Origin: Thermothelomyces thermophilus ATCC 42464
Lineage: Eukaryota > Ascomycota > Sordariomycetes > Sordariales > Chaetomiaceae
NCBI RefSeq assembly: GCF_000226095.1
Contig: NC_016478.1
Span: 536,001 to 600,000 of the forward strand
Direction of reading: 5' to 3'
Length of the DNA stretch: 64,000 bases
Shown here: piece by piece, positions 1 to 64,000 of the stretch
How positions within the stretch are numbered: the stretch's first letter is position 1
Layout: every line of letters starts with the position of its first letter
Translations under genes and position numbers: made by a program
Notes under the pieces: model-generated
What the model was told of the DNA's origin: nothing
What the model saw: only the letters and a program-made list of their open reading frames with translations
Database searches by the model: none

Positions 1-172
1 TACGGCCGGCAGCCGTGCAGGTGCGGACTAGTTGGGGGCGCCACGACGCCGGTTGACTCAAGGGCAGAATTTGGTGCTGCAGGAAGGACTTGTCGAGCGA
101 GACCGGATGGGCAGTCTGTGCCGGTATGGCAAGAACCGGCGACGAAGCGTAGACACGATCGAACGACGGCAT
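1..172 (-). CDS. Partial gene at the left edge, unidentified protein N-terminus
   Basis: On the minus strand an ATG at 172-170, in a good fungal context (GTCAAG before the ATG), opens a frame that stays open for 57 codons and runs off the window edge, so the 3' part is missing. The peptide starts MPSFDRVYASSP and continues with a mixed polar and hydrophobic composition. Just upstream, at about 184-200, the minus strand reads like a 3' splice site (CTAAT branch followed by CAG), which suggests an intron in the 5' leader. I do not recognise the family. It could be a chance frame in GC-rich DNA, but the start context and the splice-like leader favour a real gene. Confidence 0.45.
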   Translation of the reverse strand, partial: MPSFDRVYASSPVLAIPAQTAHPVSLDKSFLQHQILPLSQPASWRPQLVRTCTAAGR

Positions 173-3100
173 CTTGACGACCTGCTGGAGATTAGATAAG
201 TAGAAGGGGTTATCAGATGCGAGAAGCAGTAGTGGTTAGCTCAAAAACCGCAGGCGCTAAAAGAATGTACAAGTGAAGCTGGTGTAGACGGCGTGGTGGG
301 TCAAGGAATAACAAGGCCGGGCAATTGAAGTGTCGAGTGGCCGGATACTGAAAAGGAATTGGCCAAGGAAATGGGCGGGGGATGATCGAGACTGGTTTTT
401 TTGGTGCGCTGACGCCGGCGAGATGCGATAGAGAGAGCGATGTCGGCGCGTTGGGAGGGCGAGGCGACGACTTGGCGCGCAAACGGGTCGTGTAAGCCGC
501 GGATGGCCTCGGCGGTGGTGTTAGTGAACAACCGTTGTGCGAGTCGAAGGCGTGGAGTGGATGGATAGCCTCAAAGTAGGGATGTGTGGGAGTGAGGTGG
601 AGGAGGAAAGAAGGGGAAGAATGGGAAGAGGGGAGGGCTGCAGAAGAAAGCGAGGCAGAAGCAGAAGACCAGCACACGAGAACCTAGAACCTGCAAGATC
701 CGGGCGAGGTGGACAAAAAGACATCGGGAGCCCTGGAGCTGTGGGTGCCGGCATAGAGAGCATTCTGTTACATCTAATTGGCTGGTTTCAATAGTGGGTC
801 AAAGCCCCACAAACTCACTTTCAATTCGCCAACCGATCCTGCAGTGGTTTGAGCGCGGCGGAAGATGGCAGGGGCCCGTAAGTGGTTAGATCGGCTTGTT
901 CCCCCCCGGTTGTCAGCCTCTCGCCCCGCTCCATCTTTCCAGCGCTACACAGTACGGATTACACTACACACCACAACCTGCCATTACCTTTTCGGTAAAG
1001 TGCACACAAAGTACCTCGGTACTGTGTAGTGTTACTAGGGTACGGATTATGTGCATTCTCCGACCAACTACGGAGAAACTACGGAATCCTAGTCATTCGT
1101 GCGTTCTTTGGAGCTGCTCCTCCACCCAGGCGTCATGGTCCGTGCTGTGCCGCCCAGGCTACGGAGTCCTGCTGTTAGATCCACCAATCTGTTCCCATTA
1201 TCCGTATTCCTTGCCTTGGTTGCCGCACCCTGGACTGCACAGACTCCTTCTATTCACCCAATCGGTCTCAGCGCAGCCAGCCTTCCGTTCAATCAGCAGG
1301 CTCGAAAACAGCGCCTCCCTCGCATGCGCACTTGGACGGTTCCACGTCCTGACTCACTCTCCTGCCCGGCTGGGACATGGCCCGGTCTTACTTTGCGCGC
1401 GTGGACACGCGCGACATACGCACACAGTGGAAAAGCTTCTTGCGTCCGATGGCGGCATAGGGAGCATCAATGAGCGACCTAAGTTCTACGCCCCTAAGGA
1501 CTACCTAAGCTACTGTACGACACGACATTCCTAATGCTACTTGTAAGTTTCGAGGTTGGCTAGCCCGCGACGCCTTCCTCATGTTCCTGGGCGTTCCAAA
1601 TCACCGACGGAATGCTCATCCCGTGCTGCTGGGCCTGGGCCGGAGAGCGCCTCCCCATCTTTGCGTCATGTCTTCGGCCATCTCCTGGCCCAACTCTGCA
1701 TCGTCCCTGTTTTCCACGCTGCCATACAGACCCCTGAAACCCGGGCTCTGGAGTCCCAGTGGGCTCGGCTCCCTTCTCCGTCCAAAATATCTCCGAGACC
1801 AAGTTGTTGTCCGGGCCCAGAGCATGTGTGGGGATGTACGCCGAACTGGAGCCGTGTAGTGCGCTTGCAGCTGGCTCTGATGCCGAGCTTCAAGCAGGTG
1901 TTGTGGCGTCTGGGGTTGAGATGAAGCGGGTAGGGAGTCATTGTAAACCCGGAGTCGCCCTGGAGTTCTCATCACGAGCACCGGTGACGAAACGTCGGAC
2001 CGACTTTCCTGGGCGCCAGAGTCAGTTACGTCGGCTCGGAGACTCCGGTCAAAATCTTGGCTACCTCGTTTCCTCCAGGTTTAGAACTCCCGACCGATCT
2101 TACCCAGTCCTAATACAAAGTCAACGACTTATACGAAGTACTCGTAGTGTCGCGGTGTTTTGGCTGAACATACGCAGGCAGAGCTTGGCGAAGGGGTCAG
2201 GGGGGTCGTGAATGATTCTGACCGCATCCCATGCTGTTGTGTAGATTGGCCAGCGGCATCTCTCCTTGCGTCCGTCCCATCTGAGAGGAGACAGGCCTGT
2301 TCCCTCGTTTAGCCAACAATAATAAGCCCAGAAACCTCGTTATTCAACACCCACATGGCCGTCAGGCGTCGATTGGGAGGGAGTCGTTATGGTCGGTGAT
2401 TCGGGATCCGAACACCACGCTGCCCATGATCCAGAGTCGCGGGTGGACGCAGCACGGCTCCGTTCGGTTCTTGATCCATCATTGGTTGACTCCCGCTGCG
2501 GACATCCAAGCGGGTCCCTGGAGCCAATTGCTCCGCCTATATCAATATTTACTACCGCAGTCGCGGCGGGGGGCACGCTACGTTTTGGCCGCAGGCAGAG
2601 CTGACGCGTCCAGACTGAGCCTCGCTGCTGGTTTCTCCTGGTCTTCGAAGAGCTTGTCTGGCTGCTGCATGCGTTGGGCGACGACGAGGTGTTTCCCTCG
2701 GCTCCCATACCAGCCGGTAGAGGAAGTGGGAGGTCAGCTGTCAAGGGGCGGATTCGGCTGTATGGAGGGGAAGGAGAAATGTATCCTGCGCTATCGTACG
2801 CCTCTGGTGTCCTATCGTATTTAAAGGTGCGTGATGACGAGGATTTTGACTCCTTCACCAAGTGTGTTGTCTCCGGATCGGTCGGGGCCAAGGTAACACA
2901 GGCATCATCGTTATCATATTCGAGAAACCTACGGAATCGACGGCGGTGGACGACCTCAGTGATGTCTGCGTGAGTCAGAAAGATAACGGTTGGCCTGGGT
3001 CGCAACATGAAAGCAGTGCCCAACGTTGGGCGTCGGGCTGGTCGTGGAATCGGCGAACTGTTGAGGACTGAGACAATCAGATGGCGAAAATACACTCAAC

Positions 3101-4483
3101 TCGGACCCCTTAGGTTGGGAATGGCTCTGCGCCGGCATGAAGGGAAGATCGAGCCCAAGAAAAAGGCAACAAAGAAGGACCAGCTGTACCAAAATACGTA
3201 TTAGTAAGGTGTATGCCGACGGAAAAATGAGTCAAGGGAAGGAGCAAGGGAATGACGAGACCTTTTCTCCTTTGACATGGCATCGCAATTGCCCGCGCGG
3301 AAATGGAGTAAAGGCGGTGCTCCTCAGCTTACCACGAGGTGCACCACCTTTGGATCGATTAGCAATGCCAAACTATTGCTTTCCTTCATCCTGTGGCCTT
3401 ACCATTCAATACTAACAGTGTAGTAGGCATCAGATCGAGTCCCAACCTCGCAACTTTCTCTGGAATTCTATCTTGACCAATTGTTTCGCATGGAACTACC
3501 CGGTTGATATGACTTTTGAGATGCAACTGAAGATGACACTTCTTCAGTTGCATAATTGATAGTCACATAGAAGGATCACCACGTCTAAGCCTCTATGTCT
3601 TGTATGTACTGCCATCATGATGGGCAGAGATAATGAAAGGATGAGGGGTGGTGTCATGCTGGCGCGGTGGTTTTGGTAGTTGGCGGGAGAGCCGAGCATG
3701 GAATAGAACTTCCAAGAAGTTTCCGCCAGTTGTGTGAAGCGCGTACTTCGAGGTCAGATAATAACTAGACATTGATCAAGCGTTGAGATTTTGCACCCGG
3801 TCATCTGCACTCCCTCGTCTTACGCCAACACTTACGCATTACAATCAGCCATCCCAAACAGCTTGCTGGAATAAATGCCAAGGAGCATGTCCTTCTTCGG
3901 ATACGTCCGTATGCCTTACACGGTGCGTAAGAACATACGCACGGTGCAGGAGACCCCTTTGGTCAGGTCCTCCACCAAGCAATCAACCGACCGAATAATG
4001 CAGACAAGGAGCTCGATTTCCCAGCAATCCTTCATCATCAACGCCAATAGTGCTCGCACGGCAACCACGCCGCTCTTCCAATCGCTCGTTCCTCCTTGGG
4101 GCGCAGTGTGACAACGCGCCGGCTCGTTTCCGGCGCTTCAAATCGGAGACGGTGAGCTGTGGTGCTCGATGCCCGACACTCGGTGAATCCACGGGCTGGG
4201 TCTGCCACGAACAAGAAGCGCCCGCCTGCTGCACTTTGATACAAGACTGATTCTCAGCGACTTACGGCTCTGTCACCGCCACGGCTCGCACCAGAATTCT
4301 CCGTCGTTATTCCGCCTTCACTCGCTCCCTGCCTTGGCCTCCCCGGCCACGCGTTCGAACCAGACCGCATGTCCACTTGGACAGAACAGCCTATCCTCAC
4401 CGTCCCCGACCGTTACCTGCCTTTTTGCCTTCTCCCAGTAAACTCGGTGTGATACTATTTATCAGAATTTTGGGCAACCTACC
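173..4483. other. Long intergenic region without a convincing gene
   Basis: More than 4 kb between the edge gene and the kinase gene. Several frames of 60-250 codons exist on both strands, but none shows a recognisable domain or a consistent splice pattern. The longest, on the minus strand at 2340-3095, opens with GTG and has low-complexity Ser/Pro/Arg composition. Two copies of a TACGGAG-type word occur (about 1069 and 1160). The last few hundred bases before 4484 are presumably the kinase promoter and leader. Confidence 0.6.
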
Positions 4484-7059
4484 ATGAACGGTGATCTCAG
4501 TCTCTCTCGGGCGCTCGGCGGCCTGCGGATCGCTAACCCCGACGATTCCCCGAATCTCTCCCACGATGGCTCGACAAATCCAGATGATGGCCATACCATC
4601 CAGCCAACCAGTAATGGCGAAACCGAAGAGGGTAACGCCTCAGAGACCCTTCAGAATGCCCGACTCGAATCAGCAGCTCGAGACGCCCCTCCCGGACAGC
4701 CCCACACATACGAATCGGCCGCCGCTATTCTCAAGAGCGCCCAGAACAATCTGAACGCTGCACGTGGCATTTGGGGCTCAATAGATTCGGAGGGACACCA
4801 ACAAGGCACACAATATGGCCCTTATCAGCCATCATCCGAAGGGCAGCCGCCCGGCTCGGCGGCCTTGCCTACCCAGGGTCGTGTGGTTGAGCATGACCCG
4901 CAAGGCGGGCCGTATGCCGGCCCCAGGAACGAGCAGTCCCGGTCTTCTATCTATGGAGCGAGGAGTGATCCCAGATTTGACCAGTCGAGCCCAGCACAGA
5001 TCCCATCACGCGAGGGGAGCCGATCGCACCACGCTGGCCGACCAGGTCCGCCCAAAACTGGGAACGGCCCCAATGGCATGATGCCCGTCAGAAAGAGTTC
5101 CAAGGTTATGGGAGGGGGTTACGCTCCAATCCCCGGCATTCCGCAAGCCCCGCCCGGCAGTTACGGACCGGAAGTACCAATGCTTGCAAGCAGCGAGGAG
5201 TGGAAGGACCGGGGCGCTGCTGTCAGCGTGAAAAGAGAGGTCGATTCCGAAGGGAGGACAGTAATCAGGTCAGTCAAGAAGGGGGTTCGAGATTTCTCGT
5301 TCGGGCGAATACTGGGCGAGGGTTCCTACAGCACAGTCTTCCTTGCGACCGACCGCCAGACTCTGAGGGAGTATGCAGTCAAGGTGCTTGAGAAGAAACA
5401 CATCATCAAGGAGAAGAAGATTAAATACGTCAACATTGAGAAGAACACCCTCAATCGGCTTACCGAGCATCCGGGCATCGTTCGACTCTACTACACATTC
5501 CAGGATGAGGCGTCACTCTACTATGTTCTGGACCTCTGCAACGGCGGAGAACTGCTTGGGGTCTTGAAGAAGACGGGAACCTTTGATGTCGACTGCACGA
5601 GATTCTACGGTGCCCAGATCCTGGACGCGATCGAGTACATGCATTCGCGGGGCGTCATCCATCGCGATCTCAAGCCCGAGAACGTGCTCCTGGACGACCA
5701 AATGCACATCAAGATTACCGACTTTGGCACTGCGAAGCTGCTGCCAGATCCACGAGACCCAAGACCTCCAGAAGATTCCTCTGGCCAAAACAACGCTCAA
5801 GACGACAAAAGGAACGCTTCCTTTGTCGGCACGGCTGAGTATGTTAGTCCCGAACTTCTAACGGATAAGGCCGTGGGCAAACCAAGTGATCTCTGGGCAT
5901 TTGGCTGTATCATCTACCAACTCCTGGCCGGTCGGCCCCCCTTCAAGGCTGCGACAGAGTACTTGACTTTTCAGAAGATTGTCAGCCTCGATTACGAGTT
6001 TCCGGCTGGTTTCCCTCCTGCTGCGCGAGATCTTGTTGAACGGTGTCTGGTGCTGGATCCGGCCCGGCGGCTAACCGTGGAGCACATCAAGAACCACGAA
6101 TTCTTCGATGGGCAGCAGTTCGGCAAGGAGCTGTGGCGGACAAAAGCGCCACGCTTGCGACCATACGTACCTCCAGCACAGGAACCCCACGTTATCCAGC
6201 TCAATGGCGGAGGATCCAGTCCACAGAAGCCACCCAACTCCCGAGGGGCTCACGGTCCGCCGAACGGTTCAAGACCAGCCCGAATCATCACGGAACTTCC
6301 GCCGCCTACGCAGCTAGACATTGAATGGTCACCTGTCTTGACCAGAAACAACGAGCGGATATTGAAGCTCGGTGACTTGATGGTAATATCATCTCCCATC
6401 CCAAACAGCCAGCATGGCCGAGGCGACGGCGACGGGCACAAAAAGTTGGCCCGCTTCTTTGGTGGTAGCACAACCAAGAAGAGGCAGCGGCTTGTCATGG
6501 TCACATCTAGTGGACGCATCCTGCTGGCTCCCGCTGGTGGTGAGGAGAAACGGGCCAAGCAGGAGATCTCGCTGTTGGGATCTGATTGCGTATGGAAGAC
6601 CCAGATAGACAGCAAAGGTCAGCCAGTATGGTGTGTTGACACGGTCAGTACTCACCATTTTTATTTTCTCCCTTCCTGCCGCGGCTGACATTTTTCCAGA
6701 ACGGCATCCACTACACTTTTGAAGAACCCAAGTCGTCACAACAAAACAGCGACGCAAAGTTCTCGGTCGACGACTGGATCGAGTCGCTAGAGCGCGCAAA
6801 AGATCTGGCTATATCACAGAATCTGATCGGCACGTACAACAGCGACAACGGATTTGGCGATATGTCGTCGTCAATGTCGAGCCCGGCTAGCACCATGGGA
6901 GGAGGGTTGGCAAGTTACAGCGAAGGAGGATACAGTGTCAGCGACAGGTCGGGGCGCAACCAGCCTAGCAAAAGTCAAGCCAGCCTAGAGGAGGTAAACG
7001 TGAAGCGCAACCGCTTCAGCAAGCGACAGTCCAAAAACGGGCTGGGAGCGGCATTCTGA
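4484..7059 (+). CDS. PDK1-type 3-phosphoinositide-dependent protein kinase (Pkh/Ksg1 family), two exons
   Basis: AGC-family kinase that phosphorylates the activation loop of other AGC kinases (Ypk, Pkc, Sch9, Akt types) and acts at the plasma membrane or eisosomes. Exons 4484-6643 and 6700-7059 are joined across a 56-nt intron in phase 0, giving 839 aa. Residues 1-260 are disordered. The kinase domain spans about 270-560: glycine loop GEGSYS at 279-284, Lys300 in YAVK, catalytic HRDLKPEN with Asp395, DFG at 413-415 and the activation segment ending AEYVSPELL. The activation segment carries an acidic/proline insert (about 421-443). The C-terminal part (about 655-790) has the FFGG...KKRQRLVMVT pattern of the PDK1 PH domain, and the intron lies inside it. 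The order kinase then PH identifies PDK1 rather than Akt, where the PH domain comes first. The ATG sits in a good context (CTACC before the ATG). Confidence 0.93.
6644..6699 (+). other. Intron of the PDK1-type kinase gene
   Basis: GTCAGT donor, a GCTGAC branch-like site and TTTTTCCAG acceptor; 56 nt, phase 0. Reading through it would end the protein after 14 extra residues and remove the end of the PH domain, so splicing is needed for the full product. Confidence 0.9.
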
Positions 7060-8017
7060 TCCAAGGACACGCTGTGAGACGGCCGGTCCAATGCATTTCC
7101 CTCCCAGATACGGACGGGGGTGGTGCGTTTCCGAAACCCCGACCGCAGGTAATGCTGGGGGTTGGAAGGGGTTGGATGAGCACATGCACTGGGGCGGTCA
7201 GGACGATTCCTGTGTTTTTTTTTTCGAAGGGTAGCATAGCACTTCGACTGCAACCACTACTACTAGCTTTAATGGGCATCTTTGGTAGCGTGGCGTAGGC
7301 TCTAGCCGCATTACCTAACCTCATTTTCCCTCCTTAACGACAACTCCTCTCTGTCTCTCCCCTACCTTTTCTTTTCTTTTTTTCTTTTTTCCATTTTTTG
7401 GCGGCGGATCGAAGGGTCCCGGATTACCTTTTTGCAGTGAACCGGTATTTTTTACGTGCGAAGTCGATATTTCACCTAGAAAGGTACTCTTGCTCGCTCG
7501 ACGCCGCCAGTGATGTCTGGAATATGCCTCCATTGATCGAGTGAAATATCACATGACTTGAACCCTCTCACTTCAAGGTGGACAGATTGTAAGCAGCTCG
7601 CTTCAGACCCTAGATGATAATTTAAATAGATTTATATGAGAACCCGCATGCAGAAACAGCTTAAAAGCAGGGGTATTTCAATGTCCTCGGCTACAGAGGA
7701 ATGAAGGTGTGAAATGTTCAGCACTTGATCTGGTGTCAAGAGTCAGTAACGGAACATGCAGTGGGTGCTGACGTAAGCCTTTTTTTCGTAGCCCACAAGT
7801 CAGTTGCGCTTCCTGCCAAGAGGCGCTTGTGGGGCCTGCAATTGCGCTTTGAAACTCCAACCAATTCTGGAACGACGCGATCGACGCGCCCGCTCAGCGA
7901 AACTCGCAGTGTACCACCGAACTCGCCCGCCATCACACATAGCTTACCGACTTGGCAGTTTGGTTTCTGGGTTATTGATCCTGCCACTGCGGAGCGAACA
8001 GAACGATTGAGGCAAAA
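7060..8017. other. Intergenic region between kinase and SWI/SNF subunit genes
   Basis: Holds the 3' flank of the kinase gene, a pyrimidine-rich stretch at about 7330-7400 and the promoter of the following gene. No coding frame with recognisable content. Confidence 0.6.
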
Positions 8018-10000
8018 ATGCAGCAGCAGTATCGCGGATACCCGCCCCAGCATGTGCCCCCGAGGGGAGGAGGACAGCATGTCCCACAACGCCGAGGCGG
8101 CATCGGTACGTGGAATCGCCTGACTTCATCCGATTACCATCTTGAACCCCGGCTCCCACTGCTGGCTCCGAGCGCGCTCCGCTTTTCGTCGCCCCCGGCC
8201 CCTCCCGGACATCCGTTAGCCCATGTGGAGCTTCGCGCATGGGACGCTGCGCTCCAGACTTGCAAGCCTCCAAAACCTGGCGCATCACGGATCGCATGTC
8301 CCAAATGGCACAAAACCGCCAAGCGCGAGGCCAACAGCCTTCTTCATCACGGAACCCGCAGTCCCTGACGCTAACCATGACAGGCCCCATGATGTCGGCC
8401 GGCCCTCACCACTCGGTGCCCATGACGCAGGCGCAGATCAACCAGCAGCACCACCAGCAGCAGCAGGCCAACCACCTCGCGAAGCTGAGGAGCCGCAAGC
8501 CCACCGACAAGAACCTGCCCGACGGTGTTGAAGAAGCCCTGGCAGCAGGCAGCGATGTCGCCACCTCCTACAAGCAACTCCGCGACCTGGAGAGGCGGCT
8601 CGATGCGACCATGACGCGCAAGAGGCTCGACATTGTCGACTCGCTGAGCCGCAACACAAAGGTAAAGGCTCGGGCACCACCAGGCCATTCCGAGAAGACA
8701 GAGGCTGACTTTTGGTGACACAGCGGTACAAGACATTGCGCATCTGGATCAGCAACACCGTGGAGGACCAGTTCTGGCAGAATAACGGCCTCAACGTTGA
8801 CACGTTCGACTTCTCGTCCAACCTCGAGTCCTCATACCGTGTTAAGATCGAGGGGCGCCTCCTCGACGATGAATGGGAAGCAGAGGTAGAAGAGGAGGAG
8901 CGCAAGGGCAGTGACGACAATCGCAACAACAGCAGCGGTAACAGCAACGAGACAGACGGCGACAAGATGGAGACAGATTCGCCCAGCAAAACCAAAGCGA
9001 AGCCCGCGCCCACCAAGAGACCGCGGCTGTCGCATTTCTTCAAGGCGATCACAGTCGAGTTTGATCATCCGAAGTCGGGCCGCCAGGGCGCCGAGACTAC
9101 CGTGGAATGGAAGAAGCCGGACAGGCCGCCAGCCGGGGCCGGCAATTTGCCCGCCATGGCCGACTTCGACGAGTTCACCTTCAAACGCAACGGCGACGAG
9201 AACGTGAACATTACCATCAACTTGTACCGGCACGAAGATCCCGAGCGCTTCGAGCTGGCGCCAGCGCTGGCTGAAATTGTCGACATGCGCGAGGCGACCC
9301 GCCAGGAGGCGGTCATGGCGTTATGGGAGTATATCAAACTGATGAACCTGCAAGAAGACGAGGAGAAACGCAATTTCCGCTGCGACGACTTGCTCAAAAA
9401 AGTCTGTCCTCCCTCCTTTTCCCCCCTCCTTCTTCCGCCCTTTAGTCACTTTCAGTTAACTAACCTTCTTCTTGTTTTTAGATCATCCCCCGCGAAACCG
9501 GCTACATCCCCCACCTCAACGACTACATCACCCCTCACCTGCGCCCTCTCCCGCCGGTGAAACTGGCCTATACGATCCGCGTGGACGAGGAGTTTCACAA
9601 GAACCCGCAGCCGACCATCTACGACGTGCGCGTCGCTGTCGACGACCCGCTCCGCGCCCGTCTGTTGCCCTTCATCCAGAATCCGCAGTACGCCGCCATG
9701 CTCAAGGAGGTCGCGGGGCTCGACGACCAGCTGGCGACGCTGATCCAGGCCGTCGCGCACTCCAAGGCCAAGCTGGACTTCCTGACGTCCTTGTCGAAGG
9801 ATCCGGTGAACTTCGTCAAGGGGTGGTTGAGTTCGCAGAAGAGAGACCTGGAGGTCATCATGGGCGAGGCGACCCGCGGGGGCGGAGAGGATGCTGCTGG
9901 TGATGAATGGCGCCGCGGTGGGCCAAATAGCGTGTGGGCCACGCAGAATGCCAGAGAGAGTGTCAATGTCCTCCTGGCGAAGCAGCCGGCGAGGGTGTAA
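8018..10000 (+). CDS. SWI/SNF-RSC subunit of the Swp73/Snf12/Rsc6 (BAF60) family, SWIB domain
   Basis: Accessory subunit of SWI/SNF-class chromatin remodellers in the nucleus. Four exons: 8018-8105, about 8258-8661, 8724-9401 and 9482-10000, giving 562 aa. The three later exons are well supported. The first intron starts GTACGT at 8106, but its acceptor is ambiguous: AGs at 8229-8230, 8256-8257 and 8265-8266 all keep the frame. The N-terminus is Gln/Pro/Arg-rich. The family core RKPTDKNLPDGVEE is followed by a helical block ending RYKTLRIWISNTVEDQFW. An acidic/Asn-rich insert (about 8895-8990) precedes the SWIB region, which includes KRNFRCDDLLKK, the intron, then IIPRETGYIPHLNDYI. The C-terminal part is helical. 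This family has one member per complex in animals but two paralogues in yeast, so SWI/SNF versus RSC membership cannot be decided here. Confidence 0.9.
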
Positions 10001-10317
10001 GTGAACTTGGGAAGGTGGTAGCTTCCGCTGTGGGTAGGGGTTATCAAGGGCGTTGATAGGAAAGGGAATGCGGCGTTGGCTTTCATTGGGTTTCGATGAT
10101 GGTCTACTTTTAACTCGGCTGATGTGGTCAGGTGTGCCTGTACATACCGTAGCGTTCTAGCAGACCCTTCAGGAGCTAAGTGCGCTACGACTTGTGGGCG
10201 TTATTGTATGAAACCGCAAATTCGTTTACATTTGAAGGGGGTATCATCGTCTCATTCCATAGTCATCTTCGCGAGATCCTGCCCCATGCCTATGACCCAC
10301 CCCGAGATTCTCCGTTC
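10001..10317. other. Short convergent intergenic gap
   Basis: 317 bp between the stop codons of the Swp73-like gene (+) and the GEN1-like gene (-). It must hold both 3' ends; no other feature seen. Confidence 0.6.
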
Positions 10318-13132
10318 TCAATCTTCCCCTGTGAGATCCAGGACCGAGACCTCGCTCTGCCGCCATGCCCGTCGGCGCGGAGCCTTGCCTTGCAGCACCC
10401 GTTCGTTGTGAGCAGCCATTATTCTGTCGGCATCCTCACGATCGACTTCGAGCGTGGTGAAGTAGCCTTCGCCGTCAAGACTAGTTCGTGGGATAAGAAT
10501 TTTGGTTTTCGTGCTCTTGTGTGCAGGCGGAACCACGGTGGCTGCACCGCCGGTGCTAACTTCGCCAGTATCCGTGCCGTCAATCGCGTCATTTTCCTCC
10601 TGTCCCTGTTTGCTTTTGCTTGAAGCATCAGGTGTGGCTATAGAGACTGCTCGAGAGCACGGCGATGCTAATCGGCAAGGTGGTGGCAGCGCGGCAAACG
10701 GATCATCGTCGCTGGAGATGTTGAAACCACCACCACCGGGAGGGGTGGGATTGCAGTCGGAGGATTCTGATGTTAAGGAACGCTTGTGCGGTGACAGAGA
10801 CACATTGTCATCTTCTGAAACGATCTCAATCTGTTGTGCGTCGTTAATGTCGCGCTTGGATTTCTCTTGGGAGGGCCTTTGGTTCTTCAACACTCGGCCA
10901 AAGCCCTTGATCGACTTTTGCGCCAGCGCTGGCCTGGTGGTGTCGCCTGCTCCGCTCTTAACCCGCTTGAACGGCCTTGCTCTTCTGGGCAGCTGCGGAG
11001 ATCCAGTCGACTGCTCCTCCTCAACTGGCTCTCCAGAATCCGACAATCGGTGCTCCCTCGGACCTGGAGACGCGTGGAACACTGACGGCGGTGAGGGATT
11101 TGTCTCCACCAAGGGACTAACCCTCTTCGCTCTTGTTGGCGTCGTCGGCGGATCGCTCACACTCGAACGAGGCACCGCAGGAGACGCCGCGGCGGCCGGG
11201 CTAGACGAGATAAGAATTGTCTCCCGGGTAGAGCTAGGTTTGGGTTGAGGTTGCGAGGTGGCAGATGGAAGAGACTTGGCGACCCTGGGACTGGCATGTA
11301 AGCTTGCGAGCGTCCAGGGATTGAGGTCCGCTGCTGGTTCGGCCTGGGAAGAGCTGGACGTCTTCTTGTACTGCTTACTTCTTCCCTTTGGCGCGGGCGG
11401 ATTGCGCTGGCTGTTAATCCTGGGAGGTGATAACGCGAGCTCTGGCTTCGGGGCGTCGTTCGTGGTGTCATTGCCTAGGTTCTTGATCACCTTGACGTAC
11501 TTATCCAATGCTCCAACTGGCATGTCCGTCTTGTTACTTTTCTGCTTCTTTGTAAGCTTCGCAGCAACCCGTTGCTCTTTTGTCCGCTGCTTCCCCTCCC
11601 AATCTTCCACTGTAAGAGGGATGCCCAGCTTGGCAAGCGCCACTGGGATCCAAGCGAGCTCTGGTTGAAGGGGATCGAAAGGTTTCCTGCCGCCAAGTTT
11701 TGATTGCTCGCCTGTAAATTCTTGTGCAGCGTCCTCGTCGAACTCGTCATCGCTGTTCAAGGCGATGCCGCTGCGGCCGAACGCCTCGACCACTTCCTCC
11801 GGCTCGTTGGCAAGGTCCAAGTTGACGATATCAGCCGGGACGAAGGATATCCGTAGCTCAGGGATTGCATCTGTGCTGAAGTGTGCTCTTTTATTTGAGA
11901 TCGCCTTCACCAGAGCTGACTCCTCTTTCTGCTTGAGTTCGAGGTCATCGGGGTGCTGCTCCGCCAATTCGTATCTCTCGAGGAGCTTTTGCACCAAAAG
12001 ACTCGGGGCGAGGACGCGGATCAACTTAATCGCCCCGATCTTGAATTCCCAGTCAAAAGTCTGGCGTGTGAATTCTCGCAACCCAACGATATCCACGTTG
12101 CCGGCGGCCAGAAACTCTCTCTTTACCCGATCAACGGCCGCCTCACGCGACACAACCGGATGGGTGTAGTACCGCAGAATCTCCATGTTTGGAAAGTCCT
12201 CCGGTATGTGCAAGGCCTTGTGGCGCGTGCGAAAGAAGCCACTCTCGTTGGTCCGCAGCTCATGCAATAGCCTTGCCTTCCAAGCCGCCAGGCCGTCCCT
12301 GTCCGCCCTCTTAATTCGGCACAGGTCCCGCCCGAAGCCAGCTCTCGCCGCCTCGCAGGCAACCTTGACGCCGCACCCGGGAACCCCTTCCGGGAGGTAA
12401 TCGCCGCCACTCATCAGCGCGACGAGCACCATACCCTCCCTGTCCAACTTGGTTGGCCCCGCCGCAATCGCGTCTGCATCAAACATGGAGACATGGGTTG
12501 GCGTTTTGGAACCCTTGGAGCCCTCGGCAGACCAATTCCGCAGCGTTTTTCGGCAGCCAAACATGATGGTGTCCACATCTTCGCTCAAAACCGCGTCGAC
12601 GATGCCCTTCTGTTGGAGCATTGCGCATTCCGCCTCTGCCTCACCGGGGGCTTCGTGAATAGTAAAACCGAAGAGACGTATCAACCTCTTTGCCATTGCA
12701 ATGGATACAGAGTCACCGCGGCCTGAGGAGCGCTTGTTACGTTTGAACGCGGGCTTATTGGGCCCATCGAAAACGAAAATCGGGCGGATTGCCAGACCGA
12801 GGAGGCGGGTGAGGCGGTAGAACAGGGTGCGGATGGCTGGGTTGGCGCCGCCTGTCATTTCGAGTCAGAACATGCGATGGGACAACATGGTGCTGGTCAG
12901 GAGAAGACAAGCACGTACCCCGGGCTGCTTGCACCTGGAATTGCCATATTGAAAAGTCAATAGCGAGCCGGAGCGGCCGGCCCGTTTGTTCGAGGGTATC
13001 GATGGCAAGTTTGCAGAGAGATATGCGGTCGCCGGGGCCAATCTCCTTGTAGATTCTGTTTTTAGAGAGAGTTAGCACGTCGATGGCCAAATCATTTCAC
13101 GCAGGAGGCTTCACCCACCCTTTGATGCCCAT
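10318..13132 (-). CDS. GEN1/YEN1-type Holliday-junction resolvase (Rad2/XPG nuclease family)
   Basis: Structure-selective endonuclease that cuts Holliday junctions and replication-fork intermediates in the nucleus. Three exons on the minus strand: 13132-13119 (only 14 nt, encoding MGIK plus two bases), 13055-12919 and 12851-10318, giving 894 aa. The 14-nt exon restores the invariant MGIKG start of the family; the next exon alone would lack it. Metal-site motifs are in order: Asp38 in LAIDFS, FDGP (Asp79), PGEAEAE (Glu121, Glu123, Glu125), LSEDVD (Asp142, Asp144) and GGDYLPEGVPGCG (Asp201) leading into the helix-hairpin-helix. A chromodomain-like segment follows (ISFVPADIV region), as in GEN1. 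The long C-terminal half is disordered, Ser/Pro/Lys-rich and ends VLDLTGED, which resembles a SUMO-interacting motif. Its start lies 515 bp from the divergent ARP gene. Confidence 0.92.
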
Positions 13133-13646
13133 TTTGAGACGCTCCGTTTGGCGCTACAACTCAATAAGAGGAGAAAAAGAAAGGAGAAGAGCAACGACTA
13201 TCGAGGCATTGTGGCAAAGGATTTGCGTAAACTGCAGAGCTACTTGGTGGTTTTTGCAGTCCACAACGAGGAGCCGTGAGATGGAAACAACAGAGGGTTG
13301 GAAGTCGGTCGTTTTGTTGACGTTACTTCCGTTTCGGGTGAACTCCGATGTGTTGTCACAGGCACCGAGGTACTGCTTTGTTGCATAAGCTACTCCACAG
13401 CAAGTAGATATGATTTTAACCGAAAGATGTACCGCGACTGGCCCCAAACGCGTAAAATCGCCAGTGAGCGACACAGTGTCGGTCTTGATTTCCATCTTCA
13501 CGTGTAAGGTGTTGCTTATGATCGATTTGTTCCACCAAATATAGGAAGAACAGTGCCTCGTGGTTGTCTTCAAACAGAAATTTCTTAACAATACTTGCTA
13601 ACTGAACTCCTCATGGAACGTTAAAACCCCAACTCTCCCCCTCACC
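13133..13646. promoter_or_regulatory. Divergent promoter region of GEN1-like and Arp-like genes
   Basis: The start codons of the minus-strand resolvase (13132) and the plus-strand actin-related protein (13647) face away from each other with 514 bp between them, so both promoters must lie here. No specific factor site is claimed. Confidence 0.55.
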
Positions 13647-15418
13647 ATGTCGGCGCCCATGGATTCAGCGCCGCTTCCGCATCGGTCGGTTGCTAATATC
13701 CGATCGCCGGCCGGAGTCGGTCATCATCACCAGACCGGGCCGTCAACACCACTCCGATCCATCCCCTCCAACTTTGGGTCACCCTCCAGCCTCCGCGCCG
13801 ACGAGGAGATCATCATCATTGAGTTTGGGACTCGAAAGCTTCAGGTTGGCTTCTCCGGAGACCCAGCTCCCCGGGGATGCGTTTGGTTCGGACCAGACCA
13901 ACAGCGCAGGGCTGGCGATTTCAGGGCCTGGCAGACGGATTACCGCTATGACTGGAGGACCGCTACCGCTGGCGGACTGTGGGGCAAGGATCATGAGCTG
14001 TGGCAGTATGACGTTCGAGGAGCTGACCTCGGTCTTGTCGGGGATAAGATCGAGAGGGCGTTGAGAGAAGCGTTCACCAAGTAGGTTGGCATACTCTAGA
14101 TCTGACGGGTCGAGTCGTTGTTGACCAGCGAGTTAGACATCTTCTCATTGACTCACGTCCACGGAGGATGGTTTGGGTCATTCCTTCCAGCCTGCCGATA
14201 CCTCTACTGTCGGCCGCCTTGGACAGCGTCTTCACTCGGTTTCAGCCGCCAAACATTTCGCTGCTCTCATCCCCGCTCGCATTGGCTGTCGGTGCTGGTG
14301 TGCGCTCAGCACTTGTAGTTGATCTCGGTTGGGCCGAGACAGTGGTCACGAGTGTTTACGAGTACCGTGAGGTAGACACCAGGAGGAGCATCCGCGGAGG
14401 CAGGATGCTTGTGGAACAGACACATAAACTACTCGCCAAACACCTACCCCAAACTCAAAGTGGACTTGACGATAGCCAGGATCATGTCGTTAGCTTCGAA
14501 GAATGCAGCGACATCACTACCCGCATGGTCTGGTGCAAGCCTCGCCGGGCCTCAAATGCCAACCGAGCCTCTTCTGACGTCTTGGCCCCTGTCCAAGAGC
14601 AGGACGAGGGAGAGCCTCAAGTCCATACCGCATCTGGAAGGACTAGTTCAGTTAAGATCCCGTTGCGGTCGTGGTTGTCACCGACCACCTTAGAGCTGCC
14701 CTTCGACGCCCTGGCCGAACCGTGCGAGGACGCCTTTTTCGATTCTCAGTATGCACCTACGAGCTTTGACGACCACGAGCTGCCCCTGCACCTCCTGGTG
14801 TATCGGAGCCTGTTGCAGTTACCGGTAGACGTCCGCGCTCTTTGCCTGTCGCGTATCATCTTTACAGGGGGATGCTCCAATGTCCTCGGCCTGCGGGGTC
14901 GGATTTTTGATGAGGTGACCCAACTCGTTCAGGAGAGAGGGTGGGACCCCGTCCGAGGGAGAGCCGTGGAACAACTGCGAACCAACCCCAATTTGAAGAG
15001 GAGAGTGTCCCGTAAAGCGTCCAGTACGTCGGCCGGTACGGCATCGCCAGGAGACGAAGACGGAAGCGAAGAACAGGACGGAATCTGGCACGACGCAGCC
15101 AACACGATACCCGAAGTAGACACCATCGAGGAGCAGCTTAAACGAAGGTATGACGAGGTCCCCCCAATACATGGCGACTTGAGGGCCATCGAGTCGCTCG
15201 GTGCCTGGAGCGGCGCGAGCTTAGTTACCCATCTCAAAGGGGCGGCAGTAGCCACCATTGACCGCGAGCTCTGGTTGCAGCATGGTGCCGCGGGGGCAAG
15301 CAGGGCGAGCGATGTGGACCACAAAACACAGAGGCAGAGCTTGGGCGCCGGTAGCCTGATCAGAAGCTCTGCGGCCCATCATACGAATTGGACCTTGGGT
15401 ATTTGGGGCGCAGTCTAA
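13647..15418 (+). CDS. Actin-related protein, Arp10/Arp11 type (RO-7-like dynactin pointed-end subunit)
   Basis: Predicted actin-fold subunit of the dynactin pointed-end complex, which supports dynein transport along microtubules. Exons 13647-14080 and 14137-15418 are joined in phase 2 across a 56-nt intron (GTAGGT donor, TTAG acceptor), giving 571 aa. After a disordered N-terminus the actin phosphate-1 strand appears as IIIIEFGTRKLQVGFSGD, followed by the conserved block HLLIDSRPRRMVWVIPS right at the exon join and ALVVDLGWAETVVTSVYE as the second phosphate loop. FTGGCSNVLGLRGRI is the actin-fold GG(C/N)S motif, and a C-terminal ESLGAWSGASL matches the actin SLGAW/SGASL region. Acidic inserts make it longer than actin (about 375 aa). 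Assignment to Arp10/Arp11 rests on this divergent pattern; another nuclear Arp is possible but less likely. Confidence 0.82.
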
Positions 15419-16808
15419 ACCACCGTCACGAAATGGTGCAGCATTGGTTGGTGTGCGATATGTTTTAGGCAGCGAGTACAGCAATGTATATACCTACGCT
15501 TCAACTACGGCGACCCTGTATGAGCCCTTGTGACTTTCAATTGGTCTTGACAGCTAGAGGGCTAGTTGTGTCAGTTGATAGTGACAGGATTGAATTTTCT
15601 CTGATCAACAGCTCGCGTTGTCTGAGTTTGACCCACGGGTTCACAACATCTCAAACGCGAGCGTGCCAGGTTTTGGACCTGCAAGTCACATCGTGGCTTT
15701 TTGGAGAGTTTTTCACTCGCACACTCGCTCCTTCCTTACTCCTTTCCTATTGTTGCTGTTTGGTTTAATGTGCCTTCCGTTGTGTCACACGCTAGTAGCG
15801 TCTGCTTCCCAACATGAGGATGGATGCCTTCCCGCAACGCGCAGCTGGATGATTAGTCGTAACTGCCAGCTTCGGTCTTAATACCCTGCCTGTGGCCTGT
15901 CATGGTCTGCGATTTTATGCCGGTCTTTGCCTTGTTTTCCTTTCTCCTCTTCTGTCAAGCACCATCACCGTGTCATATTGCATCTCCGCCCTTCTTTTTG
16001 TTCTCTCTCCAACTCCTTCTATCCAGAGCCGGGAATCGCGACCTAGCTTTTTGCTACACTTCACACCTGTCACTCTTGCAAGCTCCAGTTTCTGGGAGGT
16101 TTCAATCATCCTGCCGTGTCCTTCTTCTCCACAAAACGTTGCCTGCCACCTAAACTTCGTCACCTGGGTGTTTTCACTGGGACATCTCCAGCCTCGAGTG
16201 CGGGACGCACCAAGTGAATCGCTCATCGTTGTCCCACACTGTCAAGCTTGAGCTCTAATACTGGCGGTAAGTGGTCCCAAAATACCAGTCCTTTACTACA
16301 TTTGGCCCTGGAAACACGTCGGATGCCACACACAACCCTCATTGCGCGACCCCTTCCCCTTCCCCCTCCCTGATCCATTACTTGCACCGTTCGTCAAATC
16401 ATGAGGCAAAGTCCAATCAGCAAGCGTGCTCGGCGCTTGCTCAAAGAGTTGAAGGAACTACAAGACGAAGATTGCTCCATCACTCCCTCAACTGTCTTCG
16501 CAATCAAACATCTTCTTCAACTGCACAGTCGCTGCAGATTCATCGAAGTCAAAATCGACTCTTTGACAGCAAACAGTTCCCTTGATTTCCACCGCTCCCT
16601 TCTGCCAGAGTTCATTGTATCACAACTTGAAGAGCAGAAGCTGACAGACCGTGACAGCGAGAGAGTCTCTGTGCCGCCCATCGTCGCCTTTGTCGTTCAG
16701 TCACTGCCCTCACCGTCGAGTTGCGACAGGTCGTATCCCACCTTGTTTCGCTGGCACTACACACCACGGCACCGCACGTACTACGTTTTTGCCCATATCA
16801 ATCACGAT
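15419..16808. other. Intergenic region and leader upstream of the disordered protein gene
   Basis: About 1.4 kb. Pyrimidine-rich stretches (about 15700-16000) look like promoter or leader. An in-frame open stretch from an ATG at 16401 to 16808 could extend the next gene by 136 codons (see that entry). Confidence 0.5.
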
Positions 16809-19679
16809 ATGGCTCGCCGAACTTACACTCTCACCGAGCTCTTGGGTCTTCGCACCAATAGGGTCCCAAATGAGGTCCTGGCCATGGCTAACGACCCTGA
16901 AATCGGTACAGTTACCCGCACCCACTGCTTCTCCTTCCTGGAAATATGTCTGACATGGTCATATCAGCCGATATTCTTTGTCGTTCTAAAAGTGAATCGT
17001 CTTCGGCCAGCTGCAGACCTCCGACCAGCAGACACAAGGATGACTCGTCTGTAACCTCAGACGAGCTTGTATTCAAGGGAACCGTGAGCCGCCGTATGGG
17101 TCGCGACTTCGCCCGTGAAGCTTCACAAAATTCTATTCGCGGTTTGTCTCGGGAGATCCCTCGCGGCGCTGTTCAAGCCGTGGGCCCTGAGTCTGCTCAA
17201 AACCCTCCACACCCAATGGAGTGGAAGTACCGAGGCCGGAGCGATACAGAGGCTACAACTGCAGAGCCTATTCCTGCACCTACAGGTGTCTCGGCTCAGC
17301 GAGACGAAGGTTTCCAGCGCTTCTACAAGGCTGTCGTGTCTCCTACGCATGTCCGTGTCACTGCTGGCGGCCGAATCGTGCCAAATACCCGCGGCCCGCC
17401 GTCGCCCACAACCAAGCGAGCGAACGACAACAGTATCATGGACAGCCATGGCTTGTCTGACAAGGCAGCAATCAGCCAGCCACCAACAGCCCCTGTTAGT
17501 CTTAGCCAAGCAGTCCCGATTGTCTCCCCACTTGTCACCGGATATCCGTCTGGCTTCCAACCTCTTCAAACTCCAGTCTCGTTTGTGCCCATGACTTTGG
17601 GAGCGCATCTGCACCCAGGCTTTCCCTTCCCTCAAGGTGCTGTGAGCCCTGCGTCCATGGCACCATTCATCCCTGCCAGCGCTCTGAAAGATCTGCACAG
17701 CACAAAGGCGACGGAGGACGACAAGCAGAGCAAGACCAAGACATCACTTTCCGAGCCATTCTACTACAACGGTCAGCTCATATGTCCCGTTGGAACGTTC
17801 CCTGGCCCCTTGGGCAGCCCGGTGGTCCCCGTCCACATGGTTGGCATTCCCCAAGGTGTTGCACCGCAGCTTCCTGGCAACTACATGCAACCACAGTCCA
17901 CTCAGGCCAGTTCGGCCGCCACGGGGTCGTCTTACGTGACCTCCAACCAGAGCCTCTCAGGCCTTCCATCTGTTGTTAACCACATTGTCCCAGCTAATGC
18001 CAACTTCAGTGGAAACACAGCTCCGCCGATCTCGTCAATTAGACCCAGCGACATTACAAAGAAGCAGATTGGTTCGTTCAAACAGAATCTCAAGTACCAC
18101 GAGGATCAGCTGCAGTACAATCGTCACCAGATTGATGAGAAGGATATGGAGCAGAGGATCCAAATCATCAAGGGCCACATCCAAAGGTTTGAGCAGACAT
18201 TGAAGACCCAACTTGAATACGAGGAAGCGCATTTCAAGGCCACCCAGGGAAAGAACAACGGAGTACCCGCCCAAGCCGGCATGGCCGTCGAGGAGAACAA
18301 AGCTCAGCCTCAGCCGCCTACCTTGACTGTGCCACTTGGTTACGGGGCTCCGGGCATCAAGAAGGAACCAGATGAAGCAATCAACCAGGGGGTTGCGCTG
18401 GCCACTCATGGTACTACTATCAATGTCGACCAAAGCGGAAAACCCTTGCATAAGAGTCACGTCGAGCTGGCCTCCACGGGAATCAGCAGCAAACCAAACG
18501 CTGCAGGTCTCCCCAACGAGGCCGCAACGGCTCCTATTTTCCAGCCTTCTGGCTATGCCTCGACCTGGATAGGCAGTAAATATGCTAGGGAAATGAAGGC
18601 ATGCGAAGAAGCAGACAAGAGGATCCACGCGCTAGGAGTCGAGAACACTGAAAGCCTCTGTGAGGGCGAACAGCGCTCTGTGTCCCAACCATTCTCTGCC
18701 TCTATGGCCGCGGCAGCTCACTCCGAGAGCAGCCTCCATGGCTCTGACGAACGGGGACGATCCGGCAGCAACAGTACCAAACCTCAATCTGGCTATGGCG
18801 TGCCGTACTTGCTCGGGACGCTTCCCAAGGGTGTCAATCCTCGTACTGCCCGAGATCAGGATTACGTGTACAAACGCCCGTTGACTGAAGAGGAGCGCCG
18901 TGCCCGCTTTTTGTACTGGGGCAAGGCACCCAAGTCTGCCGTTCGGGGCCTGCCCAAGTACGACGGGAAGCACTTCTATCCGCCCTCGCCCATCAAGGAG
19001 CCTTCTGCTGAGCAAGCTCAGGACTCTAGCTGCCGCACAACCGACTCTGACGGGGACCCTTTCCGTCCCATGACCCCGGTTCAGCGGGTCAATATCAAAG
19101 GAGTGTCGGTCAGCGAGGACAACTGCGTCTCGGCAAGACTTACAAGGACAATCTCGTTTGAGACTCAGGTCAACGGCGGCTCTGAAGACTTTACCGGTGG
19201 GGCGCCTCTTAAGTGCGAAAACAGCCTGGATGCCGCCTCTGTTGGGCAATCTGACCGACGCTGGGACAATACAAGGTATGCATTGCGTCTGGACTCAACC
19301 AATTTGCGCCGTCAAGCTACTGACAATAGTACGCAGCGCCAAGCTTTGGCAGGCGGTGCTGAGGAAGGGGGCTACCAGCAGCGCGCTGTCGTCAACTACG
19401 GCCCAAGGCTTTTTGCCGCACTACACTGGCAACGCTGCAGCATCCTTGACTCCCTCGCTGAGCACCAATCAGATATCGTCAACTAGAGATATCTCCTCAG
19501 GGAAATTGTCCGACGTCCAAGATCTGAGCGAGAACAGTGGACCCGCACCCTCGAACGTTCCAGAGAAGCGCAGAGAGAATTGCCCTCCGAGCGGCGTGAG
19601 CTCCCTGGAGGATCAGTTCAAGCACCTTGCTGTCGATGACGCTACTCGGCGCGAGATGGCTCCCGCCTTTAGCATGTGA
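16809..19679 (+). CDS. Large disordered protein with an N-terminal eIF4E-binding-type motif, function unknown
   Basis: Exons 16809-16905, 16968-19275 and 19337-19679 (introns of 62 and 61 nt, phases 1 and 2) give 915 aa. The last join switches frame to reach the C-terminus QFKHLAVDDATRREMAPAFSM. At the very N-terminus MARRTYTLTELLGLR contains Tyr6-x4-Leu11-Leu12, the YxxxxL-hydrophobic consensus by which 4E-BP, eIF4G and Eap1-type proteins bind eIF4E. Further on are a proline/serine-rich stretch, FYYNGQLICPVG, a helical or coiled-coil block (KKQIGSFKQNLKYHEDQLQ onward, about 60 residues) and a C-terminal conserved-looking block (GVPYLLGTLPKGVNPRTARD). An upstream in-frame ATG at 16401 would add 136 residues; I prefer 16809 because the motif then sits at the terminus and the upstream stretch looks like leader. 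I do not recognise a named family. Confidence 0.75.
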
Positions 19680-20367
19680 GAAACTGGGTATTGATGGTTG
19701 AATTGCTAGCGGATGTCGCCCTCATAATATGTTATGGAACTGGTGGGGAGCTCGGTCATGAGAGTGTTAGGTGTTCTTTCACTTTTCTTCGTTTATTTTT
19801 CTTTTCCTATTCAAAATATGTCATTACTTAGGCACTCTCCGGCCTAATGTTCGATGATGATGGTGCCGATTAAGCTCGGGAGACCAGGAGCATGTTATAC
19901 AAAGGGCAGCTTACTACCAGATGATGTAGAATATGGCTTTTATAAAACACAAGGAGTATACCATTCAGAATGACAAGTAATGATGGTTTGTGACTGTGAT
20001 GCTTTTGGTAATGTATCTGATGCATGAAACAAAACAAACACCTCAAGAGTAGCGCGAGGTTACAACCATGGCAGGGCAAAATGGTGTACCCGTACCTGAT
20101 CCATCTGCGGGTGATCTCTGCAAAACAGGGCTTCGTGGCTAAGCGCTCTTTTTCTAGCATGTAATGACAGAAAGGCCGGTTTTGATGCTCCATGGGCATT
20201 CGATTCGGAACAAAGACTCCAGACACCTTTATCCAATGCTTTTCTCACAACCTATTTCACAGCCAGCGCACAGCGCCGACGCCAGCCCCGGGTCCAATAC
20301 GGTGCAAGTAAAGTGCATGGGTGCATATGTGCCATCCCCGGGCAGGAGGAAGCGATGGGAAGCGGGC
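19680..20367. other. Convergent 3' flanks
   Basis: Between the stop codons of the disordered protein (+) and the membrane protein (-). AT-richer than the neighbouring genes, consistent with 3' UTRs. No gene seen. Confidence 0.55.
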
Positions 20368-22497
20368 TCAATCCCGATCGAGCCAGCGGTCCCAGACGTT
20401 TCCTCCGGCTCCCCTCCCACCACTTCCCTTTCTTGGGTTGCTGGTGCTGGTGCTGGTGCTGGTGCTGGTGCTGGTGCTGGTGCTGGTACCTTTGGCTAGC
20501 GACTTTTCCGTCCCGAGGCCGCCGGCGTACTTGGACTCTTCTTCCTCCCACTCGCGGCGCTCGAGCGACTTGCGGGCGAGGTAGGCGCGGGCGAAGCGCC
20601 AGGCCTCGGTGTCGGCGAGGTTCCAGGCCTCGACGGCGTCGCGGAGCGCGAGGTCCTCTCTGCTGGCCTGCGGCGCCTTGGGCTTTGCCGACGACTTGAG
20701 GAGTCCCGAGATGCGGGAGGAGGAGGAGGAGGAAGATGAGGAGGAGGAAAGGACGATGAGCTGGGCGCGGGAGAGCAGGGCGGGCTCGAGGGCGAGGTCG
20801 GACTCGGTCGGTTGCGGGCCGTCTTCGGAAGAGTGGAGGGGGATCCTGGTCTGGGTGCCGACGGTGTCGACGGGGGCGGACGATTGGTCGGCGTAGGAGG
20901 CGCGGTCGGGCAGGGCGAAGCCAAAGTGCCAGTCGAGGTCGTCTGGGATGGGCTGCTCGGCGGGCAGCCAGAGGGAGCGGTGGGCGCCGCCTCCTCCTCT
21001 GGTGCTTTTTTCCCCTTTTCCCTCGTCCTTGGTCTCGACAGGGCTGGGCTCGTCCGAGGCGACGGCCTCCTTGAAGCGGATGAGGCGCGGGGTGGTGGAA
21101 ACCTTGTCGGTAAAGAAGGAGGAGGTCAGGGAGGTGATCCAGGCGTCGCGAGGGGACCTGCGGCGGATCCAGGGGATGGAGAGCTGGGTCTTGAGATAGT
21201 TGAGGGTGGAGGAGGTGTAGGGGTGCGGGACGGTGCCGATGGTGTAGAGGGTGTCGGCGTCTTGGTATGAGGAAGGGGTGGCGATCTTCAACGGCTTGGA
21301 GTCGCCGCACGGCCGGCAGTTGAGACGGTTGGGCGGACAGCTCTCGGGCAGGGGGCTCTCCGGGCAGTGGGCGAGTCGCTGGGCGAGCTCGTAGGCCGGG
21401 GTGATGAGGAGGGTGGTGTGGTGTGGCAGGGGCTTGACCACGGAGATGCCGTCGGCGAAGGTGTTCTGCCAGATGAGATGTAGGTGGGAGTTGACGAGCT
21501 GGGTGAGGCTCCTGACACCGGCTGCGTGGGACGCCCTCAAGAGGTCGCCGACCTTGGGGTACAGGGCCTCGACCCTACTGGGTGAGTAGTAGGCTAGGGA
21601 TGTGGGAGTATCCTCAACAAGGATAAGCGAAACCCCCCCGTCCTTGCCCGACTCTGCAGTCGCCACGACACCCTCGGCCTTGCTCGTCTCGGCGCCGTCC
21701 ATGGCAGTCTTTATGAGCGTGAGAACCTCGTCCGCGGACCCCACGAGCAGCCCGTCATCAAGGTCCTTGAAGCGGGTCAGCTTGGGGAACTCGCCGCGGC
21801 GGAGGTATGTCAGGAACGGATCGTCGTGGGGAGCCATCGGGAAGAGGAGATGGTGGGCAAGCACGCCGTCGCCCATGGCTTGCCAGGCCAGCCAGCGCAT
21901 CAGGTCGACCTTGAGCGCCGGCGAGATGTCCTGGAGCTTCTGCACCTCCTGGTACAGCGGGTTGTTGGTGGCCTCGGCGGAGGTGAGGATGATGGGCCTG
22001 AACCCCTGAGCCCACCAGGCGCGGCGCCAGGCCAGCAGCAGGGCGCTCTCGGCTTCAGCGCTCGCGCGGTCCCCTCCTCGGAAGGCGTCGCCGTCGTAGT
22101 AGCAGTAGACCGGGGTGCGCTCCTTGAGGACGGGCAGCAGGGCGCGGTTCTCGTCGAGGGTGACGGAGCCGCTGAAGGGCATGAGCAGCCAGTTCCAGCT
22201 GGAGTGCCAGACCGATTCGCCGTCCGTGTCGCCCTTCTGCACGCGGGGCGGGTGCGAGGGCGGCTTAAAGGGGTTGAGCTTGTCCATCCAAGGGCTCTTG
22301 AACGTCTTGGGGACGGAAAAGGTGTTCCCGGCCGCGCGTACGCCCGGGTTCCGGGGGGAATAGCCGGGGACGGAGCCGGGGGCGGTGATGAGCAGGCTGA
22401 AGAGGGCGAACAGGGCGAGGCAGGCGAGGAGCAGCGAGATGTGGCGGGTTCCGAGCCGGGGCACCGGCCGGCCGCAGACAACATATTGCTTTGGCAT
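20368..22497 (-). CDS. Predicted type II membrane protein of the secretory pathway, function unknown
   Basis: A single open frame of 709 aa with ATG at 22497. A short basic N-terminus is followed by one hydrophobic segment (about residues 19-38, HISLLLACLALFALFSLLI), the layout of a Golgi or ER type II enzyme with a lumenal body. The body has clustered aromatic motifs (TPVYCYYDGDAF, LAWRRAWWAQGFRPIILTS, VDLMRWLAWQAMGDGVLAHH) and a Cys pair (NCRPCGD), a pattern that recalls nucleotide-sugar-dependent transferases, but no diagnostic DxD-centred family motif is certain. The C-terminus is low complexity: a serine run, then a (Ser-Thr)n tract encoded by a hexanucleotide microsatellite at 20439-20488. 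Glycosyltransferase is a guess only; I cannot name the family. Confidence 0.78.
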   Translation of the reverse strand: MPKQYVVCGRPVPRLGTRHISLLLACLALFALFSLLITAPGSVPGYSPRNPGVRAAGNTFSVPKTFKSPWMDKLNPFKPPSHPPRVQKGDTDGESVWHSSWNWLLMPFSGSVTLDENRALLPVLKERTPVYCYYDGDAFRGGDRASAEAESALLLAWRRAWWAQGFRPIILTSAEATNNPLYQEVQKLQDISPALKVDLMRWLAWQAMGDGVLAHHLLFPMAPHDDPFLTYLRRGEFPKLTRFKDLDDGLLVGSADEVLTLIKTAMDGAETSKAEGVVATAESGKDGGVSLILVEDTPTSLAYYSPSRVEALYPKVGDLLRASHAAGVRSLTQLVNSHLHLIWQNTFADGISVVKPLPHHTTLLITPAYELAQRLAHCPESPLPESCPPNRLNCRPCGDSKPLKIATPSSYQDADTLYTIGTVPHPYTSSTLNYLKTQLSIPWIRRRSPRDAWITSLTSSFFTDKVSTTPRLIRFKEAVASDEPSPVETKDEGKGEKSTRGGGGAHRSLWLPAEQPIPDDLDWHFGFALPDRASYADQSSAPVDTVGTQTRIPLHSSEDGPQPTESDLALEPALLSRAQLIVLSSSSSSSSSSSRISGLLKSSAKPKAPQASREDLALRDAVEAWNLADTEAWRFARAYLARKSLERREWEEEESKYAGGLGTEKSLAKGTSTSTSTSTSTSTSTSNPRKGSGGRGAGGNVWDRWLDRD
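20439..20488. repeat. (TGCTGG)n microsatellite inside a coding region
   Basis: About eight tandem copies of a 6-bp unit within the membrane-protein gene. On the minus strand they encode alternating Thr-Ser. Because the unit is two codons long, copy-number changes keep the frame. Confidence 0.9.
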
Positions 22498-22640
22498 GGC
22501 GTTACGGTGTGGCGGGGATGTTGTACAAGGCGAAGGATGGTGAAAGAAATAGAATATTTAACTAGATTAAATTAAAAAAAAAAGAAAAAGATATAGAAGC
22601 AAATAAAAGAACCGAGCGAATATTCCTGGCCTAAGAGTGA

Positions 22641-22711
22641 TTTTTTTTGTTTTCTTTTCTTTTCTTTTCTTTCTTTCTTTCTTTCTTTCTTTTTTTTTTG
22701 GGGGGGGGGGG
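22641..22711. repeat. Pyrimidine microsatellite adjoining a 12-base G run
   Basis: A T/C tract (TTTTC and TTTC units, then a T run) is directly followed by twelve G on the same strand. It lies about 145 bp upstream of the minus-strand start at 22497. Confidence 0.9.
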
Positions 22712-23534
22712 AGGAGGAGCGGCGATGATACTAAAACATTGCGTATGACGAACTGGTGGACTGATGAATTGCTGAACCGCAGATCCTGGAAGGCTCAGAT
22801 CCCTTGTGGTGGGAGGGGGAAACACAGGTCTCCCCGTCTCTCCAGACCGAAGCTGTGTGCGACTTGATCAAGGAACTGGGAGTTGGAAGTCAGAAGTCAA
22901 TTATGCTCGTTGGCAAGTAGGCAAGGGGTAGGTGAACGAGGTACATACATACAACTTTGCAGGCGCTACTACGTTGCTTCATGGAGCACACACTCGATAA
23001 GATGGATTGCGCCAAGCAGAAGACGCGCAGTTATCAAATGTGCAGACAGGGGTTCGGGGGTGCAGATTAGCCCCCAACTTTTAGGGGTCCCAGCAACCTG
23101 GATCACTGATAGGCAAAAAATATCCCAAGAACAAAAAACACTGGATCGCGGTGGAGAAGTGAAAGAAAAAAAAAACATACAACACCCGGCATTCGCTGGT
23201 CGTCACCGACCCAACTACTACTCGAGCCCTTGCCTGTTTAACTAGGGGAGAGCGGACGGGATCCCGTGTTTTCAGGCAGGTATGGTCGTATGTGTTAGGG
23301 TCATAATTGCGAGACGCATTATATTGGGGCCCCTCGCTCCCTTTAGATTGGTTTCCCTGGGCGCTAGCTACGGAGTAGTCTTTGCTCTCTCGTCCCGCCG
23401 TCGTTGGCTGAGGATGGCTTTCTGCCTCCGAGCCCGACCCGGACGGTTGCCGATGGGCGAACGTGTCCGGCGGGAGCTCATGCGGTCCGTCGGTGGGTGT
23501 CTCCAACTCGTACAGCCCCGATCGCACGCCCTCT

Positions 23535-23602
<68 letters not shown>

Positions 23603-23617
23603 CAAGAAAGCAAGAAA
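23535..23617. repeat. (GAAA)n microsatellite
   Basis: About 19 tandem tetranucleotide copies, the last few interrupted by single GC-containing units (AAGC). Open frames crossing it encode only Lys/Glu/Arg repeats and are not taken as genes. Confidence 0.95.
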
Positions 23618-23899
23618 TCCCATGTCGGGCAGATCACGCACCTGCTGTGGCCGTGGCGGTTAGGGTTGTCGCCACCCTGCCGGTCGGGGGGGACCCGGGA
23701 TCCTCGAGATACAGAGTCACCAACCCCAAACTCGGTCGTGGTGGGCTTGCAGAAGTAGTCCACCGCGTGGATCTCGAGAGGGCGACGCCGGGCGCGGGAG
23801 CATCGTCAGGCTCGCGCAAGAACCGTCACTCGCACTTGGTTGTGGGGCGAATTTCGTGACAGTAGTAAACCCATCGAGTCAGCGCGGGGTTCTATCTGA

Positions 23900-24437
23900 C
23901 CTGACCTTGCTTGTGTTCAGGGGGCCGAAAGGCGGTGGTGGTAGGTAGGCACGCGTACCAGGCTCTTGTGCTGTCGTCATAGAACAAGGTATTGGAGAGA
24001 CATGTCGTCGGGACTCTGCACTCGCTACTGAGCGGACAGCAGGTGCCATGGCCGTCGGACACGGTGCGGCTCCTTTCATTGTTGCATCTCAAGAGCGTAC
24101 CTGGTTCGAGGAAACCCGGGCAGCCAGTCCCAGTTGTTTTGAGTGGCGGGAAGAAGGGGCGGTCTCTCGGGAGTTCTACGTCGCGGGGCTCGAGGAACAC
24201 GTGTATGGGTGCCGAGACAACTACTTCTCTGACATAACGATCGCCTCGACAACCACCACCACTACCACGGCGTCCAGGATGAGCCGCCCGACTGGTAGTC
24301 CGGACGAGGAGGGCAGCGGGCCGACGACAACGTCGGGCGCCGCCCCGGAACCGACCGGCAGACCCGACGGAGCAGCCCATCGCGCGGCGCCTGTTCTTTT
24401 GGCGGCTGGCGGCTTGGTGGCTGTTTTGCTTGTCTGA
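23900..24437. pseudogene. Fragments of a cysteine-rich secreted/GPI-anchored-type protein on both strands
   Basis: On the minus strand at about 24100-23950 an open frame includes GTCCPLSSECRVPTTCL and then YDDSTRAWYAC, with Cys spacing like fungal secreted cysteine-rich surface proteins. On the plus strand a frame ending at 24437 has VYGCRDNYFSD, a Thr run, a Ser/Thr/Pro/Gly-rich stalk and a C-terminal hydrophobic tail (APVLLAAGGLVAVLLV) typical of a GPI-attachment signal. The two halves look as if they belong to one protein, in the order Cys-rich then stalk then tail, but face opposite ways. I see no intact gene with signal peptide and exons. Either half may be a chance frame in GC-rich DNA, since the two frames partly overlap on opposite strands. 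Confidence 0.3.
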
Positions 24438-24749
24438 ACATCCTCATCGGGAGTGCAATGAAATGTTGGTCGGAGGTCGTCGGGGGGAAGGGGGGGAAAG
24501 GGGGGGGAGGTGGTGGGAAGCAGCAAAAAGCAACTTGCGTAGCCTTCTTCTGTCTGAACTGTCCTCTGATCACCGGGCCTGGTCTCATCTTGGGACAGCG
24601 GGCTCAGTCAAGCCTGCCATTCCGCAAAGGAAGCACGACGGCAAGCTCGCGAAAGGAATGGTTTCATGTTTCCCTTGTTTGTTTTCCCGCTCCATATATC
24701 AAAAACAGAATGGGTATCCGCACTAATTCGCTAGAAGTGGTAAGTTCGT

Positions 24750-26887
24750 TCAGCTCTTCCTGACCGATTCGACGATCTTCGACTTCAGCCGCATCAACTC
24801 CTCGTCGCGCTGCCGCAGCATGGCTGCCACCTCCTTGTACTTCCTCTCCCAATCCTCCGCTTCCGATCCGGCAGCCCCGTTCCGTGTTGCGGAGCCGGGC
24901 GCCGCACCTTCGTCTTGTTCTCTCTTCTTCCACTTCGCGTGCGGCACCGTCTCCTCCATGGTCCAAGTCCCCGCGATACTCCCAAACCGCAGCTCCCAGC
25001 TCGTCGAGTACTGCGTCCGGTCGGGGAGCTCTTCCAAGCGGGTGACGCGCAGGCAGTTCTTGGGCATCAAGAGCCCTCCTCCGACGAGCCCGGAGAGGTT
25101 GATCAAAAACGCTTCCTTGCTTGGTGCGGCCAGGAGCAGGTTCTCCACGACTGTCTGCGAAATGGCCAGCGCCTCGTCGAGGCCGCACGGCGGTATGCGC
25201 GACTGGTTCGCGTCATACCACTCGGCCTCGAGGAGCTTACTCACAAAAAGAGCCTCGACTTCGGCCACGTTGGTGCGGTCCGTAGAGGCTGGGCTGAAGA
25301 TGGGTTGCCGCCAAGACGCAGCGGCGCTCGTTGCCGCCGAATCCACGCCGCTCGCTCCTGAGATCGGACCACCAGAAACGGTGGTGCTAGTTTGGTTCGC
25401 CTCGGGCGGCCGGGATGTGGTCTGGCTTTGATGCGGCTCGGGCGCCTGTCCGTTCACCATCACCGCGGGCGGCGTCGCCGGTTCTGGGAGCGGGGGCGTG
25501 GCTAGCCGAACTTCACCTCCCTTCCGTTCCGGGACTTGCAATGACAGCATCCTTCGCTTAGCCGGCCGAGAGGCCGCCGACTCTTGTATGGGCGAGAGAA
25601 TACTTGTGTTCTGCTTCGGCTGCGGCGGGGGCGCTTGCGGACCTGCGGGAGACGTACCTCCCGGGGCCACGGCGGCCGAGGTTGTCGCACTCGGATGGCT
25701 CGTAGGCGTGGTTGCCGAAGAGTCGGGTGCAGGACGCTTGTCAGGAGTTGGCGAGGGGAACCTAAAGACGGGCCCGTCCGATGTTGGAAACGCCGAGAAC
25801 GGCCCCTCGGCGTTGCCTCCGCGGTTGATAGGCGGCCTACCTCGCGTCTTACCGCCCGCGCCGAGACCCCCGCTTCTCCAGGCCGACGAAACCACCTTGG
25901 CTCCGTGTCGTCTGCTTGCCGATTTTGGCTTGGAGGGCGTGATGGCTGACTTTGGCTCGTCCGCCCAGAACGCGTTCCTGGATGATGGGGTGATTGCGGA
26001 CTGCGGGACCGGGTAGGCCGACATTGGCGTTTGGGCGACGTCGTTGCCCCAGCTGGGTGCGGACGGGTGCAACCTCGAGGGGTCGGGCACTGGCGGGAAC
26101 AGAAAGACGCTACCTCGCCCGTCGGGTTGCGCCGTCCATGGTTCTGACGTGTTGGCCGGCCTGCCACCGCCAGCCTCGTCTCTTTGCGGCGACGGGCGCT
26201 GAGGGGGTGACTTGCCCGGTTCCTCGTCCTCGGGTTTCTTTCGGCCCCGGCGCGGTTTGATCTGGGGCAGGAGCGCCCGCAGCGCCATGTCATCCTCTGC
26301 AGCAACACCGTCCCGCTCCAGCTCGGCGACGGGAATGTGCTCCGGCGGGATCTCGGTCCAGTACGGAGACGGGCGGCCGATGAGGTATTCGAAAAAAGCA
26401 TCCACATGCATGGAATGCATCCACCTCTAGTCCTGGCATGAGCGAACTCGACCGCCGCCAACAGCGAGGGACAGGGCCGACGTACCTTGAGACGGACAGC
26501 ATACTGCTGAATCTTTTGTGAGCTCTGCCCCTTCTCCTGGTCTGGCGGGTCGACACCCAGCTTCAACGCCAGCTCGGCCCATGTCTTGAGCTTCTTGGTC
26601 TCGAGCTGCTTGATGAGCTCGAACAGGGTGTAGGTGCTGAAGCTCTTGCCTCCGCTCTTTGGAGGGGTGCGAAAGGCCTCCCGCAAGGCGGTCGCGTCAG
26701 TGTCGGCAGGAACTGCCGGGTTGCAGTAGAGGATGAATGCCACATAGGCATCCTCTATCGAGGTGGCGTCCACGTCCCGGTCTGGCAATGCCCGCCGTGG
26801 CGGGGAGCGCTGATTAGGGGGTTGGGCCGCCGTCGGCGATGAAGCCCTGGAGACGGTGGGCTCGGGTGGCTGATGTGTCGCGGCCAT
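24750..26887 (-). CDS. ARS-binding protein Abp2-like
   Basis: Fungal protein of the Abp2 family, first described as binding autonomously replicating sequences and acting in the nucleus. Exons 26887-26486 and 26426-24750 are joined in phase 0 across a 59-nt intron (GTACGT donor, CTAG acceptor), giving 692 aa. The family domain crosses the exon join: DATSIEDAYVAFILYCNP, a helical segment with FELIKQLETKKLKTWAELAL, then KIQQYAVRLK followed by RWMHSMHVDAFFEYLIGR. The middle (about residues 160-430) is disordered and Pro/Ser/Thr-rich. The C-terminus has a second folded part (EAEWYDANQSRIPPCGLDEAL and onward) ending in a short coiled coil (MLRQRDEELMRLKSKIVESV). The divergent PMP47-like gene starts about 1.5 kb away. 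Confidence 0.88.
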
Positions 26888-28418
26888 TCTCAGTCATCTG
26901 AGCTGCAACGGTGTTGGGAGAGGGGCTCAGAGTTCGTCGAGGCGAACAGCATGCCCATCTCTGGTTGCGTGTGTGCCGCTCTCACTGCTCGGCCTTCTTT
27001 CTGTCCTAGGAATTCAATCTTGCAGCTTCCCCTAAAGAGTCGGGCGACAAGTCTGGGTTGTCGTTGGCATCCGTGTCCCGGGTTCTGAATCGCGCATGGG
27101 ATGAACCGGAGCCACACAAAAACGGCCAACTTTCGAGTCAATGTCGCGCCAGAATCCTGAATCAATTTCAGACCTTTTTGACTCGCTTTTTCGCATCCAC
27201 CGATGAGCTTAGCAAGCGCGCCTCAACATCCGCCAGCCTGCATTGGTGACGAGATTCGGCGAACCGCTGTTCAGCCATCCTGTTGCGTGTTTCGAGGAGC
27301 GATGCGGGCCGCGTCCAGGCGTGGTGCACCGCCGTCTGGGGGGTTGGGGTCGGGGAAAGAAGCCAAAAATAGACTCTGCAAAGCAGGCGGGAGTGTGGGC
27401 GTGGCCAGTGTTGCGCACAGTATTATGCAGCGTCTTCCGAGTTCCAGTTGCGGCTAGCTGCCCCGCATCGGTCACGTGCAGGGTCGGAGATCCCCAGTCT
27501 TGTGTGAAATTGCCTGTCCGCTAACCCGGAAAGCCAATGGCAGCTCTTGCAATCCGTAGTGTAGTGTGTACCACGGAGTAGTACGTAGTAGTATACTCCT
27601 TTCATCTTGCCTAACGAATGGCTCTCCGCGCGGACGCTTCAGAAATCGGAGCAAAAGACGTCTTTCAGGTGCGTCAGTTTCATTGCTAAGCAGGACATCG
27701 GCGCATTGGACTTACTTGCATATGTAGGGTATCTGTATGTGCAGGTCCATTCTCTAGCTTGGTACCTTACTAGTCTGGAGTCGTTGACTGTACGGAGTAT
27801 GTGCGTACTGATTGCATTGCACGCAGTTAAAGAGCCAACGCAAGCAGTCTTCTTCAGTCGTAGGTATTCGGGCACAGATGCTCTGATGGGCTTGTTCTGC
27901 TCAATTTGTGCTGGATATTCCCCCCATTTTCGAGATTGCAAAGACCACGACTTTCACATGATCCGATTAGGTGCCGCGACAATCCCCCGGCAAGAGACGG
28001 CAGCGATCCAGTGACGTCGCTGGTCCGCCGGGTGTTAATCCCTTGCCATTTCCTTGGCTCCCGCACCCATCGGACCTCGGCAGCGGCACTTTGCTGGAAC
28101 ATCGCAACGGCAAAACCGCCCCGAAATTCAGGGAGGCCCCGAGTGAACGAAATGGAGCGCGTGTTGTAAATTGGACAGCTGCTCCGATATTCATTTCTCC
28201 CTCTCGCAACCTGACCATATACTATATCGATATAATCCAAGAATTCCATCTGCCGGGCGCGGATTTCTCGAACCTCTTTCCAGTTTCCCCCACACTTCGG
28301 AACCCCGCTGGCGCCCGCCATTGACCTCCTTGTGACGAAATTCGCTTGCCAATCTCTCTTTCACCAACGTGACCCTTCCGAATTCCGGTTCTCCCGTCAC
28401 ACTCCAAAACCGGCCAAA
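26888..28418. other. Long divergent intergenic region
   Basis: 1.5 kb between the starts of the Abp2-like gene (-) and the carrier gene (+). Contains two TACGGAGTA-type words (27572-27580, 27791-27799). Frames present are short and unrelated to known families. It probably holds both promoters. Confidence 0.5.
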
Positions 28419-29581
28419 ATGTCCCACTCCAAGCCTGTCCTCCCTCAAAACGACAATGTTGCCCACGCCCTCGCCGGCGCTGGCGGCGGCATCCTGTCCA
28501 TGGCTCTGACGTATGTCCCTACCCTCGGTTCCAGCGCCGACCCGGTCTCCCGGGACGGCGGCGGCGACGACGGCGGCGGTGGCGGCGGAAACTAACATTT
28601 TTGTGCGCGTGCCACAGCTACCCCCTCATCACCCTCTCGACCCGGGCGCAAGTCGAGTCCAAGCGGGCCGAGACCGCCTTCCTGGCCGCCGTCCAGAACA
28701 TCATTGCCCGCGAGGGCGTGGCGGGCCTCTACTCGGGCATGTCATCGGCGCTCTTCGGCATCAGCGTGACCAATTTTGTCTACTACTACTGGTACGAATG
28801 GACGCGCGCCTTCTTCGAGGCGGCCGCGGCCAAGGCCGGGCGCGCCTCCAAGAAGCTGACGACCGTCGAGAGCATGATCGCGGGCGCCATCGCCGGCTCC
28901 GCCACCGTCATCCTCACCAACCCCATCTGGGTCGTCAACACCCGCATGACGGCGCGCAAGAACACGGCCGCCGCCGACAAGGACTCCCTCCCCGGCCCGG
29001 CGACCGGCAACAAGGTGGACAAGAAGCCGAGCACGATCGGCACCCTGCTCAACCTGCTGCGCACCGAGGGCCCGCAAGCCCTCTTCGCCGGCGTCGTGCC
29101 CGCCCTGGTCCTGGTCATCAACCCGATCCTGCAGTACACCCTGTTTGAGCAGATGAAGAACGCCGTCGAGCGGAAGCGCCGCGTCACCCCCACCGTGGCC
29201 TTCTTCCTCGGCGCCCTCGGCAAGCTGTTCGCCACCACCGTCACCTACCCGTATATCACGGTCAAGAGCCAGATGCATGTCGCCAAGGCCGGCGAGAAGA
29301 AGGAGGGCGTCATGGAGGCCATCAACCGTGTCATCAAAGAGGAGGGCTACGCCGGCTTGTACAAGGGTAATTCCTCTCTTCTTCTTCTTCTTCTTCTTCT
29401 TCTTCTCCCTTTTCTGTTTCTTATTCCAGATGACTGACCCAACTTGTCATTTTTAGGCATCGGCCCCAAGGTCACCCAGAGCGTGCTGACGGCCGCTTTC
29501 CTGTTTGCCTTCAAGGACGTGCTCTACGAGTACTCGGTCCGGCTACGCGGCTCTGTGGGCAGGAGGACTGTTGCCGCCTAA
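28419..29581 (+). CDS. Peroxisomal adenine nucleotide transporter (PMP47/ANT1, SLC25 carrier family)
   Basis: Exchanges ATP and AMP across the peroxisomal membrane, supplying fatty-acid activation for beta-oxidation. Exons 28419-28510, 28618-29366 and 29457-29581 (introns 107 and 90 nt) give 321 aa, the normal size for a six-helix carrier. Carrier signatures occur three times: YPLITLSTRAQVES, NPIWVVNTRMTARK and YPYITVKSQMHVAK, each followed by a G-x-x-GLY-type element (GVAGLYSG, GPQALFAG, GYAGLYKG). NPIWVVNTR is characteristic of the PMP47/SLC25A17 branch rather than of mitochondrial carriers. The middle loop has an Ala/Lys-rich insert (AADKDSLPGPATGNKVDKK). The second intron carries a (CTT)n tract. 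It is convergent with NAA35, 441 bp from its stop. Confidence 0.92.
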
Positions 29582-30022
29582 GGACCGAGCCTGACTGGGA
29601 GGAGCCTTCCCCTCCCCCCTCCACCCCCCCCCCTTTTTTTTTTTTCCGTGGGTACTCGATGATTGCTCCACCGTATAGGATAAGGATATCCAAGACACCA
29701 CGGAGACACCACCCTCGAGGCACGGATAGTATCCTGTGCCGCTGTAGTCGTGGAGACGGAGAGCTCAATTGGTGGGCTGGAGGAATGGAATGTGCGGAAC
29801 TGAGCAGACAAAGCGGTCCAAGTTTGAACGATGGACAATAATGCTGTATAACTACGCGTTGAAACACTGTATCTTTTAGTTGCAGGTGGGGATGAGGCGG
29901 ATTGGAGGATTTGGGAAGCAATGACATTTCGTCTTGAGTGTTGTTTCTTGCCTTCTTCTGTTCCCGAACTGCCTTCGTTCCTCGACGGTTGCCCCTTCTA
30001 CCCACTACTGGGCTCCCCCCCG
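29582..30022. other. Convergent 3' flanks
   Basis: Between the stop codons of the carrier (+) and NAA35-like (-) genes. A C-run followed by a T-run at about 29623-29645 is the only notable sequence; it may lie in the carrier 3' UTR. Confidence 0.55.
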
Positions 30023-32608
30023 CTACCTCTCCGTCACTTTCGGTACGATCCACCACTCATGGTACCCCTCCTCTGGGCGCGGCACCTGCACTTGCAGCCG
30101 CCCCCCAACGCCATCATTGCCAGACCCCTCAGCAGCGGCGGCTGCAGTCACTGCCTTTTTGACCTTCGACACGGCCATGCCCAGAGCAGTAGCAGCCTTG
30201 CTCCACCCCTTGACGCTCTCCAGCCACCGCTCATGCGAACCCACAGCGAATGCCTCGATCGCGCTCATCTTGGCCATGACTTCCAGCCCGGCATGGGCAT
30301 GGGCCGCGGCCGCGGCGGCATTGTCGAGCAGCTTGATCGTCGGCGTGTCAGGTTGGTTGACAGCGTGCGAGAATGCCTCGAACGAGGGCAGCTCCGGCAG
30401 GCCGATGTTCGCGAACGACTTCATGCGCACCTCGTAGCGGAGCGCGTCCGTTCCGTAAGGCCGTGGGGGGCGGGGGATTAGGCTGAGCCGCTGAAGGGCG
30501 ATGTAGAGGTCGCAGAAGGCGGCGGCCAGCTCCGAGGTGAGTGCTGCCTCGAGGGTGGTGACGCGGAGGTAGGACTTGGAGCGGGCATATTGTGGGCTGG
30601 AAGCGGTACTGGCGGCTTTGGCGTTGGAGGCGGTAGTGGCGGCGGCGGCGGATGACGTCTCGAGGCGATGCGTAGTAAAAAACTTGATGCGCTCGAGATG
30701 TCGAGCGCGGGTTTTGGAGAGGTGGCTGAGGTACCAGTACATGCCTGCGAGTTCGTCGGCTTGGTAGATTTCGAGCTCAAAGCCAAGCTGAACGGTCCAC
30801 TCCATCAGGCGGAGCTTGTAATGGTACGCCCAGGACGACAGCGGGAGGGAGTGGCTGGCTTCGTCTCCAGAGGGCGGGTACACGAGGGGCTTCTCCTCGG
30901 TCTGAAGCTGGAGCAGCTGGTCGATCTCCTCCGCATCGGCTTGAACCATTTCCCAGTCCTGCAGGGAGTGGAAGAGGGTCCGGCGGACGCGGCAGCGGTT
31001 CTGGCAGAAGGCACGAAATATGTCGAGGTAGGACTGCGCGGCTCGCTGGCGGAAGAGTTCCATCTGGTGAGCTATTGCGTAGCGTGGGTGGTGGGGTGCC
31101 TCGACAGAGTCGTTGGCGGGGTCGAGGAGGAGGCTGCTCGGCAGAACCACGATGGACAAGTCATCGTCGAGGACCTGGCGAATGCTAAGGCGGCCAAGAA
31201 TAACCATGTCATGAAAGAGGAAGTTCTGGAGGATGGACCGGATGAACACTAGCGGCTGCGGTTTCTGAGCTTGAAAAGTGAGGACAAAGTTCTGTGACGT
31301 GTGTCAGAGTTCGTTCATGCCGGGGGGGAATGCCGGGCCTACCAGTAGGCTTTGCGAGTCGGCATAGTTGAGGACGTTGAGCACATTGAGCCCGTCAGCT
31401 ATCAACTTCTTGAAGTGCTCATAGGTTTCCTCCGGGCTCGGCTGCACGATGGGGCGGGGTGGCATGGTACTAGCAAGCCTTCGTTGGATCTTGGTGCTGA
31501 ACGCCTCCGGAACGGGCTTCCCGAGGTGGCGGGTCTTGTTGATGGCCTCCCAGACCCCTTGCATTTGCGCCCAGGGCAGACTCAACGACTCGGGATCGCT
31601 ACGCAGCTCGCATAACTCGATTGCCCTTAGGAAAGCGGTTCTCAGCTCCAGACGAAAGGCCAACGCGTGCGCCATCTCGTCCGTTAGCTTGTGCCTTACG
31701 TCGTAGATAACATTCCGGGCCTCGATGATTTCATCACGAATTTCATATCGGTCTATCGACTCCAGGAGTGACCGGTTGTACGTATTTGTCACAAAGTCCT
31801 CTTCCTACTCGGGCATTAGCGTCGCTATTCAAGGCGTGCTCGAAAGAAATCTTACCTCATAGGAGTGCTCATGCTTGATCCGCTCGTTAACGTAGTAGCA
31901 GGACTTTAGCAATCCCAGGCAATAGGCCCTGAGAACGCGGTGCATGGGATCCCGTGAGCAGCGGTCGCCGCCATCCCTTACGAAGTCGGCATCTCTCAGC
32001 GCTCCTGGATTCGGATTTAACATCTTCTCGACGTAGAAGCTCGTGAAGAGCGTCTGGGACAGCGGGTAGCCAAGGTGCCATGCCATCTGTACGTGGTTAG
32101 ATTTGCTTGCCGACAGTTGTCAGGAAAGACGGCCAACCTCCAGGCACAACAGCTGGTCGATGATGCCCACCACCTCACTTGGGAGGAGAGGACGAGTCAC
32201 ATCGTAGTCGTCATCGAGGGACTCTCCAGGAGCTAGACAACCGCTGTCCATCTTGGGGTCCATGATCTAGGCTTGATCAGTGTGCAGCTCAGGGGAGCTC
32301 AGGGGAACTCGGCTCCGAAGAGAAAACGCACCTCGAGAGCCCCGACGGACTCAAACAAGCTGAAAAAGCCATCCTTAATGAGCTCACCAGGTTCCAAGGC
32401 TGTTAAGGGACGGAGTGCCAATTGTCAGCATGGGGTCGGGTAGGACAAGATCGCAGCCCGAACGCTCTGGCTTACTGGCAGCGGCGGACAAGAATTTTTG
32501 CGTGATGTCCTGGGCCACGATGCCTTCGCTGGAAAGGGGCGGCGGCGGCGGTTCTTGAGAGGCGTCAAAGTGCGGGACTGGGGTTGGGTCGTTGATGCTG
32601 AGGTCCAT
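30023..32608 (-). CDS. NatC N-terminal acetyltransferase auxiliary subunit NAA35/MAK10
   Basis: Scaffold subunit of NatC, which with catalytic Naa30 and Naa38 acetylates protein N-termini beginning Met-Leu/Ile/Phe on cytosolic ribosomes. Six exons on the minus strand: 32608-32476, 32399-32332, 32266-32138, 32086-31856, 31804-31343 and 31291-30023, giving 763 aa. Hallmarks appear in order across the joins: QDITQKFL, TLEPGELIKDGFFSLFES, then IMDPKMDSGCLAPGES starting exon 3, RPLLPSEVVGIIDQLL, MAWHLGYPLSQTLFTS in exon 4, and FVLTFQAQKPQPLVFIRSIL at the start of exon 6. The C-terminus ends HEWWIVPKVTER. Three of the five introns are exactly 51 nt. The open frame continues upstream of 32608 (ADDWSKCSELMDL), so a further 5' exon with an earlier start is possible. 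Confidence 0.92.
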
Positions 32609-33853
32609 GAGTTCTGAGCATTTTGACCAGTCGTCAGCAGTTAGACTCGTGTCACCCGAGGGCGAGACATCCTGATGAGCGTCTTCGCATACCCTTGTCC
32701 AAGGGTACCATGATGGAGACCCTCTTGCGTCGCCCTCGTTCTCTCTGCTTGCCAGGCTATGGCGAATGAAGTGCCCGAAGCACCCTGAGATCGTGTGTCG
32801 CTTCAACCGCAGACAAGTGGGGGTACACGCTTGCAATGTACAGTGTTTCCTGCTTCGGCTTTGTGTGTACATGCAGTACATGCAATCGCCTCGAAAGTCA
32901 GTGGGGCATAGATATGCCCAGCATCAAGCGGGACGAAACTGGGACAACGGTTACCGTAGTGTTCCTCTAAAACATCTTTTGGTGGTCACAAAGTAGAGGT
33001 GAACAATCCGCGGTTTGCTAAACACATTATTACCATAAATGGATTATACCTCCGTACAACGGTATATTTGCGTGTTGTTGAAGAAGTCAGGTTCTGGAGC
33101 TAAAAGAACTATGCAAAAATAGGAAAGTGGGCGAGTCATCGAAAGAATAATGGAAACGGCGGCGTTTCAGGGAAAGAGCGAGGCACACCCGAATATTCAC
33201 CATGTTTCCTTCAGAGACAACGGCCGTTTTGATACTCTCATTTATCCTTTACTTCATTTTATTTCTCTTCATAAATGTGGTTCTCTCCATGCGCGCCAAT
33301 GCACGGAGGACAAACCGAGGGAGTTCCCTTGGTCTATTGATGACTTGGACGTCCTTCACCGAGGCCATCCTAGACTGCCGAGACAGCTCTCACCACTTCT
33401 CTGTGCCACTGATTTAGTTGGGCAACTTTTAAGCTTCACAATCAACCAAGATCGTCGTCATTGGGAATTGAGACCTTCTGTGGCAGGGCCTCCGAGCGAT
33501 TGAAGCCGGACGCTGCATCTGCATCGCTCAGTCTTCCGCACTGACTCCAGAATGTGGCATGTACGGGGGTATATAGATAGGTTCGACGGACGGCTCTCTC
33601 AAACCTGCTCATGGTAGGCAGATATTAGGAGCTCTCCTCCGTCCCACGACACAACAGTAATGGCGCCGTACATGCTTGGAAGCTCCTTGTCAAGGTTCTC
33701 TATCGAGTCAACCCCAATATGATACAGTCCTAACGCTCACAGGTGCCAGAAGCAACGGGACCCTTGTTGTAGACCGTTCTCCCAGTTTAACTCCTCGGCC
33801 CAAGAGAGCCTCCTCTACCGCAGCCCGTCGCCCGTCATCGTATCCCTTCCGAC
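32609..33853. other. Intergenic region between NAA35-like and ATP15-like genes
   Basis: About 1.2 kb, becoming AT-richer around 33000-33350. It may contain the NAA35 leader and an extra 5' exon. A CTCCGTA word lies at about 33050. No recognisable gene. Confidence 0.5.
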
Positions 33854-34302
33854 TTAAGCGGTACCACCGGTCGCAGCGCTCTCGACGGCCGCCTGAGCAT
33901 TAGCATCGGCCAGGTTTCTCAGCTCGCCCTGCTTGCCGTTCTGTGTTCGGAATTCGCGAAAGAATCGGTGATCAGTCTGTGTGTTCCCCTCGTCCGTGCT
34001 GGGCCCCTTCACAGCTCTCACTTACCGTCCACTTTGCAAATCTCAGCTCCTGCTGGCCTCGGCGCTCAGCCGCGAGTCTCTTATCCTCCTTCAAGCTGCG
34101 GCGCAGAGCGCGGGCGGCGACCGCGAGGTAGCGGTTGTAGCTGTGGGAAATCGCAAGGTTGCGTTAGCTCCTGCCCTTTCTGCCGCACGCCTCTCGGCCG
34201 CAACCCGTCCTCCTCCGCACCGTAGCGGGTAAAACAACGAGAAAAGTAGGCAAGGGGACAATTGACTCACGTAATGCCAGCGGCTTTCCACGCGAACGTC
34301 AT
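33854..34302 (-). CDS. ATP synthase F1 subunit epsilon (mitochondrial, ATP15-like), three small exons
   Basis: Small central-stalk subunit of mitochondrial F1Fo-ATP synthase. Exons on the minus strand are 34302-34271 (32 nt), 34140-34026 (115 nt) and 33940-33854 (87 nt), giving 77 aa, close to the usual size for the family. The exons are too short to stand out as open frames and were found by splicing: GTGAGT and GTAAGT donors, CACAG acceptors, phases 2 and 0. The protein starts MTFAWKAAGITYNRYLAVAA, the nearly invariant N-terminus of this subunit (WK-A-G-YNRY), followed by ALRRSLKEDKRLAAERRG and LRFAKW. The C-terminus is Ala/Asn-rich. The ATG has a good context (CCAAA before ATG). The neighbouring gene upstream on the same strand is QCR2, another oxidative-phosphorylation gene. 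Confidence 0.92.
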
Positions 34303-34798
34303 TTTGGCGAGTTTGGCTGGTTGGCTGGTTGCGCTGTCTTGCTGGATCGGGATCCGTTTCTGGCGAGAAAAGGCTCGCGCACCGACCCGAGAAGCTCCGC
34401 TCAGCCTTCAAGTCACGTGATCCAGCGGGCCTCCTGAATATCGGCTCTTCCGCTTCGCTCCGACCGGCATTGCATCACGAACATTGATGGCAGGACGACT
34501 TCGATGGCAACGGGAAAAAGCTCCTTAGCCGGCGACGGATAGAAATGAGAGCAGCATACTTTGACAACAAATGAGTTCATGATACACAGCGGCACGCACG
34601 CACTGCCCAAACTCCCACATATGCCAACACATACACCCCTCCTCCTAAGCTCTGCGCTTGTGTCACAGACATAGGAAACCGAGTTAGCTCTAAAGATCAC
34701 TATATGCACAATGTGGTGACGAGCCGCGAGTTTACGACGGCGGAGGCTGTTGGTACATTTCCCGCTTTCCCCCTTCTCCGGTCTACAAAACTCCCCGT
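34303..34798. other. Short intergenic region between QCR2 and ATP15 genes
   Basis: 496 bp holding the QCR2 3' UTR and the ATP15 promoter. No gene seen. Confidence 0.55.
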
Positions 34799-36387
34799 CT
34801 ATACCTTGAGCCCAAGGTCCTCGGCGAACGGCAAGACGTGCAGATCGCCCACCGCCGCCACCGATGCCTTGCCCTCTAGTAGTGTCTTGGCCGCCTGCAG
34901 AAGCGGGTTAGCGAATGCTCGTACCCAGGGCAAATGTACGTTGAAGACACTCACAGCCTTGAGCTTATCAGTAGTCACGGCCTCCAGGGCCTTTACCGTC
35001 TCGGCAACCTTCAGCGGCTGGCTAAAACCGTGGATCAGGTCGGTGCCGGCGTGCAAGAGACCAGTACCAACGACCTCGCCGCCCGAGAGCAGGTTGAACT
35101 TGGCCTTGGCGATGGCCTTGACCAGGTTCTCCTGCGAGACACCACCCTCGGCAACGCTCTTGAGAGCCTTGACCGACTCCTCAGCGGCCTTGCGAACCGC
35201 AGCGGCCGGGCCGTTGATCTGGATGGTCAGGAGGCCGGCATCAGAGTAGGCAAAGTTGGTGGCCTTGACAGTCGAGCCTGGAGCGGCAGTGGCAGCCTTG
35301 GACAGGAGCGAGAAGCCGGGCGACCACTTGATGTTGGACTCGCCGCCGAGAAGCCCGACGAGAACGGCAGTCTCGGGCTGGCTGGAGCTGAGAGCAGCAC
35401 CGGGGAAGGCAAGCACCATCGCGTTGCGGCCGGGCCTGGCGATCCGCTGCTCACCGCCGTAGTACTTGGAGGCGGCGTTGGAGAGCGAGGACGAGGACTG
35501 CGCGGGCACCGCCTTGAAGAAGGGCTCGATCCACTTGGAGAGGCCGGCATCGCTGGCGCCGTCAGCGACCACGGCAATGTTGCCCTTGGTGAAGGCAGCC
35601 TCAGCGAAAGCAGCCACCGAGTTCTCGTTCAGGTAGGAAGAGATGGGGGTGCTAGGAGTCGGGTAGAGAGGGGCACCGAGGCCGGTATGGAAGGCAACTG
35701 AGTGGGCAGCATCGAGGGCGATGGCGGCCGCGTCGAGCTTGGCCTGCTTCTGGTGGATGACGTTGACGACCTCCTCGTGGTACTCGTGAGCTATTCACAA
35801 TGGTGAGCACAAGCCATCGTCTATGCGACACGACACGAGGGGCCTTGTGACGCACTAGTATACCGTGTCTGCGAGAGCACCTCTGCGAGGAGTTCGGTGA
35901 AGTAGGGAAGGTCGTCGCGGAGGAAGTTGGCCTGGAGAACAAGGGCTTCCCGGGTGTGATACGCGTTCAATTGGCCGCCGAGCAGCTCAACCTCGCGGGT
36001 GATGCGAAGGGCGGAGCGTTTTTGGGTGTTCTGTCGACGAAATGTAAATTAGCTCATCGCCGTTGTTGATGCGCCAACGCGGCCGTCCTCGGCCAGCGCC
36101 GCAGAAAAAAACAACCAGGAAAGACCTGCCTTGAAGGCAAACTCCTCCAATCCGACCGTCAGGCCTGGGAGAGGCTCGTAGCGGGTGCCGGCCTTGGCGA
36201 CGACGGCGAGGCGGGTGGTCGGGCCATTGTCGTCGCGGGAGGCAACCTTGACGCCGGCGATGGTGGTCGGCTCGTAAGATGGCTTGGGCGAAGCAGCAGC
36301 CGCAAATCCGCGCTGCGCAAGCTTCGCAGCTCCCTGGCGGCGGAGAGCCAGCTGGCTGCCCCTCGACAGAGCCGGTCTGCAGATCAT
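34799..36387 (-). CDS. Cytochrome bc1 complex core protein 2 (QCR2), mitochondrial
   Basis: Core subunit of respiratory complex III on the matrix side, a member of the M16 metallopeptidase fold lacking the zinc motif. Four exons: 36387-36130, 36030-35856, 35790-34955 and 34894-34799, giving 454 aa. The N-terminus MICRPALSRGSQLALRRQGA, Arg/Ala-rich without acids, is a mitochondrial presequence. Landmarks: TTRLAVVAKAGTRYEPLPGL, GLEEFAFK|NTQKRSALRI across the first join, VELLGGQLNAY where active peptidases have HxxEH, and the C-terminus GKASVAAVGDLHVLPFAEDL. The first intron (36031-36129) starts GC rather than GT. The last (34895-34954) is 60 nt with no stop, so an unspliced reading stays open with 20 extra residues; GTGAGT, GCTAAC and CTGCAG show it is an intron. 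Confidence 0.94.
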
Positions 36388-36901
36388 GGTTTGGGGGAGA
36401 GGGCCGTTTGTCGTCAATTGACAATTCTGAAGGTGCAGCACACTGCGTGAGGGAGCTCTTGTCGACCTCAGCAACGGGTTCCGAAAATTCCCTGGGAGGT
36501 TCCCGGTATGACGGAAAAATTGGCTGTGCCGAGACCGTGCTTCCGGCTCAGTCGAACAAACTGGTGCACTGGCCCGAATTCACTATGCCAGTCTCCCAGC
36601 AGAGCGTCAGCATTGAACCGCAAGCAGCGATTGGCCAGCCTCCTTTTGGACATGCCCCGCGCCCGCCGTCCAAATTTGCCTTTGGATGGTGACTCGATGC
36701 AGTGGCCAGCCTGCCATCAAAAATTATTGAGCTTGTTCTCCAGTCCCCCACCACGCAATCCATTTCCTTCGGGTGCTGCACCTTACATCCGCCGGGAACC
36801 TTCAATGAGTCTCCGGTAGCAACCGTGACAGCTCTAGAGATAGTGAGAGGATCTCTAGACGCTAACACTCAAAACTCAACAACGGTTCCCGCGGCGCCGT
36901 C
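36388..36901. promoter_or_regulatory. Divergent promoter region of QCR2 and RPC82
   Basis: 514 bp between the start codons of the minus-strand QCR2 gene and the plus-strand RPC82 gene. Both promoters must lie here. No individual binding site is claimed. Confidence 0.55.
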
Positions 36902-39158
36902 ATGTTGGTGGTGAGTCGGCCTTTCGCGTCGCCGGTCGCATACTGCATGTCGCGGGCGCACGACCAACCAAATTATGCCGGCTCGATGCACTGACTTGAA
37001 GGACAGACAAAACCGGCTGCAGAGCTTTGCGCTCTGCTCGTTGATGAACTCCATGGCGAGCTCCCTTCCGTATGTATTTGCTGACGTGCGATGGCTTTGT
37101 GAAATCTTGCGCTCGTGTGCCCGACACTAACCGAACGGCTTTCCCCCCCCCCCCCAAGAGAATCTTTGCGATGCTCCTAAGCAAAGGCCGCTCGACCGTT
37201 CCCCAGCTTTCCCAGTATACATCTATGACGCCGCGCCAGGTTCGCCATGGCCTTGCTGTGCTCCAGCAACACAACCTGCTCTTCTACCATGTTGACCCCG
37301 GCGCTGAGTTCGCATACTACGAGGCGAATCCCGACCATGCCTACAACCTAATCCGCAGTGGCAAGATTCTTGAAATGATCGACACCACTTTCGGAGCGCC
37401 GGCCAAGGACGTCATGCAGAGCCTCCTCCTCTCGGGCCAGACAAGGATATCGGATCTGGTCGCCGCGTACCAGGAGAAGATTGAGCAAGCAAATAAGTCA
37501 GCGGCTGGTGTTGGGAATGAAGACGAGGTCGGGGCCGAGCCGAACGGTCTACATGGGGATTCTCAGTCGTCCAAGAAGACCGGACCGTTAGTCAAGAGCA
37601 CCGCCCATCTCAACAGCATCATCTGTCGGCTGGTGGAGGCCGAGCTGATCGACGTCGTCCATGCCAAATCCTTCGAGAGCCCGGAAGATGTTCTCAAGAG
37701 CGTCGAAAAGGAGGTCATGGACAAATACTTTCCCAATGGAGTGAAGGGAAACAAAGCCAAAGCGGAGCTACAGGAGAGGATCGCTGAAGGTCTGCGCAAA
37801 GTTCGCGGCGAGTCCAAGTCGCTCAAGCGCAAGCTGGAGCAGAACGGCACGGCAGCGAAAAGACGGAAGCTCATGTCTGGTATTGGCGCGGTGAACGGTG
37901 TCCAAGATGAGGATATGGACCCTGCGCTTGATGTGGGTGGCATTGAACCCTGGGTAGCAGGGTTTGGGATCGCGATGCTGACTGTTTGCAGCCGAGACAA
38001 GTTATCCGGATAAACTACGAGAAGTGCCTCGTCGATCTGCGCAACCGACGGCTGGTCCAATACGCAAGCGACATGATTGGCGAAACCACGGCATACGTTT
38101 ACGGCATTTTGCTAAAGCTGCTCACTAAAGACGTGCCGCGTTGCCGCTTAGATCCTGTGCTGGATGCCGAGAACGACAATGACGAGGGCGAGAAGGGCCC
38201 GGGGTCCGTCACGACCGAGCAGATTCTCGACAATTTGAAGACGTCTGTCGACCTTTCTCTGGGGATAGGGAAAGCAGAGAGACGGCACATTTCCTCAACC
38301 GCAGCTGAGAAGATCGAGCGGTACCCGCCACAAAAGAAGGTTTTGATTGAGGAGGCCGAAGTAGACGGTGAAGCCAGCGCGGACGAGGATGAAGGCGACG
38401 ACGAGTCCAGCGAGGAGTCGGATTACGAATCGGATTACAAAGCGCCGACGACCAACGGCACCAACGGCGTGAACGGGACGAACGGCACCAGGGTCAAGTT
38501 TGAAGATGCCACGGCACCCAAGGAGCGCCGAATGGACCGGCCTACTCAGCTCCGGCAACACCTCCTCATCCTTGCGGAGAGCACGCAGCACTTTGTGCGA
38601 CACTGCGGTCCGGACGAGTGGACGGTCGACTTCGGCCCCGTCATGAACTCGTTGCGCGAGGCGGAACTTGACTCTGTGATTGAGCGTACATGCGGCCGGC
38701 AGGGCCTCCGACTGGTGCGCATCTTGCGTGCAAAGGGGAAGCTCGACGAAAAAGCGCTCCCCAACGTGGCGCTCATGCGCAAGCCAGAGCTGCAGCAGAA
38801 GATGCTCGAGATGCAGACTGCCGGCTTCGTCTCGGTGCAGGAAGTCCCCCGCGACGTGAAGGCCGACGTCAAGAAGTCCTTCTTCCTCTGGTACTGCGAC
38901 ATCGACCGCTCCCTCAAACGGCTACTAGATACGAGCTACAGGACGATGGTACACTGCCTTCAAGTTCTGGAGGCGTTGCGTCAGAAGGAACGGGACGTGC
39001 TGGAGACGACCAAGCGAACCGACGTCCGGGGCCGCGAGAGGGACATCATGCGGAAGTCATACTATGAGCGATACTCGCGGTTCCTGGACTGCGAGCGGAA
39101 GCTCTTCGCGCAGGTTATGCGTATCGATGACCTTGTCTCGGTGCTCAGAGATTTCTAA
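36902..39158 (+). CDS. DNA-directed RNA polymerase III subunit RPC82 (RPC3/C82)
   Basis: Subunit of the C82-C34-C31 initiation subcomplex of RNA polymerase III in the nucleus. Exons 36902-36910, 37007-37069, 37159-37932 and 37992-39158 give 670 aa. The first coding exon is only ATG TTG GTG (9 nt). The second encodes TKPAAELCALLVDELHGELPS. The acceptor of exon 3 lies after a run of 13 C. Winged-helix repeats typical of C82 include IFAMLLSKGRSTVPQLSQYT with VRHGLAVLQQHNLLFYH, then LNSIICRLVEAELIDVVHAK, VIRINYEKCLVDLRNRRLVQ, and GRQGLRLVRILRAKGKLDEK with MLEMQTAGFVSVQEVP. Between them is an acidic, disordered Asn/Gly/Thr-rich insert (about 38340-38520). The C-terminus KLFAQVMRIDDLVSVLRDF is a coiled segment. 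The length fits fungal C82. Confidence 0.94.
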
Positions 39159-40014
39159 AAAGGTCAACCCGTGTATCCGGGCGAGAATTTTTGTCTCTAT
39201 CAGTCTTGATCTCGGTGGTTCATAAACACAAAACACATTGCATTTGCGGCGTGATCTGGTTGGAGCGGACAAAATATTGGGACCGGAAGCTGGGTTGTTT
39301 TGACGGCATTTATCTGGCTGGCGTTTCTCGGCGGCTGCATTTTTGCATTTCTCATGGGTTGTCTCAAGGTGCCTTTAGGATTTGCAAAGATACAATGTTG
39401 ACTGCTTCCTGGTATTGATTTGGAGGGCAATACTGCAGTCCCGAGGCCATTCATTCAACTACCACCGCTAGCATTCTCCATTAGGTCCGCTACAAAGTGT
39501 CCATCGGCACAACGTCTCGTAGTGTATATTGTATGTACATAGGTCGGCTATGTACACAGCAAACGCGGCATGGGATGCATTGAGTTACGAGAGCACCGAG
39601 TACCTCCGTAGTGTATGTACTGTATGTAATCCGTACTGTACAGTACCTACGGAGTACGGGACAGAGTTCCGGATCTCGGCTGCACGATAAGCGATAAGCA
39701 CCAAGGACCTGCAGCATTGGTCAGGGGTAGTTAGTGGTCGCGCGGCCCGCGTCTGGCCCCCGCTGTCGGAGCTAGGAAAGCGGACTCGAATAATATTTTT
39801 TTTTTTTTTTTTTGAGGGATCGGGCGGTGACTGACCGAGAATAAGTCGGAGCAGCTGCTCTTCCCGACTGTCGAGTACTGTGTAAACATCCCACCCACAA
39901 AGAGCCTTTCATTAATTTGCGCCCGCCGGTCCCGACGCTTTCCCGTGTGTCAATTTGAGCCTGTGTTTTTGTTTCGTTGTTTTCTCATCAGCCCACAAAT
40001 CAATAACCGACAAA
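39159..40014. other. Intergenic region with T run and TACGGAGTA words
   Basis: Holds the RPC82 3' end and the promoter of the carrier gene. A cluster of CTCCGTA/TACGGAGTAC words lies at about 39603-39657 and a T run of about 17 at 39798-39813. No tRNA-like fold was found next to the T run, so I do not call a Pol III terminator. Confidence 0.5.
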
Positions 40015-41395
40015 ATGTCCCCTCCGATGGCTGGCGCGAAGGAGAAGGAGTCGAACCTGGCAAGGTTGTTGGGGTCCGGTATGTCGCATTTGGTTTTTGT
40101 CTTGTGTTAGAGACCTCAATGGGATAAATGTTAACCGTTGCTGCTTGTTCTAGGCTCCGCCGGTATTGCCGAACTGGCGATCTTCCATCCCGTGCGTTCA
40201 ACCCATTACGGCCGCGATGCCGGATTCCAGGGGGGACTTATAGCGTCCGGTTGAAATGGCGGCCCGGGCTGACGTGGCGTGGTGGAGGACAGGTCGATAC
40301 GATCGCGAAGCGTCTCATGAGCAACGAGGGAAAGGTGCGCAACACTTGGTCCCAAAGGAGGAACTCCGTTGATGTGTTCAAGAAAAAAGAATTGGGACTG
40401 ACTCGGCGATCCGCGGAAATTAGGTCAGCTCCCTGTCGCAGCTCAACACCGTCATCTTCAAGGACAAGGCTAGCGCGCCATTGGGAAGGAAGTTTGTCTC
40501 GCTTTTCCCCGGCCTCGGTTACGCCGCCGGCTACAAGGTGCTGCAGCGGGTGTACAAGTACGGCGGGCAGCCCGTGGCGCGCGACTTCCTCAGCAAACAC
40601 TACGGCAAGGACTTTGAGAACGCCTTCGGCAAGAAGACCGGCAAGGCGATCATGCACTCGACTGCGGGAAGGTGAGATCCATTTTTTTGGCTGGTTGGGG
40701 GAACGAAGAGGGGGGCGTGGGCTGACAGGAGGCGATTCGCAGTCTTATCGGCATCGGCGAGATCATCCTGTTGCCGCTCGACGTGCTCAAGATCAAGCGC
40801 CAGACCAACCCCGAGGCGTTCCGTGGTCGCGGCATCTTCAAGATCATCAAGGATGAAGGATTCGGCCTGTACAGGGGCTGGGGCTGGACGGCGGCGCGGA
40901 ACGCCCCCGGTTCTTTTGCGGTATGTGTTACACGAGTTTGCTCGCCCTCCCCGAGCGGCTCTTGACGTTCATATGCTGACCCGACCAAGCTGTTCGGTGG
41001 TTCGGCCTTCGCCAAGGAGTTCCTCTTCAAGCTGCAAGACTACAACAAGGCGACGTGGTTCCAGAACCTTGTGGCGTCCATTGCGGGCGCGTCCGCCTCG
41101 CTGGTCGTGTCGGCGCCGCTCGACGTCATCAAGACGCGCATCCAGAACCGCAACTTCGAGAACCCCGAGAGTGGCTTCCGCATCCTGAGCAACATGGCCA
41201 GGAAGGAGGGCCCCACCGCCTTCTTCAAGGGCCTCGTTCCCAAGGTGAGTCGGCCGCAATACTCGGAACGGATAGCAGGGCGGTGATGATTGACAAACGT
41301 ACTCGCAGCTCCTCATGACCGGCCCGAAGCTCGTCTTCTCCTTCTGGCTGGCGCAGACACTCATTCCCGCCTTCGACACGGCTTTCAGGAAGTGA
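40015..41395 (+). CDS. Mitochondrial GTP/GDP carrier (GGC1/YHM1, SLC25-like)
   Basis: Inner-membrane exchanger of GTP and GDP needed for mitochondrial nucleotide and iron metabolism in yeast. Seven exons: 40015-40078, 40154-40191, 40293-40334, 40424-40671, 40743-40920, 40990-41244 and 41309-41395, giving 303 aa, a standard carrier size. The family-specific first repeat is split over two introns: SAGIAELAIFHP then VDTIAKRLMSNEGK. Later come SLIGIGEIILLPLDVLKIKR and SAPLDVIKTRIQNRNF, followed by GPTAFFKGLVPK and LLMTGPKLVFSFWLAQTLIP. The HPVDTIAKRLMSN and LLPLDVLKIKRQTNPEAF patterns single out the Ggc1/Yhm1 branch rather than ADP/ATP or citrate carriers. All intron phases agree (1,0,0,2,0,0). 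Confidence 0.92.
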
Positions 41396-42361
41396 GCGAC
41401 GACGGGCCATGACAGCCGTCCATGGAACGGTTCGTTGTGTTTGAGAAAGGAGGGCGCGTTGACAGCGGGCCCTGATGTATAATACATGGCAACGGTGTGT
41501 GGTCGGAACGGAATCTTTGTTTTCGGCGTTGTGGGGACGAGCAAATGACAGCTCTCGATGCGAGAGAGCGACGGCCGGCGGGTGGGATGGATACACTCTC
41601 GTCTAATTGCTGTTCGGGACGCCATACGGCTTGGGCAAGCGGTGCATTGCCTTCTGATTAGCGAGCGAGGGGTTTCGCCAGTCGCTTTTGTTTAATGAGC
41701 GCGCTAGACCACTTTGTAGTAGATAAATTATCATTTCTCCCTTCTCCGTTCACCTGGGCTCGCTGCTCAGAGGTGTTCAGAGGTGTTCTGCCGCACCCCC
41801 CCCCCCCCGCCCCCCCCCGGGTAGACGTATTCATTTCTGGCATGTCTCAAGTGGCAACAATCTTTTTGTTAAGACGAAATCAAGAATATGCCAACCCACC
41901 GGGGAAGGGGCAACGAGATCATTGGCAGCCGGCTGCTTTGAAACCGGTCTACGGATTAGGCGGAGAGGAGCAAGGCCTACAGGACTCTCTCTGGAGCGGC
42001 TTTGAGCTCAGCTTGCCATACATGTCTCGTCCATCAACCTAACGGGATCACACACAGACTATAGCCTCCAGAGTGATGACGAGTGCAGCAAACTTTACAG
42101 GCGTGATCTTTACGCTTAATGATTCCTTGGTGGCGGCTCTGTCCTCACCATAATCGATCAGACACAACGTCCGAGAGATATTGCCCAGGCTGACGCGCCC
42201 GCAACTCACTCCTGAACACCATCTAAAAAGACGCTACCATGATCTATGGCTCCCAGCAAAACAAAAGGAAGGTAAGAGAGGGAAAAAAGAAAAAGAAAAA
42301 AGGGAGAAAGAGAAACGGGAAGTGGAGGGAAAGGGAGAGGAAGAAGGGGGGAACCACTTTG
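41396..42361. other. Convergent 3' region with C-rich tract
   Basis: Between the stops of the GTP/GDP carrier (+) and the F-box-like gene (-). Notable only for C runs at 41795-41818 and a purine-rich stretch at 42245-42350 just past the minus-strand gene. No gene recognised. Confidence 0.55.
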
Positions 42362-45155
42362 CTAGCGCCAGTATCTCGACTGGTGATAGGCGCCCGCCCC
42401 ATCCACTTCCACCTCGAGCCTCCCACCCCAATGGAAGTGCGGCGGACCGCACCTGACCTGCTCTCCCCTCGCTTCCGCCTCTTTCTTGGCAGCCTCGTAC
42501 GCCTGGCGGGTCCGCGCTCGGTACTCCTTGATGGCCTTCACCACGTCCCTCATGCCCCTCAGCTGCTGCCGCGTGGGTACGGCGGGCCGCGACGCTCCGG
42601 CGGCGGCGGCGGCGGCGGCGGCGGCCGTGGTCGCGCAGGCGGAAGGGGAGGGTGGGGGGCAGAGGATGCTCGCCCACGCTGGCCCGAACAGCAGCTCCCC
42701 CGGGGGCACGCCGGCTCTCACGTGGCACGGCGTCGCGGGGACCGGGTCGCAGCGCAGCTGGGGATGGGCGCGGAGGAGGCGGGTGTACTCGCGCACGGCG
42801 GGCGGCGCGCTGCCATCATCGCGGTCGCCGGAGCCCTCCTCTCCGCCCTCACCCCCGGCCCCCTCCTCCTCCTGGCGGTCGGAGGAGTAGCCGGCCCAGA
42901 CGAGGGCGGAGAGCGGGGTTGCGCCCTTATGCCAGGTCCAGGAGTGTGGGATGCGGACGTGATTCAGTTGGCGTTTCGGCCGTTCTGGGCTGTCATGATG
43001 ATGATGGTCCGGATGTCTGGGGAAGACGGATGTTTCGTCCGGGCATGCGGTGGCAGGAGCGACGGGGGCGGGAGCGTGGACGGAGGAAGGGGGGTGAGGT
43101 GGGTGTGATCTGGCCGACTGGGATATGCGGGTTGGTTCTGATTCTGAGCCTCGTGGATTCGGCTCCGACTCGGGATCATTCGGCGGCGTTGCCCGTGACG
43201 CCGCCTTGTCGGTCGACAGCACGGATGACCAGCCCGAGTCGCCAAAGAAGCTGAACTCTTTGGTGGCGTCCTCCATGACTGCCGCGGCGTCAAAGCCGAG
43301 CTCGAGGCCGAAACTGTCGCGGGACAGATCCTCCAGAGGGTCAGGATCGAACTCGAGGCGGATGTGCCGCAGCCCGAGCAGGGTCACCGGGCCGTGCCGG
43401 CTGGCCGATTTGGTGTCCTGGATGGCCCGCTCCTGTATCGAGGCGAGGTTGAGGAAAGCAATCAGCTTGTCAATGAGCGGCCCCGTGGAGTACCTAGGAA
43501 TGCGCGTCAGGACGAGCGACTGCAGCCGGGGGTTCATGTCGGGCACAAATGCCTCGGGGTATGCGAGTTCGGCCCGCGGGAGCAGCTGCGTCTCGGCCAC
43601 CCACATGTTCGCCATGGGCGACAGGCGGTCGAGGGACAGGGTCAGCAGTTGCGTGACCACCGAGTGGTGGATGCGCAGGACCTGCAGGTTGGCCGAGAAT
43701 ACGGGACGGAACAGGTGGGCGCAGCCGAGGGCGCCCGACAGTCTCGCCTTGGACAGCCAGGAGGGCGGAGCGGCGTCGGGGAGCTTAAACGAGACGGAGT
43801 CACACTCGAGGCGCTGCAGCTGTCCCGGAGAGGAGCGGATCGTCCTGGAGAGGCCTTCGGCCGAGACCTTGTTGCTGCTCAGGTACAGGTGGGTGATGCC
43901 ATGGGGTGCTCGGCAAACGTCTGCTATCTGCACGGATTCCAGTGGAGGGCTATGAGAGCCGACGCCACCAGAGAGCATGGCCTTGACGGCGTCGGCCGAG
44001 TCGGGCAAGATCTTGACCCGGCCGTCTAAGCGGGGGGCAATGGTCGGATGAGGTCCAGCCTCGCCGGGGGCAATGTAGCACGGGGGATCGGCAATATGTC
44101 TGTGAGGATGGCTAAAGTCGGCGCTCCATTCCGACTCGGTAACGGTGCAGAAGGTGCCAAAAGAGGGGCTGCCTGTTAAAAGCCATGCGATGCGGCCCTC
44201 GACCGAGTAGTGGTCTGTTCTTGAGGTCTGTGAAGGGAAGGAAAACTGGTTCAGGGCATCGAGGGCGTCACCGGTGAGCTTGTTTCGGCTCAGGTCAAGG
44301 CTCCACAGCTGCTCCCCAAAAGTCTTGAAGAGAAGGGTGGCTGTCGCGTCATCCATCTCGCGTCCCCGCAACTTGAGGATACGCAAGCCGGGCAGGTTGG
44401 CCGGGCTCAGAGTCCGCTGGGCAAGCGGGTGCCTCAAAGAGCCCGGCATATCGGACACGTCCAGATATACGAGCCTCTTGAGGTACGGGCTTGCGAAGAA
44501 AGAAGGGGGCAGCGCGACCTGGCACCGGGCAGTACTCAAAAGCAACGGCGGCTCAAACGGCGGCTCAAACGGCGGCTCAAACGGCGGCAGCCGGTCAGGG
44601 GCCAGCGGGCTCCCCGGGGGCTCGTGCGCCAGGTTGGGATATCCGTCGAGCAAGATGCACCTCAAGCGGGGAAAGCCGGAGGCAATAGAGAGGAGCAGGG
44701 AGGAGAGGGGAACGGCGCCGCCAACACCAGCGTGGGCAAAGACGGCGTAGTCGTAAGACTGGGAGACCCATCGCGTGTCAAAGGAACGGACAAGATTGCC
44801 CGGCGTGGTCGCCCGAACGCGCGTTTTGACATGGCGCATGAACCGAATCAGGCACCCAGGATCTGGAAAGCGGTCAGACGAATGCACATGCACACGAGGG
44901 GGACCAAGTGGTTTGGGATGGGATTCGGGAGGACTAGCCGCAATGTGGATTCAGGGAACGCATGACGGCGAGGGGATCATTCCAGAGACGCGGGGCGAAC
45001 TGGCGGTAGAAATGCCGCGAGACGAGGCATAGACGCGCGTAATCGTTGATTCGGACGTACGGCGCAACGAGTGCAAGCCAGTCTGGCCGTGTCGTGGCCG
45101 CTCGGTAGGACGGGAGGTCGACCACGGCATCTGCAGTGCGTCGGGTGTGCTCCAT
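42362..45155 (-). CDS. F-box-like protein with leucine-rich region, function unknown
   Basis: Starting at ATG 45155, the N-terminus VDLPSYRAATTRPDWLALVAPYVRINDYARLCLVSRHFYRQFAPRLW reads like a fungal F-box. A long second exon (44862-42362) then gives leucine-rich repeats such as LKRLVYLDVSDM, LPGLRILKLRGREM and LWSLDLSRNKLTG. Together this suggests a substrate adaptor of an SCF ubiquitin ligase. The total is 905 aa if exon 1 ends at 44939, which would use a GC donor (phase 1, intron 44863-44938); a weak GT donor a few codons earlier is the alternative. The C-terminal third is disordered, with a poly-Ala run encoded by a GCG tract (42598-42625) and His/Pro/Glu-rich stretches. A 12-bp coding minisatellite encodes repeated EPPF. 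It is the last host gene before the transposon island. Confidence 0.75.
42598..42625. repeat. (GCG/GGC)n trinucleotide tract, coding poly-Ala
   Basis: About nine tandem triplets within the F-box-like gene, read on the minus strand as a run of about ten alanines. Confidence 0.9.
44546..44588. repeat. 12-bp coding minisatellite (EPPF repeats)
   Basis: Three to four copies of the unit GGCGGCTCAAAC inside the F-box-like gene. On the minus strand they encode PPFE-type tetrapeptides. The unit is four codons, so copy-number change preserves the frame. Confidence 0.9.
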
Positions 45156-45887
45156 CACGCCTAGACGCACACGGGCAGTTGTTTATGCGACCGTTTTTCT
45201 TCTTTTCTTCTTTTCTTCTTTTCTTCTTTTCTTCTTTTCTTCTTTTCTTCTTTTCTTCTTTTCTTCTTTTCTCTTCTTTTTTTTCCTTTCCTATTTTTAG
45301 AGTACGACTTGCTACATCAGTCCGAAGGCTGCTGTTGTTGCCGCGCTGCTGAGCTATTGAGCTGCTACGTCGACGCCCAAGGTAGGTTCCGGCTCAGAAG
45401 TGCGTCTAGTTTGGCGAGCGCACCGGCCGAACTCCATCGCTGACCCGACGTATGATGCGACCCCTCAAGGCGCAGGCATCAGCTCAGGCGTGGTCGTATT
45501 CAGAACGATTGCCGCTTCGCTGAGGCACCTGAGAGGGCAGCGTATGTTGCTGGGAGGACCTTGGAAGTATCCGCTTCTGGAAGTGGAAGATTGGAGAGAG
45601 TGGAGTGGAGGGTGCTGTGGTTAGAGGGAAGCTTGTCGATCCCCAGCCTTGGCGGCCCTGGGGTCGAACCTACACTCCGCAGCCAAGGCTTACTCGTGGC
45701 CCCCCCTACCTGCCCCGCTTTTCTTCGGCCCAGCCAACGAACCGCTAGGCAGGTTGGTACTTACTACCTATACAGCCATACTAGCCAAACGGCCACTTTT
45801 TCGACATCTTCGACAAAGCCACTACTTTTAAAGCCTACATTCGAATCCTACAATATATTAAAGATAGAGGGCTATATCTAGGATGTT
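45156..45887. other. Promoter-side flank of the F-box-like gene and boundary of the transposon island
   Basis: Contains the pyrimidine microsatellite at 45194-45290, then ordinary-looking DNA to about 45720, then increasingly TA-rich sequence up to the LINE 3' tail at 45888. RIP may have spread a short way out of the repeat here. Confidence 0.5.
45194..45290. repeat. (CTTCTTTT)n microsatellite upstream of the F-box-like gene
   Basis: About nine tandem 8-bp pyrimidine units, 40-135 bp upstream of the minus-strand ATG at 45155, so within the likely promoter or leader. On the coding strand it is a GA-rich tract. Confidence 0.9.
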
Positions 45888-46445
45888 CTTATTATTATTA
45901 TTATTATTAATCTTACACTGCTATACTAATAAGCATACTAGAGCCTCTCTAGTTATATACAAAGGAAACCGTACCTAATAGGCCAGATAAAAACCTCTAT
46001 CCTACCTTTAACGCCTAATCTAGAATACTAATACACTACAAAGGAAAAGGAGAAGTGGCTAGAATAGCCTTATAGAGGCCTTATACCCTGGTCTAGCCTC
46101 CTTACGAGGTGGTATTCCGGAAGCCTCCCTAGGTCTACTAGCCACTATAGAACCCTCCTTGCCAAACGATAGTTACAGGCCCCTATACCCTATAAAACGA
46201 GGTCTAGGTCCCTTTACAACCGTATTTCCTAGGATTTCTATATTCGGCTTCTTAGTAAGTTTAGGCACTAAATAACTAGGTACTTAATAATCTCCCTTCC
46301 CTAGCTATAGGCATAGTAAAGGGTACTAACCCCTAGGACTTAAACCCTAAATAGGAAGTTATAAAGGCTAATAACCCCTATATAGGCCTATACTAATAAG
46401 GAGCTCTAGGCCTTCGTTAGGCCCTAGTGCCTTTATAAGCCTTCC
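45888..46445 (-). mobile_element. LINE copy A, 3' part (Tad1-like), left of the Gypsy insertion
   Basis: The minus strand matches the 3' end of LINE copy B (about 52180-52733) nearly along its whole length, including the terminal (TAA)n tail, seen here as (ATT)n at 45888-45912. It stops exactly at the CTTCC that precedes the left LTR. Its continuation lies on the other side of the Gypsy element at 59173, so one LINE was split in two. It is heavily RIP-mutated. Confidence 0.88.
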
Positions 46446-46774
46446 TATAATATGCTAGCCTTATAGCATCTATAAATAAGTATATAATATTTTATTTGAC
46501 TACCTTAAGGAGGAAAAAGAGGAAAAATACAAGAGTTATACAAAGGAGTACCTTTTAACCAATATATACGTATATAACCTAGGTAGGGCCCGGTTAGGCT
46601 CTAGGTCGGGCCCTAACCAGGCCTTGGCCGTATATCCACCAGACGAGTTACAAACGAGCAACGAACGCTCTACAGACCTATAGGGCGTACATAGGTAGGG
46701 CAGGGTAGGTCTATTCCTATGCCTAGGTAAAGCCTAGGCATTGTCTAGCCTAGGTATAGCCCAGGCCTATAATA
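46446..46774 (-). repeat. 3' LTR of the Gypsy element (left copy)
   Basis: 329 bp, aligned by eye along its length with 58844-59172. The differences I noted are transitions (C/T or G/A), consistent with RIP acting on both copies. Its termini are TATAAT...ATAATA where the other copy has TGTAAT...ATAACA. Confidence 0.9.
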
Positions 46775-46775
46775 T

Positions 46776-46794
46776 ACCCCCCCCTTCTCTTTTC
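46776..46794 (-). promoter_or_regulatory. Polypurine tract of the Gypsy element
   Basis: On the plus strand a run of C then CTTCTCTTTTC directly inside the left LTR; on the minus strand this is AAAAGAGAAG plus a G run next to the 3' LTR, the expected plus-strand-synthesis primer site. Confidence 0.7.
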
Positions 46795-47067
46795 GTAGTT
46801 GCTAGGCCGACCTATCCTATATCCTACCCCTATATTAGTCCCGTGAACAGGTCCCGTGCCTTCCTTCCTTTATCGCTATAACAATGTAACCTATATATAT
46901 AATGGCGTGTCGAGCGTAAATAGGCAGCTATTCGAGTTCGGATGAAAGCTAAGCTCCTTCCCTTTGTTATTAGAACAACGCGACCTATACGCGTAGTAGT
47001 AAGTTCTACGTGTAATAAGTAGGTTGCCTAGGTCTTATGTACTCCCTTACTGCCCTTCCCTTAACGC

Positions 47068-47160
47068 CTATAAATACCTCCTCCTCTTCCCTCTTCCTCC
47101 TAATTCTCTCTCTTGTAACTAACTCTCCTCTTCCTCTATACCTTCTAACTACCCCTACCT
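47068..47160 (+). promoter_or_regulatory. TATA-like box and CT-rich leader inside the Gypsy element, antisense to pol
   Basis: TATAAATA at 47069-47076 is followed by about 80 bases of strongly pyrimidine-rich sequence, a common layout for fungal core promoters and leaders. It points along the plus strand, opposite to gag-pol, towards the plus-strand reading frame at 52870-53777. Confidence 0.4.
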
Positions 47161-47180
47161 CCTATAACTATACTTTGCTA

Positions 47181-47428
47181 CAGCTCGGTGGCTGCAATCA
47201 GTACAGCTCAGAGAGGCTGCAAAGGTACGACACCACAGCGGTATTCGCGCCGTGGGCGGCACTCCTGGACCAACTGTTACGGTCTGCAGAAGTAGGTGAT
47301 AAAGCGTTGATTGTTCTAAGTGCCAGAGGCACTCAGAGATGCTATCTAAATACATGTCAACACCCTGGCTCGTTATCCCTGTTGGTGGGTCAGTCGGATC
47401 TGACCCACAGACAGCCAAATGCTGTAAC
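47181..47428 (+). mobile_element. Un-RIPped 248-bp element, probable tRNA-derived SINE
   Basis: This stretch is rich in CA and TG, while everything around it is depleted of them. It begins CAGCTCGGTGGCTGC, close to a Pol III A box (AGCTCRGTGG), and 42 bp later has GGTACGACACC, matching the B box GGTTCGANNCC at most positions; the spacing is right for a tRNA-type promoter. The left flank ATACTTTGCTA (47170-47180) and the right flank ATACTTGCTA (47429-47438) differ by one base and look like a target-site duplication. An alternative is a MITE: the ends share CAGC...GGCTG as a short imperfect inverted repeat. Its shortness would keep it below the size RIP usually recognises. Confidence 0.6.
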
Positions 47429-47879
47429 ATACTTGCTACCTATACCCTTATTATACCTTTAAGTTTTTTTTTAATTAGTATCTGTCTAGTATATTAATAG
47501 CTACTAGTTTACTTAGAGCCTCTAAGGTATTAATATTAAGGCTCTCTTGTATCTTTGCGAATACCTTACTAAAACTTACGAAACTACTATCGTTAGAAAG
47601 CTCTCGAAAAACGCTATCTAACGGTACTACTTTCAACCGCGCGCGAGCCATTACAGGTATATAATAGGCATTATAAGCGTTAGAACTAGACCTAACTATA
47701 ATCCGACCGTACCTTGTATACCTATCAAAATTTTTACCGCATAGACTACCTAGAGCCCCTGAACGTAACGTTAATTTAAAGCCTACTGCTAAGCCACCAA
47801 GTAGGGAGGCCTATAGCTTCGAACTAATCAAAGGGGGGCCTACTATAGGCCTACCCTACCCCGGATATTAAGGAACTAA

Positions 47880-49120
47880 GGGGTCTTGTCGCGTAACTGG
47901 TCGACCTTATGCTAAGCCCTAAACAGGGCAAGGCATAGAACCTCGCTAATAGGCTCTTACAAGGCCTTATGACTACTATTATAGGCCTAGTTCCAAACCT
48001 ATAGGAACTTGTGGCCGAGGAAGTTAGAAAGGGGCTTAAAGAAGCCCTTAAGGCTACCCCCCGCCCTACCTAGGCATAGGTGGCCGTAGGCTCGTAATAG
48101 GGGGCAACAGGCCCCTAGGGAGGCCTACCATCGGCCAAGGCGGTGCCGTTACAGGCCTCGCGGGAGGTCACGATACGGAACGTAAGCCTACGGGAGGACC
48201 TTAAAGCCCGAACCCCGGCCAAGATAGTCTAAGCAATTAATAGGGCTTCTAGCCGCTAGGGAGCCGTTACGGCTAGGAAGCTCCTAAGCAGGGATATAGT
48301 AGTGGTCTTTAAGGACAAGGCTATTAAGGACTAGTATTTGGTTAACAAGCGATAGGTAGCTATAGCCTTCGGAGAGGAGGCTAGGGAGGTTAGCAGGGCC
48401 TATATAGTCCTAGCTAAAGGAGTCCGGAAGGAGGAGCTATAGGGGGTTAGCGAACAAGACTTTATAGGGGCCGTAGGCCTACGCTCGATCAAAACGGTCA
48501 AGTTCCGGCTACTAAAGAGCCCGTAGAGGAAGTAGGCCATGGTACTCCTAGGCCTATAGGACCTCGAAGAGGCCCGGAAGGCCTATGACAAGGGCGTGGT
48601 CTAGGATGCCTAGGTGCTAGACTACAAGCCCTATTAGGATGCCCTAGAGCCGAAGTAGTGCTATAGGTGTTAGAGCTTTAGCCACACCTAGCGGTACTAC
48701 TAGCGGCCGGCCTATTATAGCCATTATAGCGTAAAGGCCTATAGGGAGGGGGGGAAGGCTAGGGAGGCCTAGTGCCCTACCTACTCTAACTAACTCCCTT
48801 ATAGGTATACGGCCTGTAGGGGCCCTTATATAGCCTGGCATAGGGGCTGCCCGAAGAAAGTCAAGGCCTAGGAAAGGGCTAGGGAGGCCTACTAGTATAG
48901 ACCCCGAACCTTCTAACCACTAGAGCAACTATACTAGAGGGTAGCCTTCGAGTTTAGTAACTAGCCGGAAGATGACGACCACTATCAAACCGGGGCTAAA
49001 CGCCCCTATAGGAGGCCTACCCTGGCCTAATAGGCGGCTAGAAGCACCTTATTTGACGCCTGACAGACCTATATCTCCTTTCTATAACCTGGAACCCCCT
49101 CCTTCTCGCAACCGGCCGAG
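47880..49120 (+). pseudogene. LINE copy B ORF1, gag-like with CCHC zinc knuckles
   Basis: Reading through TAG codons, the frame gives helical N-terminal sequence, then FGEEAREVSRAYIVLAKGVR and a zinc-knuckle cluster (CYRC, a Gln or Trp position now TAG, SFSHT) ending GPYIAWHRGCPKK. This is the arrangement in Tad1-clade LINE ORF1 proteins, which bind the element RNA. Many RIP stops make it non-functional. Confidence 0.8.
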
Positions 49121-49189
49121 GGGGCAACGGTTACAGAGCTAACTACTATACCCTCGGCCTCCGCTCTAGCTACCTCGAATGCAAATTAA

Positions 49190-52100
49190 GATCCTTTAGT
49201 GGAATACCTAAGGTAATAAATAGGCCCTCGAGGTCCTACTAGAGGAGGCTAAATACAACCTATTAGCCATCTAAGAACCGTAGATCAACCGGTTTATAAG
49301 GTTAATATACTGCCCCCGGGCTTCGAAATACTACCTAGTTTACAAGCCTAAGGGCAAGGCGGCTATTCTAGTGGCTAAGCGCTTCCCGGTTAGCTAGTAG
49401 GACTATTCGGCAGAGGAGAACTAGTGTAAGGTAACCTTTCCGGCCCTAGGAGAAAGGGGGTTCGAGCTCTAGTTAGTCTATAATAATAAAGGGGAGCAGG
49501 CCCTCTTATAGGACCTACTAGCCCTACCTTGGCCAACCTACCCCCTAGTTCTTATAGGTAACTTCAACCTCTACCACCCGGTCTAGGACCTATTTAACAG
49601 GCTTAGCCTAGGGGCCAGGGACCTCCTTAGCCTCGTAGACTAGTAAGACCTCGACCTACGTACGCCCTACGGCTAGGTCACCAGGGCCCCCTAGGGGGAC
49701 TAACGTGGCCGGCCTTCTACGATAGACCTATTCTAGGCCTTGGCCGGGCTGGAAGCGACCTATAGGGATATTGCGGAACGTAGGAAATCCGACCACTACC
49801 TACAGGCCCTAAATGTCTCCCTCTAGGGGACCAATAGGCCTATACCGGCTAGTAAAGGGTAGGACTAAAAGAGCCTAGACGAGGAGGTTATACGGGCCGA
49901 GGCGGCCTACCTCCTACTCCGGCTTGGTAGGTAAGTATTGGCCCCGGCCGGGCCTGTCTTCCGGGGCCCGGAGGAGCTTCTATAGGCCTTCGACAGGCTT
50001 ATAGAGGCCCTCGAGGAGATAGCTACGGTCTCGGCCCTAGCAAAGAAGGCTAGTACAGGTGGCAAACGAGCTCGGTGGTGGACAAAGGAGGTTCAGGAGG
50101 CCCAGAAGAGGGCTAAGGAGGCAGAGAGGGCCTATAGGGGTACCCTAAACCCCTATACGCAGGAAGTACTTCGGCAGGCCCTATAGGACTAGGCTAAGAC
50201 CATTACGGCCGCGAAGACCAAAAGCTAGAGAGCTACATTATAGGAGGTAACTAACTAGCCGGACCTGTTATAGAGACTAGAGCGGTAGGCAAGGCTATAA
50301 AGCCACCTACTAGTTGACCTTCTAAAGCTCCTAGCCTTCGAAGGAGGGCTTATAACCTACTAATAGAAGGCTAGAGTACTAGCCGATAAGTTCTTTCCGA
50401 ACCTAGAAGTACACCTATCAGATATTAACGACCTGGATCTGAACGACTACTAGGAGCCGAAGTTCGAAATAAGCCAAGAGGTTACGGTAGGCGAAGTTAA
50501 GGTAGTACTAGCTAGGGCGGCCCTATAGAAAGCTTTAGGGGAGGACCTCCTCCCTATAGGTCTATTAAAGATCTATAGGCAGACGCTCTACCAGATACTA
50601 GCAAAACTAGCCTTAGAGAGCCTATAGCTTAGCTACTTTCCGGCCCGGTTCAAAAGGGCCAAGACAGTGGTCCTCTGTAAGCCCGGCAAACCCCTACAAG
50701 CCTACTTTACCCTAGGTAGCTATAGGCCTATAGCGCTCTTACTAATAATGGGCAAAGTACTAGAGGCTATAGTCGCCCGGAAGGTAACGGCCGTTATAGA
50801 GGCCTACAGGCTTCTCCCGGCCGAACAAATAGGTAACCGGGAACATAGGTCTACAGAACTAGCCATTCGGCTTGTTACGGCTCAGGTCTAGGAGGCTTAG
50901 AGGCATAAGGCGGCCGCCTCCCTCCTACAGCTCGATATCTTAGGGGCTTTCGATACTGTTAACTATACCTAGCTATTAGCCACTTTACGGAGCTAGGGCT
51001 TCCTAAAGTAGGTAGTGGTCTAGGTTAGGGAGTGGCTACAAGATAGGGTGGCTATCCTTTACTTCGATGGCTAGGAAACGGAGGGTATAGCAGTAAGGGC
51101 TGGGGTCCTATAGGGGTTACCCCTCTCCCCTATACTGTTTACCCTCTATATAGCCTCCCTCTACCAGGCCATTTACTAGGCCAGCCCCGCGGTCAGTTTG
51201 ATAGACTTCGCCGACGATACTAACCTCCTAGCCTTCGGGAGGGCTAAGGAGGCCTACAACGGTTAGCTACAGAGGGCCTGGAAGGCTTGCCTTCAGTGGG
51301 CAAGGACCTGGGGTATGGCTTTTGCCCCGGAAAAGTGCGAGCTCATCCACTTCAACAGGGGCCGGAAACAGTGGTCGCGACCGCTAGAGCTCCTATAGCC
51401 TAGAGGGGGTACTACTACTATAGCCCCGTCGAAGTCGGCCAGATTCCTTAGGGTCTGGCTAGACTAGAAGCTATAGTGGGGCCCTTACTACGCAAAGGTG
51501 GTTAAGAAGCTAGAAACTTAGGAGTTTGCCCTAACCAGGCTCGCTACGAAGACCTAGGGCCCTGGCCTTCTACGGGCCCGAGAGGTCTATCCTAAGTATA
51601 TCCGTAGCGCCCTAGCTTACGGGGCCTCGAACTTCCATAAGCCTACCAAGCCAGGGGGCAAGCCGGAAGACCCTGCTAAGGAACTATTAAAGGCCTAATA
51701 TAGGGCCCTTCGAGTAGTTACTAGGGCCTATAAGGCCACCCCTATCTAGTGCCTCGAAACGGAAGCTTAGGTGCCGCCTCTCGACCTCTATCTTAATAAG
51801 AGGCTAGCCGACTTCGAAGCCAAACTCGACCAGCCACTCCTATAGACCGGGGCAGGCCTAGGGGCCTCCCGGGTCCCTACAAGGGCTCTTATCTAGCAGG
51901 CCTGTAATAGGCTAAACCAGAGGTTCTAGAAGAGAAGGGCTAGGGCAAGGGGCTAGGAGCTAAGGCCTATAGCCCTCGAGGTAACAAGGTCGACAGTCCG
52001 ATAGTAGGTTCAGGAGGGCTATAGGGGGGGTCAACCCCTCCTTCAGACCCTATAAAGAAGGCTACGGGCTACAGAACTAGCCGTAGTGGCTAGCTAGAGC

Positions 52101-52560
52101 AACCGCTAGAGGGCCGACCAAGCCGGCAGGAGGATATGGCGCGTGTCGGACAAGGACCCCCCCCGCCTGGTTTTTATAAGGGAAGGCCTATAAAGGCACT
52201 AGGGCCTAACGAAGGCCTAGAGCTCCCTACTAGTATAGGCCTGTACAGGGGCTATCGGCCTCCGTGACTTCCTGTTTAGGGTTCAAGTCCCGGGGGTTAG
52301 TACCCCTTACTATGCCTATGGCCAGGGGAGGGAGACTGTCGAGCACCTAGTTGTTTGGTACCTAAACCCACCAAGAAGCCGAACGTAGGAATCCTAGGAA
52401 ATACGGTTGTAAAGGGACCTAGACCTCGTTTTGCGGGGTATAGGGGCCCGTAACCATCGTTTGGCAAGGAGGGTTCTATAGTGGCTAATGGACCTAGGGA
52501 GGCTCCCGGAATACCGCCTTACAAGAAGGCTAGACCAGGAAGGAAGGCCTCTTTAGGGCC
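49190..52560 (+). pseudogene. LINE copy B ORF2: AP-type endonuclease and reverse transcriptase
   Basis: Endonuclease motifs come first (NLLAIQEPWI at about 49255, GNFNLYHPVQD at about 49560, STIDLFQALAG at about 49720). The reverse transcriptase follows: GSYRPIALLLIMGKVLEAIV at about 50715, then NREHRSTELAIRL and the catalytic FADD in LIDFADDTNLL at about 51200. The C-terminal part has YGASNFH and RVVTRAYKATP, the usual Tad1 tail. It is interrupted throughout by TAG codons at former Gln and Trp positions. Confidence 0.88.
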
Positions 52561-52869
52561 ATTCTAGCCACTTCTCCTTTTCTTTGTAGCGTATTAGTAT
52601 TCTAGATCAGGCATTAATGGAAGGATAGAGGTTTTTATCTAGCCTATTAGGTACAGTTTCCTTTATATATAACTAGAAAGGCTCTAGCATGCTTATTAGC
52701 ATAACGGTATAGGACTAATAATAATAATAATAACTAGTTTACTTAGTAATAGTAATAGTAGTTATTATCCTAGTAGTAATAAGAATAAAGATTGCTATAT
52801 AAATTTTCCCTTTCCTATACTAATTTTTTTTAAACTATTATATATATATACTAGGTATAGACTAACTCC

Positions 52870-53777
52870 TTATTTTATAGTATAAGAATGCTAACCTCTC
52901 CTTCAATAGATACGCTATTAAGGGTAACTCTCTTAATAAGGAGTTTAAACTATAGCTGGAGAAGTAATAATATTACCTACCGTATATTAACTAACTTCTA
53001 AGAGGTAATAAGGTCAAATATATCTAAGGTTAGGGCGCTTCCTATATAATGTACTATAAGAGCTATAAGAGTTATATTTAGGATCTATAGCTCTAGGCTA
53101 ATAACCCCTACCTATATATAGGCATTAAGAAAATTATAGGTTATTATAATACTAGTACTACCCTTGCCTCCCCTACCTACTACAAGACTACTAACTAGGG
53201 CGCCCGTCGCGCCGTCCTAATGCCTAAGTTCTCCACACTAGTACATTCGTTCTCTATACTCTTTAAGGCTACCTAGTCTAACCACTTACCTAGATAGGCC
53301 GCCTTCGCCCCTGCCTAGGCCGTAATTTCTTGTCGTTCTAGTAACGACTTTGCCCTAATTACTACTACCGCTACCCCTAATACCCCTACCTACTACGGTA
53401 ACATTGTCTAGCCTACTACTAGCCCTAACCCTACCTTACAAGCTGCTAGGCAGCTTATATACCGCGCTATAGTGTAGAATAACAGTATACTATACCAGAT
53501 ATAGTATACGAACGAGAACATGTCGACTTTAGTCGATACCAATGCTACCCTCGTCGCCTACGTCCTAGGTACCCTATCGCCCGCCTCCTACGCCCGCTCG
53601 AGCGCCTCTATACGCCCCGTACCCGTGCTAATCGACTTTGGCCGTTCCTACGCCTGCCGCTCTTCCTTGCCTACTAAATGCACGGCGTGCCTAGTCTATA
53701 ACTATAATAACCCTACCCTCGCCGCTATAACTATTATTTTAGAGAGGGAGGATAAGGAGGAGAAAATTATAAAGTAA
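52870..53777 (+). pseudogene. Plus-strand reading frame antisense to Gypsy pol, unidentified
   Basis: A frame of about 300 codons, open apart from TAG codons (the RIP-type stop), ends with TAA after 53777. The last 85 codons (53520-53777, starting MSTLVDTN) are uninterrupted. They include a short Cys-containing segment (ACRSSLPTKCTACLVYNYNN) and end in a charged EREDKEEKIIK tail. It lies between the end of pol and the 3' LTR and runs opposite to pol. I do not recognise the protein; it may be an accessory gene of the element or a captured host sequence. Confidence 0.5.
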
Positions 53778-53899
53778 GTATATTATATGCTAGTTAGTAT
53801 ATTTGTTTTTATTTTTATAATTAGACTATCTCTATAGGTACGTCCGTAACGCGGTTATAACGTGTCTGTAATACGACCGTAACGTACCTACCACTCGTT

Positions 53900-56800
53900 C
53901 GCCTGCCTATATGAAAAATTTATATTTTTTGCTTTTATACTCTCCCTTACCTCCTATTTATAACTAGTCTGTCATAGTAATATATGTCTCCTTACTCCTG
54001 CTTAAACACGTTAAGTGCCTTAGTATTTTCTAGATTTTCTAATGGTTCCTAAGTTAGGGTATTATATCCTTTCTATTTTACTAGTATATTATATCGATTT
54101 CCTCTTCCCTTTGCGTTCCTAGCTATAAGGATCGCTTTTACTTTGTATTCTTCCTATAGTAGTCCCTCCTAGGAGAGTTCTAATACTAGGTCTGGTTAGA
54201 AATCTAATATACGTTATAAAGGTAGTAGGTCGGATATAGTATATTTAATAAGGTCAATATAAAAGGTAGGGTAAAGGCTATAGAGAACATTTAGAGTTAC
54301 TATTAATAGTATCGGTACTATAATTACTTCATACTTAGCGTTAACCTAGTTAAGTTTATAGCTAAAGTAGTTAATTTTAATATTATATAAGGATAGCTAT
54401 ACTTCGTCCCTTACTTTAAATCTCTTAGCTAGGTATTAAAAACGATTAACGTTTTCTTACTAGCACTATTATATATATACGATAGCGGCCTAGGTCTATT
54501 CTATACCTTCTCTTAGATAATATAAGAAATTAATAGCTCTTCCTTATAAGGTCAAGGTAAGAGCGTCTAGCAGGTCGGTAAACTATATTAGGCTTATATT
54601 ATAACTATAGAAGAGGTAGCTTGCGCTTATCCTAGTCACCATCAAGTTACGATTATTAATCACAAACTAGTATATAGGTAGATATTTAGGCTAATCGTAC
54701 TAAGCAAAGGAAACTATAATCTATAAGATAATCTATACCTCCTAATTTACACGTTCTATACCTCTATCTATCTATAGATAATAAGCTATTAATAATAGCT
54801 ACTCGATCCTAATAGTCTTATAGAGAGTAGTCTAAAACTAGCTAAGCTAGTCCAAACCGCGATTAGTGATAATTTATATCGGAAATCCGTAAAACCGCTA
54901 CCATATATCCTAGAACCAAAGTATATACGCCTCGGCTCCTATTAAGGATATAGCTTCGAGCTAGATGTACTTTGACAACCAGTCGGTAATTATTATAAGG
55001 TACCAGGGTAAATTCTCATCTTATATAGGGAGATCGACTATAAAATCAATAGAAATCTGTTTCTAAAAGCGGTTAGCGATAGGTAGGGGCTAGAGGAGTC
55101 CTTATTATAGTTAACGTAAAACCTTAGCCTTTCAATACGTATAATAGTTCCTTGTAAATCTCTTCGTGTCTAGGGATATAAAGTCCTAATGGTAGTCCTA
55201 TTAGAGTATTTTAAATAACCTGTTCCTTCTTAGGTAGCCTAATATAGGGGAGTTATAGATATATTAAAGAATAGTAGTCATAAGTAACTCCTATATAGGA
55301 AGCTAAAGTCTACCCTAGAATAAAAGGGTACCTTATATATTAAGGGAGCAATCTGTAATCTAGATCTATATTATATTCGCCTCCTTTAGAAATTTTCGGG
55401 CCCTATCTTAGATAGCTTAGAGCTAATATATATAATATTTGTCCTTAATAACTCCCTTGTCCTATAAGGCTATAAGCTATATATCTACAAAAATAGTACT
55501 TCCCTTTAGTAGGTAGTATATTTTAGGTAATGACAAGGTATTAGTTATATCCATCTAAATAATAGGGAGGAGTTATACTATATACTATATATTCTTAGGA
55601 TGGTTTTGTTTATCGTAGGACAAGGTATTAGGATAAGAAGCTTATAATCCTAGTTAGTAACAAAGTTTAAAGTTAAAGAGGGAGAGTATTTTAGCCCATT
55701 AAGCTTGCCATTTACTAATTAAACGAGGTTAAGAGAAGTATTTAAGGTTTTTATAGTCAGTTAGGATCTAAAAAGGGGCAGTAATACTATAGAGCTTAGC
55801 TAACTAGGCCTTTAGATATAAGATAATCGTAAGTAGTTTCTTATTATGGATTATATAGTTCTATTCGGCTAGGGACAGTTTTATAGAATAGTAGGCTATA
55901 GGATATAGGACCCTGTCTTCTCCTCGTTAGGATAAGCACCCTCCTAAAGCCATCCTAGAGCAGTCTACCTTAAGTACTATCTCCTATTTAAGATCCTATT
56001 ATACTAGAACAGGTTCCGATATAAAAGCTATCTTAAGAGCTTTAAAGGCCTCTTATTCCTTAGTCCCTTACTAAAATGGGGTGTTCTTACGAGTTAACTA
56101 TATCAAAGGTACGGTTAACTTGGAGAAGTTAGGGATAAAGTCTTGGTAGAAGTTTACAAACCCTAGGAAACTCCGTACTCCCTAAACCTTATATAGTGCC
56201 TCCTATTTATAGATAGTAGCTAGCTTTTCAGGGTCTAGGCAAACCCAAGCCCCTACCTTCATAATATAGCTAAGGTATTTAACTTCTTTTATAGTAAATA
56301 CGTACTCCTTAAGATCTAGTACAAGTCCTGCTTTCTATAGCCTTTAGAGTATATCCCTTACCTACCTTATATAATCTTTCCTACTACCTAACGTATAGAC
56401 TAAGATATTATTAAGGTATACCATTACAAAGTCTTTAAGTATTAGGCTAAGAGCATTATTAATATATTATTAGAAAGTTATAGGTACGCTTACTAGTCTA
56501 AAGGGGTAGATAAGCTACTTAAAGAGGCTAAACCAGGTCTAGAATACTATTAAATATTTATAGCCCTCTACGATCTAGATATAGTAAAAGGCCGCCTAGA
56601 CATTAAGCTTTATAAACTACTTAGCTCTAGCTAGGGAGCAAAGTATCTCCTTAATAAGTAGAAGGGGGTACCGATCTTGCTTTATAATCTTATTTAACGC
56701 CTAATAGTTAATATAGAACCTCTATCCTTTGTCTGCTTTCTTTACTAGGAGGATGGGGGTAGCGGCCGAAGAGGAGCTAGCTCGGATCTATCCCTTATCT

Positions 56801-58750
56801 AGCAAGTTAACGACTTGCTTTCGGACTTTTAATAAATAATCTTATAGTATATTATAGAGGGGCCCCTATAGGAGCTTAGGAATCTTCTTATCTAGACTCT
56901 CTTTTAACTTAATATAGTAATTAGCTATATTATAATATAGGGGAAGTCTACTAGCTTTCTCCTTGTTAAAGAGGTCGGCAAAGTTATAAAGTTCGTCTAG
57001 TAAGGTAACTTCTAACTTTATACTAGACTTAAGCCAGGAGCCCTTGTTTTTTATATTATTTCTATCAAATTGGCGTCTTAACTCTAAGATAGTTATCATT
57101 TCCTAGATACTAGTAATTAGGAAGGTATCAGAAGTCTTCTTTTTCTATACCTTCTATATTATACCTATAAAGACTATACCTATAATTTAAGAGATTCCTA
57201 TCTATCTTAGTTATAAAGAGATCTTATAGATAAGTAGTCCTAGTTATATATTAATCTTAAGAACACCTATATATATATCCAATGTAACTTCCTAGTATTC
57301 TATCTATAGGAGGCCTAATATAATATTATATATAAGTCCTAAGACTATATAGAACGTAGCCTAGCTCTCCTAGCTATCGATATCTATTATAATACAGGCT
57401 ATCTAAGTAATCTTCCGGTCCAGTTATAACCTAGTTATAGTCCTAAGGGTACGTATAGTAGATAAACTAATCTACTTGATTCTAAGCTTTTAGTATATTC
57501 TCTTATTAATAACGCTATAGCTAGAATATCTACTATCTACTTAAGCATTTATAAAGCTAGTAAAGTTAAGGAAGATTGAAATAAGAAAAGGAGGTCTATC
57601 TATTCTTTTACTAATCTCTATAAACTCGTCTTCTAGGTAGTTATAGTCTTCTAGCCCCCTTACGAGACTTTACTTAGGGGCTACTCTTTTCCTTACTCCT
57701 TGTCTTCTTCGTTAGATAGGTCGTCGTCTTCCTTCTATTCCTTAGCCTCTAAGGTATTAATATCGGTTTTTAACTAGTTCTACTATATTAGCCTTAAGGT
57801 AGGGGTAAAGTTATACTTAGTAATAAAGTAACCTTTCTACCTATACTAGATATATACTTTAGCTACCTATTAGGCTATATATACTTCTAGGCTAACCTAT
57901 CTTACCTATAAGGCGTTACCCCTACGTTTTCCTACCTTATCCTTGTTAGGTCCCTTTCTCTATAGGTTAGTATATAACAAGTTAATTCCGATTATTAGTA
58001 TATCTCCTTTTATATCCTTCTCTCTCTATAGTTTAAGTACTACCTACTAACCTTATATCTACTAATATTTATTATTAAGGTAGAGAGCCTTAAGATCTAT
58101 AATAATCTTATGATATTTCTTAACTACTATTATATAATTATCTTAGGGAATTCCTTGTCCGACCATTATATATTTAAGTTTCGGAGAGAGGCATTATTAT
58201 AATTTAATTAGGCATAACTCGTCACTCTAAACAAGGCTATCTACCTTCGATAGCTTGGCCTCAAACTAAATAATAAAGGTAGTAAATAGTTCGTCGTCTC
58301 TCTATTATAAGAATTCTAGTTCCAATAAGGCTACCGTCTTCTTATAAGGGTTAGAGAAGATACTCTCAAGATATTAGAGGAACCAAGTCAGGTCATAACC
58401 AACTTTTAGGCCTACAGATTTATAATAGGCCATAACTTAGGTCTATACCTAGTATGTAAGGTTTCCCTAGATAAAGACCTATTAGTTATAATTAGAGCCG
58501 ATAAAATCTCTGTCAGCTATAAGGACGTGTTCTATCGTACTCTTCTATACTACGAAGAGTTCCTTTTTGCCGTCGAAAGGTTGTCCGGTTAGGAGACGCT
58601 TCCGCTACGGCCATTAAGCTCTAAGGGGCACCCTAGCCAACTTAGGGGTCGGGACAGGTTAGGTTTAGGATGCCCGGAGGGAGTCGATCGTGACATTCTA
58701 CTGTTCCACTACTGCTTAAAGGGAGCAGACAAGCTCCTATAATTCTACTA
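53900..58750 (-). pseudogene. Gypsy gag-pol remnant
   Basis: On the minus strand, in 5'-3' order: a gag-like region (about 58.7-57.8 kb); a protease-like region (about 57.5 kb); the linker before the reverse transcriptase with LYNFADLFNKEKASRLP (about 57.0-56.9 kb), a hallmark of Ty3/Gypsy; reverse transcriptase and RNase H (about 56.8-55.6 kb); and an integrase core with IDFIVDLP and ITDWLSKY (about 55.1-54.9 kb). The longest uninterrupted piece is 77 codons. Stops and frameshifts make it inactive. It is not assigned to a named element. Confidence 0.8.
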
Positions 58751-58843
58751 AGCCTAAGGGCCTGTATACTCCCGAATCCGCCATGACTACGTTATCAATA
58801 ACTCCCCTTAGGGAGTTACTACCGGTAAGGAAGATAGTTAAAA

Positions 58844-59172
58844 TGTAATATACTAGCCTTATAGCATCTATAGATAAGTATATAATGTTTTATTCGACTA
58901 CCTTAGGGAGGAAAAAGAGGAAAAATATAAGAGTTGTACGGAGGAGTGCCTTTTAACCAATATATATATATATGACCTAGGTAGGGCCCGATTAGGCTCC
59001 AGGTCGGGCCCTAACCGGGCCTTGGCCGCGTGTCTACTAGACGAGTTATAAACGAGCAACGAACGCTCTACGGACCTGTAGGACGTGTATAGGTAGGGCG
59101 GGGTAGGTCCATTCCCGTGCCTAGGTAAAGCCTAGGCATTGTCTAGCCTAGGTATAGCCCGGGCCTATAACA
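58844..59172 (-). repeat. 5' LTR of the Gypsy element (right copy)
   Basis: 329 bp, direct repeat of 46446-46774. It keeps the canonical TG...CA ends. The following CTTCC (59173-59177) is the target duplication. Confidence 0.9.
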
Positions 59173-62100
59173 CTTCCCCTGTAAAAACTAGGCGTAGGGG
59201 GTCCTTGTCTGATACGCGCTATATCCTCCTGCCGGCTTAGTCGGCCCTCTAATGGCTGCTCTAGCTAGCCGCCGTGGCTAGTTCTATAGCCCGTGGCCTC
59301 CTCCGTAGGGTCTATAGAGGGGGTGGACCCCCTCTATAGCCCTCCTAAACCTACTGCCGGATTATCGACCTTGCTACCTCTAGGGCTATAGGCTTCGGCT
59401 CCTAGCCCCTTGCCCTAGCCCTTCTCTTCCGGAACCTCTGGCTTAGCCTATTATAGGCCTGTTAGATAAGGGCCCTTATAGGGACCTAGGGAGCCCCTGG
59501 GCCTGCCCCGGTTTATAGAAGTGGCTAGTCGAGTTTGGCTTCGAAGTTGGCTAGCCTCTTATTAAGGTAAAGGTCGAGGGGCGGTACCTAGGCTTCTATT
59601 TCGAGGTACCGGATAGGGGTAGCCTTATAGGCCCTAGTAACCACTTAAAGGGCCCTATATTAGGCCTTCGATAGTTCCCTAGCAGGGCCCTCTAGCTTGC
59701 CCCCGGGCTTGGTAGGCTTATAGAAGTTTAAGCCCTATAAGCTAGGGCGCTACGAATACACTTAGTATAGACCTCGTAGGCCTATAGAAGGCTAGGACCC
59801 TAGGTCTTCGCGGCCAGCCTGGTCAGGGCAAACTCCTAGGTTTCTAGCTTCTTGGCTACCTTCGTATAGTAGGGGCCTTACTATAGCCTCTAGTCTAGCC
59901 AGACCCCGAGGAATCTGGCTGACTTCGAAGAGGCTATAGTGGTAGTACCCCCTCTAGGCTATAAGAGCTCTAGCGGCCGCGACCACTGTTTCCGACCCCT
60001 GTTAAAGTGGATAAGTTCGCACTTTTCTAGGGCAAAAGCTATACCCTAGGTCCTCGCCTACTATAGGCAGGCCTTCTAGGCCCTCTATAGCTGACCGTTA
60101 CAGGCCTCCTCGGCCTTCCCAAAGGCTAGAAGGTTGGTATCGTTGGCAAAGCCTATTAAACTGACCGTAGGGCTGGCCTAGCAAATGGCCTAGTAGAGAG
60201 AGGCTATATAGAGGATAAATAGTATAGGGGAGAGGGGTAACCCCTATAGGACCCCGGCCCTTACTATTATATCCTCTGTTTCCTAGCTATCGAAGTAAAG
60301 GATAGCTACCCTATCCCATAGCCATTCCTTGACCTAGATTACTACCTACTTTAGGAAGCCCTAGCTCCGTAAAGTGGCTAATAGTCAGGTATGGTTAACA
60401 GTGTCGAAAGCCCCCGAGATATCGAGCTATAGGAGGGAGGCAGCTGCCTTATACCTCTAAGCCTCCTAGACCTAAGCTGTAACAAGCCGAATAGCTAGTT
60501 TTATAGACCTGTGTTCCTAGTTACCTATCTATTCGGCTAGGAGAAGCCTATAGGCCTCTATAATGGCCGTTACCTTTCGGGCGACTATAGCCTCTAGTAC
60601 CTTACCTACTATTAGTAAGAGTGCTATAGGCCTATAGCTACCCGGGGTAAAGTAGGCCTATAGGGGTTTGCCAGGCTTACAGAGGACTACTATCTTAGCC
60701 CTTTTAAACTAGGCCGGGAAGCAGCCAAGCCGTAGGCTCTCCGAGGCTAGTATAGCTAGTATCTAGTAAAGCGGTTGCCTATAGGCTTTTAGTAGACCTA
60801 TAGAGAAGAGGTCCTCCCCCGGGGCTTTCTAGGGGGCTGCTCCAGCCAGTGCTGCTCTAACTTTATCTACTATAACCTTCTAGCTTACTTCGAACTTCGG
60901 CTCCTAGTGGCCGCTTAGTTCCGGGTCGTCAATATCCGACAGGTCTACTTCCGGGTTTGGAAAGAACTTATCGGCTAGTGCTCTAGCCTTCTGCTAGTAG
61001 GTTATAAGCCCTCCTTTAAAGGCCGGGAACTTTAGAGGGTCGACCGGTAGGTGGCTTTATAGCCTTGCCTACCGCTCTAGTCTCTATAACAAGTCCGGCT
61101 GGTTAGTTACCTCCTATAACGTAGCTCTCTGGCTTTTGGTCTTTACGGCCGTAATGGTCTTAGCCTAGTCCTATAGAGCCTGCCGAAGTGCTTCCTGCGT
61201 ATAGGGGTTTGGGGTACCCCTATAGGCCCTCTCTGCCTCCTTGGCCCTCTTCCGGGCCTCCCGAACCTCCTTCGTCTACTACCGAGCTCGTTTGCCACCT
61301 GTACTAGCCTTCTTTGCTAGGGCCGAGACCGTAGCTATCTCCTCGAGGGCCTCTATAAGCCTGTCGAAGGCCTGTAAAAGCTCCTCCGGGCCCTAGAAGA
61401 CAGGCCCAGCCGGGGCCGATACCTACCTACCGAGCTAGAGCGGAAGGTGGGCCGCCTCGGCCCGCGCGACCTCCCTATCTAGGCTCTTTTAGTCCTACCC
61501 TTTGCTAGCCGGTACAGGTCTACTAGTCCCCTAGAGAGAGACGTATAGGGCCTATAGGTAGTGGTCGGATTTCCCCCGTTCTGCGATATCCCTATAGGTT
61601 GCTTCTAATCCGGCCGAGGCCTAGAATAGGTCTATCGTGGAAGGCCGGCCACGTTGGTCCCCCTGGGGGGCCCTAGTGACCTGGCCGTATAGTGTACGTA
61701 GGTCGAGGTCCTACTGGTCTGTAAGGCTAAGGAGGTCCTTAGCCCCCGGGCTAAGCCTGTCAAATAGGTCCTAGACCGGGTGGTAGAGGTTAAAGTCACC
61801 TATAAGAACTAGGGGGTAGGTTAGCCAAGGTAGGGCTAGCAGGTCCTATAAGAGGGCCTGCTCCCCCTTGTTATTATAGACTAACCAGAGCTCGAACCCC
61901 CTCTCTCCTAGGGCCGGAAAGGTCACCCTATACCAGTTCTCCTCTACTAAATAGTCCCATTGGCTAACCGGGAAGCGCTTAGCCACTAGAATAGCCGCCT
62001 TGCCCTTAGGCTTATAAACCAGGTGGTATTTCGAGGCCTAGGGGCAGTATGTTAACCCTATAAATCGGTTAATCTACGGCTCTTAGATGGCTAGTAGGTT

Positions 62101-63830
62101 ATATTTAGCCTCCTCTAGTAGGACCTCGAGGGCCTGTTTGTTACCTTAGGTGTTCTACTAAAGGATCTTAATTTACGTTCGAGGTAGCTAGAGCGGAGGC
62201 CGAGGGTATAGTAGTTAGCTCTGTAACCGTTGCCCCCTCGGCCGGTTGCGAGAAGGAGGGGGTTCCAGGTTATAGAAAGGAGATATAGGTCTGTCAGGCG
62301 TCAAATAAGGTGCTTCTAGCCGCCTATTAGGCCAGGGTAGGCCTCCTATAGGGGCGTTTAGCCCCGGTTTGATAGTGGTCGTCGTCTTCCGGCTGGCTGC
62401 CAAACTCGAAGGCTACCTTCTAGTATGGTTACTCTAGTGGTTAGAAGGTTCGGGGTCTATACTAGTAGGCCTCCCTAGCCCTTTCCTAGGCCTTGACTTT
62501 CTTCGGGCAGCCCCTATACTAGGCTATATAGGGGCCCCTACAGGCCGTATACCTACAAGGGAGTTAGTTAGAGTAAGTAAGGCACTAGGCCTCCCTAGTC
62601 TTCCCCCCCTCCCCGTAGGCCTTTACGCCGCAACGGCTATAACAGGCCGGCCGCTAGCAGTACTGCTAGGTATGGCCAAAGCTCTAACACCTGTAGCACT
62701 GCCTTAGCTTTAGAGCATCCTAGTAGGGCTCGCAGTCTAGCACCCGGGCATCCCAGACCACGCCCTCGTTACAGGCCTTCCGGGCCTCTTCGAGGTCCTA
62801 TAAGCCTAGGAGTACCGTAGCCTACTTCGTTTACAGGCTCTTTAGCAGCCGGAACTTGACCGTTTCGATCGAGTGTAGGCCTACGGCCCCCTTGAAGTCT
62901 TGTTCACTGACCCCCTATAGCTCCTCCTTCCGGACTCCTTTAGCTAGGACTATATAGGCCCTGCTAACCTCCCTAGCCTTCTCTCCGAAGGCTATAGCCA
63001 CCTATCGCTTGTTAACCAAATACTAGTCCTTAATAGCCTTATCCTTGAAGACCACTACTACATCCCCGCTTAGGAGCTTCCTAGCCGCGACGGCTCCCTG
63101 GTAGCTAGAAGCCCTGTTAACTGCTTGGATTATCTCGGCCGGGGTTCGGGCTTTAAGGTCTTCCTGTAGGCTCGCATTCCGTATTGTAACCTCCCGCAAG
63201 GCCTATAACGGCACTGCCTTAGCCGACGGCAGGCCTCCTTAGGGGCCTATTGCCCCCTGTTACGGCCTTGCGGCTACCTACGCCTAGGTAGGGCGGGGGG
63301 TGGCCTTAAGGGCTTCTTTAAGCCCCTTTTTGACATCCTCGGCCATAAGTTCCTATAGATTCGGAACCGGGCCTATAATAGTGGTCATAAGGCCCTATAA
63401 GAGCCTATTAGCAAGGTCCTACGCCCTGCCCTATTTAGGGCTTGGTACGAGGTTGACTAGTTATACGACAAGACCCCTTAGCTCCTTAATATCTAGGGTA
63501 GGGTAGGCCTATAGTAGGCCCCCCTTTGATTGGTTCGAAGCTATAAGTCTCCCTACTTGGTGGCTTGGTAGTAGGCTTTAAATCGATAATACGTTTAGGG
63601 GCGCTAGGTGGTCTATACGATGAAAATTTTGACGGGCGAGCGAGGTGCGGTCGGATTGCGGTTAGGTCCGGTTCCTATGCCTGCGATGCCTGTTATACAC
63701 CCGTAACGGCTTACGCGTAGTTGAAACTAGTACCGTTAGATAGCGTTTTCCGAGAGCTTTCTAGCGGTGGTATTTTGTATGTTTTAGTAGAGTATTCGCA
63801 GAGATACAAGAGGATTTAATAGTTTTAGCC
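59173..63830 (-). mobile_element. LINE copy A, 5' part (Tad1-like), right of the Gypsy insertion
   Basis: The minus strand aligns with LINE copy B from its 5' end (RC of 63830 against 47517) to the point where the Gypsy element entered (copy B about 52180). Joined with 45888-46445 it gives a LINE of about 5.2 kb, the same length as copy B. ORF2 motifs run from about 62150 to 59180 and ORF1 with zinc knuckles from about 63480 to 62210, in the same order as copy B. The 63-codon open piece at 62403-62215 is only a gap between TAG stops. The copy A target duplication was not found with confidence. Confidence 0.9.
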
Positions 63831-63839
63831 GGATCTAAT

Positions 63840-64000
63840 ATTGATTCTGTCAAGATTAAAGGGATAATAGGTAGGGTGTAGGGTAGGTAGGACGGGCGGG
63901 GTATAGGGTAGGTCGGCCGGGTATAGGGTAGGTCGGTATAGGGTAGGTAGGATAGGTATAGGGTAGGTCGGCCGGGTATAGGGTAGGTCGGTTGGGAGGA
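63840..64000. repeat. GTATAGGGTAGGTCGG-type minisatellite at the right edge
   Basis: Degenerate tandem copies of a 16-22 bp unit built from TATAGGGTAGGTCGG with or without a CCGG insert begin at about 63860 and run off the window. It contains TAGGG words but is not the (TTAGGG)n fungal telomere repeat. Confidence 0.75.

Follow-up and report, generated by a model that had tools for sequence, protein, structure and literature searches.

The locus examined here raises the question of how a short element with abundant CA and TG dinucleotides comes to stand in DNA that RIP has otherwise stripped of them, and of what kind of element it is. It lies in the window, by which we mean the whole stretch of 64,000 nucleotides that was analysed (C7:536001-600000), and an initial annotation had read it as a probable SINE of Pol III type inside a RIP-destroyed retrotransposon. 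The contrast in composition described there is real. The 254 bp of the element hold 45 CA+TG, as against a median of 13 for the 254-bp segments starting at positions 45501-52600, among which the highest value without overlap with the element is 30; the flanking 1000 bp hold 41 on the left and 43 on the right. The identity of the element is another matter. We conclude, with a probability of about 0.96, that the parent was an LTR retrotransposon of Ty3/gypsy type, about 10.7 kb long and equipped with a chromodomain, and that the element is one of its LTRs standing alone (a solo LTR). This identification corrects a mistake likely to be made here, that of taking the element for a fungal SINE.

Limits of the element and its target site

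The solo LTR covers 254 bp on the minus strand (47176..47429), with TG...CA ends, and reads TGCTACAG...CTGTAACA on the plus strand. Its limits were set by an alignment of 40 copies with 40-bp flanks, together with the 5-bp duplications, and in the set of 73 loci described below the copy ends were refined by sliding them a limited distance towards the end letters that were expected. The flank alignment moves the borders first proposed outward, from 47181 to 47176 and from 47428 to 47429, and identifies on either side the 5-bp target-site duplication TACTT (47171..47175 and 47430..47434). The near-duplication of 10-11 bp that had been reported around the element can indeed be read in the letters, but the true target duplication is the 5 bp TACTT. 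The longer likeness comes from the start of the element, TGCTAC, and from the host, whose own sequence in the empty-site copy L088 is TACTTGCTACC; one TACTT is followed by the element's TGCTAC and the other by the host's GCTAC, and these match by chance. TG...CA termini are found in the copies, a few of which carry TA or TA-type changes at one end. The coding orientation was taken from the pol frame of a full copy at C1:2091498-2102655. The strand of this frame is opposite to the LTR orientation used at first, and the solo LTR of the window therefore lies on the minus strand.

The surroundings are RIPed, as had been claimed, but the solo LTR sits directly in a host repeat, multicopy and RIPed, of no assigned class rather than in a recognised retrotransposon (46446..47516, resuming at 52733, as delimited by the empty-site search). 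A query made of the two window flanks joined with one TACTT gave 41 rows (best 40 of 192 candidates), two of which are the window itself; all of the 39 others cross the junction uninterrupted, and the eight empty-site copies that were aligned all lack the insert (8/8). A RIPed LINE (47517..52732, plus strand) starts 87 bp to the right of the solo LTR and is nested in the same host repeat. It is recognised by an RVT_1 match at 50712-51377 with 10 TAG stops and by a TAA-repeat tail, and its insertion is marked by the 14-bp duplication ACTAGTTTACTTAG (47503-47516 and 52733-52746). Among the RVT_1 matches of the genome (best 150 of 1117), many are stop-free, in frames of 1264 or 1287 aa with identical scores, beside RIPed ones; these recent elements, present in many copies, have apparently not been exposed to RIP, possibly owing to prolonged asexual growth.

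Solo and interior-joined copies

The genome searched comprises 38.74 Mb in 7 contigs, and the original 248-bp query retrieved itself and 39 other sequences at 89-98% identity (best 40 of 116 candidates). The DNA searches for copies each gave the best 40 of 89-119 candidates, so that copy counts are lower bounds; unRIPed queries favour unRIPed copies, and two RIPed queries were added to offset this bias. The resulting 73 loci fall into 40 with non-interior flanks on both sides (solos) and 33 with the family interior on one side (joined), L080 and L081 having been reassigned from solo to joined after inspection of their flanks. Both ends of the query are reached by 34 of the 40 solos, the partial six being L006, L017, L036, L046, L060 and L086. 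Among these 34 complete solos, the 5-bp duplications are exact in 25 and carry one mismatch in 4; the remaining 5 show more mismatches and count as solos without a duplication (L008, L011, L022, L082 and L084). When left and right flanks are cross-paired between different copies, none of 1122 combinations matches. In joined copies, one flank is common to the family (the interior) and the opposite flank is unique.

The interior junction pattern led to ten further loci, with the LTR present in nine and absent from L105, and a heavily RIPed query led to twelve more, comprising 11 joined copies and the RIPed solo L114. At least 94 family copies, fragments included, were seen in all, 53 of them joined; 13 of the 20 loci of one extra set duplicated others and were dropped, and a 185-bp fragment (C3:2634864-2635048) was left out. 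That the element is short and multicopy, is flanked by duplications of its own and keeps CA/TG intact inside RIPed DNA is supported. The check for such copies, which had been proposed as a test of the SINE, came out positive, yet its outcome fits a solo LTR, a possibility that the initial annotation had not considered.

The parent retrotransposon

The LTR sequence recurs as paired direct repeats bounding retrotransposon copies of about 10.7 kb. LTRs on the same contig and strand were paired by their matching duplications, and nine pairs were found, with duplications identical in seven and differing by one transition in two; five of the nine pairs lie more than 17 kb apart, and nested insertions are assumed there rather than seen. 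Two copies with matching duplications measure 10.65 and 10.68 kb. The copy bounded by the LTRs L023 and L031, with GCTCG duplications, is about 11.2 kb long, of which 453 bp are a later insert, and a 2.8-kb family copy (L030-L014) also exists.

In the RIPed interior of the L023-L031 copy, a single frame with many stops holds matches to reverse transcriptase, RNase H, integrase (very weak) and a chromodomain, in this order. The Chromo match (36 bits, cut-off 25.1, E 6.5e-9) is the only interior match above its Pfam curated cut-off, RVT_1 (26.9 bits, cut-off 29.6, E 4.6e-6) and RT_RNaseH (23.1 bits, cut-off 24.8, E 8.6e-5) being just below theirs. The very weak rve match (13.7 bits, cut-off 32.6, E 0.079) lies in the expected place after RNase H and is followed by SH3_Tf2-1 (18.9 bits, cut-off 30, E 0.0016) and then by Chromo. 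The presence of reverse transcriptase and RNase H in one frame fits a parent of the Ty3/gypsy type. No Pfam family matched the upstream (gag/protease) piece of one copy's interior.

A candidate primer-binding site begins TGGTGCC, two bases past the LTR. The 19-nt candidate pattern, with up to 3 mismatches, has 27 matches in the genome as against 17 for the pattern read backwards; on examination of 24 of the 27, the family's own junctions account for 19 of the 19 matches with at most 2 mismatches and for 4 of the 8 with 3; a fifth of these 8, L105, is no such junction. We found no convincing primer-binding site after the 5' LTR by this search, nor any purine-rich tract directly before the 3' LTR in the copies inspected. 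By eye, the interior ends next to L031 and L023 show an inverted GGTGCC...GGTTCGAA-like motif.

A second CA/TG-rich island, of 453 bp, was noticed in a RIPed interior of the same family (L061:5461-5913, G000:C1:2098607-2099059). It has TG...CA ends with ACCCG on both sides and many matches in the genome, several of them paired about 7.16 kb apart (best 40 of 1614 candidates), and is probably a solo LTR of another family.

Other readings of the element

A short, multicopy, duplication-flanked element containing words like A and B boxes could be taken for a tRNA- or 5S-derived SINE mobilised by a LINE, a reading that we hold to be extremely improbable. It is not clear that the A- and B-box motifs exceed chance: on neither strand does any pair come closer to the consensus motifs than 3 mismatches, 32 of 300 first-order Markov controls equal or better this, and the boxes first described were apparently read on the plus strand, opposite to the coding strand of the element. 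No tRNA or 5S RNA was found by Rfam in positions 46900-47700 of the window, where a limit of E 10 let through four matches to other families, all at chance level, nor in five diverged copies at E up to 1 (one chance-level snoRNA match), and ARAGORN found no tRNA in the window or in 24 loci. In the flank alignments, the copies have no 3' simple-repeat or A-rich tail and their duplications are not of variable length; TG...CA ends and duplications of 5 bp likewise speak against a SINE of Pol III origin, as do copies that run into a retrotransposon interior, and the direct-repeat pairs joined to that interior effectively rule it out. The same pairs effectively rule out a MITE or another remnant of a DNA transposon bounded by terminal inverted repeats, a reading that has as little probability as the SINE. 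The ends of the element do form imperfect inverted repeats (TGCTACAG / CTGTAACA, 7/8 complementary), but short inverted ends are a normal feature of LTRs, and the element occurs as direct repeats flanking a pol-bearing interior. A reading that keeps the solo LTR and changes the parent takes the latter to be a TRIM, non-autonomous and with an LTR that contains a tRNA-like Pol III promoter, as in Helenus. The fungal Helenus likewise makes 5-bp duplications, according to the available part of its description (PMC10886601). This reading is very improbable, if marginally less so than the two others, and was rejected: no tRNA-like sequence was found in the LTR by Rfam or ARAGORN, and pol domains are present in the one interior that was read, whose size is anything but miniature.

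RNAalifold applied to the 34 complete solos gives hairpins with two-sided changes at six pairs; the covariation term is +1.43 within an energy of -68.3, and there is therefore no net support for a conserved RNA structure of the LTR. Two palindromes of the LTR (47316-47337 and 47385-47408 of the window) are also present in other solos. In the first, the loop is found in either orientation, depending on the copy (TCT/AGA, TCC/GGA), and a few stem changes are two-sided.

RIP and the formation of solo LTRs

Solo and joined LTRs differ strongly in their content of CA+TG per base, with medians of 0.178 (n 40, range 0.056-0.198) and 0.107 (n 33, range 0.040-0.157), respectively (Mann-Whitney p 4.4e-12), and the TpA/ApT ratio is 1.17 in solos versus 1.86 in joined LTRs. 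The lowest solo value, 0.056, comes from L046, a partial copy. Among the 34 complete solos the lowest values are 0.145 (L058) and 0.147 (L016), and the least RIPed joined LTRs, L031 (0.157) and L023 (0.153), overlap them. Joined copies found later lie at 0.023-0.112 (nine) and 0.012-0.081 (eleven), so that all 53 joined LTRs are below the solo median, L031 and L023 only slightly, and 34 of the 35 complete solos stand at 0.145 or above. The sole clearly RIPed complete solo found is L114 (G000:C1:4542138-4542538), with TTAAT on both sides and a CA+TG of 0.039. Within one genome, the same 254 bp thus carries RIP in copies attached to a long repeat, and copies that stand alone are mostly spared.

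Thermothelomyces thermophilus is listed, in the available part of a survey, among the genomes with RIP on more than 10% of the assembly (PMC7882544). In Neurospora, perfect and closely placed homology of as few as 155 bp triggers RIP, which is substantial at 220 bp, as stated in the portion of the work at hand (PMC4858203); therefore, 254 bp is not absolutely below the reach of RIP. Distance and imperfect identity, beside size, probably also matter in the sparing of solos.

The following order of events may be proposed. A full-length copy would have landed, in minus orientation, in a repetitive region that is now RIPed, and created the 5-bp duplication, a step that is backed by the observed duplication and by the empty sites. 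LTR-LTR recombination, the standard route to solo LTRs, would then have removed the interior and one LTR. The remaining 254 bp may trigger little RIP as a short, dispersed and imperfect repeat; the multi-kilobase copies would have been hit by RIP and their LTRs mutated along, which would account for the contrast observed. Most likely, recombination preceded any RIP of that copy, since strong RIP is absent from nearly all complete solos found and present in the joined LTRs.

RIP makes only transitions. Transversions therefore date the copies independently, and the order of solo formation and RIP becomes testable. Over 2274 aligned bases, the nine LTR pairs show 1 transversion as against 245 within-pair transitions, of which 209 are in RIP context; by this RIP-independent measure, the paired copies are recent, yet heavily RIPed. 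Pairwise transversion divergence has a median of 0.028 among the complete solos (n 34, 561 pairs), about 3.5 times the 0.008 of RIPed joined LTRs (n 23, 253 pairs; these were taken from the junction-pattern side, 14 having first been found by LTR similarity and 9 by the pattern), a contrast in age that is biased in that full copies which are old and heavily RIPed may escape detection. Such missed copies would weaken the age contrast but leave untouched the scarcity of RIP in solos, a result that would itself suffer if RIPed solos had been missed. Between 0 and 17 transversions separate the solos from the L023 LTR, and by eye CA/TG does not fall with this distance. Older lineages are seen as unRIPed solos, the younger lineage as solos and RIPed full copies. 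As a modest addition to the finding, the solos differ more by transversions than the RIPed copies, which argues for solos being formed ahead of RIP.

According to the accessible part of their article, the authors who described crapaud of Podospora offer gene conversion as a second option (PMC10787394): the element would still be a solo LTR, free of RIP since gene conversion from intact copies restored solos after RIP. The transversion divergence of the solos, some 3.5 times that of the joined LTRs, is the opposite of what is expected of homogenised copies, and we regard this option as improbable. Formation of solos before RIP remains the preferred reading, and it raises a tentative and rather doubtful idea, namely that RIP freezes LTR retrotransposons. 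The divergence between LTRs (the LTR-LTR difference from RIP is about 5-15% in the nine pairs) would suppress LTR-LTR recombination, and solos would come almost only from not-yet-RIPed copies. If this were true, solo LTRs would preserve older lineages as an archive almost without RIP, full copies would persist only as recent, RIPed ones, and a third answer would be given to the question left open by the crapaud authors.

Comparison with known systems

The parent resembles the Ty3/gypsy chromoviruses in the order of its single frame, which runs from reverse transcriptase through RNase H to a chromodomain; the integrase match between the last two is very weak. It differs from them in the roughly 3.5 kb without assignment between the chromodomain and the 3' LTR; the primer-binding site and the polypurine tract are also without assignment. 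None of the titles and abstract openings in the literature covered names this LTR retrotransposon family.

Fungal SINEs are represented by AfuSINE and also by Mg-SINE and Foxy in the available part of PMC5063351, and the element shares with them its size class and its dispersed copies. Unlike AfuSINE, as that part describes it, the element has no tRNA-related region and no variable duplications of 4-14 bp; it also differs in being joined to the interior of an LTR retrotransposon.

The closest parallel is the LTR retrotransposon crapaud of Podospora, for which the same pattern has been described and small size proposed as the reason (PMC10787394, in the part available). In both cases solo LTRs are spared and longer copies RIPed, a likeness of description. 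Full copies of crapaud are bimodal in GC, some being high, according to the same text, whereas here every one of the 53 joined LTRs examined is below the solo median for CA+TG. Our finding is that of a further family, other than crapaud, with an already known pattern.
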